Below are positions 1 to 64,000 of a DNA stretch of 64,000 nt, piece after piece. This stretch comes from Actinoalloteichus caeruleus DSM 43889. Its GTDB lineage: Bacteria > Actinomycetota > Actinomycetes > Mycobacteriales > Pseudonocardiaceae. Positions within the stretch are counted from its first letter, which is position 1. The number at the start of each line of letters is the position of its first letter. The translations under genes and the position numbers were made by a program. Below the pieces are notes generated by a model. That model did not search any database, had not been told where the DNA came from, and saw only the letters and a program-made list of their open reading frames with translations. The stretch covers positions 4,154,001 to 4,218,000 of the forward strand of contig NZ_AUBJ02000001.1 in NCBI RefSeq assembly GCF_000429185.2, written 5' to 3'.

Positions 1-29
1 GTGCACCCCGAAACGAAAGCAGGACGAAC

Positions 30-1385
30 ATGGCCATGCCCGCTGCCGACGACGCAGCGCTGAACCACTTCGACGAGAGCCAGTACAGCCAACACCAGGA
101 GGCCGCCGAGTACTGGCGGCCCGTCGCCGACGCGGCGGCGCTGGACGGGCTCCCGGGCGGTCGGTTGTTCAGCGGGCTCTACCGCGCGCTGGCCGGTGAC
201 ATCTTCGCGGGCTCCCCCGAACAGCCGGCGGACAACTCCAAGACCACGGAGCTGTCGCTCCGCGACGTGCGGGCCGCCCTCGCCGCTGACCCCCGTGGCC
301 AGGAAGCCGGAGTGGGGGTCGAGCACTCGGAGCGGGACTCGGAGGACGTCACCACCTCCGTCCTGCCGGACGGTTCGCTGCTGACCCTCAACGGGGTGCC
401 CACCGAGGTCATCCGGTCGGCGCTCGGGCAGGCCCACCCGGAGACCGAGGACAGGGACCCGCTGGTCGTCTGGGGCGAGCAGCTGCCCGACGCTGGCGAG
501 CTGCCGAGGATCCCCGAGATCAGCGAGTTCGTGCGCACCAGTGCCCTGTCGAAGGCCAGCGTGCTGCCCGGGATGGGACTGCTCGCCGGGCTGGGCGACG
601 CCACCGGAGTGGCCCTACCCGCCGCCCCGCGGGCCCGGGACGCCGGTGAGGGCACCGAGGCCGACCCCTTCGTCGACGACCGGCCCACGGTCGAGTTCCC
701 GAGCGTCGCGGCCACCGACGCGGCGGTGCTGCCCGAGGTCGGCAGCGGTGAACTGAGCAGCGTTCCGGCCCCTGCCCTGGGCCAGTTCACCAAGGACCTC
801 GACGCCGAGCTGTCGATCCTCGACCCGCTGCGCTCGCTGTCCTGGGGGCTGCTGCTGCCCACCGAACTCCCCGAGTTCCCGGAGATCGGCCAGCTGAACT
901 CGGAGAACGGGCTGCCGAGCCTGTCGGACCTGACCTCGGTTGGTGTCGCGTTGCCCGCGGTGCACTCCGAGGACGAGGTGGCGGGCCGGAGCAACATCCT
1001 GCCCACCAACAAGCTCGGCCTGGACGGGCTCCCCGACCTGAACGTGGGTCGCCCGAACCTCCAGGTCGGCCAGATCTCGGGTGCTGAGCAGCTGCTGCCC
1101 GCCTCGCTGGGGAGCGCTGACCAGCCCCGGCGGACGGCTCTCGCCACGGCTCCCGCCGGCCGCAACAACGAGACCGGAGTGCGGCTGCCCGTCGCCAACA
1201 CCAGCGACCTCCCCCTGCGGGGCGCGCTTGACGCCGTGCAGATCGACGCCCTCAACAACATGGACGCGGTGCGGATTCCCCCGCGTACCTCCCAGGCTCC
1301 AGCGTTGAGCACGCTGGACACCGCAGTCCTGCTGCGGAGCGTGACCGGTGACGAGGAGGGCAGCAGCCGGCTGTCCCAGAGCTGA
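30..1385 (+). CDS. Hypothetical protein, leucine/proline-rich repeats
   Basis: Protein of 451 residues that I do not recognise. It has no obvious signal peptide or membrane segment. The N-terminal 60 residues are polar and aromatic (YSQHQEAAEYW). The rest is low-complexity and acidic, with many short LP-containing segments such as GLPSLSDLTSVGVALP and GLDGLPDLNVGRPNLQVGQ, which could form a degenerate repeat or an extended surface protein. An AGGAC motif sits just upstream of the first ATG and suits the second ATG (codon 3) equally well. The frame stays open to the window edge, so a longer protein with an export signal outside the window cannot be excluded. Codon third positions are strongly G/C, which supports real coding. 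Confidence 0.7.
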   Translation: MAMPAADDAALNHFDESQYSQHQEAAEYWRPVADAAALDGLPGGRLFSGLYRALAGDIFAGSPEQPADNSKTTELSLRDVRAALAADPRGQEAGVGVEHSERDSEDVTTSVLPDGSLLTLNGVPTEVIRSALGQAHPETEDRDPLVVWGEQLPDAGELPRIPEISEFVRTSALSKASVLPGMGLLAGLGDATGVALPAAPRARDAGEGTEADPFVDDRPTVEFPSVAATDAAVLPEVGSGELSSVPAPALGQFTKDLDAELSILDPLRSLSWGLLLPTELPEFPEIGQLNSENGLPSLSDLTSVGVALPAVHSEDEVAGRSNILPTNKLGLDGLPDLNVGRPNLQVGQISGAEQLLPASLGSADQPRRTALATAPAGRNNETGVRLPVANTSDLPLRGALDAVQIDALNNMDAVRIPPRTSQAPALSTLDTAVLLRSVTGDEEGSSRLSQS

Positions 1386-2753
1386 GCCGTACTGACCGGG
1401 AAGTCGCGGTCGGTCGTGTTGGGCGGCGCCACGCGCACGCGTCGACCAGCACGGACGGTCGCCCCGGTCGGTGGTTCGGGAAGGACGGGTCGGAGGCCGT
1501 TGCCCCCGGTCTCCGACCGCACCTTCCCACCGGATCCACGCGAACGGTGATTCCGATTCCGGCGGGCCCCGAGAGCGACGCTCTCGGGGCCCGCCTCCGT
1601 CGTCCGGTGGGGAGGCGGGGATCAGCCGCGCCCGGGCGGGCCTCGCTGCCACCGGCCACCCACGGGGCTCGTCGGAGCGTCGTGGACGGGCCCGGCGACC
1701 GCCGGTGGGCTCGCCTGGGGGCCGTCCCGCCCCCATCCCCGAACTCGCCACTGGAGCCGGCGGCCCTCCGTCCGATGCGGTCGCCGTGGTGCCAGGCGGC
1801 CCACCCTCCGGCGCTGGTGGAGACGAGGGTGATGCCCCTGCACGTCGGCCGGGGGCGCGGTGGGGGTGTTCCCGGGGGGGCAGGGGAGGCGAGCTGGGCG
1901 GCTTCCCCGCGCGTTGGGCGAGCGGTGCGGTGGTGGTGGTCCTCGCGGGTCCCGCCCCACGCCCGGTGCCGGGTCGAGGGTTCCCGGCGCCGCTCCTCGC
2001 GCGAACCACCCGGCCACCAGGTCCTCCAGGCCTCCCCGTGGCCACGCACCACCTGGTCGCGTCTCCTGGGGCGCCTCCGGTCGGAGCCGCAGCGCCGGCT
2101 CTTCCCGGCACCTGCGGTTAGCCCCCGTATCCGCGCTGGTCCGCCGGGGTTGGTGGAGGTCGCGGAGGGATGGGTGCCTCCCCCGGCTGGTCGGCGCCAC
2201 GTCGACGACGGTTCCCGGCGCTCCGGCGGGAGCGGCGCCCCGGTCGGGCGGTCGCGTTCCCGGCTCCCAGACCGGCGCGCACCCCGGCTCCGCCGCCGGA
2301 GTCCAGGGGCGGCGCGGCGACGATCCAGGAGGGACTGCCCGAACACGCGGTGTTGTCGGGAGCAGCGAGTACCGGCCGTTGGTGGGAGGCACTGTTACCA
2401 GGCGGTGCGGGCACGGGATGGTGGTGCGCGGCGGCGGACGGCCCCCCCGGTCGGTGGGTACCCCGCCCTCGCTGGTGTTCCGGGGTGCAGGCGGCCCGGG
2501 GCCGCCTCGACAGGAGGCAGGGCCGCCGGCGGCCTGGGCGGTCCGGGTGTTGACCGAGGGGGTCGAACCGTTCCCTGGGCGGGCCCTGCCGCCGGCGCGG
2601 CCGGTTTCGAGCGGCTGCTCCGCCGGCGGCGAGCCGAGTCGGCTGTCCCTCGGCGGGTGGCGGGTGGAGCGGGCCCGGCTCGGTGATCGTGCCGGGGACG
2701 CGGACGTCCGCCCGGGGCACGCGACGTCGCGGTGCCCTGGAGCCGCCAGCCGG
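1386..2753. other. Long stretch without a credible gene
   Basis: About 1.37 kb. Several long open frames exist on both strands, but all translate to Arg/Pro/Gly/Ala-rich sequence with no recognisable domain, no consistent third-position bias and no ribosome-binding site, as expected by chance at this GC content. One strong hairpin lies near the left end (listed separately). Nothing else is supportable. Confidence 0.6.
1561..1595 (+). terminator. Perfect 16-bp hairpin, probable terminator
   Basis: Arms GGCGGGCCCCGAGAGC and its exact complement are separated by a 3-nt GAC loop. There is no T-run, as usual in actinomycetes. It lies about 175 nt after the stop of the preceding gene and is the only obvious terminator for it. 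Confidence 0.65.
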
Positions 2754-3671
2754 TCAGCCGCTCTCCACCTCGGGCAGCTCCAGCCGGCCCGCGAGGTGTG
2801 GCACGGGCCAGGCGTGCGGTTCCGCCCGCAGCAGTTCCTCCGCCTTCGCCATCATGGCCAACACGGATGCCGAGCCGTCCCCGGTGACCCAACAGCTCCG
2901 GAGGCGGGGCCGCAGGCGGGCGCCACCGAGCCGCGTGGGCTGGCTGACGACCTCCCGGGCCCGGAGTGCGATCGGCGCCCCGTTGCCCCGGGGGTGTTCG
3001 GCGATCACGGCGAACTCGTCACTGCCGTACCGGGCGACGGTGTGGTCGCGACGCATCCCGGTGCGGAGCCTCATCGCGATGAGGTGCAGCAGCTCGTCAC
3101 CCCGCTGGAAACCGTGCCTGCTGTTGAACAGCGCGAGTTGCTGCACGTCGAGCAGGACGAGGGTGACCAGGGTCCCGTGCACGTCGGCACGGGCGAGCGC
3201 CTGTTCCAGCCGGTCGAAGAGCAGGGCGCGACCGGGGAGACCCGTGAGCGGGTCCCTGCCGACGTCCTCGCCGAGCCCGGGACTGTCCACCGGGCGCAGC
3301 AGGACCAGCAGCGCCGGGCGGCCCCGGTGGCTCACCAGGTGGTAGGTGCCGATCAGTCGCGTCTCGGGGGTGGCCCGGTGCCGGACGACCAGGGGCAGCG
3401 TCAGGGTCCCGGGGTTCCTGCGGAGCTGGGTCAGCAGTGCGGAGGTGTCCGGGAGCGGGGCTCCCGAATCGTCACGCAGCGCCCAACCCGCCGGCCTCCT
3501 CCCGTTGAGCAGCCTTTCGCGGCTCAACCCGAGCAAGGCTCCGGCGAGCTCGTTCGCGGCGATCATGTCGCCGCGTTCGTCCTCCAGCAGCACTCCCACC
3601 GGTAGTTCCGCGACGAGCTCGTCCCAGACCGTCCCGGTCCCCCGCCGTGCCGCCGTCCCCACGGCACCCAT
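2754..3671 (-). CDS. PAS-GGDEF domain protein (possible diguanylate cyclase)
   Basis: Cytoplasmic protein of 305 residues. Residues about 14-127 resemble a PAS sensor domain (VGVLLEDERGDMIAANELAGALLG). Residues about 137-290 form a GGDEF domain with the entry motif DPLTGLPGR. The signature is RYGSDEF instead of RYGGDEF. The metal-site Asp (LLDVQQ) is present, but the usual DxD-FK motif is degenerate (DVQQLALFN); the GD of the GHxxGD region is kept (QRGDELL). It may therefore be a weak or inactive cyclase or a c-di-GMP/GTP sensor. There is no EAL domain. The ATG chosen is preceded by GGAAGG; the open frame extends 19 codons further upstream without a better start. It stands alone. Confidence 0.85.
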   Translation of the reverse strand: MGAVGTAARRGTGTVWDELVAELPVGVLLEDERGDMIAANELAGALLGLSRERLLNGRRPAGWALRDDSGAPLPDTSALLTQLRRNPGTLTLPLVVRHRATPETRLIGTYHLVSHRGRPALLVLLRPVDSPGLGEDVGRDPLTGLPGRALLFDRLEQALARADVHGTLVTLVLLDVQQLALFNSRHGFQRGDELLHLIAMRLRTGMRRDHTVARYGSDEFAVIAEHPRGNGAPIALRAREVVSQPTRLGGARLRPRLRSCWVTGDGSASVLAMMAKAEELLRAEPHAWPVPHLAGRLELPEVESG

Positions 3672-4185
3672 GTGGCCCCATACCTTCCGCCGAACGGAGC
3701 ACTGGGGCTGAGCTTCCCCCGGAAGCACGAACAGTTCAAGCGCGCCGCTACCACTCGGAAGGGTGGGATTCTGTTGCCCCGTTGACGACGGGTAGCTGGT
3801 TCGTCGTGGGGACGTCCTCGGAAGCAGGATGGGAGTCGCGGCGTCTCCCGGTTTTGCCCAGTTCAGCCGCGACCGCGCGGGTGACGATCAGTCGATCGGG
3901 TAGCACTCTTCAACTGAAGGGCTAATCAGGCTTGCCTTGTCGGGCCGGGCCTCGCCGGAGGAGCCACGTGGCCGTCCGAGGAAGCCGAGCCCTTCGCGGT
4001 CGGCCCCGGGGGGAGGGGCCGCGCCCGGCGGCCCGGTCCGGTTCCGGCCGTGCCGTCGCCTGGGCGGACCGCGTCGGCGTGCGGGCTCGCTCGCCGGACG
4101 GCCGGGTCCTCGGAGGAACCGCGTCGAGCGGGCCGGCGTCCCACATCGTGGTGGCCCCGTGGAACGTCCGGTGAGGGGAGATGGT
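3672..4185. other. Intergenic region, no gene seen
   Basis: Upstream region of two divergent genes. It includes a slightly AT-richer segment near 3885-3935 with a weak stem-loop (CTTC-aact-GAAG flanked by TAGC/GCTA). No protein-like frame was found. Confidence 0.5.
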
Positions 4186-5100
4186 GTGGAGGACGAGCCG
4201 GCACTCGCCCGACTCCGGGAACTCGACGAGCGGGTGGTCGCGGTGTCCTGGCGGCACCTGACCTCGGTCGGTGCGGGCTCCCTCGCCGCGGGACTGGTGG
4301 GAACGCTGCTGGGTGTCGTGGTGGGCCTGGTCGCGGTGTTCTCCGCGCGGGACGCCGGCATGCCGACGTTGGGTCTCGTGGTGGTGGGCTGGGTGGCGCT
4401 GCTCGCCCTGGTGTGGTGGACGACGCTGCGCCCGCTGACCGCGCGGCACGGTCCGGTCGGGGCGGAGTACCGGCGGGCGGTGGCGGATCGGAACGCGGCG
4501 GAGGCCGAGCTGACGACCTGGGCGGCGCGGCCACCACGCGGCAGCGCCTCCCAGGACTGGGCGCGCATCGACGCGGTCCACGCCCGGATGGACGCGTGGT
4601 ACACGCGGGCCACGTCCTTCGAGCAGCGGCATCGGGCCTCGAAGCCCGATTCGGTCCTCGTCGGGCTCGTCCTGGTGGCGCTCGTCTTCGTGCTCGTGCT
4701 CGTCTCGCTCCCCCCGAGGGGAGCGCTCGGGCTGCTGGTGGCTGGCCCACCGCTGCTGGTCGGCTGGGGTCTGGTGATGTCGGTCGCCCTCCGCCGGCTC
4801 TCCGAGGACGCCTTCGTCCGGTCCGCCCGGATCCGCGGTTGGCGTCGGGAACTGGACCACCTGGCCCGCCGGCTCCGCACCGGAGCCGGTGCGCCGGCGT
4901 GGCGGTTCCCCCGGTTCCGGGTGCAACGGCTGTGGTTCCGCCTCAAGGTCGGTCCCTCGCCCGCCGTGGTCCTGCGGTCGCTGCCCGCCGAGGGGAACCC
5001 CCTGCGCCGGTGGTTCTGGCGCTGGCTCGGCCGCTCGGCACTCGTTCCCGTCGGCGTCCTCGCGCTGCTGGTGGTTCTCGGGCTGTTCGCGAACCGGTGA
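4186..5100 (+). CDS. Predicted multi-pass membrane protein
   Basis: Protein of 304 residues with no family I recognise. A short acidic N-terminus is followed by two closely spaced membrane segments (about residues 26-50 and 58-80), a charged helical region rich in Ala, Arg and Glu that may be a coiled coil, two more membrane segments (about 155-200) and a last one at the C-terminus (ALVPVGVLALLVVLGLF). The long basic stretch between the fourth and fifth segments is probably cytoplasmic. The GTG start is supported by GGGGAG six bases upstream; the frame stays open for 80 further codons upstream, but that part reads as non-coding Arg/Pro/Gly sequence. The sigma-factor gene follows after 120 bp on the same strand. 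Confidence 0.75.
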   Translation: MEDEPALARLRELDERVVAVSWRHLTSVGAGSLAAGLVGTLLGVVVGLVAVFSARDAGMPTLGLVVVGWVALLALVWWTTLRPLTARHGPVGAEYRRAVADRNAAEAELTTWAARPPRGSASQDWARIDAVHARMDAWYTRATSFEQRHRASKPDSVLVGLVLVALVFVLVLVSLPPRGALGLLVAGPPLLVGWGLVMSVALRRLSEDAFVRSARIRGWRRELDHLARRLRTGAGAPAWRFPRFRVQRLWFRLKVGPSPAVVLRSLPAEGNPLRRWFWRWLGRSALVPVGVLALLVVLGLFANR

Positions 5101-5209
5101 CCGGGCGGCGCGGGGGACGCGTCGTCGCCGGCCAGGGGCGCCGTTGGCGGACCGGGCCCGCTCCCGCACCTGGGAGCCGAAAGAACGACCGGCGCCGACC
5201 ACGCCGGGT

Positions 5210-5221
5210 TACGATCTCCGC
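5210..5221 (+). promoter_or_regulatory. -10 box of a probably leaderless promoter
   Basis: TACGAT lies six bases before the GTG of the sigma-factor gene, placing the expected transcription start on or next to the start codon. There is no Shine-Dalgarno sequence. Confidence 0.45.
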
Positions 5222-6112
5222 GTGCGGACCGGTGACCAGGACCTGGCCGTGTTCGAGGAGCAGCGCCCCCGCATCTTCGGGCTGGCCTACCGGATGCTGG
5301 GTTCGGCCACCGAAGCCGAGGACATCACGCAGGAGGTGTTCCTCCGCTGGTTCGGGGCCGATCGGGGAGCCCTCGTGTCGCCCCCGGCCTGGCTGACGCG
5401 GGTCACCACCAACCTGTGCCTGAACCAGTTGTCGGCCGCCCGGACGAGGCGGGAGCGCTACGTCGGTCCGTGGCTCCCGGAGCCCGTGCTCACCGGTGAC
5501 GACGTCCCGGGGCCACCGGAGACGGCGGAACGGCGGGAGTCGGTCTCGATGGCCGTGCTGGTGGTGTTGGAACGGCTGACCCCGCCGGAACGTGCCGCCT
5601 TCGTCCTGCGTGAGGCGTTCGGCCACCCCCACCGGGAGATCGCGGAGATCATCGGTGTCAGCGAGGCGGCGTCCCGGCAGCTGCACCGCAGGGCCCGTGC
5701 TCGGCTCGCCGAGGAGCGGGGTCGGTTCGGCGCGGACGCCGACCAGCACCGCAGGGTCGTGGAGCGTTTCCTGACGGCCGCCACGGAAGGGGATGTCCGG
5801 GGGCTGGAGGAGCTCCTGGCCGAGGACGTGGTGTCCTGGTCGGACGGTGGGGGACGTACGACCGCCGCCCGCCGGCCAGTGGTGGGACGGGAGTCCGTGC
5901 TGCGGTACGTGCTCGGCCTCGCCGGGCACCGGGACGCCGCACTCCTCCACACCCGGTTCGCCGAGGTGAACGGCCAGCTCGGCGTGCTCCTGCTGCGGGG
6001 GGACGATCTCGTCGCCGTCCTGTCCCCCGACACGGACGGCCAGCGGATCACCACGCTGCGGGTGGTCGTCAACCCGGAGAAGCTGAGGTTCGTCGCCTCC
6101 CAGCTCGCGTGA
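5222..6112 (+). CDS. ECF41-family RNA polymerase sigma factor (SigJ-like)
   Basis: Protein of 296 residues. Sigma region 2 (residues about 8-75) is followed by region 4 (about 110-165, helix-turn-helix HREIAEIIGVSEAASRQLHRRA) and then a SnoaL-like C-terminal domain (about 175-296). Three motifs typical of the ECF41 group are visible: WLPEP in the linker (84-88), DGGG (208-211) and NPEKL near the C-terminus (284-288). In this group the fused C-terminal domain regulates the sigma factor in place of an anti-sigma factor, and the main target is usually the adjacent oxidoreductase-type gene. The next gene here is such an oxidoreductase with a matching promoter. The GTG start appears leaderless. 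Confidence 0.92.
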   Translation: MRTGDQDLAVFEEQRPRIFGLAYRMLGSATEAEDITQEVFLRWFGADRGALVSPPAWLTRVTTNLCLNQLSAARTRRERYVGPWLPEPVLTGDDVPGPPETAERRESVSMAVLVVLERLTPPERAAFVLREAFGHPHREIAEIIGVSEAASRQLHRRARARLAEERGRFGADADQHRRVVERFLTAATEGDVRGLEELLAEDVVSWSDGGGRTTAARRPVVGRESVLRYVLGLAGHRDAALLHTRFAEVNGQLGVLLLRGDDLVAVLSPDTDGQRITTLRVVVNPEKLRFVASQLA

Positions 6113-6131
6113 CGCACGTCACCGCCGCTGC

Positions 6132-6158
6132 TGTCACGGCGTGGTCCCCCACCTGGTC
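6132..6158 (+). promoter_or_regulatory. Candidate ECF41-dependent promoter
   Basis: TGTCACG and GGTC are separated by 16 bp. The ECF41 consensus known from the literature is TGTCACA in the -35 and CGTC in the -10, so each element has one mismatch. The site lies between the sigma-factor stop and the oxidoreductase start and faces the oxidoreductase. Confidence 0.55.
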
Positions 6159-6186
6159 ATCCCGGGTGAGGGAAAGGGGTACGACC

Positions 6187-7299
6187 ATGACGCACCACAT
6201 CGTCGTCCTGGGCGCCGGGTACGCGGGTTTGACGGCCGCTCGACGCGCCGCCCGGCTGCTGCGGGGCTCCGACGTCCGCCTGACGTTGGTCAACAGGTCC
6301 GAGCGGTTCGTTGAGCGGGTGCGACTGCACCAGCTCGCGGCGCGGGGGATTCCGCCCGGGCAGTCGTTGTTCCGTGCGCTCGCCGGCAGTGGGGTCGACC
6401 TCGTCGTGGGCGAGGTGGCTGAGGTCGACGCCGAGGCCCGCGCGGTGACCGTCGCCGGCCGCGCGGACAGGCTCACCTATGACACGCTCGTGTACGCGCT
6501 CGGCAGTGCCGCCGACCTCGACGCCGTGCCCGGGCTCCGCGAACACGGGTTCGCCGTGGCGGACGCGGAGGGGGCCGGGCGCCTCCGGGCCCGTCTCGAC
6601 GAGCTGCCGGGTGGGGCGGTGGTGGCGGTCGTCGGCGCGGGGCCCACGGGTGTCGAGGTGGCGGCCGAACTCGCGGAGGCCAGGCCCGACCTGTCGGTCG
6701 AACTGGTGACGCGATCGGAGCTGGGGGGCGGGTTGTCCCCCGGGGCGCGACGTCACCTGCGTCGGACTTTCGCGCGGCTGGGTGTCGGGGTTCGCGAGCA
6801 CCAGCGGGTCACGGCGGTCGAGCGGGACGGGGTGGTGACGGCCGAGGGGGCGCGGCTCGCGTGCACCGCCCTCGTGTGGGCCGGCGGTTTCCGGGTGCCG
6901 TCTCCCGCCGCGCGCTCGGCGCTGCGGACCGACGAGCGCGGGCGCCTCGTCGTGGACGGGCGGCTGCGTTCGGTGTCGCACCCCGAGGTGTACGGAGTGG
7001 GGGACAGCGCGAGTGCGGCGACGGTGACGGGTGGGGAGACGCGGATGTCCTGCCAGGCCGCTCTACCGATGGGCCGCTACGTCGCGGTGGACCTGGCACG
7101 AACCCTGCGGGGGCGGCGGTCGGGGAGACCAGCCCGCATCCGTGACCTCGGGCTGGACGTGGCTCTCGGCCGTCGGAACGCCGTCGTCCAGCTGTTCCGG
7201 GGAGGCGGTCGCCCCGTGGGCGCCGTGCTGACGGGGCGACCCGCCGCATGGATCAAGCACAGGGTGGTTCGGGCCGCCGCGTGGCTGGCCGGGGCCTGA
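6187..7299 (+). CDS. NAD(P)/FAD-dependent oxidoreductase (NDH-2-like)
   Basis: Protein of 370 residues of the pyridine nucleotide-disulfide oxidoreductase class. The FAD-binding GAGYAG motif is at residues 9-14 (VVLGAGYAGLTAARRAA), the NAD(P)-binding motif GAGPTG at about 150-155, and the second FAD motif VYGVGDSAS near residue 275. There is no CxxxxC redox pair, so it resembles type II NADH dehydrogenases or COE-type partners of ECF41 sigma factors rather than a disulfide reductase. The ATG is preceded by GGGAAAGGGG. It probably forms a regulatory unit with the upstream sigma factor. The physiological electron acceptor cannot be told from sequence. Confidence 0.88.
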   Translation: MTHHIVVLGAGYAGLTAARRAARLLRGSDVRLTLVNRSERFVERVRLHQLAARGIPPGQSLFRALAGSGVDLVVGEVAEVDAEARAVTVAGRADRLTYDTLVYALGSAADLDAVPGLREHGFAVADAEGAGRLRARLDELPGGAVVAVVGAGPTGVEVAAELAEARPDLSVELVTRSELGGGLSPGARRHLRRTFARLGVGVREHQRVTAVERDGVVTAEGARLACTALVWAGGFRVPSPAARSALRTDERGRLVVDGRLRSVSHPEVYGVGDSASAATVTGGETRMSCQAALPMGRYVAVDLARTLRGRRSGRPARIRDLGLDVALGRRNAVVQLFRGGGRPVGAVLTGRPAAWIKHRVVRAAAWLAGA

Positions 7300-7538
7300 C
7301 GACGGTCGTTCGGGCGGCGCGTTCGCGGTGCGTCCGGCCGGTTGGTCCCGGGGGTGCCGGGCGGGAGGTGGGTGGCGTCGTCGCCGCTCGGTGGGCACCG
7401 GGCCGTGCCCACCACCTCCGCTGCCCGAGGCGCGGGCGGGGTCCCCACCAGGGGGGCGGCACGGCGGTCGGCGTCACGAGGACCGGTCCAGGGGCGTCGG
7501 GGCTCCTCCCGGTCGGATGGTCGCCGCGGCTCGGAGGG

Positions 7539-8126
7539 TCACGCCGGCGCCGGCGCCGGGGGCAGCGGTGCGCTGGCAGCTTCCGGGGACAGGCCGTCGA
7601 GCACGAGCGCGAGGTAGCGCGACCAGCCCCGTCCGACGTGGTCCGCGCTCGCGACGAGCATGGTGACCAGGCAGGGGAAGTCCTCCGGGGTCAGGTCGGC
7701 GCGCACCACGCCCGCCTGCCTGGCCCGGGTCAACACCTCGTCAAGGGGCCGCAGGTAGCGGCTGGCGATGGCGGCGGCCCGACCACCCCCGACCAGTTCG
7801 AGGATCCTCGGGTGCTCGACGAACACGGCGGTGCTCTCCGCCAGGGCGGTGGCCAGCGCGCGACGTGGATCGTCGTCGGCGGCGGCGCGCCGCAGGACCG
7901 GTTCCACCCGCTCGGAGAAGTAGTCCTCGAGCACCGCGGTGAGGAGGTCCTCCTTGGTGGGGAAGTGCCGGAACAGCGTGCGCGCGGTGACCCGCGCGTC
8001 CTTGGCGATCCGCTCCAGGGGGACCTCGCTGCCCAGTTCCTCCACTGCCGCCCGGGCCTGGGCCACGATGGCGGCCCGGTTGCGCCTGGCGTCCGCGCGT
8101 AGGGGCCCGTTCCTGCTCTCCGCCAC
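7539..8126 (-). CDS. TetR-family transcriptional regulator
   Basis: Protein of 195 residues with an N-terminal helix-turn-helix (VPLERIAKDARVTARTLFRHFPTKEDLL, residues about 35-62) and a helical ligand-binding domain ending in a short Ala/Pro tail. It is divergent from the F420-type oxidoreductase gene, with only 64 bp between the two starts, so it most likely represses both. The GTG start has no Shine-Dalgarno but is preceded at six bases by TAGCGT and, 17 bp further, CTGACA, giving a good -35/-10 pair for a leaderless transcript. Confidence 0.9.
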   Translation of the reverse strand: MAESRNGPLRADARRNRAAIVAQARAAVEELGSEVPLERIAKDARVTARTLFRHFPTKEDLLTAVLEDYFSERVEPVLRRAAADDDPRRALATALAESTAVFVEHPRILELVGGGRAAAIASRYLRPLDEVLTRARQAGVVRADLTPEDFPCLVTMLVASADHVGRGWSRYLALVLDGLSPEAASAPLPPAPAPA

Positions 8127-8132
8127 CGCGCA

Positions 8133-8184
8133 ACGCTAACACCCCTCCCAGTAAATGTCAGTTAAGTGACAGTTGTGTCATGAT
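8133..8184. promoter_or_regulatory. Divergent promoters and candidate TetR operator
   Basis: Three TGTCA half-sites alternate in orientation: TGTCA (8156), TGACA (8167), TGTCA (8176). They make one inverted repeat with a 6-bp centre and one with a 4-bp centre. The left half-site overlaps the -35 CTGACA of the regulator; its -10 is TAGCGT (minus strand, 8133-8138). On the plus strand CATGAT (8179-8184) is six bases from the next start codon. Confidence 0.55.
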
Positions 8185-8190
8185 GCGTCC

Positions 8191-9033
8191 ATGGAACACG
8201 GCATCGTCACCTTCCTGACCGACTACGGCATCGACCCGGTCCGCCTTGGCCATGCGGTGGAGGAGCGCGGGTTCGGGTCCCTGTTCCTCACCGAGCACAC
8301 GCACATCCCCGCCAGCCGCATCACCCCGTGGCCGGTGGGCGCGCCGGTCCCGCGACCCCTGCCCCGCCACTACTCGCACACCTACGACCCGCTGGCCGCA
8401 CTGGCCGCGATCGCGGCGACGACCGAGCGCGTCGGCCTCGGCACCGCCGTGTCGCTGGTCAACCAGCACCACCCGATCACGCTGGCCAAACAGGTCGCGA
8501 GCGTGGACCGCATCTCCGGAGGACGGCTCGAACTGGGCGTCGGCCCTGGTTGGAACAACGAGGAGATGGCCAACCACGGTGTCGACCCGGCGCGGCCGAT
8601 CGCGCGGATGCTGGAGCACGTCGCGGCCATGAGGGCGATCTGGACCGAGGACGAACCGGAGTTCCACGGCGAGTTCGTCGACTTCGACCCGATCTGGTCC
8701 TGGCCCAAACCGGTCCGCCGCCCACCGGTGCTCGTCGCGGGCGTCGGGCCGACCGTGCTGGACCGCGTGTTGAGCCACGGTGACGGCTGGTTACCGCTCC
8801 CGCTCTTCAGCGCGGAGCGGTTCGCCGCGCGCATCGCGGAGCTGCGTTCCCGGGCGGCTGACGTCGGGCGCGCGGTGGACGTCACCCTCTACGGCGGCAG
8901 CCCGGGGGCGCTGGGCTCGTACCACGAGGCGGGGTTCGACCGGGTCCTGTTCGAGTTGCCCGACCACGAGGACCCCGACGACACCCTCCGTGAACTCGAC
9001 CGCTTGGCCGGCGTCATCCACGGGAGGCGGTGA
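8191..9033 (+). CDS. LLM-class F420-dependent oxidoreductase
   Basis: Protein of 280 residues of the luciferase-like monooxygenase superfamily, in the actinomycete F420-dependent subgroup. Diagnostic stretches include TEHTHIPASR near the N-terminus, the hydrophobic strand RVGLGTAVSLVNQHHPITLAKQVASVDRISGGR, GVGPGWNNEEMANHG, and a C-terminal YGGSPGALGSYHEAGFDRVLFELP. A single TIM-barrel domain is expected, with F420 inferred from the family rather than seen. The substrate is unknown. The ATG lacks a Shine-Dalgarno and is probably leaderless. It is presumably controlled by the divergent TetR regulator. Confidence 0.9.
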   Translation: MEHGIVTFLTDYGIDPVRLGHAVEERGFGSLFLTEHTHIPASRITPWPVGAPVPRPLPRHYSHTYDPLAALAAIAATTERVGLGTAVSLVNQHHPITLAKQVASVDRISGGRLELGVGPGWNNEEMANHGVDPARPIARMLEHVAAMRAIWTEDEPEFHGEFVDFDPIWSWPKPVRRPPVLVAGVGPTVLDRVLSHGDGWLPLPLFSAERFAARIAELRSRAADVGRAVDVTLYGGSPGALGSYHEAGFDRVLFELPDHEDPDDTLRELDRLAGVIHGRR

Positions 9034-9448
9034 TCGCGGGTGGGACCTGGGCCGAGCCACGGCCGATCGGCCGACGTGGTCGAGGAGCAGAGGTGGTCGG
9101 ACCCGGGTCACCACGCCAGCCCCGCGCCGGGTGACGGGTTGATCCGGGGCGTCCGGGGCCGTCTCCCACCGGCACCCGCGCGCCACGTGCCGGTGCGTGA
9201 GTGCCACCTCCGAGACACGTGCGATCAGGGGCCCGGGTGCCTCGTCCTCCAGCCAGTCGAAGCGGGGGTGGCCGCCCCGTTCCTGGCCCGGCCTCCTGGC
9301 CGAGATGGCGATCAGGGCCTGGCGACGACCCACCTCCGTCGCGCGTGGGCATCGGTCGCGGCCGCCCGGGAGCTCGGAGTGGCGTCCACCCGGTGACCGG
9401 CGGAACCAGGAAGGCACCACACGGGCCAGGCCCTACGGGTGCCGGGGC
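9034..9448. other. Intergenic, no gene seen
   Basis: Convergent gap between the oxidoreductase and dnaB. Open frames here are Arg/Pro/Gly-rich and unsupported. No convincing terminator was identified. Confidence 0.5.
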
Positions 9449-10810
9449 TCAGGTCTGGGCCATGTCCACGAAACGGCTGTAGTGCAGCTGGTGGGCGACG
9501 GTGATCGTCGAGGTCGGGCCGGCGCGGTGCTTGGCCAGGATGAGGTCGGCCTCGCCCATCCGGGGGTCGTCCCGTTCCCAGGCGTCCGGGCGGTTGATCA
9601 GGAGGACCATGTCCGCGTCCTGCTCCAGCGAGCCGGACTCCCGCAGGTCGGAGAGCATGGGGCGTTTGTCGGTGCGCTGCTCGGGGCCACGGTTCAACTG
9701 GCTGATCGCCACTACCGGGACCTCGAGTTCCTTCGCCAGGAGCTTGAGGTTCCGGGAGAACTCCGAGACCTCCTGCTGGCGGGACTCCACCCGTTTGCCC
9801 GAGGTCATCAGCTGGAGGTAGTCGACGACGACGAGTTTGAGGTCGTTGCGCTGCTTCAGGCGCCGAGCCTTGGCCCGGATCTCCATCATGGTCAGGTTGG
9901 GCGAGTCGTCGACGAAGAGCGGTGCCTCGCTGACCTCGCTCATCCGCCTGGCCAACCGGGTCCAGTCGTCGTCGGACATCCGGCCGCCCCGCATGTCCTG
10001 GAGCCGGATCCGAGCCTCCGCCGAGAGCATGCGCATCACGATCTCGGTCTTGCTCATCTCCAGGGAGAAGATGACGCTGGTCATGCCGTGCTTGATGGAG
10101 CAGGACCTGGCGAAGTCCAGCCCCAGGGTGGACTTGCCGACACCGGGACGCGCGGCCACGATGATCATCTGGCCCGGGTGGAGGCCGTTGGTCACGGCGT
10201 CCAGATCCGTGAAGCCGCTGGGGACCCCGAGGGACATCCCCCCTCGCGACGCGATGGCGTCGATCTCGTCCATCGTCGGCTGGAGCAGGTCCTCCAGCAC
10301 CGAGTAGTCCTCCGAGGTGCGCCGTTCCGTCACCTCGTAGATGGAGGACTGGGCGCGGTCGACCACGTCGTCGATGTCGGCGCCCTCCGCGCCGTGGTAG
10401 CCGAGCTGGACGATGCGGGTGCCGGCCTCGACGAGCCGTCGCAACACCGCCTTCTCCGCGACGATCTCCGCGTAGTAGCCCGCGTTGGCCGCGGTGGGCA
10501 CGGTCGCGATCAGGGTGTGGATGTAGGGAGCACCACCGACCCTGGTCAGCTCCCCCCGGCGTTCCAGTTCCGCCGAGACGGTGATCGGGTCGGCCGGTTC
10601 ACCCCGCCCGTAGAGGTCGAGGACGCAGTCGTAGATCGACTGGTGTGCCGGGCGGTAGAAGTCGTTGGGCGTGATGACCTCGACCACGTCCGCGATCGCG
10701 TCCTTGCTCAGCAACATGCCGCCCAGTACCGACTGCTCGGCCGTCAGGTCCTGGGGTGGCTGCCGCTCGAAGCCCTCCGGCGTGGCAGCTCGCTCGTCGG
10801 TCAGCGCCAC
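9449..10810 (-). CDS. dnaB: Replicative DNA helicase DnaB
   Basis: Protein of 453 residues. It is the hexameric 5'-3' helicase that unwinds DNA at the replication fork. The N-terminal DnaB domain (PPQDLTAEQSVLGGMLLS) is followed by the RecA-like motor with Walker A ARPGVGKST (about 220-228), Walker B KLVVVDYLQLM, and SQLNRGPEQR. No intein interrupts it, unlike many actinobacterial and mycobacterial dnaB genes. The GTG chosen has GAGGGGG just upstream and gives the usual N-terminus; an in-frame start 25 codons earlier lacks a ribosome site. It lies 474 bp beyond rplI, so the pair is split by a DnaA-box array and may have its own promoter. Confidence 0.98.
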   Translation of the reverse strand: MALTDERAATPEGFERQPPQDLTAEQSVLGGMLLSKDAIADVVEVITPNDFYRPAHQSIYDCVLDLYGRGEPADPITVSAELERRGELTRVGGAPYIHTLIATVPTAANAGYYAEIVAEKAVLRRLVEAGTRIVQLGYHGAEGADIDDVVDRAQSSIYEVTERRTSEDYSVLEDLLQPTMDEIDAIASRGGMSLGVPSGFTDLDAVTNGLHPGQMIIVAARPGVGKSTLGLDFARSCSIKHGMTSVIFSLEMSKTEIVMRMLSAEARIRLQDMRGGRMSDDDWTRLARRMSEVSEAPLFVDDSPNLTMMEIRAKARRLKQRNDLKLVVVDYLQLMTSGKRVESRQQEVSEFSRNLKLLAKELEVPVVAISQLNRGPEQRTDKRPMLSDLRESGSLEQDADMVLLINRPDAWERDDPRMGEADLILAKHRAGPTSTITVAHQLHYSRFVDMAQT

Positions 10811-10945
10811 CTGTCCCCCTCGAACTCCTGTGGTGTCGGTCTCGGTCTGGTCCCGGCCCCAGCTGGGCGCGACAGCGCAGCGCACCGCCGTGCGGGCACG
10901 CTAGGACGCCCCGGCGTGCCCAGGCAAACAGGCATGGGGGCAGCC

Positions 10946-11075
10946 TGTGGACAACCTGGGGACAACCTGGGGCGGGTTGACCACATTTCGGTGGAGAACT
11001 GGGGATAACTTGGGGACAACTCACGGCACCCCCGACATCAGTGCAGGTCAGGGGCTGTGGATAACTTGTGGATAA
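10946..11075 (-). promoter_or_regulatory. Six-copy DnaA-box array in three phased doublets
   Basis: Boxes, written on the plus strand, are TGTGGACAA (10946), TGGGGACAA (10957), TGGGGATAA (11000), TGGGGACAA (11011), TGTGGATAA (11056) and TGTGGATAA (11067). All have the same orientation; on the minus strand they read TTGTCCACA or TTATCCACA-type. Two are perfect E. coli-type boxes, one is a perfect actinobacterial-type box and three have one mismatch (C for A at position 8). Start-to-start distance inside every doublet is 11 bp, and doublets are 54 and 56 bp apart. Confidence 0.85.
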
Positions 11076-11190
11076 ACTGACGGCCGGTTGTGCGGCGTGT
11101 CGGTCCAAGTTGTGAATTCGGCGTGTCGCGCCTGTTCCTCACCGGCACCGCCGGGAACGCACGACCTGTCGCGGAGGGCCGGAACGACAC

Positions 11191-11236
11191 GGACCCCACG
11201 TGTCGCACCGATCAGGAGCGGGACACGTGGGGGTCC
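11191..11236 (-). terminator. Hairpin after rplI
   Basis: GGACCCCACGTGTC pairs with GACACGTGGGGGTCC (one bulged G) across a 17-nt loop. It lies 48 nt beyond the rplI stop and could end the rpsF-ssb-rpsR-rplI transcript. Confidence 0.5.
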
Positions 11237-11283
11237 GTCAGTCACTACGGCACCGCTGCCGGGGTTCGCCCGGTCGCGGAGCC

Positions 11284-11739
11284 TCAGCTCGCGGCGACGA
11301 CCTCGAGCCGCAGGTCGACCTTGACGTCAGGGTGAAGGCGGACGTCAACGCCGTACTTGCCGGTCTTCTTGATGTGGCCGCGCAGCTGCACGGCCCGCTT
11401 GTCGAGCAGGGGGCCACCGGCGGCCTTGACGGCCGAGACGACGTCGGCCGTGGTGACCGAGCCGAACAGCTTGCCGGAGTCGGCGCTGGCACGGACCTCG
11501 TACCGGACCGGACCCAGGTTGTCCAGCGTCGCCTTGACCTCCTTGGCGTGGTCGAGGTCGCGGATCCGCCGGGACTCCTGGGAGCGGCGGATCGTGGCCA
11601 CCTGCTTCTCCGCGCCCTTGGTCGCCAGGATGGCGTAGCCGCGGGGAACGAGGTAGTTGCGGCCGTAACCGTCCTTGACCTCGACGATGTCGCCCGGGCC
11701 ACCGAGTCCCGTCACGTCCGTGGTGAGGATGAGCTTCAT
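11284..11739 (-). CDS. rplI: 50S ribosomal protein bL9
   Basis: Protein of 151 residues, normal length for L9. The N-terminal 23S-binding domain begins [36 protein letters not shown] and is followed by the long central helix and a C-terminal domain ([26 protein letters not shown]). It bridges the L1 stalk base on the large subunit. It is the fourth gene of an rpsF-ssb-rpsR-rplI operon, 18 bp after rpsR, with GAAGAGGATCGAAG upstream of the ATG. Confidence 0.98.
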
Positions 11740-11757
11740 CTTCGATCCTCTTCCTGG

Positions 11758-12006
11758 TCAGCGAGCGGTGGAGGTGTAGGGCAACAACGCCATCTCGCGG
11801 GCGTTCTTCACCGCGACGGCGACATCACGCTGGTGCTGGCTGCAGTTGCCGGTCACCCGACGGGCGCGGATCTTGCCGCGGTCGGAGATGTACTTCCGCA
11901 GCAGCGTGGTGTCCTTGTAGTCGATGTTCGTCAGAACACCCTTCCGGGCGTCCTTGCAGAAGACGCAAACCTTCTTCTTGGGCTTGCGAACGGGTGGCTT
12001 GGCCAT
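11758..12006 (-). CDS. rpsR: 30S ribosomal protein bS18, zinc-binding (C+) type
   Basis: Protein of 82 residues. It binds S6 on the platform of the small subunit. A CVFC pair near residue 14 and a CSQH motif near residue 54 suggest the zinc-ribbon (C+) paralogue; actinomycetes often carry a second, cysteine-free copy elsewhere that is used in zinc limitation. It lies 70 bp after ssb in the operon. The start is well supported by GGGAGTAACACC. Confidence 0.97.
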
Positions 12007-12076
12007 CTGGTGTTACTCCCGAAACTCGTCAGATCTTCGACGGGGCGGCGCGTGCCGTGGTTGATCCGGGACCGGA

Positions 12077-12568
12077 TCAAAACGGCGGCTCGTCGTCGTA
12101 TCCGCCACTGTTGCCGCCGGAACCGGCCGGCGGTGCGGAGCCCCACGGGTCGTCCGAGGGCGCGGCGGCGGGCGCGCCGCCACCGAATCCGCCGGAACCG
12201 CCGCCACGGCTGACCTTGTTCACCTTCGCCGTGGCGTAGCGCAGCGACGGACCGATCTCGTCGACGTCCATCTCGATCACGGTGCGCTTCTCGCCGTTGG
12301 ACTCGAAGCTCCGCTGCTTGAGCCGGCCCTGCACGACCACCCGCATGCCTCGCTGGAGCGACTCGGCGACGTTCTCCGCCGCCTGCCGCCAGATGCTGCA
12401 CCGCAGGAACAGCGCCTCGCCGTCCTTCCACTCGCCGCTCTGGCGGTCGAAGGTGCGCGGGGTGGAGGCGACCGTGAAGCTGGCCACCGCCGCTCCGGTC
12501 TTGGTGAACCGCAGGTCCGGGTCGGCGGTGAGGTTGCCGACCACCGTGATTACCGTGTCACCGGCCAT
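12077..12568 (-). CDS. ssb: Single-stranded DNA-binding protein
   Basis: Protein of 163 residues. The OB fold (residues 1-115) begins [25 protein letters not shown] Gly/Pro/Ala-rich flexible linker follows, and the acidic tip DDEPPF is the standard docking peptide for replication and repair partners. It coats single-stranded DNA as a tetramer. Its place between rpsF and rpsR is the canonical bacterial arrangement; it starts 22 bp after rpsF. Confidence 0.98.
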
Positions 12569-12590
12569 CGTGGGTCACGCCTCTCGCTGG

Positions 12591-12887
12591 TCAGGACTTG
12601 GCGGTCTCGCGGCGGAGCACCTTGGTCCGGAGCACCGACTCGGTCAGGGAGAGCTGGCGGTCCAGCTCCTTCACCGTGTCGGAGTCGGCACGCAGGTCGA
12701 GGACGGCGTAGATGCCCTCGCTGTGCTTGTTGATCTCGAAGGAGAGGCGACGGCGACCCCACACCTCGACGTTCTCGACCTCGCCGCCACCCGTGCGGAT
12801 GACGTTGAGGAAGGTGTCGAGCGAGGGAGCCACGGTGCGCTCGTCCAGACTCGGGTCCAGGATGACCATGACCTCGTAATGACGCAT
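12591..12887 (-). CDS. rpsF: 30S ribosomal protein bS6
   Basis: Protein of 98 residues starting [21 protein letters not shown], the standard S6 fold, which partners S18. It is the first gene of the operon and has a near-perfect ribosome-binding site (AGGAGGTGA) nine bases upstream. In several phyla the S6:S18 complex represses its own mRNA by binding the leader; a stem-loop in this leader could serve that role. Confidence 0.98.
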
Positions 12888-12972
12888 GACTGACCTTCAC
12901 CTCCTGTGGGCTTGGTGGCCACGGGCTCTCCGTGGCAGGAGGGTCGTCGCGTCAGCAACGGCGTCCACCGTA
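12888..12972 (-). promoter_or_regulatory. rpsF promoter and leader with stem-loop
   Basis: On the minus strand, TGCTACGGT (an extended -10, hexamer at 12967-12972) is followed about 35 nt later by a 7-bp hairpin, GCCACGG-AGAGC-CCGTGGC (12918-12936), then AGGAGGTGA and the ATG. The leader is about 75 nt. A regulatory S6:S18 role is inference only. Confidence 0.4.
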
Positions 12973-13153
12973 GCAGCGTCGGCCGGCACCGGGTCCTCGG
13001 CCTCCCCTCGTCCTCGGGGGATGAGGTGGGCCACACCAGCGACGACGTGCCGGTACCCCACTGGCCGGCCGCCGGCGAGGCGACGTCGTCGGCGTCGGGC
13101 GGACCACGGGCGGCCGGCAGCCACTGATCCGCCCACGGGGCCAACCGGGCAGC

Positions 13154-13166
13154 TAGGCTCGGGGCC
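13154..13166 (+). promoter_or_regulatory. -10 box of a probably leaderless promoter
   Basis: TAGGCT ends seven bases before the ATG of nfo. No ribosome-binding site is present. Confidence 0.45.
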
Positions 13167-13940
13167 ATGCTCATCGGTGCCCACGTCGGTGACGACGATC
13201 CGCTCAACGAGGCCGAGGCCAGGGGCGCCGAGGTCGTGCAGGTCTTCCTCGCTGACCCCAAGAGCTGGAAGGCCGCCACGCCCCACCCCCAGGCGGAGCC
13301 ACTCCGCGCCGCGGGGGTCCAGCTCTTCGTCCACTCGCCCTACGTCATCAACGTCGCCTCCACCAACAACCGGATCCGGATCCCCTCCCGCAAGCTCCTG
13401 CTGTCCCATGCCGAGGCGGCGGCGGCCTCGGGCGCGGCCGGTCTGGTCGTCCACGGCGGGCACGCCCGCAAGGGCGAGCCGGAGGACGTGGGGATCGAGA
13501 ACTGGCGCAAGCTCTTCGGCCGGCAGCACGCCGAGGGGGGCTTCCCGGTTCCCGTCCTGGTGGAGAACACCGCGGGAGGTGACGGCGCGCTCGCCCGGCG
13601 GTTCGACGTGCTGGCCCGCCTGTGGGACGCGATCGGCGAGTACGAACCGGGCTTCTGCCTCGACACCTGCCACGCCTTCGCCGCGGGTGAGGACCTGGGC
13701 GACGTGGTCGACCGGGTCCGGTCCATCACCGGCCGGATCGACCTGGTGCACCTGAACAGTTCCCGGGACCCGTTCGGTTCCTCCCGTGACCGCCACGCCA
13801 ACATCGGGGACGGCACGATCGACCCCGAGCTGCTGGTCAGCGTCTGCTCGGCGGCGAACGCCCCGGTGGTGGTGGAGACTCCGTCCGAGGGGCAGGCGGA
13901 GGACATCGCCTTCCTGCGCGGCAGGCTGGGCGCGGGCTGA
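13167..13940 (+). CDS. nfo: Endonuclease IV (deoxyribonuclease IV)
   Basis: Protein of 257 residues, an AP endonuclease of base-excision repair. A TIM barrel with a three-metal site is indicated by the family motifs: LIGAHVG at the N-terminus, FVHSPYVINVAS, LVVHGGH, VLVENTAGG, GFCLDTCHAFAAGED, LVHLNSSRDPFGSSRDRHANIGDG and VVVETPSEG. It diverges from rpsF with about 280 bp between. It is slightly shorter than the E. coli enzyme but contains all ligand regions. Expression is probably from a leaderless transcript. Confidence 0.95.
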   Translation: MLIGAHVGDDDPLNEAEARGAEVVQVFLADPKSWKAATPHPQAEPLRAAGVQLFVHSPYVINVASTNNRIRIPSRKLLLSHAEAAAASGAAGLVVHGGHARKGEPEDVGIENWRKLFGRQHAEGGFPVPVLVENTAGGDGALARRFDVLARLWDAIGEYEPGFCLDTCHAFAAGEDLGDVVDRVRSITGRIDLVHLNSSRDPFGSSRDRHANIGDGTIDPELLVSVCSAANAPVVVETPSEGQAEDIAFLRGRLGAG

Positions 13941-14146
13941 ACGGCGCGGGTGCCGCCGGCCGGGCCCGCGCGGACGACGACGACCAGCGACGGGACGACG
14001 GGACGAGTCCTCGGATGACGGGAGTTGGACCGGCCCGCCGCGTCCGACTCGCCACCGGTGGGCTGGTGCCCTCGCGGTGGCTGAGGGAGCGGGGGGAGAC
14101 CGGCCAGTGGTCAGGCTGACGGAGCGGGCACAGTCAGGTGGATGAG

Positions 14147-15784
14147 ATGCGGGGCGAGGAAGGGGTCGGCGCCGGCCCGGCGGCCGACGGAGCCGAGAAC
14201 CGACCGGCTGGTCGGGCGCGCGGGTTGGCGGGACCGAGTACCGCCAACCGGCTCACCCGGTACGGGCTGGCGCTGGTGGTCCTGCTCAGCGGGCTGACGC
14301 TGCTGGCGGGATACGCCAACAAGGCCCGCTGCACCGGACCCGAGTTCGACGAGTACGGGCGCAGCGGCCCGATGTACAAGGAACGGATCGACGGCGACGT
14401 CTGCTACTCCGACATCCAGCACCTGTGGCTGGGCCGGGACATCGACAAGCACGTCTTCCCGTACCTCGACGGCAGCCTGAACGAGTACGGGCAGCCCGAG
14501 GGCGGCACCGTCGAGTACCCGGTGCTGACCGGCGTGGTCATCTGGGCTGGCGCGATCTTCGCCCACAACGACGCCGAGTTCCTGCTCGGGTCGGCGCTGG
14601 TGATGGCCCCCTTCGGCCTGCTGACGGCGTGGATGCTCGGTGGGCTCTCCCGGTGGCGCGCCCTGATCTGGGCGCTGGGACCGCCCGTCGTGCTGTACGC
14701 CTTCCACAACTGGGACCTGCCGGTGGTGCTCTGCGCGGTCGCCGCCGTGTACGTCGTGCACCGGGGCTGGGGGAGGCGGGGCGCGCACCGGCCGCTGACG
14801 GATCGGGCGTTGGTCGCCTCGGTCCTGCTCGCGCTCGGGTTCGCCTTCAAGATCTACCCGGGTGTCTTCGTCCTGCCGCTGCTGCTCTACGTCCTGACGG
14901 GGGGCATCGGTGGCCGGGAGTTGCCGGCCTCGGTCCGGCGGGCGGGGCGGCGCCTCGACCCGGCCGGCGCCATGCGGGTGGCGTTCGCCGCCGTCGTGAC
15001 GGTCGTGCTGGTGAACCTGCCGTTCATGCTGCTCGGGTTCGAGGGCTGGCGGGCCTCCTTCGAGTTCCAGGGCAACCGCAAGGTCGACCTGACGACGAAC
15101 TCGATCTGGTACTGGGGCTTCCGGCCGTGGTCCAATCCCGACAACGGCGCCTTCCAGGCCGCGATGGACGTGCTGTCGCCGACCCTGATGCTGGCCTCGT
15201 TCGCACTCGCCTGCTGGCTGGGGTGGCGGCGTTTCCAGCGGGAGGGCACCTACCCCTGGATCGCGGTCTCGGCGGCGATGCTCTGCGGCTTCCTGCTGCT
15301 GCACAAGGTGCACTCCCCCCAGTACACGCTGTGGCTGTTGCCGTTCTTCGTGCTCATGCGCATCCGGTGGCAGTGGATCGCCGCCTACTTCGTCGCGGAC
15401 CTGGCCATGGGGATCGGGATCTTCCGGTGGTACTACATCACCACCTGGGGCTTGCCGCCGACCATCTACGACGGTTTCGCGCCGCAGGCGGTCATGATCG
15501 GGGTCTGGGGGCGGGCCGCCCTGTTGTTGGCGTTGTTCTTCGTGTTCCTGAACAGCCGGTCGACGGTGGACGGTGAACCCGCGCCCAGTCCGCGCCGCCG
15601 GCGGCCGGGGCTGAGCCGGTCGCCGGCCCAGGCGGCCGTGTCGGCGGGAGCCGTGGCGCGGGGCGGGGACCCGGCGGAGCCGGGCACCGGCGCGGCGGAC
15701 GCTCCGGTGGGACGGGAGGACGACCTGGGTGGCGACGCCGAGGGCACCGCCGAACGCGGCGTACCCCCGGGGGATGTGAGGTAG
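14147..15784 (+). CDS. GT87-type integral membrane glycosyltransferase
   Basis: Protein of about 545 residues with a short polar N-terminus, around ten membrane segments and a 70-residue Pro/Ala/Gly cytoplasmic tail. GT87 features include YSDIQHLWLGRD and GGTVEYPVLTGVVIW after the first loop (acidic residues near the catalytic site), AFKIYPGVFVLPLLLYVL, and LLHKVHSPQYTLWLLPFF. Family members are polyprenyl-phosphate-mannose-type transferases that build envelope glycolipids or lipoglycans. It corresponds in neighbourhood to M. tuberculosis Rv0051. The ATG chosen has AGGTGG at the right distance; a GTG three codons earlier is possible. Confidence 0.85.
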   Translation: MRGEEGVGAGPAADGAENRPAGRARGLAGPSTANRLTRYGLALVVLLSGLTLLAGYANKARCTGPEFDEYGRSGPMYKERIDGDVCYSDIQHLWLGRDIDKHVFPYLDGSLNEYGQPEGGTVEYPVLTGVVIWAGAIFAHNDAEFLLGSALVMAPFGLLTAWMLGGLSRWRALIWALGPPVVLYAFHNWDLPVVLCAVAAVYVVHRGWGRRGAHRPLTDRALVASVLLALGFAFKIYPGVFVLPLLLYVLTGGIGGRELPASVRRAGRRLDPAGAMRVAFAAVVTVVLVNLPFMLLGFEGWRASFEFQGNRKVDLTTNSIWYWGFRPWSNPDNGAFQAAMDVLSPTLMLASFALACWLGWRRFQREGTYPWIAVSAAMLCGFLLLHKVHSPQYTLWLLPFFVLMRIRWQWIAAYFVADLAMGIGIFRWYYITTWGLPPTIYDGFAPQAVMIGVWGRAALLLALFFVFLNSRSTVDGEPAPSPRRRRPGLSRSPAQAAVSAGAVARGGDPAEPGTGAADAPVGREDDLGGDAEGTAERGVPPGDVR

Positions 15785-15859
15785 CGGCGGCGCAGGCCTG
15801 GTCGGGGGGCGTACCAGGCCGGCGCCACCGAGTCCTAGTGTCGACCATGAGCGCCGTTT

Positions 15860-15892
15860 ACGTAAGCCCTTGGTGGCCTTCCTCGCTTACGT
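15860..15892. repeat. Inverted repeat ACGTAAGC / GCTTACGT
   Basis: Perfect 8-bp arms are separated by 17 bp, in an unusually AT-rich island. It may be an operator or a weak hairpin between the GT87 gene and the following terminator. Confidence 0.4.
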
Positions 15893-15910
15893 TGTGTTGT
15901 TGAGGTGTGA

Positions 15911-15950
15911 ACCGCCGGCAGCGCTGGCCCCGCTCAGGGGCGCGGTTTTT
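15911..15950 (+). terminator. Rho-independent-type terminator with T-run
   Basis: GCCCC-GCTCA-GGGGC, nested in an outer ACCGC/GCGGT pairing, is followed directly by TTTTT. It is the only hairpin in the window with a proper U-tract. It lies 130 nt after the GT87 stop. Confidence 0.55.
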
Positions 15951-16152
15951 AGCCCGAACGGCGTAGATTCTCGTCACGGTCCTGGGTGTTCACGAGTCCA
16001 GCGTGCCTCGGTGGAGGGGCGTTGCTGGTGTGGCTCGGGTGAGTGCTCCGGCCCGCGCGGGTCGCCGGCTCGCGATCAATCGCAAAGATGTTTCACGATT
16101 TCCGTCGGGAGCAGCGCTCCACGAGGCACGAGACCCGACGGGAGTGGTGAGG

Positions 16153-16398
16153 ATGAACCAGGAGGGAGCTGCCGGGTCCGGGTGGCGCAGCAGCAGCCAC
16201 AGCGACGGGCAGTGCGTGGAGGTGCTGTTCGGGGACGGCGTGATCGGCGTCCGGGACTCCAAGCGACCCCGGGAACCAGTCCTGCTGGTGACCAGGATGG
16301 CGTGGCGGCGGTTCCTCCGGGGTCTTCGCCGGGACGAGTTCGTCACCCGGGAGGTACCCGAGGAACTGCGCGACTGGCCCGGTGCCGCCCGCCGATAG
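16153..16398 (+). CDS. DUF397 domain protein
   Basis: Protein of 81 residues. The DUF397 pattern is clear: WRSSSHSDGQCVEV, VIGVRDSKRP, then a helical TRMAWRRFLRG. Such small proteins are abundant in Streptomyces and Pseudonocardiaceae and usually sit next to an XRE/DUF5753 regulator, with which they are thought to act as a toxin-antitoxin-like or signalling pair. No such partner is seen here, so it is an orphan. The basic, Glu-rich C-terminal extension is longer than usual. The ATG is preceded by GGAGTGGTGAGG. Confidence 0.85.
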   Translation: MNQEGAAGSGWRSSSHSDGQCVEVLFGDGVIGVRDSKRPREPVLLVTRMAWRRFLRGLRRDEFVTREVPEELRDWPGAARR

Positions 16399-16447
16399 TT
16401 CACCACCGGGGCGGCGCGTTCGGGGAACACCTGGCGGCGGGAACCCG

Positions 16448-16459
16448 TAGCATCCGGCC
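16448..16459 (+). promoter_or_regulatory. -10 box of a probably leaderless promoter
   Basis: TAGCAT ends six bases before the GTG of the second GT87 gene; no Shine-Dalgarno. Confidence 0.45.
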
Positions 16460-18139
16460 GTGTCCAACCCTCCCGAGCGGCGTCAGCAGCACCCACCGGC
16501 TCCACCGGAGCGGAGCTCCGGCTCCGGGGCCGGCCAGCGGCGGGCCGCCGGGGCGAGAGTCGACCAGGACACGCTGACCCCGTCGACCAGGGTCGTCCCC
16601 AGCTGGACGGAGCCGCTCGCACGCCGGGCCGCCGCCCCGTTCGGCGGCCCCCTTGGCCGGCACGCGGTGATCGGGAGGCACTGGTTCTGGTCGCCGCTGC
16701 GGGTCGGGCTGCTGCTCGCGATCGTCATCCTCTGCCTCGGCTGGGGCACGAAGGCCGCCTGCATCCAGCAGTTCGTCCAGGACGGGGAGGCCTTCCTGGA
16801 CTGGCGCGGCAACCGGCAGTACGTCGCGATGTGCTACTCCGACATCGTCCCGCTCTACACCGCGGAACACCTCGACCAGGGCGCCTTCCCCTACCGGGAC
16901 AGCTGGACGGAGAACGCCGGCACCCCGGACGAGCAGGTCCGGTACATGGAGTACCCGGTGCTGACCGGGATGTTCCAGTGGGTCAACGCGAAACTCACCG
17001 ACGCCTGGCTCAGCGTCGCCGAGAGCGGCCTGCTCCCCGCCGCCCTCCCCGTCGCGGTGTTCTTCAACCTCTCGGTGCTGTGGTTGGCGGTCGGCTGGTT
17101 GGTCACCGTGTGGGCGCTGTTCCTGCTGAGCGGGCGCCGGCCGTGGGACGCCGCGATCGCCGCGCTGTCGCCGCTGGTCATTGTGCACGCCTTCACGAAC
17201 TTCGACACGCTCGCGACCGCCTTCGCGACCGCCGGCCTCCTGGCGTGGGCCCGGCGCAGACCGGTCCTGGCCGGTGTCCTGATCGGGTTGGGCGGGGCGG
17301 CCAAGCTGTACCCCCTGTTCCTCCTCGGACCGCTCCTCGTGCTCTGCCTGCGGGCCGGGAGGGTGGGTGACGGCCTGCGGGCCACCCTGGCGGCCGGGGC
17401 GGCCTGGCTGGCGATCAACGCTCCGATCTGGCTGCTCTACCCCGAGGGCTGGCGCGAGTTCTTCCGGCTGAACACCGAACGCCCGGCGGACCCCGACTCG
17501 CTGTACAACGTCGTCTCCTACTTCACGGGCTGGGCCGGGTTCGACGGGCCGCTCTCCCCCGGGGAGGCGCCGCTGGTGTTGAACCTCGTCAGCCTGCTGC
17601 TGTTCCTGGCGTGCTGCGCTGGCGTCGCCTGGGTGGCGCTCTCCGCGTCGAGGCGTCCTCGGCTCGCGCAGCTCGCGTTCCTGGCGGTGGCCGCGTTCCT
17701 GCTCACCAACAAGGTCTGGAGCCCCCAGTACTCGCTCTGGCTGGTGCCACTGGCCGTGCTCGCGCTCCCGAGGTGGCGCGTGCTGCTGGCCTGGATGACG
17801 GTGGACGCGCTGGTCTGGGTGCCCCGCATGTTCTTCTACCTCGGGGTGGACGACAAGGGCCTCCCCCCGGACTGGTTCCTCGGCATGGTCGTGCTCCGGG
17901 ACCTGGCCGTCGTCGGTTTGTGCGTGTTGGTGCTGTGGGAGATCTACCGGCCCACCCGGGACCGGGTCCGGTCCGCCGGGGACGACGACCCGACCGGCGG
18001 GGTGCTCGCCGACGCGCCCGACGTGGTGGTGCTCGGGCGCCGGCGGCGGGGCGGCGGGGCGGACCGGCCCGACACCATGCGGTCGGTGGGCGGCGACGGG
18101 AAGTCCGACGTCGCGGTCATGCCCCCGCGCCCCGAGTAG
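16460..18139 (+). CDS. GT87-type integral membrane glycosyltransferase, second copy
   Basis: Protein of 559 residues with a 75-residue Pro/Arg-rich cytoplasmic N-terminus, about ten membrane segments and a polar C-terminal tail. It aligns along its length with the other GT87 protein: [53 protein letters not shown] and [16 protein letters not shown]. The two are diverged paralogues, not a recent copy. The role is inferred as polyprenyl-phosphate-sugar-dependent glycosylation at the membrane. The GTG start appears leaderless. Confidence 0.85.
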
Positions 18140-18606
18140 CCGCCGGTCCGCTGGGCCACACGCGGGGCTCGGCGGGACACCGCCACGAGCACCCGCCCGT
18201 GCCGGGCGGCCTGGGGCGTCCCGCCACCTCGGCGTCGGTGTGCGGCGCTGGACGGGTGGCGCGGGAGGCAGCGGACCGCCGCCCCCGTCCCTCCGACACC
18301 CGGACCCGTCGTGGCGGGATCGACCGGCACGGCGAGCCCCTCCCCGGAGCCATCTGACCGGTCGACCGGATCTCACGACGTGCGTTCGGCCGTGGGACGA
18401 GGCTCGACCGGGGCCGCGACGCCTGGTGGGGACGGCACGCCCGCGTGGCGGCTGGCTCGCCGGCGTTCGGCGCCACCCGGCCCTGGCGGCACGATGTGCC
18501 CGCCGTGGTGGCGGCCGCTGGCCGGGTGACCGGGGAGGGAGTCACCGATCCCGGCCAGCGGTGGCGACCCGACCGCTGGCACGGGAACGAGGTCCTGGTC
18601 CCGTGG
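18140..18606. other. Convergent intergenic region
   Basis: Gap between the second GT87 gene and the end of the PBP gene. No protein-like frame. It contains the PBP terminator hairpin. Confidence 0.5.
18554..18580 (-). terminator. Hairpin after the PBP gene
   Basis: GCCAGCGGT and ACCGCTGGC (9 bp, perfect) enclose a 9-nt loop. It lies 26 nt beyond the stop codon. A second, weaker stem (CACGGGA/TCCCGTG) overlaps the interval up to the stop. Confidence 0.5.
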
Positions 18607-21600
18607 TCAGCTGATCGGCTGCGGGGTGGTGGTGAGCTGGGGGTCGTCCGACCGCCAGCCGAAGCCGTTCAGCACCTGGCCCCTGCTGCCCCGGTCCGGA
18701 CCGTCACCCCAGCCGTCACCCTGCCCGTGGCACTCCCACGGGCGTTCCTCGCAGTCCCCTGGCGGCGGGCCGCCGGGATCAGGCTGGTCGTTGCCGTCGG
18801 ACGGGTCCGGATCGGGTTGGTCGGTGTCCTCGGGCTCGGTGGACTCCTCGTCGGTGTGGCTGGGATCCGGGGCATCGGACTCCCGCTCCCGGTTCTCTTC
18901 CTCCTCCTGGCGGCGGCGCTCGGCCTCCTCCTCGGCCTGCCGGCTGGCCTCGATCTCCTCGGGCGAGGGACCGGCCTGGTGGGTGCCGATGCCGACCGCC
19001 TGCGGGAAGTCCTCCACCGGCTTGTCCGCCAGGTAGGCGTCCATGAAGGCCCGCCAGATGTCGGAGGGCACGGTCCGCCCGTACAACGGGTTCCCGGCGG
19101 CGTCCCGCATCTCCTGCTCCTGGTCGGAGCCGACCCACACCGCGGTGGAGATCTGCGGGGTGTAGCCGACCATCCAGGCCTTGGCGTTGCCGTCGGTGTT
19201 GCCGAACTGGTGGGTACCGGTCTTGGACGCCACCGGGCGCCCGTCGGCCAGCGACTGCTGGCTGGCGGCGGCGACCGGCAACAGGCTCTCGGTCAGGTTC
19301 CGGGCCAGCTGGCGGTTGTGCTCGGTGTCCTGCTGGTCGAAGGCGGGTACGCCCGCGGTGGCCTCCTCGTTGAGGAGCACCTCCTCACCGGTGTCCTCCC
19401 AGATCACGCTGGAGACGAAGTGCGGGTCCCGTTTGGTGCCATCGGCGGCGAAGGTGGCGTAGGCGGCGGCCATGTCGATGGTGCGCACCTGGTACTGGCC
19501 GAGGGCGATACCGAGGGCGGTGGCCTGGCTGCCCGGCTCCACCATGGTCTCGGCACCGTTGATCTCGTCGGGGATGCCGGAGAACACGGCCGCCTCCCGC
19601 ACCCGCTTGGTGCCGAACTGGTTCGCCATGTCGATGAACGGGGTGTTCGCCGACACCTCGGTGGCCTCCCGCACGGTGCACCAGGTGGTGCTGGCGCACT
19701 TGGAGGAGTTCCGGAAGCTGGTGCCCTCGCGTTCGATCACGTCGGGCGACTCGTACCACTCGCCCAGGCCCTTGCCCTGCATGAGGCCGGCGAGGGTGAC
19801 GAAGGGCTTGAAGGAGGAACCGGGCTGCTGGAGGCTCGTCGCGTAGTCGATGCCGGTCCCCCAGCCGGTGTCCTCGCCACCGGTCGGGTTGAGACCGCCA
19901 CCGATGTAGGCGATGACCCCGCCTGTCTGCGGGTCGACCGCCACCAGCGAGCTGCGGAAGTGGGCCGGTTCGGTGGCCAACCGCTGCTCGACCGCCTCCC
20001 GCGCGGCCTGCTGGGCCGCCGGGTCGATGGTCGTCCGGACGGTCGCGCCGCGTTCCTGGAGCACGTCCATGCCGTAGCCGTTGGCGTCCAGCTCCCGCAT
20101 GATCTGCTCGCGCAGCAGGTACTCGGTGGCGCTCACCCCGCTGGCCCGGGTCTCCTCCGGGTCCTTCAGGGTGTCGATCGGGTACTCCATGGTCTCGGCC
20201 TCGGCCGCGGTGATGGTGTTCGTCTCGACCATCTTGTTCACCGCGTGCTGCCACCGCGTCTCGGCGTGCTCGTGGCTGGACCGGGCCGGGTCGTGGCTGT
20301 AGGGCAGCTGGATCATCCCGGCCAGGAAGGCGGCCTGGGACGGGGTGATGTCCTCCAGCTTCGCGTCCCTGCCGAAGTAGGCCTGCATCGCCGAGGAGGG
20401 CCCGGTCGTGCCCCGACCGAAGGTGATGATGTTGATGTAGCTCTCGAAGATCTTGTCCTTGCTGAACTCCTGGGTGATCTTCACCGAGAGCACCAGTTCC
20501 TTGAACTTCCTGGTGTAGGTGGAGTCCATCTCCTGGGTGGCCTGCTTGATGTACTGCTGCGTCAGGCCGGACCCGCCGCCGTAGCCGGTGATGGCGGCCC
20601 GGGCGATACCGACCGGGTCGAAACCGCTGTTGCGCTCGAACGACTGGTCCTCGACCGAGATGATGGCCTGCTTGAGGACCTCGGGGATCTCCTCGGCCGG
20701 CACGAACTGGAAGTCACCGCCGTCCTCGGCCTGCGGGGTGTAGCGCATCAACTCCCGCTCGTCCTCGGACTGGATGATCACCGTCTTGTCGCGGCCGGAC
20801 AGGATCTCCTGGGGGTCGGGCACGTCCCACATGAAGTAGCCGACCGCGAAGGCGGTGGCCGGGGCGAGGAACGCCAGGGCCGCCGCGACATAGCCGGTGC
20901 GGCGGATGCGCCGCCACACCTTCTTCTTGCGGGCCTTCTTCGCGGCGAGTTCGTCGACCTCGTCGTCGGGGTCGTCCCCGTCGTCGAAGCCCGGCGAGTG
21001 CGCCGAGGTGGTGAGGGGCTCCTCGTGGGTGATCAGGCGTTCGCGCAGGACGGTCGTGGGTGCCTCGTCGCCGGGCGGCATCCCCGCGCCGTTCCGGGGC
21101 GGTGTGCCCAGCCCCTGGGGTGGCTGACCACCCGGCGGGGTGCCGCCGGGAGCGGGGGGTGCCTGGTTCATCCGGGTCGCGGCGTCCTGACCCGGTCCCT
21201 GCGGACCGGGGGGGCCACCTGGCGCTCCTGGACCACCCTGCGGACCGGGGCCGTGTCCTCCGGGGGCGGGCGGTTGCTGGTTCATCCGGGTGGCCGGGTC
21301 CTGGTTCGGCGATCCCGGCCCGCCTGCCGCCGCGTGGCCGGCGGCAGCGCCCGCGGCCGCGCCGCCGAGCGCTCCGGCGGCGGCCGCGCCGGCCTGCTGG
21401 CCTCGTGGCGGGCGTCGATCGCCCTCGGGCTGGTCACCGGGCCTGCCCTGAGGGCTGGCCGAGGGGCCGTTGAGAGCGCGGTCCACGCGGTTGGGCTGGT
21501 CACCGGGTTCCGGCCGGTTCTGCGGGGCACCGCCCTGCGCGCCGGGGCCGTGCTGCGGGTTGCCGGGGGTGCCCTGGTGCGCGCCGGGGGCGGCGGTTGC

Positions 21601-22271
21601 GGGGGTCGACCACCCGGGCCGCCGGGGGCCTGGGGTGGCTGCGGTGCTCCCGGCGGCTGCTGGGGCGGCGGACCGCCCGGGCGCTGCTGGCCGGCGGGCG
21701 CGCCCGCCGGCCTCTGGTGACCCGGCCCGGGCTGGGCCGGAGGGCGCTGGGGCTGCTGGCCCGGGGGCGGGTTCTGCCCCTGCGGCCCGGCGTTCGGGGC
21801 GGAGGGGCGCTGGCCTCCCGGCGGACCGGCGGGGGGCGGCGAACCGCCCAACTGGCCGCTCAGGGAGGGTGGCGCGCCGGCCGCCCCGTGGGGTGCACCG
21901 GGCGGCGGGCCGCTGATGGGCTGGCCGCCAGGGGGCGTACCCGGAGGGCGGCCGGACGGCGGCGGCTGACCGGGGCCGGCGGGTGGCCGTTGTCCTCCCG
22001 GGCCGGGCCGTGGTGGATGCGGGCCGGGGCCGTGCGGCGGCTGCGGCGGGCGCTGCGCGCCTCCTCCCGGCCAGGACGGCGGCTGGTCTCCGCCGGGGCC
22101 GTGGTTCGCCGGACCCCCCTCGCGGGGGGCGTGGCCACTCGGTGGATCATTCACATCATGACGTGCACCACCGGGGTGGCGTTCGTCACGCGGTCCCCGG
22201 GGTGCGGGGCCGCCCTGCGGCGACCGGGGTTCCCGGTCACCCTGCGACCGGTTGTCATGTGCGTCGTTCAC
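18607..22271 (-). CDS. ponA: Bifunctional class A penicillin-binding protein, apparent frameshift in N-terminus
   Basis: Peptidoglycan glycosyltransferase/transpeptidase. The intact frame from GTG 21486 encodes 959 residues: a Pro/Gly/Gln-rich cytoplasmic segment, basic stretch, membrane helix (about 199-219), GT51 domain with ISVEDQSF and GGSGLTQQYIKQ, then transpeptidase motifs SSFK (557-560), SAN (612-614) and KTG (755-757), and an acidic Pro-rich tail. Upstream, a second frame starting at GTG 22271 has an excellent ribosome site (GGGAGG, 8-bp spacing) and the same Pro/Gly/Gln composition until about 21600, where sense composition switches frame. One extra C in the C5 run at minus-strand 21590-21586 would join them (...QPPPPGAHQGTPGNPQ...), giving about 1221 residues. 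Repeats DPATRMNQ, DAATRMNQ and PTTVLRER may be Ser/Thr-kinase sites (inference). Confidence 0.9.
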
Positions 22272-22369
22272 GAGTAGGGCCTCCCAAACTGACGCCCCAT
22301 CCTGGCACGTCGTTCGGCGTTCTCGGCGGTTCCGGTGTGTTCTCGGCGCTGGTGGTGGTCACGGTGTGC

Positions 22370-22774
22370 TCACTCGGCGGCCGTCCACCGCCGGGAACCG
22401 CCGTCGCGCGATCCGCGCCCTCCCAAGACGTATGACTGCACCAGGTGGTTCCAGCCGCACGTCCGGCAGACCTCGACCACGTATACCGAGAACTCCTCGA
22501 ACATGGTCGCCATCCGCGCCAGTTCCTGTGGCGCCCGCGCCGACCCCGCGGCGTGCTTGAGTTCGTCGCCGTAGATCCAGGAAACCCTGGTCAGCAACTC
22601 CTTCCGGCACATCGGGCAGGTCACGTCGCTTGGCTCGCCGTGGAACTTCGCCGCCCGCAGCAGGTACGGGCTGGCGTCGCAGACCTCCATCACCCCGACT
22701 CGACCCGAGTGCACGTCGGCGAGCAGCGCCCTGCGCTGCAACGCGTAGTCCACCACCTGTCGTTGGGTCCGCAC
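22370..22774 (-). CDS. DUF5318 zinc-ribbon protein
   Basis: Protein of 134 residues. It begins with a basic helix (RTQRQVVDYALQRRALLADVHSGRVG) and carries two CxxC knuckles (CPMCRKE and CRTCGWNH) about 55 residues apart, so a zinc ribbon is likely. Known only as a conserved actinobacterial family; the neighbour of ponA in mycobacteria (Rv0049) is the positional equivalent. It precedes the PBP gene on the same strand with 98 bp between, so cotranscription is possible. The GTG start is probably leaderless. Confidence 0.85.
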   Translation of the reverse strand: MRTQRQVVDYALQRRALLADVHSGRVGVMEVCDASPYLLRAAKFHGEPSDVTCPMCRKELLTRVSWIYGDELKHAAGSARAPQELARMATMFEEFSVYVVEVCRTCGWNHLVQSYVLGGRGSRDGGSRRWTAAE

Positions 22775-22780
22775 GAGAAC

Positions 22781-22786
22781 AGCGTA
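22781..22786 (-). promoter_or_regulatory. -10 box of a probably leaderless promoter
   Basis: TACGCT on the minus strand ends six bases before the GTG of the DUF5318 gene. Confidence 0.4.
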
Positions 22787-22896
22787 CGTGCCCGGGGAAG
22801 GGGGGCCATGCGCTGATCGGGGGTCCTTCGGCTGCCGCCCGCGCGGACCGTGACGGAGCGCACCGCGCGGGGCCGCTCACAAGTACGCACCCGATG

Positions 22897-22913
22897 TATC
22901 GACGCGATATAGT
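22897..22913 (+). promoter_or_regulatory. Promoter with overlapping inverted repeat before PadR gene
   Basis: TATCG-ACG-CGATA is a perfect inverted repeat overlapping the -10-like TATAGT (22908-22913). It is a plausible autoregulatory PadR operator. Confidence 0.5.
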
Positions 22914-22975
22914 GGAGCGACGCATCAGTCAGTGTCGACGATGCACCGTACCTGGGTGAGTGGATCGGGGGTGTT

Positions 22976-23602
22976 GTGCTGGAACTGGCTGTCCTCGGCC
23001 TGTTGCATGAGGCGCCGATGCACGGGTACGAGCTCCGGAAGCGCCTCTTCACGCTCCTCGGCGGGTTTCGGGCGTTCTCCTACGGCTCCCTGTACCCCAC
23101 GCTGCGGCGACTGCAACGTGCCGAACTCATCGCCGAGGACGGTGAGGACGCTCCGCCCCGAGCGTGGGGGCGACGCGCCAGGAAGGTGTACCGGCTCACC
23201 CCGGAAGGCAAGGAACGCTTCGCCGACCTCGTCGCGGACGTGAGACCGCAGACCTGGGAGGACGCGTCCTTCGGGGTGCACCTCGCCTTCTTCTCCCGCA
23301 CACCCGCGGAGGTGCGGATGCGCATCCTCGAGGGCCGTCGGCGGCATGTGGAGGAACGCCGGGAGGGCCTGCGGGCCGCGCTCGCGAGGGCCGGGCAGCA
23401 GATCGACCGGTACACGCGGGAGTTGCACCGGATGGGGTTGGAGACCTCCGACCGCGAGGTGCGGTGGCTGAACGAGTTGATCGCGCACGAACGGGACGAG
23501 GAGAGGCCGAACGTCGCCCCGGAGCCCCAGAGCCAGGCGGGAGACGGCCAGGCGGGACACGAGGCCGAGCGGGACACCGCGCCGCGGGAGCGGGAGCCGT
23601 GA
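22976..23602 (+). CDS. PadR-family transcriptional regulator
   Basis: Protein of 208 residues. The winged helix begins [23 protein letters not shown] and ends with the wing [19 protein letters not shown] helical C-terminal dimerisation domain (about 100-170) and a disordered acidic tail follow. It lies directly upstream of ino1 on the same strand, as in mycobacteria (Rv0047c/Rv0046c), so it probably controls inositol synthesis and itself. The first GTG of the conserved core is used, preceded by GGGGGT. Confidence 0.92.
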
Positions 23603-23685
23603 GGGTTCCCGGCCCGACCAGGGCTGGCGTGAGCCAGCCGCACAGCACACCGGTCTTGGAAGACAGAGTGAAGGAGGACCCGGCC

Positions 23686-24777
23686 ATGGGCGGAGAACGC
23701 CGCAGCGTACGGGTGGCAATCGTCGGCGTCGGCAACTGCGCGGCGTCGCTGGTGCAGGGCGTGCACTACTACCGGGAGGCGGCTCCCGACACCAACGTGC
23801 CCGGGCTGATGCACGTGCAGTTCGGTGACTACCACGTCCGGGACATCGAGTTCGTCGCGGCCTTCGACGTGGACGCCAAGAAGGTCGGCCACGACCTCGC
23901 CGAGGCCATCGTCGCCAGCGAGAACAACACCATAAAGATCTGCGACGTCCCCCCGGTGGGTGTCACCGTGCAGCGCGGCCACACCCTCGACGGCCTCGGT
24001 CGCTACTACCGCGAGACGATCGAGGAGTCGGACGAGAAGCCGGTCGACGTGGTGGAGGCCCTGCGGCAGAGCGAGGCCGACGTCCTCGTCTGCTACCTGC
24101 CCGTGGGGTCCGAGGAAGCCGCGCTGTTCTACGCCGACGCCGCCATCAGGGCGGGCGTGGCCTTCGTGAACGCGCTGCCGGTGTTCATCGCCTCCGACCC
24201 GGAGTGGGCCGAGCGGTTCAGGGCGGCCGGGGTGCCGATCGTCGGGGACGACATCAAGTCCCAGGTGGGGGCGACCATCACCCACCGGGTGCTGACCAGG
24301 CTCTTCGAGGACCGGGGCGTGCAGGTCGACCGGACCATGCAGCTGAACGTCGGCGGCAACATGGACTTCAAGAACATGTTGGAGCGCGACCGGCTGGAGT
24401 CCAAGAAGATCTCCAAGACGCAGTCCGTCACCTCCCAGGTCGACCGGGACCTCGGCAAGCGCAACGTGCACATCGGTCCCTCCGACTACGTGGAGTGGTT
24501 GGACGACCGCAAGTGGGCCTACGTGCGGCTGGAGGGCCGGGCCTTCGGTGACGTGCCGCTGAACCTCGAGTACAAGCTGGAGGTCTGGGACTCCCCCAAC
24601 TCCGCCGGCATCATCATCGACGCCGTGCGCGCCGCGAAGATCGCCAAGGACCGAGGGGTGGCCGGCCCGGTGTACTCGGCGTCGTCCTACCTGATGAAGT
24701 CGCCGCCCACCCAGTACTCGGACTCGGTGGCCCGCGACAAGGTCGAGTCGTTCATCCGGGGCGAGATCGACGAGTGA
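23686..24777 (+). CDS. ino1: Inositol-3-phosphate synthase
   Basis: Protein of 363 residues, the usual actinobacterial length. It converts glucose 6-phosphate to 1L-myo-inositol 1-phosphate using NAD, the first step toward phosphatidylinositol and mycothiol. The NAD-binding motif is [13 protein letters not shown]. Catalytic-region landmarks are [35 protein letters not shown] and [17 protein letters not shown]. The ATG has AAGGAGGA seven bases upstream. An 83-bp gap separates it from the PadR gene. Confidence 0.97.
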
Positions 24778-24795
24778 TCCACCCGCGTCGCGGAT

Positions 24796-24827
24796 GACGG
24801 GGGCCACGCGGACGCGTGGCCCCCGTC
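24796..24827 (+). terminator. 14-bp perfect hairpin after ino1
   Basis: GACGGGGGCCACGC and its exact complement enclose a GGAC loop, 19 nt beyond the stop codon. Confidence 0.8.
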
Positions 24828-25070
24828 TGCTCTGCCCCGCGGTCGCCGGACACCGGGTGTGGACCCGACGCGGTCCCCGGGTGGGTGCCCGGGTCGCCGG
24901 GTGCGGGCTGGCCAAGGTCGCGTGCCGCCGGCGGCGCGCGGCGGGCTCGACCGGCGGGCGGGCGGCGTGGCAGCGGGACGGCGACCGGCCAGGGGTTCGG
25001 GTCGGCGGCCGCCGAGGGCGGTGGCGGCCGCGCGGGGTCGGGCGTCGACCCCGCTGGGAGCATTGGCCTC

Positions 25071-25392
25071 ACGAGTCACAACGTCGTGGTGACCACCGTG
25101 GGATTCCGCTGACCAGGCCCAGGAGCTGGCACGTGGCGCCGTCGAAGCACGGCTGCCGGCGTGCGCGCGGGTGGTCGGGCCCGTCGTCAGCGTCCACCGG
25201 TGGGAGGGCGAGGTGCGGACGGACCAGGAGTGGCAGGTCGTCCGCAAGACCACGGCCGCCGCCACCGACCGGTTGGTGGAGCACCCGCGTTCCACCCACG
25301 GCTACGACGTGCCCGAAGTGATCGTCAGCCCCATCACCCGAGGGAACCCGGCCTACCTGTCCTGGCTGGACGAGGAGACCGCCCAGGCCCCG
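25071..25392 (+). pseudogene. cutA: CutA-like divalent-cation tolerance protein, frameshifted remnant
   Basis: The frame from 25102 on reads DSADQAQELARGAVEARL..., then VVGPVVSVHRWEGEVRTDQEW, HPRSTHGYDVPEVIVSP and TRGNPAYLSWLDE, which match CutA along most of its roughly 105 residues. The expected first strand (TSHNVVVTTV) lies in a different frame just upstream; dropping one G from the GGG at 25100-25102 would join them. There is no ATG at the expected start (CTC precedes ACG AGT CAC), and no stop at the expected end: the frame runs on into non-coding sequence until 25866. Three defects suggest a decayed gene rather than one sequencing error. It lies between ino1 and the PhoX-type gene. Confidence 0.75.
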
Positions 25393-25711
25393 GTGGGTTC
25401 GGGTCCGCCAGCCCTGGTTCGACGCGCGGGCGAGGCCGGCGGTGCGAGCGGTCGTGCTCCACCTCCCGCCGGGGCCACGAGCGGGAGGTGGCGGGCGATG
25501 GCGCCGATCTCGTACTCGCGGTCGTCCGGTGGCGGTCGGGACATCCCCGGCCCCCGGCTGGGTGGTGGCACCGCTCGGTCGGTGGCGGCGGAAGCCTGGC
25601 GGCACGATGCTCGCGTGGGCGCGGCGTGGTGTTCCCCCGTCGTTCACCTCGCGGACGGCCGCCGCTCCTACGGTCGGCTCGTTCCCGTCGCCGAGCTCCC
25701 CGGAGGACCCC

Positions 25712-27817
25712 GTGTCCATCCCGCCACCCGGAGAACGCCGCACCATCCCCCTGCCGCTCGCCGCCGGGCACGTCGGCGGCCGCTCGGGCATCACCTGCCG
25801 GTACCGCTGCGCCGACGCCTGCGCGCACGACGCCCCCAACCGTTCCGACAACCCGTACTTCGGTGACCTCGTCCGCACGGCGATGAGCCGGCGCGGTGTG
25901 CTGCGTGCCGCCGCCGTGGTGACCGTCGGTGGTGGGGCGCTGGCGATGACGGCCGGCCAGGCGGCGGCCGGGCCCGGCGGCAGCCAGGCCACGGCCCGCG
26001 GCGGTGGTTCGGGGCCCGCGATCGGCACGGACTTCGAGTCGGTCACGCCGAACACCGAGGACGCGGTGGTGATCCCGACCGGCTACCGGCAGCAGGTGAT
26101 CATCCGCTGGGGTGACCCCGTGGTCGGGGACGCGCCCCGGTTCGACTTCGACCACCAGACGGCCGCCGCGCAGGAGGCGCAGTTCGGGTACAACTGCGAC
26201 TTCGCCGGTCTGATCCCCCGGGACGCGCTGGGCCAGGACAACTGGCTGGTCGTCAACCACGAGTACACCACCGAACCGGAGATGTTCCGGGGTTACGACC
26301 CGGACGACCCGACCGAGGAGCAGGTGCGCATCGGTTGGGCCGCGCACGGCCTGTCGGTGGTGCGGGCGCTGCGGGACCCGGTGGCCGGCGGGCTGCGGGT
26401 CGTGCCCAGCCGGTACGGCCGCCGCATCACCGTCCGCACCCCGTTCGAACTGACCGGTCCGGCGGCGGGCAGCGAGCTGCTGCGGACGTCGGCCGACCCG
26501 ACCGGGCGCACCGTGCTCGGCACGCTGAACAACTGCGCCGGCGGCGTCACGCCCTGGGGCACGGTGCTCTCGGGCGAGGAGAACTTCAACCAGTACTTCG
26601 GCAACGCCGACCAGGTGACAGACCCGGTGGCCGCGGAACGGCTGGCGCGTTACGGCATCAGTGGCGGCGCCAGCACCCGCAAGTGGGAGCGGTTCGACGA
26701 CAGGTTCGACCTCGCGGTCGAACCGAACGAGGTCAACCGGTTCGGCTGGGTGGTCGAGGTCGACCCGAGCGACCCCGACTCGACTCCCGTCAAGCACACC
26801 GCCCTGGGCCGGTTCAAGCACGAGGGCGCCACCATCCGGCTGACCGAGGACGGCCGGGCCGTGGCGTACCAGGGGGACGACGAGCGCTTCGACTACCTCT
26901 ACAAGTTCGTCTCCCGGGGGCGGATGGTGCCCGGGAACACCCGGGCGGCCCGCCGGCACAACATGCGCCTGCTCGACGACGGAACCCTGTACGTGGCGAG
27001 GCTGACGGGCGACAGCCCCGCCGAGGAGATCGACGGTTCCGGGGCGTTGCCCGCCGACGGCGAGTTCGGCGGGACCGGCGAGTGGGTCCCGCTGGCCAGG
27101 GGCGACCGTTCCCTCGTGCCGGGGATGACCGCGGAGGAGGTGTACGTCTTCACCCGCCTGGCCGCCGACCGGGTCGGCGCGACCAAGATGGACCGGCCCG
27201 AGGACGTCGAGGCGAACCCGGTCACCGGGCGGGTGTACGCGGCGTTGACGAACAACGCGAACCGGGGTGCCGCCGGCAGCGCCGGCCCGGACGAGGCCAA
27301 CCCGCGAGCGGGGAACAAGCACGGTCACGTGCTGGAGTGGGAGGAGGCCGGCGGGGACGCGGCCGCGACCACGTTCCGGTGGCGGTTGCTGCTGGTGTGC
27401 GGTGACCCGGAGTCGCCGGACACCTACTTCGCGGGCTTCGACAAGAGCCAGGTCAGTCCGATCACCAGCCCGGACAACCTGGCCTTCGACGACCACGGGA
27501 ACCTGTGGATCTCCACCGACTCCACCGGGGCGCTCGGCATCAACGACGGGCTGTACGTGGTCCCCACCGAGGGCGAACGCCGAGGTGAGCTGAAGCTGTT
27601 CCTCACCGTCCCCCGGGGTGCGGAGGCGTGTGGACCGATCGTCACCGAGGACCTCGTCACGGTCTGCGTGCAGCACCCGGGGGAGATCGACGGGTCGAGC
27701 GCGGAACGGCCGGGCTCGGACTGGCCGGACGGTGGTGGCGCGAACCCCCGCCCGTCGGTGGTGGGGGTGTGGCGCACCGGCCCGGGTGGACGGGGAGTCG
27801 GCCGGATCGGCCGGTGA
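25712..27817 (+). CDS. PhoX-type alkaline phosphatase (DUF839), Tat-exported
   Basis: Protein of 701 residues. The N-terminus has the conserved actinobacterial PhoX leader (GRSGITCRYRCADACAHD, NPYFGDLV) before a twin-arginine signal SRRGVLRAAAVVTVGGG at about residue 62 and a cleavage region ending GQAAAGP. The exported domain is a beta-propeller-like DUF839 fold with NNCAGGVTPWGTVLSGEENFNQYFG, RKWERFDDRFDL, GRFKHEGATIRLTEDGRAVAYQGDDERFDYLYKF and KMDRPEDVEANP. Family members are calcium/iron phosphatases that release phosphate outside the cell. The GTG start has GGAGGA four bases upstream and restores the family N-terminus. Confidence 0.9.
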   Translation: MSIPPPGERRTIPLPLAAGHVGGRSGITCRYRCADACAHDAPNRSDNPYFGDLVRTAMSRRGVLRAAAVVTVGGGALAMTAGQAAAGPGGSQATARGGGSGPAIGTDFESVTPNTEDAVVIPTGYRQQVIIRWGDPVVGDAPRFDFDHQTAAAQEAQFGYNCDFAGLIPRDALGQDNWLVVNHEYTTEPEMFRGYDPDDPTEEQVRIGWAAHGLSVVRALRDPVAGGLRVVPSRYGRRITVRTPFELTGPAAGSELLRTSADPTGRTVLGTLNNCAGGVTPWGTVLSGEENFNQYFGNADQVTDPVAAERLARYGISGGASTRKWERFDDRFDLAVEPNEVNRFGWVVEVDPSDPDSTPVKHTALGRFKHEGATIRLTEDGRAVAYQGDDERFDYLYKFVSRGRMVPGNTRAARRHNMRLLDDGTLYVARLTGDSPAEEIDGSGALPADGEFGGTGEWVPLARGDRSLVPGMTAEEVYVFTRLAADRVGATKMDRPEDVEANPVTGRVYAALTNNANRGAAGSAGPDEANPRAGNKHGHVLEWEEAGGDAAATTFRWRLLLVCGDPESPDTYFAGFDKSQVSPITSPDNLAFDDHGNLWISTDSTGALGINDGLYVVPTEGERRGELKLFLTVPRGAEACGPIVTEDLVTVCVQHPGEIDGSSAERPGSDWPDGGGANPRPSVVGVWRTGPGGRGVGRIGR

Positions 27818-27820
27818 CGA

Positions 27821-27855
27821 GCCGGGGCGCCCCCGGTTCGGGGCGGGGCGCCCCC
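27821..27855 (+). terminator. GC-rich hairpin region after the PhoX-type gene
   Basis: Two copies of the self-complementary GGGGCGCCCC lie 21 bp apart immediately after the stop and can pair with each other. Confidence 0.4.
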
Positions 27856-27991
27856 ACCACCAGCCCGGCCCCGTCTGGCTGGCCGTCGCGACGGGTGCGG
27901 GACGGCCCCCGTCTGGTCGGGTCGGCCGGACGAGGCACGGGAGTGACCCCGGGACCCCGGACTCGGTCGGACGGGTCGGCCGTGGGACGAA

Positions 27992-28004
27992 TACGGTCGG
28001 GGCC
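27992..28004 (+). promoter_or_regulatory. -10 box of a probably leaderless promoter
   Basis: TACGGT ends seven bases before the ATG of the SDR gene; no ribosome-binding site. Confidence 0.45.
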
Positions 28005-28694
28005 ATGACTTCCTCTCGTCCCCTAGCCCTGATCACCGGCGCCTCCCGAGGGGTGGGTGCCGCCGTCGCCCGGGAGTTGGCGCCGACGCACCGGCTGTTG
28101 CTCGGTGGCCGGGACACGCCGACGCTCCACGAGACCGTGTCCTCCGTGGAGGGTGCGGAGCCGTTCGCGGTGGAGCTGACCGATGCGGCCTCGCTGGCGG
28201 ACGCGGTGCGCGGCATCGACCGGCTCGACGTCCTGGTGCACAGCGCGGGAGTCGCCGAGATCGGTGCCATCGCCGACCAGGGTGGTGAGGTCTGGCGGCG
28301 GACGATGGAGGTCAACGTGATCGCCGTCGTGGAGCTGACGAGGCTGTTGCTTCCGGCGTTGCGGGCGGCCGGGGGGCACGTGGTGCTCGTCAACTCGGGA
28401 GCGGGGCTGCGGCCCCCGAACCCGGGGTGGGGTTCCTACGCGGCCAGCAAGCACGCGTTGCGCGCCTTCGCGGACGCGTTGGGGGTCGAGGAGCGGGAGC
28501 ACGGCGTCCGGGTCACCTCCGTCTTCCCGGGGCGGGTGGCCACGGACATGCAGCGCCAGGTGCGGGCGGCCGAGGGGACCGACTACGTGCCGGAGCACTA
28601 CCTGCGGCCGGAGACGGTGGCCAGGGCGGTCGGCCAGGCGCTGTCGACACCCGCTGACGGGCTGACGACCGAGATCGTGCTGCGCCCCGCCTGA
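28005..28694 (+). CDS. Short-chain dehydrogenase/reductase
   Basis: Protein of 229 residues of the classical SDR type. The nucleotide motif TGASRGVG is at residues 11-18, NSGAG matches the catalytic Ser region, and YAASK holds the catalytic Tyr and Lys. The substrate-binding loop contains FPGRVATDM. The downstream part is short, as in compact actinobacterial SDRs. The substrate is unknown. Leaderless expression is suggested by the -10 box position. Confidence 0.92.
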   Translation: MTSSRPLALITGASRGVGAAVARELAPTHRLLLGGRDTPTLHETVSSVEGAEPFAVELTDAASLADAVRGIDRLDVLVHSAGVAEIGAIADQGGEVWRRTMEVNVIAVVELTRLLLPALRAAGGHVVLVNSGAGLRPPNPGWGSYAASKHALRAFADALGVEEREHGVRVTSVFPGRVATDMQRQVRAAEGTDYVPEHYLRPETVARAVGQALSTPADGLTTEIVLRPA

Positions 28695-29458
28695 TCCGGG
28701 CGGGGGTCCGGCGGCCCCGGCCGTTGGGGCCGGGTCGTCGCTCGGGGTGCCTCCGCGACGGCGTCCCGGCCGGGCGCGGGTTCGCCTCGGTCGACGTCGT
28801 GCTCGCCCGTGCCGAGGGGGTGGACTTCGGCCAGCGCCGCCCGGAGCCGAGCCACCTCACCGGGCGGCGGTGAGTGGTCGGGAGCGCGGTGCCGGCTGAG
28901 GCTCGTACCGGTTGGGGCGGTGCCAGCGGGCCGGACGGCTCCGGCGCCGTGTCGTCCCGCGTGGGGGTCGTCCCGCCGCGAGCGCGGGGTGGGCCGCGGC
29001 GATGGCGGTCCTGCCCGTGCGCGGACCGCGAGGTGCCGACGTTGGCCCGGGAACCCGGGGGCGGGGCCAGGGCTGCCCGGGGAGGTGCCGGCTGCCCGGG
29101 GAGGTGACCCTTGCGTCCCCTCGGCGTCGTTCGTCCGCGTCCTCGGCGCCCGACGTCGTCCGGGTGGAGGGCGTGACGTGCCGCCCGTACGGGCTGGAGG
29201 GGGCGTGGGGCGGTCGGCCTCCACGAACGCGGTGGAGGTGACATCCCGCCTCGGAGTCGGTGCGTACCGGGGCGGGGGAAGTGTTCCGCTGGTCAGCGGG
29301 AGGGTGACCTGGAAATTGGAAGACCCCGCAGTGCTGCCAGGTCGGGGGTCCGCCAGCACCGCAGGGTCACAATGCTCATCGTAAGACCACCCGAACGTGT
29401 TACACCCACGGACTTTGTGAGCCACGTCACCGAACTGGTTGGGGGTGGTCTCGGGGGG
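28695..29458. other. Intergenic, no gene seen except a hairpin
   Basis: About 760 bp between the SDR and the 49-aa gene. Open frames are unsupported Arg/Pro-rich sequence. The right end (29370-29458) is AT-richer. Confidence 0.5.
29322..29368 (-). terminator. Imperfect 15-bp hairpin
   Basis: GACCCCGCAGTGCTG and CAGCACCGCAGGGTC pair at 13 of 15 positions around a 17-nt loop. It lies about 90 nt downstream of the small minus-strand gene and may terminate it. Confidence 0.4.
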
Positions 29459-29608
29459 TCAGCGCTGGATCGTCTCGTGGCGCTGCTGGATCATCAACAG
29501 CTCGTCGCGCAGCGCCGGGCTGCTCGCGGCGTTGTCGATGGCGCGCTGGATCGCGCGGCGGCCACGGTTCCGGGCACGGCGGGCTCGAAGGGTGGCGGCG
29601 ATGTTCAT
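29459..29608 (-). CDS. Small basic protein, 49 residues
   Basis: The frame starts ATG AAC ATC GCC and ends QRHETIQR then TGA. The sequence MNIAATLRARRARNRGRR followed by AIQRAIDNAASSPALRDELL is strongly basic at the front and predicted to be two helices. Similar 45-60-residue proteins (basic helix, then ALxxAI..A..P..RDEL) occur widely in actinomycetes without known function. AGAGGT lies 12 bases upstream of the ATG, and the gene is preceded by an unusually AT-rich segment that should hold its promoter. It could bind nucleic acid or membrane; that is inference. Confidence 0.7.
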   Translation of the reverse strand: MNIAATLRARRARNRGRRAIQRAIDNAASSPALRDELLMIQQRHETIQR

Positions 29609-29967
29609 GGTGATCGTGACCTCTTTGTGTGTTGACTTGATGTTCGATTCCTATTATGGCCCATCGCGGGCCAAGATTCACCCGATTCGTCGGTGACATG
29701 GTCCACATGCCGAAGATTGTCCGGTGGCTAACGTTCCGGGCCGGACGACCGATACCCAGGTAATAGCGTCCGCCCGGTGCGCGTCCCGCGCGCGTGCCAG
29801 GGAACCGGTCGGCGAGTGGGCGGTGCGGGTCGCGCGAGCCCGCCCCGGTCGCCACCGGAGCCAGGGCCCCGCCGCCCCTACGTCGGGCGGTCACCCCACC
29901 CGACCCCCGCCGCCGGCATCCGCCAGGAGCGTTGCGCCCGGCCGGCGACCACGGTTGGGTGGATGTC
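29609..29967. other. Divergent intergenic region
   Basis: Upstream of both the 49-aa gene and the SIMPL-domain gene. The left 120 bp are AT-rich for this genome (for example TTCCTATTATGGCC) and likely contain the leftward promoter. No gene seen. Confidence 0.45.
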
Positions 29968-30588
29968 GTGACTGAGGTAGTGACCCACGGGTCGGGAGAA
30001 GCCGTCCGCATCGCCGATCGGGCGTGGCTGGTCGCCACCTTCGCCGCGGCGGGGGAGGACCGGAGCACGGCGGTCAACGAGCTGGGACGCCGGGTCGGTG
30101 ATGTCGAGGCGATGCTGCGCCGTCCGGGAGTGGCGGTGCGTTCCCGGCGGCTGTCCGTCCGCGCGAACTGGGAACGCAACCGCCGGGTCGGGTGCCGGGC
30201 CGAGCAGCACTACCAGCTGCTGGTCACCGACACGGCAGCGCTGGAGGAGCTGAGCTCGGCACTGCTCGCACGGGAGCCCGAGAGCCTGAGCGGCCCGAAC
30301 TGGGAGCTGACCTCGGACGCCGAGGCCGTGCGGGAGGCGCAGCACAACGCCGTCGCCGACGCGCGGCGCCGCGCGGAGGGCTACGCGGTCGCCCTGGGAC
30401 GTCGTCTGGGCAGCCTCCTGCGGATCAGCGACGCGGAAGCGGAACGGGTGCAACCACGGGGTGCCTACGGTGGCGCGCCGATGGCGGCCCGCTCCGGGGC
30501 GGCGCCGGACGTCCGCGAGTTGAACCTGGAGCCCCAGGAGGTGACGGTCACCGCCCGCTGCGTCACCACCTGGTCCCTGCTGGACTGA
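29968..30588 (+). CDS. SIMPL domain protein (DUF541)
   Basis: Protein of 206 residues. It starts VTEVVTHGSGEAVRIADRAWL, the typical first strand of SIMPL proteins, and contains the pattern LSVRANWERNR...GCRAEQHYQLLV, AQHNAVADARRRAEGYAVALGRRLG and a final strand LEPQEVTVTARCVTTWSLLD. There is no signal peptide, so this is a cytoplasmic version; many relatives are periplasmic or exported. Function in the family is unclear. The GTG start is chosen because it begins the conserved domain; GGGTGGAT lies upstream. Confidence 0.85.
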   Translation: MTEVVTHGSGEAVRIADRAWLVATFAAAGEDRSTAVNELGRRVGDVEAMLRRPGVAVRSRRLSVRANWERNRRVGCRAEQHYQLLVTDTAALEELSSALLAREPESLSGPNWELTSDAEAVREAQHNAVADARRRAEGYAVALGRRLGSLLRISDAEAERVQPRGAYGGAPMAARSGAAPDVRELNLEPQEVTVTARCVTTWSLLD

Positions 30589-30687
30589 CGCCCGAGCCGG
30601 GTCGGCCCGTCACCGCTCGCCGGAGGGCAGCCGGAACGGCGAGGTCGCCGACCGGATGTCGGGGAGCGGCGCACGGCGAACAGCGCA

Positions 30688-30713
30688 CCGGGCGGCCTCG
30701 TGGGGCCGCCCGG
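30688..30713. terminator. Bidirectional terminator between convergent genes
   Basis: CCGGGCGGCC and GGCCGCCCGG form a perfect 10-bp stem with a 6-nt loop, between the SIMPL-domain gene and the E2 gene. Confidence 0.7.
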
Positions 30714-30752
30714 CGGCACGCCGCTCCCCGGACCTGCCTGCCGGCCGGGGGG

Positions 30753-32120
30753 TCAGAAGGTCAGTGCCATCCCGGGGTCGGCCAGCAGCGCGCCGACGTC
30801 GGCGAGGAACTGGGAACCCTGCTGCCCGTCGACCACCCGGTGGTCGAAGCTCAGCGCCAGCTGGCAGACCTTCCTGGGCACGATCTGCCCGTCCACCACC
30901 CACGGCATGTCGCGGATCGCACCCAGCGCGAGGATCGCCGACTCACCGGGGTTGATGATGGGCGTTCCCGTGTCGACCCCGAACACGCCCACGTTCGTGA
31001 TGGTGAAGGTGCCGCCCAACATGTCCGCCGGCGCCGTCCTCCCCTCCCGTGCCGTCGTGGCCAGGTTCTCCAACGCCGACGCGAGTTCGCGCAGCGTCAG
31101 CCGGTGCGCGTCCCGGACCTTCGGCACGACGAGGCCACGCGGGGTGGCCGCCGCGATACCGAGGTGCACGGAGGACTTGTAGACGATCTCGCCGCTCTCC
31201 TCCTCCCAGGCCGCGTTCACGTCCGGGGTGCGCCGCACGGCGAGGCACACGGCCTTCGCGGCGAAGGCCAGCGGGGTGAGCCTGACGTCCCGGAAGTCCG
31301 GGTGGTTCCTCAGCCTGGCCCGCAGGTCCATCATCGGCGTCACGTCGACGGTGAGGAACTCGGTGACATGGGGAGCGGTGAAGGCGCTGCGCACCATGGC
31401 CTGGGCGGTCGCCTTCCGCACCCCGCGCACCGGGACCCGCCGATCCGGGGCCTCGGGCTGGAACGGGGCGCCCGAGGTGGGCACCTCGGGCTCGGTGACC
31501 ACGGCGTTCTCCACGTCGTCCCTGGTGATCACGCCGCCGGGCCCGCTGCCCCGCAGCGAGCGCAGGTCGACGCCCAGGTCCTTGGCGAGCTTGCGCACCG
31601 GCGGCTTCGCGAGCGGAACGGTGCCCGTCCGCCGCTCCGCCTCGGGAGGTGCCGGAGCGGTCGCCGGGTCCGGGGCCGGAGCGGTCGCCGGGGCGGGCGA
31701 CGCGGAGGCTGCCGGCCGCTCCGGTCGGGCAGGCGCGGCCTGCTTCCTGGTCCGCCGTCGAGCGGGCCCGGTCCGGGCACCGTAACCCACGAGGGCGGCC
31801 ACCCTGCCGTTGTCCGACTCCTGGCCGGCCCCCGCGTCGGAGGAGGAGCCGTCCGCCTCCGACGGGGGCCCGTCCCCACCGACGTCGATCGCGATGATCG
31901 GCACGCCGACCTCGACGACCTGCCCGACCGGGGCGAGGAGGTCGGAGACGGTGCCCGCGTAGGGGCACGGCAGTTCCACGACGGCCTTGACCGTCTCGAT
32001 CTCGACGATCGTCTGGTTGACCTCGACGGTGTCACCGGGACCGACGTGCCACTTGACGATCTCGGCCTCGGTCAGGCCCTCGCCCGTGTCGGGCAGCGGG
32101 AAGTGCTTGATGCGCGACAT
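30753..32120 (-). CDS. bkdC: 2-oxo-acid dehydrogenase E2, dihydrolipoyl acyltransferase
   Basis: Protein of 455 residues. One lipoyl domain (1-80) carries the lipoylated Lys45 in IETVKAVVEL. A Pro/Ala linker is followed by the E1/E3-binding domain (about 170-207, VRKLAKDLGVDLRSLRGSGP) and the acyltransferase core with catalytic FDHRVVDG (His427, Asp431). It forms the core of a branched-chain or pyruvate dehydrogenase complex; the Mtb Rv2495c-Rv2497c set is the likely model. The start ATG is nine bases beyond the E1-beta stop, with GAGGGAGAG in front. No E3 gene is in the operon. Confidence 0.95.
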   Translation of the reverse strand: MSRIKHFPLPDTGEGLTEAEIVKWHVGPGDTVEVNQTIVEIETVKAVVELPCPYAGTVSDLLAPVGQVVEVGVPIIAIDVGGDGPPSEADGSSSDAGAGQESDNGRVAALVGYGARTGPARRRTRKQAAPARPERPAASASPAPATAPAPDPATAPAPPEAERRTGTVPLAKPPVRKLAKDLGVDLRSLRGSGPGGVITRDDVENAVVTEPEVPTSGAPFQPEAPDRRVPVRGVRKATAQAMVRSAFTAPHVTEFLTVDVTPMMDLRARLRNHPDFRDVRLTPLAFAAKAVCLAVRRTPDVNAAWEEESGEIVYKSSVHLGIAAATPRGLVVPKVRDAHRLTLRELASALENLATTAREGRTAPADMLGGTFTITNVGVFGVDTGTPIINPGESAILALGAIRDMPWVVDGQIVPRKVCQLALSFDHRVVDGQQGSQFLADVGALLADPGMALTF

Positions 32121-32128
32121 GCTCTCCC

Positions 32129-33169
32129 TCACCAGCCCAACGACTGCTCGACGGCGTGCAACACCCGGTCCAGGTCGGGCAGGTACTCCTCTTCCAGCTT
32201 GCTCGGCGGGTAGGGGGTGTCGAAACCGGTGACGCGGACCACGGGTGCCTCCAGGGAGTAGAAGCACTCCTGCTGGACCCTGGCCGCGATCTCGGAGGCG
32301 ATGGACGACTCGCCGGGAGCCTCGCTGGCGACCACCAACCGGCCGGTGCGGCGCACCGACTCGTGGACCGGCTCCAGGTCGAGGGGGGAGAGCGTCCGGA
32401 GGTCGATGACCTCCAGGTCGTGCCCCTCCTGCTCGGCGGCGGACTCGGCCGCCTCCAGGCACGTCTTCACCATCGGCCCGTAACAGGCGATGGTGGCCGT
32501 GCCGCCCCGCCGCAGCACCCGGGAGGAGTGCAGCGGGACGGGCGTCGCGGTGAGGTCCAGCTCCGCCTTCTCGTGGTACCGGCGCTTCGGCTCGAAGAAG
32601 AGCACCGGTTCGTCGGACTCGATGGCCTGCTGGATCATCCAGTAGGCGTCGACCGGGTTGGAACAGGCGACGACCTTCAGCCCGGCGGTGTGGGCGAAGT
32701 ACGACTCGGGCGACTCGGAGTGGTGTTCGACGGCGCCGATCCCACCACCGAAGGGAACACGGATGACGACCGGCATCCGGATGCGGCCCTGGCTGCGGTA
32801 GTTCAGCTTCGCCAGCTGGCTGACGATCTGGTCGAAGGCGGGGAAGATGAAGCCGTCGAACTGGATCTCGCACACCGGGCGGTAGCCCCGGATCGCCAGG
32901 CCGATCGCGGCGCCGACGATGCCGGACTCGGCCAGCGGGGTGTCCAGCACCCGCTGCTCACCGAAGTCCTTCTGGAGGCCGTCGGTGATCCGGAAGACAC
33001 CGCCGAGCCGGCCGATGTCCTCCCCCATGAGGATCACCTTCGGGTCGCGCTCCATCGCCGCGCGCAGACCCAGGTTCAGCGCCTTCCCGATCGTCACCTT
33101 GCTCGGGGCCTGCCCGGGGTCGGACCCGTCGGCGGGGCGCGGACGGGATCGGGCGTCCACCTCGGTCAT
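32129..33169 (-). CDS. bkdB: 2-oxo-acid dehydrogenase E1 component, beta subunit
   Basis: Protein of 346 residues. A 25-residue polar N-terminus leads into the transketolase pyrimidine domain (ITIGKAL-like KVTIGKALNLGLRAAM, MGEDIGRLGGVFR, ESGIVGAAIGLAIRGYRPVCEIQF) and the C-terminal domain (IACYGPMVKTCLEAA, LEVIDLRTLSPLD, VRVTGFDTPYPPSKLEEEYLP). With E1-alpha it decarboxylates 2-oxo acids using thiamine diphosphate. The ATG overlaps the E1-alpha TGA (GTGATGA) and has GGAGGTGA upstream, so the two are translationally coupled. Confidence 0.95.
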   Translation of the reverse strand: MTEVDARSRPRPADGSDPGQAPSKVTIGKALNLGLRAAMERDPKVILMGEDIGRLGGVFRITDGLQKDFGEQRVLDTPLAESGIVGAAIGLAIRGYRPVCEIQFDGFIFPAFDQIVSQLAKLNYRSQGRIRMPVVIRVPFGGGIGAVEHHSESPESYFAHTAGLKVVACSNPVDAYWMIQQAIESDEPVLFFEPKRRYHEKAELDLTATPVPLHSSRVLRRGGTATIACYGPMVKTCLEAAESAAEQEGHDLEVIDLRTLSPLDLEPVHESVRRTGRLVVASEAPGESSIASEIAARVQQECFYSLEAPVVRVTGFDTPYPPSKLEEEYLPDLDRVLHAVEQSLGW

Positions 33170-34413
33170 CACCGCTCACCTCCGGTCTGCTCGAACTGGG
33201 ACAGGTACGTGAGGAACTCGTCGCGCTGGGCGGAGACCGCGCTGCTGCCGTTCGCGTACACCTCGGAGAACATGCGGTCGGCGGAGGGGACCGGCATCCG
33301 TTGGCAGTACTCCCGCAGGCGGGCCGCCAGCGCGTCGGACTCCCGCTCGACCTCCGCGAAGTAGTCGCCGTCCGCCCACTGCTGGCGGTGCAGGTACGCC
33401 TTGACCCGCTCGATCGGGTCCTTGAGCTTCCACGCCTCCAGTTCGTCGGCCAGCCGGTAGCGGCTGGGGTCGTCGGAGGTCGTGTGGGCGTCCATCCGGT
33501 AGGTGAAGGCCTCGATGAGGACCGGCCCGTTCCCGCTGCGGCACTCCTCCAACGCCCACCGCGTGACGGCGAGCGTGGCCAGCACGTCGTTGCCGTCAAC
33601 CCGGATCCCGGGGAAGCCGTAGCCGCTGGCCCGCTGGTAGAGGGGGATGCGGCTCTGCCGCTCCATCGGTTCGGAGATGGCCCACTGGTTGTTCTGGCAG
33701 AAGAAGACGACGGGGGCGTCGTAGACGGCGCCCCAGACGAAGGCCTCGTTCACGTCGCCCTGGCTGGTCGCGCCGTCGCCGAAGAAGACGACGGTGGCCT
33801 CGGCGTCGGCGCTGTCGTGCCCGTCACCGATCCGACCGTCGAACCGCTGGCCCATGGCGTAGCCGACCGCGTTCAGGCACTGGTTGCCGATGACGATCGT
33901 GTAGGGGTGGAAGCGGGTGGCCATCGGGTCCCAGCTGCCGTGGTCGGTGCCCCGGAAGATGCCGAGCAGCTCGGTGGGGTCGATGCCCCGGCACCAGGCC
34001 ACTCCGTGCTCCCGGTAGCTGGGGAAGGCCATGTCCCTGGGGCGCATCGCCCGGCCGGCGCCGATCTGCGCGGCTTCCTGGCCCAGCAGCGGGACCCAGA
34101 TGCCCAGCTGGCCCTGCCGCTGGAGCGCGTTGGACTCGCGGTCGGCTCGACGGACCAGGACCATGTCCCGGTACAGCCCGCGCAGCTCGTCGGGCGTGAT
34201 GTCGATGTCGAAGTGGGGGTGCGCCACCCGCTCCCCCTCGGGGGTCAGCAGCTGCACGAGGTCGGGGCCACCTTCGCTGGTGGCGCGTAGTCCGGCTATC
34301 ACTTGCTCCGCCGTGGGTCGGGCCGCTGTGGCGGCTGGGGGACTCCCTGACGGTGACTCCGGCCCAGCCGCGTCGGGCGGCTGGGGTTTCGTCCAGTACT
34401 CCGGCGACGACAT
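33169..34413 (-). CDS. bkdA: 2-oxo-acid dehydrogenase E1 component, alpha subunit
   Basis: Protein of 414 residues. The thiamine-diphosphate motif GDGATSQGDVNEAFVWGAVYDAPVVFFCQNN and the phosphorylation-loop-like region RMDAHTTSDDPSRYR are clear. GQEAAQIGAGRAM and YREHGVAWCRG are also standard. The N-terminal 45 residues are Pro/Ala/Ser-rich and variable. The ATG with GAGGGAG upstream was preferred to one five codons earlier. It is the first gene of the E1-alpha/E1-beta/E2 operon. Whether the substrate is branched-chain 2-oxo acids or pyruvate cannot be decided. Confidence 0.95.
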   Translation of the reverse strand: MSSPEYWTKPQPPDAAGPESPSGSPPAATAARPTAEQVIAGLRATSEGGPDLVQLLTPEGERVAHPHFDIDITPDELRGLYRDMVLVRRADRESNALQRQGQLGIWVPLLGQEAAQIGAGRAMRPRDMAFPSYREHGVAWCRGIDPTELLGIFRGTDHGSWDPMATRFHPYTIVIGNQCLNAVGYAMGQRFDGRIGDGHDSADAEATVVFFGDGATSQGDVNEAFVWGAVYDAPVVFFCQNNQWAISEPMERQSRIPLYQRASGYGFPGIRVDGNDVLATLAVTRWALEECRSGNGPVLIEAFTYRMDAHTTSDDPSRYRLADELEAWKLKDPIERVKAYLHRQQWADGDYFAEVERESDALAARLREYCQRMPVPSADRMFSEVYANGSSAVSAQRDEFLTYLSQFEQTGGER

Positions 34414-34610
34414 ACGTGTCTCCCTCAAGGTGGGGCCGCGCGTCCTGGCTTGTGGCCGTGAGCGCGGGTACGCCGACAGACGAGATCACCGCCCTGGTGG
34501 GACGGGATGCCGATCGTCGGCGCTGACGGATCGCTTCCGCCATATTGGCATGGCGCGAGCCCGGACCGTGAGCCCGAACACAGCTCTTTTTCCTGGCTAA
34601 GAGATCGTGG

Positions 34611-34666
34611 TTCCTACTAAGAGTGGTTCCGACTACGCGTGCTCCGACTAAGCGGGGTTCCGACAG
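34611..34666. repeat. Four direct repeats of TTCCGACTA, about 16-bp period
   Basis: TTCCTACTA (34611), TTCCGACTA (34627), CTCCGACTA (34642) and TTCCGACAG (34658) recur at 16, 15 and 16 bp, each preceded by a GTGG/GTG/GGGG tract. They lie in the 348-bp divergent region between the E1-alpha gene and the M20 dipeptidase gene and could be a phased binding array. Confidence 0.6.
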
Positions 34667-34761
34667 ACGGACCTCGTCCTACCTGCGGGAACGGCCCCGG
34701 TGCTCCGGCCGGCCGCGGTGGCCCTTGCGTGGTACCGGTACCGGGGCCGAGGATCTGGCAC

Positions 34762-36216
34762 GTGCCTGAGACAACCCCGCGCCCCGCCTCCACCCCGTCC
34801 ACCGAGGCCCTCTCCGAGGCCGTCGAACGCCGGTGGACCGAGGACGTCGTGCCCAGCCTGTCCGAGCTGGTCGCCATCCCCGCCCTCTCCCCGGTCTTCG
34901 ACGAGGACTGGGAGGCGAACGGCCAGCTCGACGCCGCCATCGACCACGTCAGGGCGTGGCTCGCCCAGCGCCCGATCGCGGCGGAAGCCACCGTCCGCAC
35001 CGTGCGGCTGCCCGGGCGCACACCGGTGCTCCTCATCGACGTCGCGCCCACCGAGGCGGCCGTGGACCGGGGGACGGTCCTGCTCTACGGCCACCTGGAC
35101 AAGCAGCCGCCGGTCGGCGGCTGGTCGGAGGGCCTGGGGCCCTGGACCCCGGTGCTCAGGGACGGCCGCCTGTACGGGCGGGGGGCGGCGGACGACGGCT
35201 ACGCCGGGTACGCCGCGGTCGCGGCGCTCGAGGCGGTCCGTGAGCTGGGCGCCGACCACGGCCGGGCGGTCGTGCTGCTGGAGACGGGGGAGGAGTCCGG
35301 TTCGCCGGACCTGCCCGCCTACCTGGAGCACCTCCGCCCCGAGCTCGGCGAGGTCGAGCTGGTGGTGTGCCTGGACTCCGGGGCCGGTGACTACGAGCGG
35401 CTGTGGCTGACCACCTCGCTGCGCGGGATGGCGCAGGTCACCGTCACCGTCCGCGTGCTCGACGCCGGTCAGCACTCGGGGCTGGCGAGCGGGGTCGCCC
35501 CGAGCTCGTTCCGCGTGCTCCGGCAGCTCCTCGACAGGCTCGAGGACTCGGCCACGGGGGAGGTCCTGCTGCCCGAGCTGGTGGTGGAGGTCCCAGCCGA
35601 CCGGGTCGCCGAGACCAGGGCCGCCCTGGACGCCGTTCCCACGCTGGTCCTCGACAACGTCCCCCTGCCCGAGGGGGTGCGGCCGGTGGTGGACGACCCG
35701 CTGGAGCAGGCGCTCAACAACACGTGGCGCCCCACCCTGTCCGTGATCGGCGGCGACGGGCTGCCCACCCCGGCGGAGGCGGGCAACGTGCTGCGGCCCC
35801 AGACCACGCTGGCGCTGAGCTTCCGCCTGCCGCCGACCGCCGACCCCGAGGCCGCGCTGGCGGCCGTGAGCGCCGCCCTCACCTCGGACGTGCCCTACGG
35901 GGCGTCCGTCGAGCTGAGCCGGACGGAGTGCGGACCCGGCTGGAACGCGCCCGACCTGGCGCCCTGGCTGCGCTCGGCCCTGGACCGGGCCGGCGCGGAG
36001 GTGTTCGGGGCCCCGTGGCTGACGCTGGGACTGGGCGGGTCGATCCCGTTCATGGGACTGCTCCAGGACGCCTACCCGTCCGCGCAGTTCGTGGTGACCG
36101 GAGCGCTGGGCCCCGGCAGCAACGCGCACGTCCCCGACGAGTCGCTGCACCTGGCCTACGCGGCGCGGGTGACGACGGCGGTGGCGATGGTCCTCGCGGC
36201 ACACGCCCGGGGGTGA
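34762..36216 (+). CDS. M20-family metallo-dipeptidase
   Basis: Protein of 484 residues, cytoplasmic. It has the metal-binding pattern of the CNDP/carnosinase-like branch: GHLDKQPPVGGW (His), GAADDGYAGYAA (bridging Asp), ETGEESGSPDL (Glu general base and ligand), LDSGAGDYERLW (Asp) and GPGSNAHVPDE (His). The lid domain starts near GMAQVTVTVRVLDAGQHSG. Di-zinc dipeptide hydrolysis is expected. The GTG start has GAGGAT seven bases upstream. It is upstream of an amino-acid ABC uptake operon on the same strand, which may use its products. Confidence 0.92.
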   Translation: MPETTPRPASTPSTEALSEAVERRWTEDVVPSLSELVAIPALSPVFDEDWEANGQLDAAIDHVRAWLAQRPIAAEATVRTVRLPGRTPVLLIDVAPTEAAVDRGTVLLYGHLDKQPPVGGWSEGLGPWTPVLRDGRLYGRGAADDGYAGYAAVAALEAVRELGADHGRAVVLLETGEESGSPDLPAYLEHLRPELGEVELVVCLDSGAGDYERLWLTTSLRGMAQVTVTVRVLDAGQHSGLASGVAPSSFRVLRQLLDRLEDSATGEVLLPELVVEVPADRVAETRAALDAVPTLVLDNVPLPEGVRPVVDDPLEQALNNTWRPTLSVIGGDGLPTPAEAGNVLRPQTTLALSFRLPPTADPEAALAAVSAALTSDVPYGASVELSRTECGPGWNAPDLAPWLRSALDRAGAEVFGAPWLTLGLGGSIPFMGLLQDAYPSAQFVVTGALGPGSNAHVPDESLHLAYAARVTTAVAMVLAAHARG

Positions 36217-36372
36217 TGTCCGGCGGTCGAAAACCGCTCACGGAGAAGCTCGAGAATTCTGACAAGATCATTCCTTGTGGTTCGCGTGAGTGATACCTCC
36301 GGCGACGGAAGGTGACCGGTCGGGAAACGGAGAACACGGTTTCGCGTCAACTGTTCTCAGATCGCGCTTCCG

Positions 36373-36409
36373 GGTGCGAGGATGCGCACGTTTTCGCCCG
36401 GACAAGTGT
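36373..36409 (+). promoter_or_regulatory. Upstream box shared with the next binding-protein gene, copy 1
   Basis: GGTGCGAGGATGC, 18 bp, then AAGTGT, 13 bp before the GTG. The same elements at the same 18-bp distance precede the second binding-protein gene. An ACAAG-N7-CTTGT inverted repeat lies further upstream at 36262-36278. Confidence 0.45.
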
Positions 36410-36421
36410 GTGGGGGTCTCC

Positions 36422-37255
36422 GTGTCGCGGTCGTCGCTCCGTCGCGCGTTCGTCCTGCTGGCCGTCCCGGCTCTGCTCGTCGCGGGGTGCGGCGGGGAGC
36501 CGGTGGACGGCGGGAGCGCGGTGGGTGGTGCGGACCCCCGGGTCGAGCTGGTGCGGCCGGGCACGCTCTCCACGTGTGTCCGGCTGCCCTTCGAACCCTT
36601 CGAGTTCCGCGACCCCGACTCCGGGGAGATCGTCGGCTTCGACATCGACCTGGGTGGGTTCATCGCCGAGGAACTCGGGGTGGAGCAGGAGATCGTCGAG
36701 ACCTCCTTCGCCCGGATCACCAGTGGGGCCGACCTCGACGACGGCGTCTGCGACATCGCGATCAGCGGGGTCACCATCACCGAGGAACGGGCGCGGGACG
36801 TCGACTTCGGCGAGCCCTACTTCAACTCGAGCCAAGCCCTGCTCGCGGGCGTGCACGAGGAGATCACCGGTATGGCGGATCTGCACGGGCGTCGGCTCGG
36901 TGTCAAGGAGGGCACCACCGGCGAGGCGTACGCCGTCGACCACAACGAGCGCAACGGTTCGCTGGTGGAGCTGGTGCGGTTCCCCGACCAGACGGAACTC
37001 ACCTCGGCGGTGCGCTCGGGCCTGGTCGACGCCGTGCTCTCCGACAACGGCCCGCTCTACGGGTTCGCGCGGGTCTACCGGGACACCTCGGTGAAGGTGC
37101 AGATCGACACCGGTGAGCAGTACGGGTTCGCGGTGCGCCGGGGGAACACCGCCCTGCTCGACGTGGCGAACGAGGTGCTGGCGGCGATGCGCGCCGACGG
37201 GAGGCACGTCGAACTGCACCGGACCTGGCTGGGCGTCACGCCGAACCAGCTCTGA
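36422..37255 (+). CDS. Amino-acid ABC transporter substrate-binding lipoprotein 1
   Basis: Protein of 277 residues. Lipoprotein signal with lipobox VAGC (Cys23). The mature part is a type 3 periplasmic-binding fold (SBP_bac_3): TCVRLPFEPFEF, IVGFDIDLGGFIAEELG, SGVTITEERARDVDF, EPYFNSSQALLA, GVKEGTTGEAY and SGLVDAVLSDNGPL. Two cysteines (in STCVRL and GVCDIA) are conserved in all three paralogues and may form a disulfide. It is the first of three tandem binding-protein genes before one permease and one ATPase. GTG 36410 is an alternative start. Confidence 0.92.
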   Translation: MSRSSLRRAFVLLAVPALLVAGCGGEPVDGGSAVGGADPRVELVRPGTLSTCVRLPFEPFEFRDPDSGEIVGFDIDLGGFIAEELGVEQEIVETSFARITSGADLDDGVCDIAISGVTITEERARDVDFGEPYFNSSQALLAGVHEEITGMADLHGRRLGVKEGTTGEAYAVDHNERNGSLVELVRFPDQTELTSAVRSGLVDAVLSDNGPLYGFARVYRDTSVKVQIDTGEQYGFAVRRGNTALLDVANEVLAAMRADGRHVELHRTWLGVTPNQL

Positions 37256-37467
37256 CCGGGGGACCTCGGGCGCCGGGCGCCCGGACGCGGCCTCGACGCG
37301 CCAATGTGACCACACCGTGCCGGACGAGGGTTTCCGGCCGGCCCGCGCGTTCGTGGCAAGAAAACGCTCGATTACTCCTTTCGGGGTTACATTCTTGGTG
37401 TCGGTCGTGATATCCGTACTCCGCGTCACCATTGTTCATCCGATGGTTATTTATTTTTCCGCCGTTC

Positions 37468-37504
37468 GGTGCGAAGATGCAGGGCGCCGTTAATCGGGAA
37501 GTGT
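37468..37504 (+). promoter_or_regulatory. Upstream box shared with the previous binding-protein gene, copy 2
   Basis: GGTGCGAAGATGC, 18 bp, AAGTGT, 13 bp before the TTG start. It is preceded by a strongly AT-rich tract (TTATTTATTTTT at about 37447-37458), unusual in this genome. Confidence 0.45.
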
Positions 37505-37517
37505 TCGGGAGTACGCC

Positions 37518-38354
37518 TTGGCAGAGCACACGCGTCGCCTGTCCGCGATCGCCCTCGTGGCATCCTCCCTCGCCGCGCTCGCCGCGTGCGGGCAACCGGG
37601 GCAGACGCTCGACGCCGCCACGCCCAGCTCGCCGGCGGTCACCCTCGTCGACGCCGGCACGCTGCTGACCTGCACACACCTTCCCTACGAGCCGTTCCAG
37701 TCCCTGGACGGCGACACCGGGGACATCGTCGGGTTCGACGTCGACCTCGGAGATCTGGTGGCCGACAGGTTGGGGCTGGAGCAGCGTGTCGTCGACGTCC
37801 CCTTCGACCGCATCACCAGCGGAGCGGCCCTCGAGGACGGGACCTGCGACATCGCCTTCGCGGGCATGACCATCACCGAGGAACGCGCGGAGGTCCTCGA
37901 CTTCGGCGTCCCCTACTTCAACGCCAACCAGGCCCTGCTCGCCGACTGGGACTCCACGATCGCCGGCCTCGACGACCTGCACGGCGGGGGGAGACTCGGA
38001 GTCCAGGAGAACACCACCGGCGCCGACTACGCAGGACGGTACGCGACCGAACACGACGCCGCGCCCACGATCCACACCTACCGCGACCTGCCCGCGCTGA
38101 CCCAGGCCCTGCGCGCCGGCGAGATCGACGCCGCACTCGCCGACAACGGACCCCTCTACCACTTCGCCAGGAGCCACCGGAACACCTCGGTGAAGGTCGA
38201 GATCGACACCGGCGAGCAGTACGGGTTCGCCGTGCGCAGGGGGAACACCGAACTCCTCACCGTCGCGAACGAGGTCCTGGCGGGCATCCGCCAGGACGGG
38301 CGGTACGAGGAACTGCACCGGAAGTGGTTCGGCGTGACACCGAACCAGTGGTGA
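37518..38354 (+). CDS. Amino-acid ABC transporter substrate-binding lipoprotein 2
   Basis: Protein of 278 residues with a TTG start (GGGAG upstream). Lipobox LAAC (Cys24). The binding fold matches paralogue 1 closely: TCTHLPYEPFQ, IVGFDVDLGDLVADRLG, AGMTITEERAEVLDFG, GVQENTTGADYAG, and a C-terminal block around DTGEQYGFAVRRGNTELL that is almost the same at DNA level, indicating fairly recent duplication. Probably supplies the same permease with a different or overlapping polar amino acid. Confidence 0.92.
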   Translation: MAEHTRRLSAIALVASSLAALAACGQPGQTLDAATPSSPAVTLVDAGTLLTCTHLPYEPFQSLDGDTGDIVGFDVDLGDLVADRLGLEQRVVDVPFDRITSGAALEDGTCDIAFAGMTITEERAEVLDFGVPYFNANQALLADWDSTIAGLDDLHGGGRLGVQENTTGADYAGRYATEHDAAPTIHTYRDLPALTQALRAGEIDAALADNGPLYHFARSHRNTSVKVEIDTGEQYGFAVRRGNTELLTVANEVLAGIRQDGRYEELHRKWFGVTPNQW

Positions 38355-38445
38355 CCTGGGCGGCGCCGCTCGCCCAGGCGTGCCGTCACCGTCTACGGTG
38401 CGTCCAGTCCATCGGCACAACCGGATGAAATCGAGGAAAAGTACA

Positions 38446-39387
38446 TTGCGTCGTCGTAGCGGACAGCGGAGCGGAGCCCTCGCCCCGGTAGCCCTGGTCC
38501 CCGCCCTCGCCCTGGTGCTCGCCGGGTGCGGCGGCGGTGAGCAGGGCGTCGAGGTGGATGGCGTCCCCATCGTCGAGGAGGGAGCGCTCAAGACCTGCAC
38601 CCACCTGTCGTACCGGCCCTTCCAGTTCAACGAGGGTGGCGAGGTCGTCGGTTTCGACGTGGATCTCGTCGATCTGGTGGCCGAGGACCTGGGGCTCGAG
38701 CAGCAGATCGTCGACATCTCCTTCGATACCATCACCTCCGGCGCGGCCCTGGACACCGGGGAGTGCGACGTGGCCGCGGCCGGGATGACCATCACCGACG
38801 CGCGGTCGGAGAACTTCGACTTCTCCGACCCGTACTTCGACGCCAGGCAGGCGCTGATCACGACCGCCGACTCGGGCATCACCGGGGTCGACGACCTCGC
38901 GGGTGGCTCGGTCGGAGTGCAGAACGACACCACCGGCAAGGACTGGGCCGAGGCGGAACTGGCCGACGGCACCGAGATCCGCAGCTACGACGACCTGCCG
39001 CTGCTGCTGGCGGCCGTCGAGACCGGTGAGGTCGACGCGGGGATCAACGACAACGGCGTCCTGTACGACGCGGCGAACGAGAACGACACCTTCGCCGTGG
39101 TCGCCGACATCGAGACGAACGAGCAGTACGGCATCGGGGTCCGCAAGGACAACGACGCGCTGCGGGAGCGGATCAACGAGGTGCTCCAGGCGGCCAGGGA
39201 GGACGGCCGCTACGAGGAGATCTACGTGAAGTGGTTCGGCGTGGCGCCGGAGGGCGTCGGCACCGACGCCACGGTGGACGAGGACGAGGAGGCCAGCGAC
39301 GAGTCCGAGGCCGCCGACGAGTCCGAGGCGTCGGGCGCCTCCGAGAGCGCCGACGCGCCCGCCCTCTCCGAGGACCCCGAGAGCTGA
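38446..39387 (+). CDS. Amino-acid ABC transporter substrate-binding lipoprotein 3
   Basis: Protein of 313 residues. Start TTG is preferred because GAGGA lies eight bases upstream; an ATG seven codons earlier has no ribosome site. Lipobox LAGC (Cys28). The binding fold is more diverged (TCTHLSYRPFQF, VVGFDVDLVDLVAEDLG, AGMTITDARSENFDFSDPYF, GVQNDTTGKDW). It alone carries a C-terminal acidic tail of about 45 residues rich in Asp, Glu, Ser and Ala (ASDESEAADESEASGASES). It is closest to the permease gene and may be the primary partner. Confidence 0.92.
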   Translation: MRRRSGQRSGALAPVALVPALALVLAGCGGGEQGVEVDGVPIVEEGALKTCTHLSYRPFQFNEGGEVVGFDVDLVDLVAEDLGLEQQIVDISFDTITSGAALDTGECDVAAAGMTITDARSENFDFSDPYFDARQALITTADSGITGVDDLAGGSVGVQNDTTGKDWAEAELADGTEIRSYDDLPLLLAAVETGEVDAGINDNGVLYDAANENDTFAVVADIETNEQYGIGVRKDNDALRERINEVLQAAREDGRYEEIYVKWFGVAPEGVGTDATVDEDEEASDESEAADESEASGASESADAPALSEDPES

Positions 39388-39460
39388 CCCGTCGTGACCG
39401 GGGCCGGCGTGTGGACGCCGGCCCCGCCGCCTACCCGGCACCTTCTGGAGAACTGACCAC

Positions 39461-40366
39461 ATGTCGCGTGACACCGAGCTGGGCGACACCCAGCACCGGG
39501 ACCAGGAACCGCCCGGTGAACCCGGCCGACGAACCCCGGCGCCCACGGCGCCTCCCCGACGACGGATGAGCAAGCGACAGCGGGCGCGGCTCTTCCGCGG
39601 CATCCAGTACGGCATCCTCGTGGTCGCGTTGCTGGTGCTCGTTCTCGCCGCTGACTGGGACAGCCTCGGACGGGCCTTCTTCGACCCCGCCGTCATCGTC
39701 AACCAGTTCCCCGAGGTCATGACGGTGGCCCTGGTCAACACGATCACCTACACCGCGATGGGCTTCGCGTTCGCCCTCGCGTTCGGTCTGGTGATCGCGC
39801 TGATGAGGCTGTCCTCGGTCGGTCCCTACCGCTGGATCGCCACCCTCTACATCGAGTTCTTCCGTGGGCTCCCGGCGCTGCTGGTGTTCCTCGCGTTGGG
39901 TGTCGGGGTCGGTTACGCCTTCGGACTCAACCTGGACCGCAGCATCTCGATCATGCTGGCGTTGGGGCTCGTCGGTGGCGCCTACATCGCGGAGACGATC
40001 CGCGCCGGTATCCAGGCGGTGCCCAAGGGGCAGGTCGAGGCGGCGCGTTCGTTGGGGATGAGCCCGGCGAGGACGATGATCACCGTGGTGATCCCGCAGG
40101 CCTTCCGGATCATCCTGCCCCCGCTCACCAACGAGCTGATCCTGCTGACCAAGGACTCGTCGCTGGCCTTCATCCTCGGCAGCACGCTCGCGCAGCACGA
40201 GCTGACCCAGTTCGCCCGCAACGCCCTGAACACCGACCGCAGTCTGACCCCGATCGTGGTGGCCGGCTTCTGCTACCTCATGATCACCCTTCCGCTGTCC
40301 TACCTGTCCCGGCGCCTGGAGCGGCGGTTCGGCAAGGGCGCGAAGACGGGACCAGGGAGGGAATGA
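39461..40366 (+). CDS. Amino-acid ABC transporter permease
   Basis: Protein of 301 residues. A 40-residue polar cytoplasmic N-terminus precedes about five membrane segments. The HisM/GlnP family signature is present ([34 protein letters not shown]) and so is the EAA loop ([28 protein letters not shown]). Residues near the C-terminus ([15 protein letters not shown]) are typical of glutamine/arginine-type importers. The ATG has GGAGAA upstream. It overlaps the ATPase gene by 4 bp. Confidence 0.95.
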
Positions 40367-41148
40367 GCATGAGCGACACCACACGACCGGTGGTCGAGAT
40401 CTCCGGTCTGCACAAGAGCTTCGGTTCGCTCCAGGTCCTCAAGGGGGTCGACCTCCAGGTCAGGCGCGGGCAGGTCGTCTGCGTCATCGGACCCTCCGGC
40501 TCCGGGAAGTCGACCCTGCTGCGCTGCGTCAACCTCCTCGAGGAGCCCTCGAGCGGCAGCGTGGTGGTCAACGGGGTCGAGCTGACCGACCCGGACTGCG
40601 ACATCGACGCCGCGCGGGTGCGGATCGGCATGGTGTTCCAGTCGTTCAACCTCTTCGCGCACCTGTCGGTCCTGGAGAACCTGACGGTCGCCCAGCGCAA
40701 GGTGCTCCGCCGGTCGAAGGAACAGGCCGAGGAGGTCGCCCGGCGCAACCTCGCCAGGGTGGGGCTGACCGACAAGGAACACTCGATGCCGGCGCAGCTC
40801 TCCGGTGGGCAGCAGCAGCGGGCGGCGATCGCCAGGGCGCTGTCGATGGACCCCGAGGTGATGCTGTTCGACGAGCCCACCTCGGCGCTGGACCCCGAGC
40901 TGGTCGGCGACGTCCTCGGCGTGATGCGGCAGCTGGCCGAGGAGGGCATGACGATGCTCGTGGTCACCCACGAGATGCAGTTCGCCCGTGAGGTCGCCGA
41001 CCAGGTCGTCTTCATGGACGGCGGCGGGATCATCGAACAGGGCGATCCGGCCGACGTCATCGGGGCACCCAGCCACGAACGGACCCGCACCTTCCTCAGC
41101 AGGGTGCTCGACCCCACCCACCACGGGCCGAGCGACCCGACCGGGTGA
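40363..41148 (+). CDS. Amino-acid ABC transporter ATP-binding protein
   Basis: Protein of 261 residues of the GlnQ type. Walker [11 protein letters not shown]-loop [10 protein letters not shown], signature LSGGQQQR, Walker [15 protein letters not shown] and H-loop VVTHEM are all present. It starts within ATGA shared with the permease stop and is translationally coupled; a second ATG two codons later is possible. It energises uptake from the three upstream binding proteins. Confidence 0.97.
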
Positions 41149-41154
41149 CCGGAA

Positions 41155-41188
41155 CGGTGGGGGTGTCACCGGTCCGACACCCCCACCG
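41155..41188. terminator. 13-bp perfect hairpin between convergent genes
   Basis: CGGTGGGGGTGTC and GACACCCCCACCG enclose an 8-nt loop, 7 nt after the ATPase stop and 28 nt after the LapA-domain gene on the other strand. Confidence 0.8.
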
Positions 41189-41215
41189 GCTCCGGTGCCG
41201 AGTGGTGATCCGGGG

Positions 41216-41467
41216 TCAGCGGCGGTACACCCAGAGCGCTCCGATCAGCATCCCCAGCACCAGCACGCCGGCCAGCGCGGTCCACAACGGGAGGTCGACG
41301 ACCGGGACGAGCAGCCGGATCGCCACCTCGTCGCGGTTCTGCACGATGAAGACGACCGCGAGCACGCCGAGGAGGAGGCCCACCACCAGGCGGGTCAACG
41401 ACCGACGTCGAGCGCGGTCCTGGTCCTCCGCCGGCCGGGTCGGGCCGGTCCGCTCTGACCACCGCAT
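41216..41467 (-). CDS. LapA/DUF1049 small membrane protein
   Basis: Protein of 83 residues. A basic cytoplasmic N-terminus is followed by two membrane helices (LVVGLLLGVLAVVFIVQN and WTALAGVLVLGMLIGALWVY) separated by the family motif NRDEVAIRLLVPVVDLPL. LapA-domain proteins assist envelope lipid processes in Gram-negatives; their role in actinomycetes is not known. GGGAGG lies just before the GTG-ATG pair. Confidence 0.88.
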   Translation of the reverse strand: MRWSERTGPTRPAEDQDRARRRSLTRLVVGLLLGVLAVVFIVQNRDEVAIRLLVPVVDLPLWTALAGVLVLGMLIGALWVYRR

Positions 41468-41634
41468 CACGCCTCCCGGATCCGGGTCGGACGGGGCCTG
41501 GTGCGTCCGACGCTACGCCTGGACCGGAGGGCCGGCCAGCGCCGCGCCAGGGCCGAGGCCGGGCTGATCGGCGGGCGGCCGACCGCCCACGGTGGCGGCG
41601 CCTCGCGGGCTGCTGGGACGCGTGGCACTCGGGT

Positions 41635-41647
41635 TAGGGTGCCTGCC
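41635..41647 (+). promoter_or_regulatory. -10 box of a probably leaderless promoter
   Basis: TAGGGT ends seven bases before the GTG of the M20D amidohydrolase gene. Confidence 0.45.
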
Positions 41648-42979
41648 GTGACAGCAGCCACCCCCTCCCCAGCTCCGGTTCCCCCCGACGACACCTACCT
41701 GCGCGCGCTGAACGAGGCGACCGCGCGGGCCGTCGCGGCGGCGGAACCCCTGACGTCGCCCTTCGCCGGCGCGGACACCGAGGTCGGTCAGCTCGTGGGC
41801 GCGGAGCTGGGGCGGCACGAGGACGCGTTGCTGGCGCTCAGCCACGACCTCCACGCCCACCCCGAGGAGGGCTTCGAGGAGCACCGGTCCGCTGGCGTCG
41901 TCGCCGAGCTGGTCCGCGCGGCCGGGCACGAGGTGACCGTCGGTGTCGGCGGGCTGGACACCGCGGTGCTGGCGACCTCGGGCACCGGCGGCCCGCACAT
42001 CGCCGTCCTCGCGGAGTACGACGCCCTCCCCGGGATCGGGCACGGCTGTGGGCACAACATCATCTGCTCCAGCGCGGTCGGCGCGTTCCTCGCCGCCGCC
42101 CCGGCGGTGGCGCGCACCGGCGGCCGGGTCTCGCTGCTGGGCACGCCCGCCGAGGAGGGGGGCGGCGGCAAGGAGTTCCTGGCACGGGCCGGCGTCCTCG
42201 ACGACGTCGACGCCGTGGTGATGCTGCACCCGTTCTCCCACGACGTGGCGATGCACCCCTTCCTGGGGCGTCGTCAGCTGGAGATGGTCTTCCACGGAGT
42301 GGCGGCGCACGCGTCCGCCCAGCCCTTCATGGGGCGGAACGCGCTGGACGCCGCCGTGGCCGCCTACCAGGGGGTGGCCGCGTTGCGGCAGCACCTGCCC
42401 GACAGCGACCGCGCGCACGGCGTCTTCACCGACGGTGGAGCCCGGCCCAACGTCGTGCCGGACCGGGCGGCACTCCGCTTCTACCTGCGGTCCGCCCGAC
42501 CCGAGACGCTGCGCGACCTGGCGGGCCGGGTGGCGGCGGTCGCGCAGGGAGCGGCGCTGGCACATGGCTGCGGTGTCGAACTCCGCTGGGACGAGCGGCC
42601 GCCCTACCTGCCGATCCGCTTCAACGAGGCCCTCGCCCGGCGCTGGGCGACGCACCAGGAGAGCCGGGGGCGACGGTCGCTGCCCCCGAACGTGGTGCCC
42701 TCCTCCCTCACCGGGTCGACTGACCTGGGCAACCTCAGCTTCCGGGTGCCGGCGATCCACCCCATGATCGCGATCGGCCACCCGGCGATCTCGATGCACA
42801 CCGTGGAGTTCGCGGAGGCCGCCGCTGGCCCTTCGGGGGACCGGGCGGTGCTCGACGGCGCCTTCGGGCTCGCGATGACGGCGGTCGACTACCTCGCCGA
42901 CGACGAGCTGCGCGCGGCGGTCCAGGAGGAGTTCGCGGCGGCCGGCGGCCCGTTGGACGTTCCTCGGTTCTTCGACTGA
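41648..42979 (+). CDS. M20D amidohydrolase, AbgB-like (p-aminobenzoyl-glutamate hydrolase)
   Basis: Protein of 443 residues. Motifs of the M20D branch: LSHDLHAHPEEGFEEH, LAEYDALPGIGHGCGHN (metal ligands), LLGTPAEEGGGGK, VAAHASAQPFMGRNALDA in the lid domain and ISMHTVEFAEAA (C-terminal His). AbgB-like enzymes cleave the amide bond of p-aminobenzoyl-glutamate, a folate breakdown product, or of N-acyl amino acids. The next gene on the strand is an AbgT-family transporter, which favours the folate-catabolite reading. The GTG start is probably leaderless. Confidence 0.88.
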   Translation: MTAATPSPAPVPPDDTYLRALNEATARAVAAAEPLTSPFAGADTEVGQLVGAELGRHEDALLALSHDLHAHPEEGFEEHRSAGVVAELVRAAGHEVTVGVGGLDTAVLATSGTGGPHIAVLAEYDALPGIGHGCGHNIICSSAVGAFLAAAPAVARTGGRVSLLGTPAEEGGGGKEFLARAGVLDDVDAVVMLHPFSHDVAMHPFLGRRQLEMVFHGVAAHASAQPFMGRNALDAAVAAYQGVAALRQHLPDSDRAHGVFTDGGARPNVVPDRAALRFYLRSARPETLRDLAGRVAAVAQGAALAHGCGVELRWDERPPYLPIRFNEALARRWATHQESRGRRSLPPNVVPSSLTGSTDLGNLSFRVPAIHPMIAIGHPAISMHTVEFAEAAAGPSGDRAVLDGAFGLAMTAVDYLADDELRAAVQEEFAAAGGPLDVPRFFD

Positions 42980-43529
42980 CCGGTTGGGGGACACCGGCGG
43001 CCCCCCTCCTACCCTGGGGGCGCGCCGCCCGGGGCGGTCGCGGTCCGAACGGGCCGGACCGACCCGCCCTCGGCCCGGGCACCGGAACGGCCCGGTCCTG
43101 ACGTCGTCCCGTGGGGCGCCTGGCGGAACGCCCGCGTTCGGGGCCTGGTGCGCGCCCGGCCCGGCCGTGGTGGTTCCCCGGGTGCCCGCGTCGGTTCGGG
43201 GACTCGGACCTGGGCGGCGTGGGGACGGGCCTCGGCGGCCTCGCGTCCCCCGCCGCTCCGACCGCCCCGTGCTCCCGGTGGTTCGCCGCCGCGCCCCGGT
43301 CGGCCCCCCGGTGGGCGCGGAGGTTCGGTCGGGGCCGCGCCAGGCCCCCGGCCCCCGCCTGGACCCCTGCCGACGTCGTGGGCCGGCCTTCCCACCAGTC
43401 CCGGCCCCCGGTCCGCCTCGGCCGTCCCGGGAGGACCCACGTTCGGCTGATTGCTCGTGATCTCCCTTGTGGCGCCTCAGGTCCACCCGAAGGGTGTGCA
43501 CCGGCGTACGGCACGGGGAGGTGGCGCGG
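42980..43529. other. Intergenic, no gene seen
   Basis: About 550 bp, very GC-rich, between the amidohydrolase and the AbgT gene. Open frames are Pro/Arg/Gly-rich on all strands. No clear hairpin beyond background. Confidence 0.5.
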
Positions 43530-45137
43530 ATGGCGCGTGGTGGGCGGGGACGCGGGAGCGGTGGGGCTACCTCCGCCGGCGTCGGCGGCGTGTTGGGGTG
43601 GATCGAACGGGTCGGGAACCGGCTGCCGGAGCCCTTCGTGCTCTTCGCCCTGCTCACCCTGCTGGTCGGCGTCGTCTCGACGGTGCTGGCCGCCTTCGGT
43701 GCCGCCGTGGTGGTACCGGGGGAGGACGGGGTCACCGAGGTGCGCGGCGGTTTCTCCGCCGAGGGCATCCGCTTCCTGTTCACTGAGATGCCGGCCAACT
43801 TCATCGGTTTTCCCCCGATGGAGACGGTGGTGACGATCATGCTCGCCGTGGGGTTGGCCGAGCGGACCGGGATGTTGACGGCGCTCGTCCGGATCGCGTT
43901 CGCCCGGGCACCCCGGGGGCTGCTCCCCTACGCGGTCGGCTTCGTGGGCGTGTCCGGCAGCGTCATGTCGGACTCGGTGTTCATCGTCGTACCTCCGCTG
44001 GCCGCGATGGTGTTCCGCGCGGCGGGACGGCACCCGGTGGCCGGCCTGCTCGGCGGCTTCGCGGCCGCGGGTGCGGGTTACTCGACGTCCGTGCTGGTCA
44101 CGAGCCTCGACGCGCTGTTCGCCGGCATCACCAACAGTGTCGTGTCCTCCCTGGCCCAGCCGGGCACCGAGGTGACGGCCCTGTCCAACTACTACGTGAA
44201 CGTCGTCTCGGCGGTCGTGCTGAGCCTGCTGGTCGGGGTGGTCATCACCCGGGTCGTGGAGCCGGGTCTGGAGCGGTCCGGATTCCCCCGGTCACCGGTG
44301 GTGGAGGACGACCCGCCCACCGGCCCCGCGGACCCGCCCGTCGACCTGGACCAGGTGTCCCCGACGGTCACCGCCGCCGAGCGGCGTGGTCTCGCCGCCG
44401 CCGGCCTCGCGCTGCTCACCCTCGTGGTCATGTTGGGGGCCCTCGCCCTGTGGCCCTCGTCGCCGTTGCGCGCCGAGGACGGCGGTTACCTGCCGTCGTC
44501 ACCGCTGTTGTCCTCGGTCACCACGCTGACCTTCCTGGCGTTCGCCGTGCCGGCCATCGCGTACGGGGCGACCACCGGTGCTATCCGGACCTCGGCCGAT
44601 GTCCCCCGCCTGGTGGGGCTGGCCGTGCGTGACCTGTCCGGTTTCATCGTGCTGGCCTTCGCCCTCGGCCAGTTCGTCGCGCTGTTCGGCTGGACGAACA
44701 TCGGCACCTGGCTCGCGGTGCGCGGCGCGGAGTTCCTGCGCGGCAGCGGGCTGGAGGGGTACCCGGCCCTGGTCGGGTTCGTCCTGCTGGCCTCCGTGCT
44801 GAACCTCCTCATCATCTCCGGGTCGAGCCTGTGGACGCTGCTGGCCTCGGTGTTCGTGCCGATGTTCCTGCTGGTGGGCTTCGAGCCCGGCTTCACGCAG
44901 GCGCTGTTCCGGGCGGGCGACTCCGTCACGCAGGTGATCACCCCGATGAACCCCTACGTGATCGTGCTGCTCACCTTCGTCCGCCGGTACCAGCCCACCG
45001 CCGGGCTCGGCACGGTGATCGCGCGGATGCTCCCCTTCGTCGTCCCCTTCTGGGTGGCGTGGCTCGGGATCCTGACGCTCTTCTACGTGGCCGAGCTGCC
45101 GCTGGGACCGGGAATGGGCGTCCTCGTCGGGGAGTGA
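43530..45137 (+). CDS. AbgT-family transporter
   Basis: Protein of 535 residues with 11-13 membrane segments. Family marks include LGWIERVGNRLPEPFVLFALLTLLV at the N-terminus, ETVVTIMLAVGLAERTGMLTALVR, GFVGVSGSVMSDSVFIVVPPLAAMVF, GGFAAAGAGYSTSVLVTSLDALFAGIT and SSLWTLLASVFVPMFLLVGFEPGFTQALFRAGDSVTQVITPMNPYVIVLL. Characterised relatives import p-aminobenzoyl-glutamate (AbgT) or export sulfonamides (MtrF/YdaH). The ATG has GGGGAGGT upstream. It is downstream of the AbgB-like gene and separated from it by 550 bp. Confidence 0.93.
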   Translation: MARGGRGRGSGGATSAGVGGVLGWIERVGNRLPEPFVLFALLTLLVGVVSTVLAAFGAAVVVPGEDGVTEVRGGFSAEGIRFLFTEMPANFIGFPPMETVVTIMLAVGLAERTGMLTALVRIAFARAPRGLLPYAVGFVGVSGSVMSDSVFIVVPPLAAMVFRAAGRHPVAGLLGGFAAAGAGYSTSVLVTSLDALFAGITNSVVSSLAQPGTEVTALSNYYVNVVSAVVLSLLVGVVITRVVEPGLERSGFPRSPVVEDDPPTGPADPPVDLDQVSPTVTAAERRGLAAAGLALLTLVVMLGALALWPSSPLRAEDGGYLPSSPLLSSVTTLTFLAFAVPAIAYGATTGAIRTSADVPRLVGLAVRDLSGFIVLAFALGQFVALFGWTNIGTWLAVRGAEFLRGSGLEGYPALVGFVLLASVLNLLIISGSSLWTLLASVFVPMFLLVGFEPGFTQALFRAGDSVTQVITPMNPYVIVLLTFVRRYQPTAGLGTVIARMLPFVVPFWVAWLGILTLFYVAELPLGPGMGVLVGE

Positions 45138-45202
45138 CCCGCCAGCGGCGGTACGGACGAGCCGGCAATAGCGATCTTCACCGGTCGGCGCAAGCGTGTC
45201 GG

Positions 45203-45225
45203 GCTCACTCCTTGGAGTGGAGCAG
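45203..45225 (+). promoter_or_regulatory. Duplicated upstream box of exported ACP-like genes, copy 1
   Basis: GCTCACTCCTTGGAGTGGAGCAG. The same box (GCTCACYCCTTGGMGTGGA-GCAG, allowing one inserted base) precedes the second ACP-like gene, and both are followed by CGCTACG before the start. Confidence 0.55.
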
Positions 45226-45300
45226 CCCCGGTGCTCAGGCGCTACGAGTGAGTAGAGCAGAGCATCGATGCGGAAGTTGGACGTGGGAAAGGAGAACACT

Positions 45301-45777
45301 GTGGGACAGCGTCGTGGGTACCTGTCAGTGCTGATCGGCCTGTCGGCCGCATCCGTCCTCGTCGCCCCGACCGCGTACGCGGAGGCGGTGAACGGGTCGA
45401 CGGCCAGCGAGTCCCCAACCGGTACGTCGACCCACGGGGAGCTGGCCGAGGAGGAGAGGGCACTCGGACTCGGAACGCTCCGCGACCAGATCCACGGTCT
45501 CGTCGCGGACCAGCTGGGAATCAGCTCGGTGTCGGTGGAGGACGAGCACCACCTCGTCGACGACCTCGGGGCCACCGAGGAGGACACCGCCAGCATCGTG
45601 GACGGGGCGGAGGCCACCTACGGCGTCCAGCTGCTCCAGCTGGACGTGCGGGAACTCAGCGATGTCGGATCCCTCGTCCTGCTGGTGCGGGACAAGCTGG
45701 TGTCCGTGCTGAACGGTGACGCGCTGTCGACGGATGGCGGCGCGACGAGTGAGGTGGCATCCCGGCCCGCGAGGTGA
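45301..45777 (+). CDS. Exported ACP-like protein without phosphopantetheine serine
   Basis: Protein of 158 residues. The GTG start is preferred because AAGGAG lies seven bases upstream. A Sec signal peptide (RRGYLSVLIGLSAASVLVAPTAYA) probably ends at residue 27. Residues 58-137 align along the whole acyl carrier protein fold: LRDQIHGLVADQLGI, HHLVDDLGA, then helix II to IV ending VRDKLVSVL. Where carrier proteins have GADSLD, this has GATEED, so the serine that holds phosphopantetheine is Glu93. The family is not one I can name. An exported, non-modifiable carrier-fold domain is odd; a binding or structural role is more likely than acyl transfer. Confidence 0.85.
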   Translation: MGQRRGYLSVLIGLSAASVLVAPTAYAEAVNGSTASESPTGTSTHGELAEEERALGLGTLRDQIHGLVADQLGISSVSVEDEHHLVDDLGATEEDTASIVDGAEATYGVQLLQLDVRELSDVGSLVLLVRDKLVSVLNGDALSTDGGATSEVASRPAR

Positions 45778-45853
45778 CGGTGGTGAGCGGGGGGTGAACC
45801 CGGGTTCTCCCCCGACGTGCGTGCCGGCACCGGTCCGGCCGGCCGGTACGCGT

Positions 45854-45889
45854 ACGGAGGTCCTGAGCACACGAGCCCAGGACCTCCGT
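45854..45889 (+). terminator. 12-bp perfect hairpin
   Basis: ACGGAGGTCCTG and CAGGACCTCCGT enclose a 12-nt loop, 77 nt after the first ACP-like gene. Confidence 0.75.
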
Positions 45890-46519
45890 GTTCGTTCGGG
45901 AGCCGTGGTCGCCAGGAGGACCGGCGTGGCCGGGGCTCCGATGACCCCGTGATGCGGGCGGTCAGGCGTCCCCGCGGGGTTCACCAGGTCGCGGGTGTGA
46001 CGCCTGGCTCCGAACGCCGGTACCGGACGTGGTCGCCCAGCACGGCGACAGGACAGCGCGGTGGCGGCCGGTACCCGTCAGCCGAGGAGCCGCGCCGGAC
46101 TTCCTGCCCGTGGCCGTGTCCGGCGATCCCCCGCCCTGCTCGTCGATCGGACGACGTCGTGCACGCCGGACGGGAACAACGCCCGCCCGAGTTCGTGGCT
46201 CCCAGGGTGCGCGGGAGGCTCCCCCTGGTCGAGGATCCCGAACCACGGGTGCGCCGAGCGTTGCCGGGGTGGGTTGCCCGTGCTGGGCGGACCGGACGTT
46301 GGCGCGCCCGGGTTCCGGCGTTGGGCCACCGGCGTGCCGCCAGTGCCGGCCAGCTCGTACCGTCGCGGAGCGACAGCGACGACCCGTGCGGGACGTCCCC
46401 CACCACCTTGACCGTGGCTCGGCACGGGACGGCCTCGCGCGGCGGCCGGGAATGCGCTGTCCGATGAAACGAAAGCCTTCTCCCACACGGGTGGATAGAG
46501 CCGTGTGGTCCGGAAGTGC
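45890..46519. other. Intergenic, no gene seen
   Basis: About 630 bp between the two ACP-like genes. Frames on both strands are Arg/Pro/Gly-rich with no domain. No repeat or mobile element seen. Confidence 0.5.
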
Positions 46520-46549
46520 CTGGTGGTGGCCATTGGTCGCCACCACCAG
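46520..46549. repeat. 11-bp perfect inverted repeat
   Basis: CTGGTGGTGGC and GCCACCACCAG with an 8-bp centre, 10 bp upstream of the duplicated box. It may be an operator or a hairpin insulating the second gene. The first gene lacks it. Confidence 0.5.
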
Positions 46550-46559
46550 TGTTAGTGGC

Positions 46560-46584
46560 GCTCACCCCTTGGCGTGGAAGCAGG
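46560..46584 (+). promoter_or_regulatory. Duplicated upstream box of exported ACP-like genes, copy 2
   Basis: GCTCACCCCTTGGCGTGG followed by AAGCAGG; matches copy 1 with two substitutions and one inserted A. CGCTACG follows at 46609, 47 bp before the start. Confidence 0.55.
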
Positions 46585-46655
46585 GGCGTCACGGAGCGCG
46601 CTTGTCCCGCTACGCGGAGTATCTGGATGGGTTGCCCACCGAGAGGAGAGAACCT

Positions 46656-47474
46656 GTGTGGCAGTTTCGCAAGGAGTTGGTAGTCGCCGTCGCGGCGGCC
46701 GCGTCGAGCCTGTTCCTGGCGCCGCTCACGTCGGCGGCGGCGGCCGAGGGACCGGCCGCTGAGGTCGCCGGCACCCCGGTGTCCGGTGTGGGGACGAGCT
46801 CGCCACGGTCTGACGCGGGTTCCGCCGTGGCGAGACACGACGCGCGCCCGAGAGAACCCTTGTTGGACGAGGTACGGGAGGAGGTGCACGGCATCATCTC
46901 CGCGCGTCTCGCCGTTCCGAGGCGGGAGATCGACGACTCCCTCCACCTGCGTCGGGACCTCGGCGCGACAGCCGAGGATCTGGCTTCGATCAGCCGCTCG
47001 GTCGAGGAACGCTACGAGGTCACCCTGCTGGCGGACGAGGTCGCCGCGTTGCAGAGCGTCGGGGATCTGGTCCACCTCGTGGGGGACAAGGTCGTCCACG
47101 CACTGCTCGACGTGGTGATCTCGGAGACCTCGGAGACCTCGGAGACCTCGGAATCGTCGGTCTCCGGCGGAGGGTGCGGCTGCGCGCCGTGCTCACCCTG
47201 CTTGCCCGGCGACCCGGGTGGCCCCGGTGACCCGGGCGACCCCGGTGACCCGGGTGACCCGGGCGACCCCGGTGACCCGAGCGACCCGGGAGACCCGAGC
47301 GACCCGGGAGACCCGAGCGACCCGGGAGACCCCGGTGACCCGAGCGACCCGGGGAAGCCCGGCAAGCCGGGGAAGCCCGGCAAGCCCGGCAAGCCGGGTG
47401 AGGGCGACGGTTGCGAGTGCCTGCCGGGTTCGCCGTCCAAGCCCAAGGACATGAGCTCGGACGGACGACTCTGA
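46656..47474 (+). CDS. Exported ACP-like protein with collagen-like, cysteine-flanked tail
   Basis: Protein of 272 residues. GAGGAG precedes the GTG. A Sec signal peptide ([27 protein letters not shown]) is followed by a linker, then an ACP-like domain (70-151: [42 protein letters not shown]). The carrier serine is replaced by Ala106 in GATAED. Next come [12 protein letters not shown] (156-167), a CGCAPCSPC cluster (174-182), 22 triplets of G-x-P type (185-250, first GDP/SDP, last five GKP) and CEC (253-255). The acidic and basic triplet blocks could pair between chains. Four triplets start with Ser instead of Gly, so a collagen triple helix would be interrupted. It is a diverged tandem paralogue of the upstream gene. 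Confidence 0.85.
47208..47405 (+). repeat. Short tandem repeat coding for (G/S)DP and GKP triplets
   Basis: 22 nine-base units of the type GGTGACCCG/GGCGACCCC/AGCGACCCG and GGCAAGCCC/GGGAAGCCG. Length is expected to vary between strains by slippage. A smaller 9-bp repeat (GAGACCTCG) lies just upstream at about 47122-47150. Confidence 0.9.
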
Positions 47475-48044
47475 TCCCACCCGTTCGTGCGCTGGGACTG
47501 GCGCTCGTGCCAGCCCTCCCAGCGGGTACGTGGCCATCGGCTGACAGCCGGTGGCCATGTGCGCGTTCGGCTGGAGGCGTGGTGCGGGTAGGCACTACGG
47601 CGGGGACGCCTATCCGGGCCCTGTCCCGACGTGGCGGAGGCACCGCCACCCAGGAGGAGACGTTCGGCTCCTCTGCTGGGCTTCGCCCGCTCGCGACCCC
47701 CGGTTCGGGGCCGTGGGACGAGAACGCCCCGCCGTGGGATGAGATCCCCGGTGGCGGCGGCTCTGGGACGGGCGCTTCGCCCGAGCAGGGTCCCGCGCCA
47801 GCCGACCGGTGCGGACCCGGCCGGGGAGCTGGCTACCCACCGCCACCCCGGCCTGCCAACGCGTGATCATCGCGCACCGCCGGGTGGAATCGCTGAAGTC
47901 GTCCCCGAGACCGCACGATACTGACCGTGATGTGAGTTTCGCGTCGAGCGGTGTGGTCGGTGAGGCGGATCTCCGGACGAGCCCGGTGGTACCGCTGCCA
48001 CCGGTTCCCGCGATCCCGATCCGTCCGCACCTCCGGGAGGCGTC
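47475..48044. other. Intergenic, no gene seen
   Basis: About 570 bp between the collagen-like gene and the next small gene. No protein-like frame; frames are compositionally random. The promoter of the next gene presumably lies near 47910-47940, which is less GC-rich. Confidence 0.5.
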
Positions 48045-48503
48045 ATGACCCAGCACATGCCCATCGCGGCCGACGACCTGGTGCCTACCGCGGACTCCTC
48101 GAGATTCAGCTGGTTCCACCACCTCAAGGGGTATGACGAGGAAACCGGTCCGGTCACCAGCATGGTCGAGATCGGCCCGAAGAAGCAGCTCGTCGTGTTG
48201 CGACTCGCGTCGACCATGCTCGGCACCATCGGGTTCGAACGCGGTCAGGCCGAGCAGGCCGCCTCGGCGATCCGGGGCCGGGTGCGGTCCGCCGTGACGG
48301 TGCTGCACCCGTACGCGGTCGTCGCCCGGCTGTACCTGGCGGCCGCCGTGTCCGGAGTGGTCCTGTGGCTGGACGGCGACCGCGTCCCCGACTGGCGGGT
48401 GCGGTTCGGTGGGGAGGCGGCGGACCGACTGGCGGTGTTGTTGGAGGAGGGAGCCACGATGTTGCGGTCCCCCGTCCACGAGTTGGCGTCGCGGTCCTTC
48501 TGA
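48045..48503 (+). CDS. Hypothetical protein, 152 residues
   Basis: I do not recognise the family. No signal peptide. An N-terminal region with aromatic residues (SSRFSWFHHLKGYDEE) leads to an alpha/beta segment (QLVVLRLASTMLGTIGFERGQAEQAASAIRG), a hydrophobic helix (AVVARLYLAAAVSGVVLWL) and a C-terminal amphipathic helix (AADRLAVLLEEGATML). GGGAGG precedes the ATG by four bases. Codon bias is normal for the genome, so a real gene is likely. It may be soluble or membrane-associated. Confidence 0.75.
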   Translation: MTQHMPIAADDLVPTADSSRFSWFHHLKGYDEETGPVTSMVEIGPKKQLVVLRLASTMLGTIGFERGQAEQAASAIRGRVRSAVTVLHPYAVVARLYLAAAVSGVVLWLDGDRVPDWRVRFGGEAADRLAVLLEEGATMLRSPVHELASRSF

Positions 48504-48860
48504 ACCGTCGTCGGGTACCTCGCCGGAGAGCTCACCTCGGGGCGCTGGGGGACGGGCCGTGTGAACAGGACCGCCCGACCACCGCGGGCCGCCGACCCAG
48601 GCCCGCCCGCGACCGCGGGGCCGGCCGCCACGCCCGACCGGCGAATACTCCTCCCGGGGTGTGGTCATCGGTCGTGCGGCCTGCCAGTATGCGGAGACCC
48701 CGACCCGTGACGACCCGGGACCGGGGCGCGGAGCCGCGTCGACCTCGCGGCGGAGCCACGCCGACCCGTTCCGATCCTCGCGCTCCGGCCTCGGGGTGCC
48801 CGTCGGGAGACGTGCCGGGGGGCGGGCGATACCGTTCGGTCAACGGACAGGGAATGGGTG
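48504..48860. other. Intergenic, no gene seen
   Basis: About 360 bp with unsupported GC-rich frames only. Confidence 0.45.
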
Positions 48861-49784
48861 ATGTGCGTGGCTGGGCACTCGGTGCTGCGACGGTTGTGGC
48901 TGCTCCCGGTTCTGGGCGTGGCGTTCTCCTCCTGCAGTGGTCCGGAGTCCGCGCCCCCCGACGCGGCGGGGGAGACCCGCCAGACGGCGGCGGCGACCGG
49001 TGGGTCCGGGGTCGCCGACGATGCCACCGAACCCGCCGTCCTGCCACCGGACGTGCGTGGCGCCGAGGACCTGCCGGAACCCGGGGCCTGTGTGGTCGTC
49101 GACCAGAGCAGCTTCGACTCGGTCGGCTGCTCGCGACCCCACACCTTGGAGGTGGCTCAGGTCCTGGAACTCCCGGACGACCTGCCGAGGCAACGTCCCG
49201 ACGACCAGCAGCTGCTGAGCCTGTCCCTCACCCAGTGCGGTGAGCCGGCCGCCGAGTACCTGGGCAGCACGGACATGGACGCCACCCGACTCGCGCCGTG
49301 GACGGTCTGGCCGTCGAAGACGGGTTGGGCCCGGGGAGAGCGGTGGCTGGTCTGCGGCGTCACCGAACTGGACGGTGCCGAGCCGGTGGAGCGGACCGGT
49401 TCGCTGCGGGGAGCGCTCGTCGGCGAACCCTTCTACGAGTTCCAGATCTGCACCGAGGGACCGCCCAGCGAGGAGTCCATCCGGATCGTTCCGTGCGACC
49501 AACCGCACCGGGGTGAGGCCGTGCCGGGCACGGTCCCGCTCGGTTCGCCGATGGACCAGTTGCCGGACTCGTCGGACATCGACGAGGTGGCCAGCCCCCA
49601 CTGCGCGGTGGCCGTGGAGAACTACCTCGGTATCAGCGAGCGGGCGGATGTCCGCACGGTGCGGCGCATCCCCACCGAACAGGGTTGGCAGGCCGGTCAC
49701 AACTCGGCTGTCTGCTATGTGGAGACCGAGCAGCCGGTGACGGGGACCCTGCTGGGGATCGGGGACCGGCCGCTGCCCGTCTGA
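48861..49784 (+). CDS. Septum-formation-domain lipoprotein
   Basis: Protein of 307 residues. A lipoprotein signal ends in FSSC. After a Pro/Ala/Thr linker, two related halves carry the septum_form-type pattern: PGACVVVDQSSFDSVGCSRPHTLEVAQVL and later ICTEGPPSEESIRIVPCDQPHRGEAVPGTV, each followed by CG/C and Y..(S/G) segments (LTQCGEPAAEYLG, HCAVAVENYLGI) and a W..CxV strand (RWLVCGV, NSAVCYV). The paired cysteines probably form disulfides. Family members are named for a proposed role in septation; function is not proven. ATG preferred; GTG one codon earlier is possible. Confidence 0.8.
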   Translation: MCVAGHSVLRRLWLLPVLGVAFSSCSGPESAPPDAAGETRQTAAATGGSGVADDATEPAVLPPDVRGAEDLPEPGACVVVDQSSFDSVGCSRPHTLEVAQVLELPDDLPRQRPDDQQLLSLSLTQCGEPAAEYLGSTDMDATRLAPWTVWPSKTGWARGERWLVCGVTELDGAEPVERTGSLRGALVGEPFYEFQICTEGPPSEESIRIVPCDQPHRGEAVPGTVPLGSPMDQLPDSSDIDEVASPHCAVAVENYLGISERADVRTVRRIPTEQGWQAGHNSAVCYVETEQPVTGTLLGIGDRPLPV

Positions 49785-49973
49785 GGTGTGCCTGGCGGGT
49801 GGGCCCGGGGGAGGGCGGTCACCGGCCGGGTGGTGTGGACACGTGGTGTCGACCCTCGCCCACCTCCGTGGTGGTCCCCGTCCCGGCGAGGCCGAGGGAC
49901 CCCGCCGGCCGGTCTGTCCTACCCGGCCGTCGTGGTGGCGGTGCGGGGTTCGTGCGGACGCGGTGCGGGGCCC

Positions 49974-49989
49974 GGTTTCACGTGAAACC
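49974..49989. promoter_or_regulatory. parS-like ParB-binding site
   Basis: GGTTTCACGTGAAACC is a perfect 16-bp palindrome containing the 14-bp core GTTTCACGTGAAAC of bacterial parS. It lies in the short gap between the septum-formation-type gene and doxX. No other copy with this core was seen in the window. Confidence 0.85.
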
Positions 49990-49992
49990 AGT

Positions 49993-50370
49993 TCACCCCA
50001 GGGAGTAGGGGCCGAACCGGGTCACCGCCACGATGAGGGCCAGCGTGAACAGGACCGCGTTGACCGCGATGACGCGATGCTCCCCCCGGCGGTGATGGGT
50101 GATCCCGGCGCCGACCATCAACGCCGCCAGCCCGGTGGCGGCGAGCGGGACCAGGGTGGGGAGGACGCCGAACAGGGTGGGGAGCACGAGCGCCGCTCCG
50201 CCGAGGACCTCCAGGACGCCGATCGTCTTGAGTGACCGGTAGGAGTAGTCCTCGGCGTAGTCGAGGCCGCGATCGACCAGCTGGGTCGGTGTGAGCAGCA
50301 GCTTCGAGATCCCCGATGGGATGAAGGTGGCCGCCAGCACGATCTGGAGCAGCCAGATGACGAAGCTCAT
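49993..50370 (-). CDS. DoxX-family membrane protein
   Basis: Protein of 125 residues with four membrane helices, starting MSFVIWLLQIVLAATFIPSGISKLL, then KTIGVLEVLGGAALVLPTLFG, VPLAATGLAALMVGAGITHHRRGEHRVI and AVNAVLFTLALIVAVTRFGPY. The GISK and LEVLGG motifs are typical of DoxX-like small proteins. The role is uncertain (oxidoreductase-associated membrane subunit in some bacteria). GGGGAGG precedes the GTG-ATG pair. Its stop codon is 4 bp from the parS site. It is downstream of pckG on the same strand. Confidence 0.88.
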   Translation of the reverse strand: MSFVIWLLQIVLAATFIPSGISKLLLTPTQLVDRGLDYAEDYSYRSLKTIGVLEVLGGAALVLPTLFGVLPTLVPLAATGLAALMVGAGITHHRRGEHRVIAVNAVLFTLALIVAVTRFGPYSLG

Positions 50371-50445
50371 CACACCTCCCCGCTGGTCGCCGGCCCCGGC
50401 CCGTCGTCCTCAGTGTCGGACGCCCCCGCCGTCGCCGCAGCGTGG

Positions 50446-52266
50446 TCAGCCCAGGCGTTCCCGCAGCGCGGCCAGCTCGTCCCGCAGCGTGCCGGGCAGG
50501 GCATCGCCGATCGTGTCGAACCACTCCTCGATCAGGGGCAGCTCGGCACGCCACTCCTCCCGGTCCACGCGCAGCGCGGCCTCGACGTCCGCCTCGGTAC
50601 CCGCCAACCCGGACAGGTCGAGCCCGCTGGCGGTCGGTACCCGCCCGATCGGGGTGTCGACGGCCGCCGCGACCCCGTCCAGGCGGTCCACGATCCACTT
50701 CAGCACGCGCGAGTTCTCACCGAAGCCCGGCCACAGGAACCGGCCGTCCTCGCCCCGGCGGAACCAGTTGACGTAGAAGATCCTCGGCAGCCGGGAGGCG
50801 TCGGCCTCCTTGCCGAGGTTGATCCAGTGCTGGAAGTAGTCACCCGCGTTGTAGCCGATGAAGGGCAGCATGGCCATCGGGTCCCGCCGGACCTGCCCGA
50901 CCCGTCCGGTCGCCGCCGCCGTCTTCTCGCTGGAGAGGGTGGCGCCCATGAAGACACCGTGCTGCCAGTCCCGGGCCTCGGTGACCAGCGGGATCGTCGT
51001 CGCGCGTCGTCCGCCGAAGAGGATCGCGGAGATGGGCACTCCTCGCGGATCGTCCCACTCGGGCGCCAGCACGGGGCACTGTCCCATCGGCGTGCAGTAC
51101 CGCGAGTTCGGGTGGGAGGACAGCTCGCCCCGCTCCCCGTCCTCGGGCGTCCAGTCCTCGTGCCGCCAGGAGGTGAGGTGGTCGGGGGCACCGTCCATCC
51201 CCTCCCACCAGATGTCGCCGTCCTCGGTCATCGCGACGTTGGTGAAGATGGAGTTCCCGCGCTCCAGCGTGCGCATCGCGTTGGGGTTGGTCTTCCAGTT
51301 CGTGCCAGGCGCGACGCCGAAGAACCCGGCCTCCGGGTTGACCGCGTAGAGCCTGCCGTCCTCGCCGAACCGCATCCACGCGATGTCGTCGCCGAGGGTC
51401 TCGACCCGCCAACCGGGGATGGTGGGTTCCAGCATGGCCAGGTTGGTCTTGCCGCAGGCGGACGGGAAGGCGGCCGCGACGTAGCGCACCTCGTCGGTGG
51501 GGGAGATCAGTTTGAGGATGAGCATGTGCTCGGCGAGCCACCCCTCGTCCCGGGCCATCGCCGAGGCGATCCGCAACGAGTAGCACTTCTTGCCCAACAG
51601 CGCGTTGCCCCCGTAGCCGGAGCCGAAACTCCAGATCGTGCGCTCCTCGGGGAAGTGCGAGATGTACTTGGTGTCGTTGCAGGGCCAGGGCACGTCCGCC
51701 TCGCCGTCGGCGAGCGGCCTGCCCACCGAGTGCAGGCAGGGGACGAACTCGCCGTCGCTCCCGAGGCGGGACAACACCTCACCCCCCATTCGGGTCATGA
51801 TGTGCATCGACACCACGACGTACTCGGAGTCGGTGATCTCGACGCCGAACATGGGTCGCTCGGCGTCCAGCGGTCCCATGCAGAACGGGATGACGTACAT
51901 CGTCCTGCCGCGCATGCACCCCCGGTACAGCTCCGTCATCACCCGTTTCATCTCCGCCGGCGGCATCCAGTTGTTGGTGGCCCCGGCGTCGGCCTCGTCC
52001 CGGGAGCAGATGAACGTGCGCTCCTCGACCCTGGCCACGTCGCTGGGGTCCGAGGCGCACCAGAACGAGTTGGGCTTGGCCCGGAGGGGTACGAAGGTGC
52101 CCGCCGCGACCAGGGCGTCGGTCAGCCGCCTCCACTCCGCCTCGGAGCCGTCGCACCAGACGACGGTGTCCGGGGTGGTCAGGTCCGCGACCTCGCGGAC
52201 CCAGGCGAGGAGACCTTCGTGGGTGGTGGGCGGCTGGTCGAGACCGGGTACGGCGAGTGCGGTCAT
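50446..52266 (-). CDS. pckG: Phosphoenolpyruvate carboxykinase (GTP)
   Basis: Protein of 606 residues, normal for the GTP-dependent enzyme. It converts oxaloacetate plus GTP to PEP for gluconeogenesis. Landmarks: [25 protein letters not shown], the reactive Cys/P-loop [25 protein letters not shown] (metal site), [14 protein letters not shown] and [15 protein letters not shown] (guanine-binding region). The ATG follows GAGGACC. The long 825-bp upstream gap probably holds a catabolite- or redox-responsive promoter. Confidence 0.98.
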
Positions 52267-53062
52267 GGTCCTCACGTCTCCTGACTGCCAGGTGCTGCCG
52301 GCGGTGGTTGTGCGCTGTCCACGGCTCGGTGGAACACGAAGACCCCCACGAACGCGGAAATGCTTCGCGCCGCCCGGTGGCGGCGGGCGGACCACGAAAT
52401 TGGGGGTTCCCGAAGGTTAGCGGCAGTAGGCCCTCGGTACTCAACGGAAAGTTGTCGGCTCTCTCACAGGACCGATAAGGGTATCGATTCAGCACCTGGA
52501 AGTTGGGCTCTGTTCTCGTTTGTCCGCAACGAATTCGGTCCGGTTCGGGTGAGTGGGCGGGGTGCGCTCGCCGTCCCCGGTCAGGCGTACCGGCGGCGCG
52601 GCGGAGCCCGTTCGACGGCGTTCGACGCCCGGGGAGCCGGGCGAACGCGAGAATGCGCGCAACCGGTTGACCAGTTTCGGTGGGCTGGGCCGGACGCCTC
52701 CGGTCCGTGGTCCGGTCCGCAGGCGCCGGGAAATACCGGTGGCGATTCCATTCCGCGCGGCCAGGCGAAGGGGAGGTCGCGGGCCGTGGTGGTTTATCCG
52801 GTTGGCGGCCGAATGGGCGTCGAATAGGGGGATATTCGGATGCCAGGGCCAGTGCCGCGAACTTCCGCTGGAATTGGGGGAAAGTCCGCCGGTCGACCCC
52901 GTTCCCTTTCCTCCGGTAGCGGGCCCGGCGGTGTTCCGACCGCGCCGCTCACCGGATCGGGCGCGGTTCGGAGCGCGCCGCCGCCCGTGGGGGCGGTCGG
53001 CGGGCGCCAGGAGCGGACCCGCCGACCACGACGGCCACGACCACGCCGAGTGCCGTCGGCGC
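52267..53062. other. Long intergenic region upstream of pckG
   Basis: About 800 bp without a credible gene. It contains moderately AT-rich patches at 52440-52520 and 52790-52870. CGAATA-N6-TATTCG at 52821-52838 is a small inverted repeat. The pckG promoter is expected in the first 250 bp upstream of its ATG. Confidence 0.5.
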
Positions 53063-53085
53063 GGCGAGCCCTCCACGGGCTCGCC
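53063..53085 (-). terminator. 9-bp perfect hairpin after the DUF6802 gene
   Basis: GGCGAGCCC and GGGCTCGCC enclose a 5-nt loop, 6 nt past the stop. Confidence 0.7.
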
Positions 53086-53091
53086 CGTCGA

Positions 53092-53916
53092 TCAAGCCCA
53101 GTGCGCCTGCGCGACCTCGGGCGACTCCCCGCTGGCGTCCCCGCTCGGAGCGGAGGCACCGGCCACGGGGACGGCGGACCCGCCGACGGACGCGGTGACG
53201 TCGTAGCGCGCTCGTGCGTCGGTCGCCTCGTCGCCCCACTCCTCGTCGGAGCCGCTGGGCACCGCCCCGTGGTGGCCGGTGTCGGGGACGTACTGCCCCT
53301 GGGCGTCCAACCCGCCCTGTTCGACGACGACCCACTCCCCGCCGCCGGTGTGCTCGGCGAGGACCACCGTGCCGTCGGCGTGGAACTCGGCGATCAGGTC
53401 GGCGTCGCCGTCGCCGTCGACGTCGCTGACGACCAGCACGACGTCATCCTCGGTGACCACCACGGAGGTGTCGGCGACTCCGTCACCGTTCATGTCCTCC
53501 GTCGGCGCGCCGACGTCCATCGGGCCGCCCGGTGTGCGCACGAGGATGGAGTCCCCCGAGTAGCTGGCGTCGTCGAAGGGTTCGCCGGCGGGCAACTCCC
53601 CGATGTCGAGGCGGGGGTTCCCCTCGAGGGTCCGTTCGGGGTCGGACGCCACCCAACCACCGGACGCCTGGTCGTAGCCGGCGGTCCCGGTGACGTTGCC
53701 GTGTTCGTCGTACTCGACCAGCAGGTCCGCCTCACCGTCGCCGTCCGAGTCCGTGAAGACCAGGTACCCGTCGTCGGTCTCCAACAACACGCTGTCCGGT
53801 GTCCCGTCGCCGGAGAAGTCGTGGTTGGTCTCCCCGGTGTACTCCTGGCCGTCGACGACCACCCGCAGGTCCGTGCTGTCGCCGGTGGTGTCACCGGCCT
53901 CACCCTCGATGTACAC
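53092..53916 (-). CDS. DUF6802-type protein with calcium-binding-like repeats
   Basis: Protein of 274 residues, acidic. It contains several DxDxDG-type loops resembling EF-hand, dockerin or FG-GAP calcium sites: DFSGDGTPDSV, DSDGDGEADLLVEYD, DMNGDGVADTSVV and DVDGDGDADLIAEFH, alternating with beta strands, so an FG-GAP-like propeller fragment is likely. No signal peptide is visible despite the extracellular style of the repeats. The Ala/Ser/Gly C-terminus looks disordered. The GTG start has GAGGGGG upstream. It lies 89 bp after the dynamin operon on the same strand and could be cotranscribed. Confidence 0.85.
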   Translation of the reverse strand: MYIEGEAGDTTGDSTDLRVVVDGQEYTGETNHDFSGDGTPDSVLLETDDGYLVFTDSDGDGEADLLVEYDEHGNVTGTAGYDQASGGWVASDPERTLEGNPRLDIGELPAGEPFDDASYSGDSILVRTPGGPMDVGAPTEDMNGDGVADTSVVVTEDDVVLVVSDVDGDGDADLIAEFHADGTVVLAEHTGGGEWVVVEQGGLDAQGQYVPDTGHHGAVPSGSDEEWGDEATDARARYDVTASVGGSAVPVAGASAPSGDASGESPEVAQAHWA

Positions 53917-54005
53917 CGCATCCCCCTCACCGGGTCGTTTCGGATCTCGACCGGCCGACGGTGCTGCTCGGCCCCCGGGCGGTCCGGTCGGACGTCACGT
54001 TGGAC

Positions 54006-55949
54006 TCACGGTAGGCAGTTCTGGTTCCCGCCCAACCGGGGCCCCGGGCCCGGCCGGCCCGGGGAGGTGCCGGGCTGGGCGGCGTGGCCGCGACCAGGCC
54101 CGAGCTCGCGCATCCTGGCGAGCAGCTGGTCGACCTGTTCGGCCCCGGCCCGCACCTCCGCCAGGGTTCGGCGCACCCGTTGCGTCTCCCTCGCGCGGTC
54201 GGCGGAACCCATCCGCAGCGCCCTGTCGACCTCCCGGAGCTCCTCCTCGATGCCGTTGACGCGCCGGCCGAGCACCTCGTCGAGCGCGGTCGAGAGCTGG
54301 ATCTCCGCCTCGATCAGCTGCTCGGACACCACCTGGTCCAGGGTGGACCGGGCGTCGGCGAGGGCATCGGACAGCCACTGCCGCAGGTGCTGCTTGTCCG
54401 CGCCGTGGCGGCGGACCCGGCCGATCCACCAGCCGGCGCCGAGGCCCAGCGCCACCACGGGAACGACGAGCGGCAGGGCTGCCAGCCCGGCCGCGGCCCC
54501 GAAGGGCAGCATCGCCAGCTTGCTCGCCCCCAGCCCCGCCGAGATGCCCATCGACCCGCCCATGAAGACCAGCAGGCGGTCCTCCGCCGTCTGCTGGCGC
54601 CGGTCCGCCGGGCGCATCACGACGAAGGGCTGGGTGGACCTGGCCACCTGGTCGCGGATCATGGCGAGTTCGGCGGGCGAGAACAGTTCGGCGAGCGTCA
54701 GTTCGGTCACCCTGGCCAGCCGTTGTTCGAGCATCGCGCTGGTGCGGGCCGAGAGGAGTCGCAGCGCGGCGTCCACGTGCCGGGGCAACCGCTCGAGCCC
54801 GGCGCGGTCCGCGCCGTCGATCTGCCGGCGGAACCAGTACTGCACGTCGCGGACCTGGCGGGCGACCTCGTGACCGCACTCGACCCGTGCCCGGTTCAGC
54901 TCGCCTCGCAGGCGCAGCTGCCATCCCCTGCTGGCGGAGCGGCGTTCCGCCGACAGCTCGTCCCGGCGTCGCCTGAGGGCGCGGGCCTCGTCCTCCCCGG
55001 TGGTCAGGGCCCGTTCCTCGGCCTCGAGACGGGCGGTGAGGGCGGCGAGGGAACTGGCGAGCGCCCGCATCGTGTTCGCCTCGCCGAGCATGTTGCCGCG
55101 TCCGGCCACGGTGCTGACGAGCGAGGTGGCGAGTTCCGCGATCCCCGACCGCGCCCGCAGCATGTCGGCGGGCCCCGCGTGCGGGGCGGAGGCGGCGAGC
55201 TGCGACAACCGCGCGGACACCGGGTGGATGTCGGCGTCCGCGAAGCGCGGCGCGTGCTCGGCGAGCAGCGCCCTGTCGGCGGCGAGCACCTCCCGCCACC
55301 CCCGGTACTGGTCCGTCTTGGTCAGGGCGAACACCACCGTCTCCACCCGGTCGGAGATGGAGCGGAGGAAGGACAGCTCGCCGTGGGTCAGCGGGCTGGA
55401 GGCGTCCAGGACGAACAGCAGGGCCGTCGCCTTCGCCGCCGCGTCCGCCGCGCGCTCACCGTGGATCGCGTCCAGACCGCCCACACCCGGCGTGTCGACC
55501 AGGTCGAGGTCGGTGAGCAGCGGTGCCGGCCCGGTGACCGCGATGTCGCGGGGCGGCAACGCGCCGGGCGGGAGCGTGCCGTCGACGCACACCCAGTTCC
55601 GCAGTTCGCCCAGGGGGATGTCCACCGCCGCGTCGTCTCCGTAGCGGGCCGAGGCGCTCCACGAGGGGCCGCCGGTGAACCGGAGGTAGGTGGCCGTGGC
55701 GACGTCGGCGTCGACCGGGGACAGGTCGTGCTGGTCGAGCAGCGCGTTCACCAGGGAGCTCTTGCCCCGGTTGGTCTCGCCGACGACCACCACGGTGGGC
55801 CGGGGCTGCTTGGCCCCGCGTACCCGCTCGACCCACTCGGCGGCGTCGACGTCGGCCGAACGCAGCAGTTCCACCAGTCGTTCCCGCGTCTGCCTGACCA
55901 GCTTGGGCAGGGCGACGCCGGAGCCGGACGGGGCCCGCTCGCCGGTCAT
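54006..55949 (-). CDS. Dynamin-family GTPase with membrane segments (DynB/IniA-like)
   Basis: Protein of 647 residues. GTPase motifs: P-loop GETNRGKSS (57-65), DTPGVGG (152-158) and TKTD (210-213). A long helical stalk with coiled-coil character (LEAEERALTTGEDEARALRRRRDE) is followed near residues 465-515 by a hydrophobic hairpin (GISAGLGASKLAMLPFGAAAGLAALPLVVPVVALGLGAGWW), then another helical stretch. Bacterial dynamins remodel membrane; in Streptomyces DynA/DynB support sporulation septa and in mycobacteria IniA/IniC respond to envelope stress. The ATG overlaps the preceding stop (ATGA). Confidence 0.93.
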   Translation of the reverse strand: MTGERAPSGSGVALPKLVRQTRERLVELLRSADVDAAEWVERVRGAKQPRPTVVVVGETNRGKSSLVNALLDQHDLSPVDADVATATYLRFTGGPSWSASARYGDDAAVDIPLGELRNWVCVDGTLPPGALPPRDIAVTGPAPLLTDLDLVDTPGVGGLDAIHGERAADAAAKATALLFVLDASSPLTHGELSFLRSISDRVETVVFALTKTDQYRGWREVLAADRALLAEHAPRFADADIHPVSARLSQLAASAPHAGPADMLRARSGIAELATSLVSTVAGRGNMLGEANTMRALASSLAALTARLEAEERALTTGEDEARALRRRRDELSAERRSASRGWQLRLRGELNRARVECGHEVARQVRDVQYWFRRQIDGADRAGLERLPRHVDAALRLLSARTSAMLEQRLARVTELTLAELFSPAELAMIRDQVARSTQPFVVMRPADRRQQTAEDRLLVFMGGSMGISAGLGASKLAMLPFGAAAGLAALPLVVPVVALGLGAGWWIGRVRRHGADKQHLRQWLSDALADARSTLDQVVSEQLIEAEIQLSTALDEVLGRRVNGIEEELREVDRALRMGSADRARETQRVRRTLAEVRAGAEQVDQLLARMRELGPGRGHAAQPGTSPGRPGPGPRLGGNQNCLP

Positions 55950-56668
55950 CCCGGCCCTTTCCGCGTGTAGACGGTGACGACGGGTACCCGCAGCGTGCGA
56001 CCGCGGTCGGCGAAACCCACCACCTCCGTCTCGGCGACCGTCCCGGCCAGCGCCGGGTCGTCGGTGTCCGTCACGCCACCGGCCTCGTGGCGGGCCGGGT
56101 CGAACCGGTCCCCGTCCGGCCGCAGCGAGGTGACGCCGACGGCCGCCAGGCCCTCCTCGATGCGTTCGGCCACACCCGCGCTGCGCGCCCGGTCCAGGGC
56201 GTACAGGCAGAGCCTGATCAGGTCCTGGCGCTCACGCAGGACGCGTTCGTGGTCGGTGGTGTCCTCGGCGGTCGCCGCGCGCGCGGCCGTGTCGAGCGAA
56301 TGAAGGCCCACGTCGCGGTAGGACGTGTCGCCGGCGCGGGCGGTTCCGGCCGTCCCGGCACCGGACGGGGGCACCGGTGTGGCCGTCGAGGCCGGGGGTC
56401 GGTTCTCCGCTGGCACGGGTGCGTCCGGCACGTCGGGTGCCTCCGGCACTTCGGGCGCGGCGCCGTGCGGGGTGGCGTCGTCGGGGTGGACCGAGGGGAC
56501 GGCCTCGGGAGGGGCGCTGGGAACGGGCGGGGTGAGGGGCGGCTCCGGTGGTACGAGCACCGGGTCGGTGTGCTCGTCGTGGCCTCGGGCGGCCCGCCCC
56601 GGGCCGGTCCCGGGTCGTGGTGTCGGGCGCGGCTCCTCGCGTCGCCGCCGCCGGAACCAGGGGGTCAT
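55946..56668 (-). CDS. GrpE-like protein between two dynamin genes
   Basis: Protein of 240 residues. The N-terminal half is Pro-rich and disordered (basic RRRRREEPRP then many PxP). The C-terminal 110 residues resemble a nucleotide-exchange factor GrpE: helix ERVLRERQDLIRLCLYALDRARSAGVAERIEEGLAAVGVTSLRP, then the beta-domain pattern DGDRFDPARHEAGGVTDTDD, TVAETEVVGFADRGRTLRVPVVTVY. The start ATG overlaps the upstream TGA and the stop overlaps the downstream ATG, so the three genes are translationally coupled. A partner Hsp70 is not in the window. It may instead serve as an adaptor for the dynamins. Confidence 0.8.
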   Translation of the reverse strand: MTPWFRRRRREEPRPTPRPGTGPGRAARGHDEHTDPVLVPPEPPLTPPVPSAPPEAVPSVHPDDATPHGAAPEVPEAPDVPDAPVPAENRPPASTATPVPPSGAGTAGTARAGDTSYRDVGLHSLDTAARAATAEDTTDHERVLRERQDLIRLCLYALDRARSAGVAERIEEGLAAVGVTSLRPDGDRFDPARHEAGGVTDTDDPALAGTVAETEVVGFADRGRTLRVPVVTVYTRKGPG

Positions 56669-58206
56669 GTCGCCTCCCTGAGCTGTTGCCAGAGTAGGAA
56701 GTAGGCGCGGTGGACCACGTGGGCCACCCTGCTCTGCGCCGGAGTGGCCCCGAACGAGGCGAACGACCGCCACCAGCCGGCACGTTCGAGCGCGTGGGCG
56801 GCGAGTTCCGTCCTGGGACGTCCGGCGAGGCCCAACCGTTCCCCGGGGTCCGAGGTGCTCCCGACCCGGAGGATCTCCTCGGCGAGGTCGTCGGGCATCG
56901 CGACGGTTCCGCCCGCGACCAGGGTCAGCGCCTCCAGCAGGCGCAACTGGTGCGCTTCGGGCCGCGCCAGCAGCACCTCGATGGCGTCGTGGACGCGTTG
57001 CCGTTCGCCGGGGTCGCCGGAGGCGTGGGCGAGCGCCGTGACGGAGGCCATCGCCGCCGCCGCCTTGATCCCGTCCGCCCTCGCCTGGAAGAGGGTGCGC
57101 AGCCGAGCGCGCACGGCGGCGAGCCCGGAGGCGTCCAGGAGCCGGCGGCGGAGGGCGCCGGCGGTGATCTCGGGGTCCTCGGTGACGGCCAGGACGCCGC
57201 TGCGGACGCCGTACAGGTCGAGTCGTTCCAGGAGCCGGCGGCGGTCGGCCGGCGGCACCGCGCACTCCCAGTCGACGAACAGGTCGGCGGAGAGCAGCAT
57301 CGTCTCCCTGGTCTCCTCGTCGAGCGCGGCCAGGTCCTTCAGGCACCGCGCGTCGGCCGAGGTGAAGCCGCCGGTCTCCGAGGTCTCGGCGAGCAGGCCG
57401 ATGACGGGCAGCACGTCGGCGACCCTGGGGCGGAGCGCGGCCGCCTGGCTGGCGGCGACCAGGCCAGCCGCCCGCCAGGTGGAGCCGTCCGAGCCGGGGA
57501 CCGAGTCCGGTTCCACCGTGTCCGCCTTGTTGAGGACGGCGACGGCGTTGACCGGGCCGGCCTCCCGGCGGGCGGTGGCCGCGGTGAAGGCGGTCAGCGC
57601 GTGCTCGTCGTCCGCCTTGACGGTCTGGGTGAGGACGTAGAGCACGGCCTCCGCTCCGGCGACCGCGTCGCGGGACACCGGGTCCAGCTCACCCGGTGGC
57701 TCGTCGCCCGCGCCCAGCAGTTCCCGGGTGCGGCGGACCGACGCCGAGTCGAGCGATCCGAGGCCGGGGGTGTCGATGACGGTCAGGTCACGCAGGACGG
57801 CGTTGGTCAGGTAGGCCTCGAGGTGGGAGACCGACGCGATGTCGACGCCCAGGTCGGCGGGGATCATGCCCTGCTGGTCGAAGGGGAGGACCTGCTTGCG
57901 GCCGTCCCGGAAGATCACCTCGACCCGGTCGACGGTGCCGTACTGGAAGCGGGTCACCAGCCGGGTGCACTCGCCCACGTCCGTCGGCGCCACCCGGCGG
58001 CCGATCAACGCGTTCACCAGCGTGGACTTGCCGGACTTGATCCGTCCCGCGACGGCGACCTGGAGCGGGGCGGAGAGCCGGTGGAGCACCTGCCGGAAAC
58101 CGGCCGCCGTGGCCGGGCCGACCTGGGGCTGGAGCCGGTCGCACAGGGTGGCCACCGCCGCCGAGAGCGGGCCGGGCCAGTGCCGCTGGGGTGGTCCGTG
58201 GACCAA
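56665..58206 (-). CDS. Dynamin-family GTPase (DynA/IniC-like)
   Basis: Protein of 513 residues with P-loop GRIKSGKST (54-62), DTPGLGS (145-151) and NKADTV (226-231). Threonine of the switch I region is probably in the GECTRLVTRF segment. The rest is helical; no clear transmembrane hairpin, so it may act as the soluble partner of the second dynamin. The TTG start has GAGGAG upstream. First gene of the dynamin - GrpE-like - dynamin operon. Confidence 0.92.
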   Translation of the reverse strand: MVHGPPQRHWPGPLSAAVATLCDRLQPQVGPATAAGFRQVLHRLSAPLQVAVAGRIKSGKSTLVNALIGRRVAPTDVGECTRLVTRFQYGTVDRVEVIFRDGRKQVLPFDQQGMIPADLGVDIASVSHLEAYLTNAVLRDLTVIDTPGLGSLDSASVRRTRELLGAGDEPPGELDPVSRDAVAGAEAVLYVLTQTVKADDEHALTAFTAATARREAGPVNAVAVLNKADTVEPDSVPGSDGSTWRAAGLVAASQAAALRPRVADVLPVIGLLAETSETGGFTSADARCLKDLAALDEETRETMLLSADLFVDWECAVPPADRRRLLERLDLYGVRSGVLAVTEDPEITAGALRRRLLDASGLAAVRARLRTLFQARADGIKAAAAMASVTALAHASGDPGERQRVHDAIEVLLARPEAHQLRLLEALTLVAGGTVAMPDDLAEEILRVGSTSDPGERLGLAGRPRTELAAHALERAGWWRSFASFGATPAQSRVAHVVHRAYFLLWQQLREAT

Positions 58207-58349
58207 CCGTCACTCCTCGGGCTCGACGCGGGCATTCTCGACACAGATCGTGCCACGTCCACCACCGCCGGCGTTCCGTCCGGAGGCCCGGGACCCAGCG
58301 CCTCGGCCGTCGAACCCGGTCCGGTCGCCCGCGGAGCGCCGCGTGTCCG

Positions 58350-59003
58350 TCAGGCGGGGGCGGGGGCCGGCAGCCCCCGTGCCGTCTCGGAGAGGCCGTC
58401 GATGGTGGTGTGCAGCACCTCGGCGAGCAGGGCGGAGGGCAGCGGCCCCTCGGGACGCGCCAGCCAGGCCTGGAGGGAGACCGAGACGGTCCCGGCGAGC
58501 GCCATCGCCCACGCCTGGGGGCGGGGGTCGGTGTGGGGGTCGGCGCCGAGCCGTTCGGCGATCAGGGCGGTCAGTTCCCGCATCCAGTTCGAGGAGACGA
58601 TGTGCTGCGCGTACCGCACCTCGTCGACCTCGGCGAGGAGTTCGCACCGCAGCAGGTGCTGCGCCCGCTCCTCCTGCATCACGTCGTCGAGCTCGCCCAG
58701 CGCCCAGGCCAGGGAGCGCATCGGGTGCTCGTCGGCGGGCCGCCGGCTGATGCTCTCCCGCAGCATCTGGGCGGGCCAGGCCGGGTCGCCGAAGAGGACC
58801 GCCTCCTTGCTCGGGAAGTAGCGGAAGAAGGTGCGTGGCGCGATGTCGGCGGCGTCGGCGATCTGGGCGATCGTGGTGGCCTCGAAACCGTGTTCCCGGA
58901 ACAGGCGGAGCGCGGCCGCCTCGATGCCGGCGCGGGTCCGCTGCGCCCTGCGCCGCCGGCGGTCCGGCGGTGCGGCGTGATGGGGGTCCGGGGCCTCGGT
59001 CAT
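58350..59003 (-). CDS. TetR-family regulator of the MFS transporter
   Basis: Protein of 217 residues. Helix-turn-helix FEATTIAQIADAADIAPRTFFRYFPSKEAVLF, residues about 42-72; the C-terminal ligand domain (MftR/SACE_7040-like in style) has LLRCELLAEVDEVRYAQHIV. The ATG has GGGAG upstream. It is divergent from an EmrB/QacA-type exporter with an imperfect 28-bp palindrome between the starts. It is probably the repressor of that exporter. Confidence 0.92.
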   Translation of the reverse strand: MTEAPDPHHAAPPDRRRRRAQRTRAGIEAAALRLFREHGFEATTIAQIADAADIAPRTFFRYFPSKEAVLFGDPAWPAQMLRESISRRPADEHPMRSLAWALGELDDVMQEERAQHLLRCELLAEVDEVRYAQHIVSSNWMRELTALIAERLGADPHTDPRPQAWAMALAGTVSVSLQAWLARPEGPLPSALLAEVLHTTIDGLSETARGLPAPAPA

Positions 59004-59052
59004 GGCTCCCAAGGGTTCACGGGATGTCCGGCCAGTGTCAACCATGCCATAA

Positions 59053-59080
59053 GTCACGTGTGCCAACTGGCACGTGTGAC
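59053..59080. promoter_or_regulatory. 28-bp imperfect palindrome, candidate TetR operator
   Basis: GTCACGTGTGCCA-AC-TGGCACGTGTGAC; the arms match at 11 of 13 positions and the inner GTGCCA/TGGCAC is perfect. TAACGT (59082-59087) is a possible -10 for the MFS gene immediately next to it. Confidence 0.7.
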
Positions 59081-59144
59081 ATAACGTGGAGGGGTCGGCC
59101 TGGTCGAGGGAGGGCCGGCTTCCCCGTCTTGTCGAGGAGATGAC

Positions 59145-60929
59145 GTGTCCCGTGTCCAGCCCGAGGCCCAGGTGCCGCCGGGACAACCCCGTTCGTCGAT
59201 GACGGACGACGAGCGCGCCGCGGTCGCCGAGGGCATCGAGTTATCGGTCTACCGCGACAGGTGGAAGACCCTGCTGGTGCTGTGCCTGGCGCTGGCGACG
59301 GTCATGCTGGCCAACACCTCACTGGGGGTCGCGCTCCCCGTGCTCTCGGTGGACCTGGGTGCCACCACCAGCCAGCAGCAGTGGTTCAACAACGCCTTCA
59401 CGCTGGTGTTCGCCGGTCTGCTCTTCACCGCGTCCGCGATGGCCGACCGGTACGGCCGCAAGGCCATGTTGCAGGCGGGCCTGGTGGTGTTCGGCCTCGG
59501 CTCCGCCTACGTGTGGCTGTTCACGGACTCGAGCACCGAGCTGATCGCCGCCCGTGCCGCGCTGGGCGTCGGCGCCGCGATGGTGATGCCCGTGACGCTG
59601 TCGATCCTGACCAGTGTCTTCCCCCGCCACCAGCGGACCAGGGCGGTGGCGGTGTGGGCCGCCGTGTCCGGCGCCGGTACGGCCCTCGGGCCGGTGGTCT
59701 CCGGAGTCCTGCTGGAGTTCTACTCCTGGCAGTCGGTCTTCGTCATCAACATCCCCGTCGTCATCGTCGGCGTGGCCCTGGGCGTCCGGTTCGTCCCCGG
59801 CCACCGGCTGGTGGCGGCCGGCGCCGGCGAGGGCGGGCACGGTGGCATCGACCCGGGTGGGGCGGTGCTGTCGACGCTGGGTATCGGCACCGTCGTCTAC
59901 GCCCTGATCCAGGCGGAGCACAACGGGTGGGCGTCGGCGACGACGCTGGGACTGCTCGCGGCCGGCCTCGTCCTGGTCGCGGTCTTCGTCCTGTGGGAGC
60001 GCCGGGTGAAGGACCCGATGCTGGACATGACGCTGTTCCGGGACAAGGCGTTCTCCGCGTCGGCGCTCTCGCTCACGCTGGTGTTCTTCGCCCTGATCGG
60101 GGTGTTCTTCTCCCTCAGCCTCACCCTCCAGCTCGTGTTCGGCTACTCGCCGCTGATGTCCTCGGTGGCCATGCTGCCGGTCTCGGTGATGATGGTGCTG
60201 GTCTCGCCCCAGGTCGCCCGGGTCGTGGGCCGGTTCGGCCCGAGGGCGACCGTGGTGAGCGGGATGGGTCTCGCCGCGCTCGGCATGGGGATCCTGGGCA
60301 CCCTGAGCGTCGACTCGGGCTACTGGCACCTGTTGTTCGGCCTGGCCACCGTCTCGCTGGGTATCGCGCTCACGATGCCGCCCGCCACCGACATGCTGAT
60401 GTCGAAGGTGCCCCGGGAACGGGCCGGGATGGGGTCGGCCACCAACGACGTGACCCGCGAGATCGGTGCCTCGCTGGGGATCGCGGTCCTCGGTTCGGTG
60501 CTGGGCAGCACCTACGGGAGCCGGTTGTCGGACTCGCTGACGGGTTTCCCCGAGGACGTCCGGGAGACCGCGACCAACTCCTTGGTCGGCGGTCTCGGTG
60601 TGGCCCGGTCGTTGGGTGAGGAGGGCACCGGACTGCTGCGCGAGGTCATGGAGTCCTGGATGGACGGGGTGCGGGTGGCCCACCTCGCGGCGACCGTGCT
60701 GATCCTCATCGCGGTAGTGGTGGCCTGGGCCTGGCTGCCCCGGGTGGCGGAGGACATGCACCGGACCGCCGGGTCGGAGGGGGCCGGGGACGCGACGTCG
60801 TCGTCGACCGCCGGTGACGACGGGCCCGCCGAGACCGGTGGCGCCCAGCAGGAGGCCTCCGCCGTGGCGAGCGGCGCGGGGGGAGCGGAGGACGGCCGTT
60901 CGCCGGCCAGGTCCGACGGCGGGGAGTAG
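59145..60929 (+). CDS. MFS drug efflux transporter, DHA2 (EmrB/QacA) type
   Basis: Protein of 594 residues with 14 predicted membrane helices. Motifs: LATVMLANTSLGVALPVLSVDLGATTSQQQW (first helix and DHA2 pattern), ADRYGRKAML (motif A), and GAGTALGPVVSGVLLEFYSWQSVFVINIP (motif C). The C-terminal 70 residues are disordered Gly/Ala/Glu-rich. It is expected to export toxic organic compounds by proton antiport. The GTG has GAGGAGATGAC upstream. Controlled by the divergent TetR gene. Confidence 0.94.
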   Translation: MSRVQPEAQVPPGQPRSSMTDDERAAVAEGIELSVYRDRWKTLLVLCLALATVMLANTSLGVALPVLSVDLGATTSQQQWFNNAFTLVFAGLLFTASAMADRYGRKAMLQAGLVVFGLGSAYVWLFTDSSTELIAARAALGVGAAMVMPVTLSILTSVFPRHQRTRAVAVWAAVSGAGTALGPVVSGVLLEFYSWQSVFVINIPVVIVGVALGVRFVPGHRLVAAGAGEGGHGGIDPGGAVLSTLGIGTVVYALIQAEHNGWASATTLGLLAAGLVLVAVFVLWERRVKDPMLDMTLFRDKAFSASALSLTLVFFALIGVFFSLSLTLQLVFGYSPLMSSVAMLPVSVMMVLVSPQVARVVGRFGPRATVVSGMGLAALGMGILGTLSVDSGYWHLLFGLATVSLGIALTMPPATDMLMSKVPRERAGMGSATNDVTREIGASLGIAVLGSVLGSTYGSRLSDSLTGFPEDVRETATNSLVGGLGVARSLGEEGTGLLREVMESWMDGVRVAHLAATVLILIAVVVAWAWLPRVAEDMHRTAGSEGAGDATSSSTAGDDGPAETGGAQQEASAVASGAGGAEDGRSPARSDGGE

Positions 60930-60948
60930 GAGCTCCCGATCCGGGGCG

Positions 60949-60986
60949 CCCGGGGCCCGGCGGGTGGAACCGCCGGTGGCCCCGGG
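60949..60986. terminator. Bidirectional terminator between convergent genes
   Basis: CCCGGGGCC-CGGCGG and CCGCCG-GT-GGCCCCGGG pair (9 plus 6 bp with a 2-nt bulge) around a 6-nt loop. Confidence 0.7.
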
Positions 60987-61027
60987 ACCGTTTCGGGACC
61001 GCCCCGGACGCGGTCGTTCGGCCCGGG

Positions 61028-61948
61028 TCAGCGGTAGTCGTCGGCCGTGCGGTCCCGACGACCGCCGAGGGCGACCTCGCGGATGTAGGTGGCCGCGTCG
61101 GGTTGGGAGCCGTCCAGGTCGCGCACGCCGTAGGCGGCGGCGAGCTCACCGCTGGACACGCCGCGCCCTCCCCAGCGGGAGACGTCCGGGTCGGCGGCGA
61201 GGGCCGCGACGGCGCGGCCCAGGTAGCGGGGGGTCTCCGAAATGGCGAAGTGCGGATCCCGCTCGATGCCGTCCCGCCAGTTCTCCTCGGTCACCCCGAA
61301 GTGGTCCAACATGCGTTCCGAGCGGAGGAAACCGGGGCTGACGGTGACCGCCGCTCCCCCGAAGGGCGCCAGCTCGTGGTGGAAGGCCGTGCCGAGCCGG
61401 CGCATCGCCGACTTGACCAGGAAGTAGGGCACGGCTGTCCCCACGTACTCGTCGTCGTCGCCGTCGGTGACCTCGACGAGCAGGCCGCCCGGCCTGGCGA
61501 TGAGCAGCGGCAGCAGCGTGTGCGCGGTGACGAGGTGGGTCTCGACGCCGTTGCGGAGCACCCGCAGGGCGTCCTCCAGGCTGGTCTCCCAGAACGGGGT
61601 GCCGTGGACCACGAGGGGGTCACCGCCCCAGACGTCGTCGACGAGGATGTCCAGCCGACCGTCCTGCTCGGAGTGGATGCGCTGGGCCAGCGCGGTGACG
61701 TCGGCGACGGAGTTGTGGTCGCAGACGACCGGGATGCCGGTGCCGCCGGCCGAGGTCACCAGCTCGGCGGTCTCCTCGATGGTCTCCGCGCGGTTCAGGG
61801 GACTGCGCGTCCGCCCGCTCGTGCGGCCGGTGACGTAGACGGTGGCCCCCGAGGCGCCGAGTTCCACGGCGATGCCCCGGCCGCATCCCCGGGTGCCGCC
61901 GGTGACGACGGCGACCCGCCCGTGCAGTGGTGCGTTCTTCTCCGCCAC
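61028..61948 (-). CDS. SDR-family oxidoreductase
   Basis: Protein of 306 residues. The cofactor motif TGGTRGCGRG (residues 16-25) and VTGRTSGRTRS suggest NADP preference. VDDVWGGD takes the place of the usual NNAG. The catalytic Tyr-Lys is in YFLVKSA, preceded by an acidic DGDDDEYVG loop. The C-terminal part (ISETPRYLGRAVAALAADPDVSRWGGRGVSSGELA) is typical of a subgroup found near TetR regulators. The substrate is unknown. GTG start with GAGGAC in front. It is downstream of a TetR gene on the same strand, with 52 bp between, and is probably in its operon. Confidence 0.9.
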   Translation of the reverse strand: MAEKNAPLHGRVAVVTGGTRGCGRGIAVELGASGATVYVTGRTSGRTRSPLNRAETIEETAELVTSAGGTGIPVVCDHNSVADVTALAQRIHSEQDGRLDILVDDVWGGDPLVVHGTPFWETSLEDALRVLRNGVETHLVTAHTLLPLLIARPGGLLVEVTDGDDDEYVGTAVPYFLVKSAMRRLGTAFHHELAPFGGAAVTVSPGFLRSERMLDHFGVTEENWRDGIERDPHFAISETPRYLGRAVAALAADPDVSRWGGRGVSSGELAAAYGVRDLDGSQPDAATYIREVALGGRRDRTADDYR

Positions 61949-62000
61949 GTCCTCGTTCCTTTCGTGATGGATCTCCGGCTGGGTTGGTCGTGGCCGCCGC

Positions 62001-62594
62001 TCAGCCGGGAGGGCGCCGCCATCCGTCGAGCACCGCGTCCACGTCGGCGAGGAGCCGGTGGACCAGGGACCCCTCGGGGCGCATCGACCAGTGCAACGCC
62101 GAGCCGTTGACCAGGGCCGCCAGTACGGAGCCCGCCACCTCCGGGGCCGGTGCGCCGGGCAGTTCCCCTGCGTCGACCGCGGCGCCGACCAGGCGGCGCA
62201 GTTCGGTGCTGACCCGGCCGTACACCTCGCCGAGGAGCTGGCGGAGTTCCGGGTCCTGGAGGTCCGTCCCCAGCGCGGCCAGGTTGTGCGCGGCGGTGTC
62301 GGGGTTGTCGAGCGCGCGGTAGGGCGAGGTCGCCGCCGCCCTGACCGCCTCGACCGGGTCGCCGGCGTCCTTCGCGGCGTCGCGCATGGTGGTGCGCACC
62401 TCGTCGGCGCTGGCCCGGCTCATCGCGACGAGCAGGCCGTGCTTGGAACCGAACCGTTGGACCAGGGTGGCGGGCACCACCCCGGCGCGGCGGGCGATCT
62501 CGGCCAGGGCGAGCCGTCGCGGTCCCAGCTCCGCGAGCGCCGCGCTCGCCGCTCGGATCAGCTGTTCGTCCGTGGTGCTCCTCGGTCTGGCCAC
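62001..62594 (-). CDS. TetR-family regulator
   Basis: Protein of 197 residues. Helix-turn-helix LALAEIARRAGVVPATLVQRFGSKHGLLVAM at about 28-58, with an all-helical ligand domain (YRALDNPDTAAHNLAALGTDLQDPELRQLLGEVYGR). The GTG starts directly next to a run of overlapping palindromes built from TGAAC/GTTCA, almost certainly its operator. It likely represses itself, the following SDR gene, and the divergent ABC exporter. Confidence 0.92.
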   Translation of the reverse strand: MARPRSTTDEQLIRAASAALAELGPRRLALAEIARRAGVVPATLVQRFGSKHGLLVAMSRASADEVRTTMRDAAKDAGDPVEAVRAAATSPYRALDNPDTAAHNLAALGTDLQDPELRQLLGEVYGRVSTELRRLVGAAVDAGELPGAPAPEVAGSVLAALVNGSALHWSMRPEGSLVHRLLADVDAVLDGWRRPPG

Positions 62595-62602
62595 CCCGTT
62601 AT

Positions 62603-62645
62603 TGAACCACGGTTCACAAACGTTTGTGAACCGTCGTTCATGAAC
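62603..62645. promoter_or_regulatory. Multi-palindrome TetR operator
   Basis: A perfect 26-bp palindrome (62609-62634; left half ACGGTTCACAAAC) is overlapped on the left by TGAACC-AC-GGTTCA (62603-62616) and on the right by TGAAC-CGTC-GTTCA (62627-62640) and GTTCATGAAC (62636-62645). Five TGAAC/GTTCA half-sites in all. Confidence 0.8.
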
Positions 62646-62813
62646 TTGCCGGTACGCCCCCGGGGTGTCGGCCCCCAGGACCTTGCGGGGCAAGTGGGGG
62701 TTGACCTCGGGGTGATCACGGATACCCCGGGGGGTCCGTCTCCGACAGGCTGACTCCCGAAGCGACAGCGGACGAGGCGACGCCCGACAGGGGCGGGCGG
62801 GGAGTTGGTGACC

Positions 62814-63755
62814 ATGATCGAGGCACGAGGCCTCACCAGGAGGTACGGCAACAAGGTCGCGGTGGACGACCTGTCGTTCTCGGTGCGGCCGGGGCGGGTG
62901 ACCGGCTTCCTCGGGCCGAACGGCGCGGGGAAGTCCACGACGATGCGGATGATCCTGGGCCTGGACCGCCCGACCAGCGGAACGGTCCGCGTGAACGGGC
63001 AGGCCTACCACGAGCTGGACCAGCCACTCCGCCGCATCGGCGCGCTGCTGGACGCGAAGTGGGTGCACCCGAACCGGTCGGCGCGGGCCCACCTGCGCTG
63101 GCTGGCCAGGACGAACCGGCTGCCCGACCGGCGGGTGGACGAGGTGCTGGAGGCCGTGGGCCTCGCGGCCGTCGCGAACCGCCCGGCCGGCGGGTTCTCG
63201 CTGGGGATGTCGCAGCGGTTGGGGATCGCGACCGCGTTGTTGGGGGACCCCGAGATCCTGATGTTCGACGAGCCGGTCAACGGCCTCGACCCCGAGGGGA
63301 TCCGCTGGATCCGTGGCTTCATGCGGGACCTCGCCGCGCAGGGCCGGACCGTCTTCGTCTCCAGCCACCTGCTCTCCGAGATGGCGCAGACGGCCGAGGA
63401 CCTGGTGGTGATCGGCCGGGGGAAGCTGATCAGCCAGTGCACCACGGCCGAGTTCATCGACAACGCCAGCGAGTCCCTCGTGCGGGTGCGGACTCCCCAG
63501 GCGGAGGAACTGCGGGCGGCGCTGGCACGGGCCGACGCCGAGGTCAGGGTCGAGGTCGAGACCGGTGCCCTGCTGGTCTCGGGTGTGACGACCCAGCTCG
63601 TCGGCGAGGTGGCGGCCGCGGGTGGCGTGGTGCTGCACGAACTCGCGGTCGAACGCGCCTCCCTCGAACAGGCGTTCATGCGCCTGACCGACGACGCGGT
63701 CGAGTACCAGACGACCGCCCTGCCCGCTCCCGAACTCGTGACCGCCGGAAGGTGA
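62814..63755 (+). CDS. ABC transporter ATP-binding protein (DrrA/CcmA-like)
   Basis: Protein of 313 residues. Walker A GPNGAGKST, Q-loop replaced by the KWVHPNRSARAHL segment of the BcrA/DrrA group, signature SLGMSQRLGIATALLG, Walker B ILMFDEPVNGLDPEG and the H-loop VSSHLLSEM. The C-terminal 90 residues are the usual extra domain of this group. It pairs with the permease gene that begins 5 bp later. ATG with GGGGAG nine bases upstream; earlier GTG/TTG codons are possible. Substrates are probably lipophilic drugs or antibiotics. Confidence 0.95.
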   Translation: MIEARGLTRRYGNKVAVDDLSFSVRPGRVTGFLGPNGAGKSTTMRMILGLDRPTSGTVRVNGQAYHELDQPLRRIGALLDAKWVHPNRSARAHLRWLARTNRLPDRRVDEVLEAVGLAAVANRPAGGFSLGMSQRLGIATALLGDPEILMFDEPVNGLDPEGIRWIRGFMRDLAAQGRTVFVSSHLLSEMAQTAEDLVVIGRGKLISQCTTAEFIDNASESLVRVRTPQAEELRAALARADAEVRVEVETGALLVSGVTTQLVGEVAAAGGVVLHELAVERASLEQAFMRLTDDAVEYQTTALPAPELVTAGR

Positions 63756-63760
63756 GTGCC

Positions 63761-64000
63761 GTGAACCTGATCTCGGCGGAAAGCATCAAGCTCTTCTCCA
63801 CCCGGTCGCCCTGGTGGTGCAACCTCCTCGCGATGGTCCTCCCGGTGGGCTTCGCCACCGCGGCCGTGCTGAGCTGGCCGACCGACGTGCCGATCTCGGT
63901 CACCGAGGTCCAGATGGGTTACCAGTTCGGCATGATGCTGGTGCTGGTCATGGCGGCTCTCGCGGTCACCACCGAGTACCGCTTCGGCACGATGCGCACG
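63761..64000 (+). CDS. ABC-2 type permease, truncated by window end
   Basis: The first 80 codons are visible and open to the edge: NLISAESIKLFSTRSPWW, a first hydrophobic helix (NLLAMVLPVGFATAAVLSW), a polar loop, a second helix (QFGMMLVLVMAALAVTTEYRFGTMRT). EYRFGT-type motifs after the second helix are characteristic of ABC-2 exporters of the DrrB/NosY kind. GTG start with GGAAGG upstream, 5 bp after the ATPase stop, so the two form an operon. Confidence 0.88.
   Translation, partial: MNLISAESIKLFSTRSPWWCNLLAMVLPVGFATAAVLSWPTDVPISVTEVQMGYQFGMMLVLVMAALAVTTEYRFGTMRT

Follow-up and report, generated by a model that had tools for sequence, protein, structure and literature searches.

Two paralogous acyl carrier protein homologues with predicted export and without the carrier serine in Actinoalloteichus, one of them with a collagen-like tail

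Acyl carrier proteins (ACPs), which normally reside in the cytoplasm and shuttle fatty acids, are a textbook case of a protein defined by a single modified serine. The ACPs of type II fatty acid synthases (FAS; PF00550, NCBIfam TIGR00517, NF002148 and NF002150) share a homologous acidic four-helix domain with two proteins, here called A and B, which are encoded in a stretch of 64,000 nucleotides (the window) of the 6.04 Mb genome of the soil actinomycete Actinoalloteichus caeruleus DSM 43889. Both align without gaps over about 75 residues with the solved type II ACPs of Thermotoga (6lvt, 6lvu) and Aquifex (2ehs), with identities of 22–28%, but differ from type II FAS ACPs in that they lack the carrier serine and its DSL motif, have an altered recognition patch, are predicted to be exported and have no adjacent FAS genes. 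In addition, B resembles the collagen-like surface proteins of the Scl1/SclA type (PF01391) in its predicted export and in the succession of a head and a charged, Gly-X-Pro-rich repeat. Unlike these proteins, B has a head with an ACP fold, a short repeat with serine instead of glycine in 4 of 21 triplets and no LPXTG anchor, and as a whole protein it stays below the Pfam cut-off. A third point of comparison is provided by the colicin E immunity proteins, which belong to SCOP fold class a.28, the fold class of the ACPs. Like A and B, they are acidic four-helix proteins that employ a related fold without a carrier role, but they are cytosolic and paired with a toxin gene, and no sequence similarity to A or B was seen.

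Both genes are located on the plus strand and have their own ribosome sites (Table 1). Gene A starts with GTG at 45301, preceded by AAAGGAG, and gene B with GTG at 46656, preceded by GAGGAGAG. An ATG at 45268 was rejected as start of gene A, since this codon is not conserved but reads AGG in Actinoalloteichus spitiensis, the nearest relative compared. The earlier note had described the genes as tandem; they are neighbours, with both open reading frames in place, but they stand 878 bp apart and are not an operon. Based on the individual ribosome sites and the inverted repeat following A, the two genes appear to be transcribed separately. With an identity of 36% over the full length and about 42% in the domain, the proteins are paralogues; they share a signal-like N-terminus, a low-complexity linker of about 30–40 residues and one complete ACP-like domain. 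Protein A ends shortly past this domain.

Table 1 Features of the locus. Positions refer to the window.
Feature	Position	Strand	Basis or detail
Upstream element of A, GCTCACTCCTTGGAGTGGA	45203..45221	+	contains perfect dyad CACTCC-TT-GGAGTG; ends 79 nt before start codon
Gene A, ACP-like protein with predicted export, 158 aa	45301..45777	+	ORF and translation
Predicted signal peptide of A, MGQRRGYLSVLIGLSAASVLVAPTAYA followed by EA	45301..45381	+	hydropathy and inspection
ACP-like domain of A	45469..45717	+	PDB sequence matches, AlphaFold2, Foldseek
Carrier site of A, GATEED, Ser to Glu (codon 45577-45579)	45568..45585	+	gapless alignment to ACPs
Inverted repeat 3' of A, possible terminator	45843..45900	+	26-nt arms, 77% complementary, 6-nt loop
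Upstream element of B, GCTCACCCCTTGGCGTGGA	46560..46578	+	ends 77 nt before start codon
Gene B, ACP-like protein with predicted export and collagen-like tail, 272 aa	46656..47474	+	ORF and translation
Predicted signal peptide of B	46656..46736	+	hydropathy and inspection
ACP-like domain of B	46863..47121	+	PF00550, NCBIfam, AlphaFold2, Foldseek
Carrier site of B, GATAED, Ser to Ala	46962..46979	+	gapless alignment to ACPs
Cysteine cluster of B, CGCAPCSPC	47173..47207 (limits approximate)	+	translation
Collagen-like tail of B, 21 triplets	47208..47396	+	translation, Pfam Collagen, tandem repeats

The relationship to ACPs was evaluated with sequence profiles and structure prediction. PF00550 matches B above its cut-off (26.5 bits versus 20.8) and A alone below it (14.1 bits, E 0.057). 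Nevertheless, A alone matches solved ACPs in the PDB with an E-value of 1.7e-7 and no gaps, the NCBIfam ACP model yields 8.2e-8 for A and 1.4e-9 for B, and a combined A/B profile reaches 8.6e-10 against solved ACPs, ungapped over 75 residues. In these PDB alignments the hydrophobic core residues of ACPs are retained. AlphaFold2 predicts a four-helix domain within disordered flanks for both proteins, with a domain pLDDT of about 77–93 (in blocks) for A and about 87–93 for B. As only three sequences went into the prediction and its five models diverged considerably (for A from 71 to 50), the fold assignment rests on sequence and structure together. The best PDB matches retrieved by Foldseek have a TM-score of about 0.9 and an rmsd of about 1 Å (A to 6lvu, rmsd 1.0 and TMt 0.93; B to ACPs, rmsd 1.0–1.3), and the PDB entries among the matches listed are exclusively ACPs or ACP-containing complexes. 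These data establish ACP ancestry and an ACP fold for A and B at the level of sequence and model; the domain that had been aligned by eye is confirmed in both proteins, and the absence of a significant fold match, named earlier as a possible objection, was not observed.

The same comparison bears on the idea that the acidic four-helix head is an inhibitor or immunity-type protein that neutralises an extracellular enzyme or toxin, in the way the acidic colicin immunity proteins act within the cell. The fold class offers a precedent for an acidic four-helix binder without carrier function. However, sequence and Foldseek matches are ACPs, no immunity protein appears among the matches listed and no toxin gene was recognised next to A or B; we regard this idea as very improbable.

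The serine that receives 4'-phosphopantetheine is absent from A, from B and from the A orthologue of A. spitiensis. In the gapless alignment, the DSL carrier motif, D35-S36-L37 of Escherichia coli AcpP, is replaced by T-E-E in A and its orthologue and by T-A-E in B, and the AcpP positions L37, V40 and M44 at the start of helix II are E, A and D/R in A/B. V40 and M44 are known contact residues in AcpS-ACP and FAS-ACP complexes, and L37 is likewise a partner-recognition residue. With DSL as well as the V40 and M44 positions replaced, the whole recognition patch is altered, and the loss of the site also takes away residues read by phosphopantetheinyl transferases. The T-x-E-D sequence of A and B still offers a helix N-capping pattern. 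Furthermore, the 16-residue stretch around the altered site, HLxxDLGATxEDxASI, is the best conserved between A and B, with 12 of 16 identical residues compared to 23 of 65 (Fisher P 0.005, with the stretch picked post hoc), and serine is kept in all ten other carrier domains that were read in the same genome. Since the DLGATxED replacement is common to A, its orthologue and B, the loss is older than the duplication that gave rise to A and B, and its conservation between the paralogues indicates that it is old and maintained rather than a single recent mutation. This agrees with the replacements GATEED and GATAED as first stated and answers the concern that homologues might keep the serine. Read in this way, the sequences show that the ACP domains of A and B have lost the prosthetic-group site completely.

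The family is known from two species of Actinoalloteichus and comprises three sequences. The search for more members proposed in the earlier note recovered the A orthologue of A. spitiensis (84–85% identical) and no homologue of A or B outside the genus among 250 genomes of the family, 395 of the class and 397 of the phylum and in one scan of viral contigs. The equivalent of B in A. spitiensis would fall into an assembly gap, as the alignment to one contig ends at about 45810 and that to the next begins at about 47525. Where loci matched outside the genus were read, they proved to be either conventional ACPs with the serine or spurious frames, most of them antisense to ACP genes, and in other genera no such pair was present within 1.5 kb of the Septum_form gene. 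In high-GC genomes, frames antisense to conventional ACP genes received E-values of 1e-5 to 1e-10 from the A/B profile at more than five loci; weak matches to this profile should therefore not be taken as relatives, which is a trap for six-frame searches.

The comparison of A with its orthologue shows purifying constraint, with a dN/dS of 0.49 overall and 0.33 in the domain; the value for the neighbouring AbgT gene is 0.25 and that for the linker of A is about 1.4, based on few sites. It could be argued that A and B are decaying orphan genes, derived from an ACP that was duplicated, was deprived of its site and now drifts without function, as the occurrence in a single genus and the linker value (small numbers) might indicate. 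We consider this quite improbable given the open frames, the strong ribosome sites, the dN/dS of the domain, the common upstream element and an altered site that is conserved between paralogues of only about 42% identity.

Both N-termini show a basic n-region, a hydrophobic core of 15 residues, which are the most hydrophobic of each protein (Kyte-Doolittle mean 2.3–2.4), and an end of the A-x-A type (AYA before EA in A, TSA before AAA in B). The signal-peptide-like N-terminus claimed for both proteins is thus borne out, whereby the putative signal peptides were called from hydropathy and inspection. Protein A contains QRRGYL and might use either the Sec or the Tat route; B has no twin arginine. 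We infer that both proteins are exported after signal cleavage. One of the two main rival explanations is that release fails, with A and B being membrane-anchored or, if translated from internal starts, cytosolic ACP-like regulators. Export is a prediction, and a GGAGG is located just 5' of an internal GTG at 45388, but the spacer to this codon is too short and all three known sequences have the n-h-c layout of a signal peptide, with small residues in positions −3 and −1. Moreover, the DNA of A that covers its leader and signal peptide (45232-45378) is nearly unchanged in A. spitiensis, with 2 differences in 147 bp where about 18 would be expected (divergence nearby, 12%), and there are no synonymous changes in the signal region. 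A lack of release is hence decidedly unlikely in our view. A search for an RNA element that might explain this conserved start region yielded neither a folding signal (z 0.19) nor a match in Rfam.

The first reading of the locus had missed the collagen-like tail of B and the upstream element shared by both genes. The tail consists of 16 (G/S)-D/G-P triplets followed by five GKP triplets, the types being (G/S)DP, GGP and GKP. It deviates from an uninterrupted Gly-X-Y rule, as glycine leads 17 of the 21 triplets and serine the other four. Pfam Collagen (PF01391) scores B with 26.7 bits against a cut-off of 27.2, and with 31.3 bits when neighbouring stretches are included. The tail follows the cysteine cluster, and behind it a CEC motif leads into the polar end of the protein. 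On the DNA level the tail is composed of in-frame 9/18/27-bp tandem repeats, and its length may vary between strains. Frames on the opposite strand of the repeat outscore the real frame in Pfam Collagen, which is an artefact.

The upstream elements of A and B (Table 1) share a 19-mer consensus, GCTCACYCCTTGGNGTGGA, which occurs twice in the window, upstream of the two genes and nowhere else there. Its 16-bp core has four copies in the 6.04 Mb genome, and the other two are located within unrelated ORFs or at their ends. A. spitiensis retains a variant of the element. As this palindromic element is situated at the same distance from both starts, A and B are probably co-regulated single genes. 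In Streptomyces, promoters of the developmental BldM group I regulon carry the palindrome TCACcCgnncGgGTGA (PMC4125116). The sequences TCACTCCTTGGAGTGG and TCACCCCTTGGCGTGG resemble this box, as a partial match in which the final A and the central g/c are missing. The genome contains a single strict box, which sits at an ORF end and not in a promoter. With a partial motif and no support from the genome check, control of A and B by BldM is kept as a lead only; if it were true, it would suggest expression during aerial development.

Taken together, we see about an even chance that A and B represent an exported 'dead' ACP fold that is reused as a binding or structural head, carried by a charged stalk in the case of B. 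The original interpretation is partly supported, with fold and carrier-site loss supported, secretion predicted and a binding or structural role inferred. A and B would be a co-regulated pair of exported paralogues, so far seen only in Actinoalloteichus, in which a type-II-FAS-like ACP domain is kept without carrier function as a small acidic four-helix head. This head may act by protein-protein or cation contact via the rewired surface of helix II instead of acyl carriage. The cysteine cluster and the charged (GDP)n/(GKP)n tail of B could make up a stalk, held by disulphides and either collagen-like or extended, by which the head would be positioned in or on the cell wall, and A, as a stalkless head, may be a soluble partner or competitor of B. 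More tentatively, and with somewhat less than even confidence, it may be speculated that this is a genus-specific extracellular system of 'dead' ACP recognition heads, one on a surface stalk and one secreted in soluble form, which are switched on jointly.

The other main rival explanation is that the exported fold acts as a non-covalent ligand module, which would use its core pocket to hold a lipid, or its acidic helix II to hold Ca2+, and require no partner protein. Binding of divalent cations and enclosure of acyl chains are established properties of ACPs, the hydrophobic core is kept, and both proteins are strongly acidic in their mature form, with net charges of −18 (A) and −26 (B) and pI values of 4.2 and 4.3. 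However, acidity is common in secreted proteins of high-GC actinobacteria and in all ACPs, and A has not retained the classical second cation site known from E. coli AcpP. We regard a ligand module as unlikely, though worth considering. If the genus-specific system of recognition heads outlined above is real, it would be, to our knowledge, the first account of a true ACP homologue that works outside the cell in a non-carrier role; no description of exported or serine-less ACPs was found in the literature searched, which covered few subscription journals. A conserved, exported ACP homologue with rewired carrier site and recognition patch would show that evolution can turn the ACP fold into a module for use outside the cell. 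Model-based annotation is likely to name B 'phosphopantetheine-binding' or 'acyl carrier protein', a label that would misstate both its function and its location.

The neighbours of A and B are genes for AbgT, an M20 peptidase, Septum_form and a DoxX-like protein, and no FAS, polyketide synthase or non-ribosomal peptide synthetase genes are adjacent. Upstream of A (41648-45137), the M20 peptidase gene adjoins that of the AbgT transporter, possibly as a pair for uptake and cleavage of p-aminobenzoyl-glutamate; AbgT precedes A in A. spitiensis as well. Downstream of B, a small ORF of 152 aa without Pfam match is located at 48045-48503.

Follow-up and report, generated by a model that had tools for sequence, protein, structure and literature searches.

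Organisation of the locus

The analysed window, a 64-kb stretch of the Actinoalloteichus caeruleus DSM 43889 genome, contains three consecutive genes on the minus strand. The first encodes DynA, an IniC-like dynamin-type GTPase (positions 56665–58206, 513 aa, with an uncertain TTG start), the second a Pro-rich protein referred to here as the GrpE-wing protein (55946–56668, 240 aa, ATG at 56668 and stop at 55946), and the third DynB, an IniA-like dynamin-type GTPase (54006–55949, 647 aa, ATG at 55949 and stop at 54006). The stop of DynA and the start of the GrpE-wing gene share an ATGA sequence (56665–56668, minus strand), as do the stop of the GrpE-wing gene and the start of DynB (55946–55949, minus strand), so that both 4-bp overlaps of the original prediction are seen directly in the sequence. 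Two conserved neighbours lie on the same strand, a DUF6802 protein (53092–53916; Pfam DUF6802, 51.2 bits) and a GTP-dependent PEP carboxykinase (PEPCK; 50446–52395; NCBIfam, 988 bits), and each adjoins most loci of the syntenic type (type I).

Pfam searches clearly assign both GTPases to the dynamins (Dynamin_N, 56.4 bits for DynB and 53.2 bits for DynA, both above the cut-off of 27), and, by eye, the G1, G3 and G4 motifs are intact in both proteins (GETNRGKS, DTPG and TKTD in one set; GRIKSGKS, DTPG and NKAD in the other). Residues 32–594 of DynB align with the structure of Mycobacterium smegmatis IniA (PDB code 6j72, E 1.8e-16), and DynA matches structures of BDLP and IniA in part. Both are homologous to the dynamins of the Pseudonocardiaceae iniBAC-type loci, which served as the reference for the IniC-like DynA; in the trees, both window-type dynamins are separate from these iniBAC-type dynamins. 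Membrane binding and remodelling have been demonstrated for IniA (PMC6715688) and may apply to DynA and DynB.

The middle protein is a stalkless GrpE paralogue

The GrpE-wing protein comprises a Pro-rich N-terminal region opening with MTPWFRRRRR (residues 1–125; 56294–56668, minus strand), two helices predicted from the AlphaFold model and the alignments (residues 127–160 and 164–176; 56141–56290, minus strand), which include a conserved LCLYALDRARS stretch, and a GrpE β-wing domain with the motif FDPARHEA, delineated by the Pfam match and predicted strands (residues 168–233; 55970–56167, minus strand). The Pfam GrpE match covers only the latter residues (profile positions 99–163 of 165; E 2.2e-5) and, at 24.6 bits, stays just below the cut-off of 25.8, which orthologues and relatives exceed; since the scores of orthologues rise to 38.3 bits over roughly this region, the match is not due to chance. 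GrpE chains in the PDB were matched with E 1.4e-4 from the single sequence and 4.8e-7 with a profile, and the GrpE-like C-terminal domain that had been proposed for this protein is thus borne out by the agreement of the Pfam, PDB and orthologue scores.

The long helical dimerisation stalk of GrpE is missing: among the type I matches listed, the Pfam alignment begins at profile positions 97–102. In the AlphaFold model of residues 126–240, which are preceded by the Pro-rich stretch, a ~34-residue helix and a shorter one are predicted to occupy the place of the GrpE helical part. Structure prediction of the middle protein had been suggested as a check, and the resulting fold match is modest: the best Foldseek hit had E 0.011, with nothing at E ≤ 0.001, and VIA-align gave a Z-score of 6.0 against GrpE and 6.5 against an unrelated coiled coil. 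These values count against the function proposed below.

The FDP..HEA motif of GrpE is a contact with Hsp70 (PMC11685456), and its residues are invariant in the wing alignment A2 (F64, D65, P66, H69, E70 and A71). In M. tuberculosis GrpE, R169 is the arginine that bridges to lobe IIB of DnaK, and the stalk also contacts DnaK (PMC10803776). Among 49 type I wings (51 less L118, which is not syntenic, and L103, with a misaligned C-terminus), 47 have V, L or I at the R169-equivalent position, where 29 of 30 canonical GrpEs have R; this difference counts against the proposed Hsp70 link. An arginine of this type is not universal in GrpE at large, and E. coli GrpE differs. A signature A(E/S)T ahead of GF/GY occurs in 47/49 type I wings versus 0/30 canonical GrpEs, and the wing alignment contains a new invariant AETE motif. 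In the tree, the GrpE-wing clade stands apart from canonical GrpE (98/95), with L167 and L170, labelled canonical by a loose search, placed on the wing side. Judged from its sequence, the protein between the dynamins is a paralogue of GrpE, distinguished by the absence of the long dimerisation stalk and by a signature of its own.

The N-terminal half varies among orthologues, and a W-(FLVIM)-(RK) pattern near the start of the protein is found in 17/51. Predicted membrane segments occur in most dynamin-linked wings of the other families, which favours the function proposed below, and in 1/51 of the type I set, namely the non-syntenic L118, which counts against it.

Conservation in Pseudonocardiaceae

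Searching the class with the full-length wing protein (P0002) proved weak (19/296 genomes), and the domain alignment A1 was used as the query instead, whose profile also recovers canonical GrpE; wings were told apart by score (above ~50 bits) and neighbourhood. In nearly all Pseudonocardiaceae the GrpE-wing lies between the same two dynamins: all three genes are present in 49 of the 52 type I loci, in keeping with the arrangement originally described, and in L065 the trio is interrupted by the contig end. The sequence allows a 4-bp overlap between the first two genes in 27/50 loci and between the last two in 33/50 (the 49 complete type I loci and the window's own locus), so this coupling is frequent and not universal. 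No GrpE-wing was found on plasmids when these were searched.

The two remaining loci, L094 and L116, belong to two genera and retain the dynamin pair, but no GrpE-wing is recognised there, which counts against the function proposed below. Together with the variable N-terminal half, they could point to a passenger gene, a grpE wing fragment kept in the operon by chance; this is highly improbable since the wing is very strongly conserved (27 aligned GrpE-wing sequences have a mean column identity of 71%) and is present in nearly all genera.

Hsp70 genes near the operon

The original prediction stated that no Hsp70 is encoded here. This holds within the window, where none was found, but the nearest Hsp70-like gene (P0004) begins 5.1 kb past the window end, at a distance of 10.9 kb from DynA. 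The prediction would have been undermined by an Hsp70 that always adjoins such operons, and here the families differ. In Pseudonocardiaceae, an Hsp70 lies within ~10 kb of the trio in 2 of 80 named loci, a few of which end at contig edges, and the other 78 are without one, which speaks against a link to Hsp70; in two other families, an Hsp70 lies within ~10 kb in all 11 GrpE-wing/dynamin clusters, which speaks for it. Eight other-family loci, some on short contigs, were not counted as dynamin clusters, since a GrpE-type gene lies beside an Hsp70 in L187, L188, L191 and L192 but a dynamin is lacking, and neither Hsp70 nor dynamin is present in L183, L190, L193 and L194. L175 (G204, contamination 5%) was also left out; it shows the PEPCK/DUF6802 synteny of Pseudonocardiaceae on an 11-kb contig and was taken as a probable contaminant. 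In the iniBAC-type (type II) clusters of Pseudonocardiaceae, Hsp70 adjoins 22/23, the remaining one being on a 4-kb contig. A true absence of Hsp70 from such operons was rejected on the evidence from the other families.

All ten non-DnaK Hsp70s run through Pfam match HSP70 only up to profile position 368–375 of 599, a further point in favour of the function proposed below; beyond the nucleotide-binding domain (NBD), some have WD40 or PQQ propeller repeats and some a predicted membrane segment, while in others no further feature is recognised. The cluster-linked Hsp70s thus appear from their sequences to have the NBD as their only recognised Hsp70 domain, several with a predicted membrane anchor, and the relatives suggest an unusual Hsp70-like membrane ATPase as the common partner of all three operon proteins.

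The position of the gene between two dynamins, almost never with an adjacent Hsp70 in Pseudonocardiaceae, fits another explanation as well, in which the wing has become a structural subunit that connects DynA with either DynB or a partner and has given up any action on Hsp70. The missing stalk, the R169 equivalent lost in type I, the new invariant AETE motif and the conserved LCLYALDRARS are what such an adaptor might show, but the relatives in two families are Hsp70-linked in every cluster, the FDP..HEA contact is kept and the trio co-occurs with an Hsp70 family (see below); we regard this explanation as credible and rather unlikely.

The Hsp70 family of the genome

The genome of the window encodes three extra Hsp70s (genome coordinates C1:4223098, 2816583 and 4649571) that fall in the same tree clade and include P0004. 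The tree places them with the cluster-linked Hsp70s (98/96) and separates them from those linked to iniBAC, and the DynB split parallels the Hsp70 split (96/89); both findings support a link between the operon and these Hsp70s. The absence of a partner Hsp70 that was implied originally is therefore half right: adjacency is rare in Pseudonocardiaceae, but this genome keeps three relatives elsewhere. Of 120 Pseudonocardiaceae genomes, 102 have the trio as well as the Hsp70 family, 15 have neither and 3 are discordant. This favours a functional link, and the shared absences correspond to about two independent events, a count based on PEPCK, which alone resolves Pseudonocardiaceae poorly; so few events weigh on the other side.

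Orthologues of P0004 lie 4.9 kb from DynA in L073 and 8 kb in L098, which also favours the link; the orthologue occurs in four genera, in the fourth of which the gene is tens of kb from DynA. As an obligate partner, P0004 was rejected, since orthologues (E ≤ 1e-115) are present in 9/120 genomes and 4/46 genera. The DnaK contact residues differ in the NBD-only Hsp70s, which counts against the link, and a search for residue swaps by which the contact sites of wing and Hsp70 might compensate each other revealed no clear one.

Housekeeping DnaK and canonical GrpE are both encoded in the genome of the window, and the wing, a GrpE homologue, might instead be a second exchange factor for DnaK that recruits it to dismantle or refold dynamin assemblies. 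It is established that Hsp70 drives the disassembly of membrane coats in eukaryotes. Such a role is improbable here, since the stalk and the R169 equivalent, both DnaK contacts, are lost, and the Hsp70s linked to the operon in relatives are distinct from DnaK, with no substrate-binding domain recognised in them.

Proposed function

The reading that the GrpE-wing connects a membrane Hsp70-type ATPase with the dynamin pair, as an exchange factor or as an adaptor, has, in our estimation, an even chance of being correct. Sequence and conservation bear out both the GrpE assignment and the dynamin association of the original prediction, so that an exchange-factor-like or adaptor protein in a dynamin operon was a fair reading, but the Hsp70-free status that it implied is half right. 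The GrpE paralogue would have lost the long stalk and kept the β-wing that grips the Hsp70 NBD, and would serve Hsp70-type ATPases with no recognised substrate-binding domain, several with a predicted membrane anchor. The wing may bind these Hsp70s and exchange their nucleotide, and thereby control the dynamins, setting with the ATPase the time and place of DynA/DynB assembly on the cytoplasmic membrane. In Pseudonocardiaceae, an Hsp70 gene once adjacent to the operon, presumably also that of the window, would have moved away to act in trans, while still adjoining it in other families. The setting would probably be envelope maintenance or stress, the stress role being suggested by analogy with iniBAC.

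No published description of a GrpE-wing/dynamin operon was found in the open-licence literature. If the proposed reading is true, a conserved GrpE-type protein and its matching Hsp70-type ATPase are a concrete controller of bacterial dynamins, and the role of Hsp70/GrpE extends from protein folding to membrane-remodelling control. More tentatively, and with less than even confidence, the components may form an actinobacterial four-part machine, where the Hsp70-type ATPase and the stalkless wing are a nucleotide-exchange switch licensing the dynamin pair for membrane remodelling, and Hsp70/GrpE acts as a signalling switch, not a folding chaperone. The features drawn on are the often membrane-anchored Hsp70-type ATPase and the wing, which in some families is membrane-spanning with a lipobox-like segment. 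Since tuberculosis drugs induce the related iniBAC genes (PMC6715688), the same principle may extend to the envelope response of mycobacteria.

Comparison with known systems

The wing shares the β-wing and the FDP..HEA contact with the DnaK–GrpE exchange system and differs from it in the absence of the long stalk, the loss of the R169 equivalent, the A(E/S)T signature and the dynamin pair as operon partner. Adjacent dynamin genes are likewise found in Campylobacter (Cj-DLP1/2), Nostoc (BDLP1 and its neighbour) and Streptomyces (DynA/DynB), a likeness drawn, apart from the PDB matches, from descriptions. In Nostoc, the neighbour of BDLP1 has a DnaJ-like domain, i.e., an Hsp70 co-factor in a dynamin pair (PMC6104087), which supports the proposed Hsp70 link, whereas the co-factor in the window is a separate GrpE-type protein and not a DnaJ domain. 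The GAP1-N2 GTPase conflict systems of actinobacteria and firmicutes (eLife 2020;9:e52696) combine GTPase genes with HSP70 and GrpE, and also include HSP70 with no peptide-binding domain (PMC7159879); the main text of that article does not contain the word dynamin, and their GTPases are likened to those of the window by description only.

The iniBAC operon of Mycobacterium (IniA structures 6j72/6j73) likewise combines IniA-like and IniC-like dynamins. In M. smegmatis, a dnaK-like gene lies directly 3′ of iniR (PMC5760070), and Hsp70 adjoins the Pseudonocardiaceae iniBAC-type loci. The operon of the window differs in having no IniB, a GrpE-wing between the dynamins and the order IniC-like, wing, IniA-like; an IniB N-terminal domain is present in L133, the single type II locus examined with NCBIfam.

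The operon and its GrpE-like protein

The genome comprises 6.04 Mb, and the window corresponds to C1:4154001–4218000. The three minus-strand genes, encoding DynA (56665–58206), a 240-residue proline-rich protein (55946–56668; the wing protein) and DynB (54006–55949), and their two ATGA overlaps are present exactly as first reported from the sequence. Pfam searches identify both upstream DynA and downstream DynB as dynamin-type GTPases; DynB residues 32–594 align with the solved Mycobacterium smegmatis IniA (E 1.8e-16), and the GTPase part of DynA matches dynamin-like structures.

The original prediction of a GrpE-like domain in the middle protein is borne out by sequence searches and only modestly by structural ones. 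Wing residues 168–233 match positions 99–163 of the 165 in the Pfam GrpE profile (E 2.2e-5), and a 30-member family profile retrieves solved GrpE chains (best E 4.8e-7) and no solved non-GrpE protein at E ≤ 0.01. The AlphaFold model of the wing (115 residues, pLDDT 77.6) contains two helices and a small β-domain; among the structural matches that cover most of it, GrpE chains rank first, 1dkg with Z 6.0 over 101 residues and 9blt with Z 5.8 over 97, a coiled coil scores Z 6.5 over 50 residues, and a Foldseek search found no match reaching E 0.001. Since the first three fifths of the profile lie outside the Pfam match, the long GrpE stalk is missing.

The wings of dynamin clusters split from canonical GrpE in the tree (98/95, the bootstrap being not fully settled). 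A new A(E/S)T signature is found in 47/49 type I (syntenic trio) wings versus 0/30 canonical GrpE proteins. A Trp-hydrophobic-basic stretch near the N-terminus, present in 17/51 wings, is perhaps a membrane-touching start; the wing of the window begins with MTPWFRRRR.

Conservation of the trio and neighbouring Hsp70 genes

The closest named relative of the middle domain belongs to Actinoalloteichus spitiensis (95% identity). DynB orthologues (E below 1e-140) occur in 104 of 120 Pseudonocardiaceae genomes, and 52 type I loci were retrieved, for the most part a single one from each genus. DynA, wing and DynB are found together in 49 of these; a contig end truncates another, and the other two contain no recognised wing. 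DUF6802 and PEP carboxykinase (PEPCK) genes usually lie downstream. Both dynamins are present in 79 of 80 named GTDB-genome loci, which are the best 80 of 194 wing matches and so selected by the wing itself; the exception is cut by its contig end.

An Hsp70 gene within about 10 kb was found in only two of these best 80 loci (Allokutzneria and Tamaricihabitans), so the absence of an adjacent Hsp70, noted in the original prediction, holds for most of the family sample, but not for two other families. The survey outside the family covered 20 GrpE-type matches, 12 of them with the wing and both dynamins. One, L175 (G204:C114), probably a contaminating Pseudonocardiaceae contig in another family's genome, was left out. 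In each of the 11 remaining clusters, from six genera and two families, an Hsp70 is encoded no more than about 10 kb away, in one case just beyond the edge of the fetched stretch. In five of six genomes of family f18, the cluster Hsp70 is the only one, DnaK-like and putative MreB-like matches aside; a short f18 match at HSP70 profile positions 135–239 is read as MreB-like. Within the Pseudonocardiaceae, a further cluster at locus L118 (genus g42) groups the wing with DynB and Hsp70, while DynA lies about 3 kb off.

The Pseudonocardiaceae also possess a second dynamin pair in the iniBAC-like order DynB→DynA. The ORF adjoining this pair in L133, the locus tested, carries an IniB N-terminal domain (E 8e-17), and others look similar to L133 by eye. 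An Hsp70-type gene adjoins 22 of 23 such loci (L119–L121, L124 and 19 of 20 further fetched; L127, a diverged trio, was left out), that of L119 lying just off the fetched edge; the sole locus without one is on a 4-kb contig. A dnaK-like gene adjoins iniR in M. smegmatis (PMC5760070). Large ORFs near the iniBAC-like genes of L125, L133 and L134, with a C-terminal LuxR-type helix-turn-helix seen by eye, are perhaps IniR relatives.

Candidate Hsp70 partners

The genome of the window encodes DnaK and three Hsp70s in which only the nucleotide-binding domain (NBD) is recognised. In the tree, these three cluster with wing-linked Hsp70s (98/96), apart from iniBAC-linked ones (99/96), and the DynB tree shows the same split (96/89), its joins being less sure because of long branches. 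The nearest, a 717-residue protein with a predicted membrane segment, is encoded outside the window at C1:4223098 (L009 5599–7752), its start 10.9 kb from DynA. Four genera possess an orthologue of it: in three of them 4.9 to 10.9 kb separate the gene from DynA, and in the fourth the distance is tens of kb.

Across the 120 genomes, with the diverged trio of genus g42 scored as absent, the trio and the Hsp70 family of these three proteins (E ≤ 1e-90) were both present in 102 and both absent in 15. The trio occurs alone in two genomes of genus g33 (G033 and G094), whose sisters pass the Hsp70 threshold narrowly, and Hsp70 alone in G086. The genera without the trio form two groups on the PEPCK tree (g37 with g3, g42 with g5), and the g12 genome is 74% complete, so the shared absences amount to about two events. 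The co-occurrence favours a link between trio and Hsp70 and is no proof of it. G037 and G070, of genus g37, have no DynB match whatever, and the sole Hsp70 match of G037 is DnaK.

In all ten Hsp70-type proteins tested, the Pfam HSP70 match is confined to the NBD, and the part after it consists of propeller repeats, contains a predicted membrane segment or goes unrecognised; Pfam recognises no substrate-binding domain. Two cluster proteins (L176 11688–14285 and L178 12013–14595) are NBD fusions, one with WD40 and the other with PQQ-type propeller repeats. In two studies (PMC10803776, PMC11685456), the canonical GrpE stalk is described as touching DnaK at its substrate-binding domain and in the linker region, so a stalkless wing and an Hsp70 lacking that domain would fit each other.

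A simple hydropathy rule predicts membrane segments in most outgroup wings from dynamin clusters, and those of f18 also have a lipobox-like LTGC or similar; such wings may therefore sense outside signals. The f18 proteins (L180, L181, L182, L184, L185, L186) apparently start with the lipobox-like segment, after which about 80–90 residues lead to a membrane segment, and a Pro-rich linker connects this to the wing.

Possible mechanism

An Hsp70-type ATPase and the GrpE wing may act as a switch over the dynamin pair, a reading, including binding, exchange and control, to which we give an even chance. The main rival is that the wing no longer meets any Hsp70: adjacency is missing in its own family, and the equivalent of R169, the M. 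tuberculosis GrpE arginine bridging to DnaK, is replaced by V, L or I in 47/49 type I wings. The Hsp70-touching motif FDP..HEA is retained. Published work describes a Nostoc dynamin with a DnaJ-like domain (PMC6104087) and GTPase systems accompanied by HSP70 and GrpE (PMC7159879); a GrpE-type protein within a dynamin operon was not found in the open-licence literature.

Other features of the window

A 548-residue open frame at 14138–15781 (plus strand) has a high GC content at third codon positions and matches nothing in Pfam at E 1e-5. A TetR regulator is encoded at 58350–59186 (minus strand), its best NCBIfam match being mycofactocin MftR (109 bits versus a cut-off of 224.9), and nearby, at 61028–61948 (minus strand), is an SDR oxidoreductase whose mycofactocin-SDR matches are weak.
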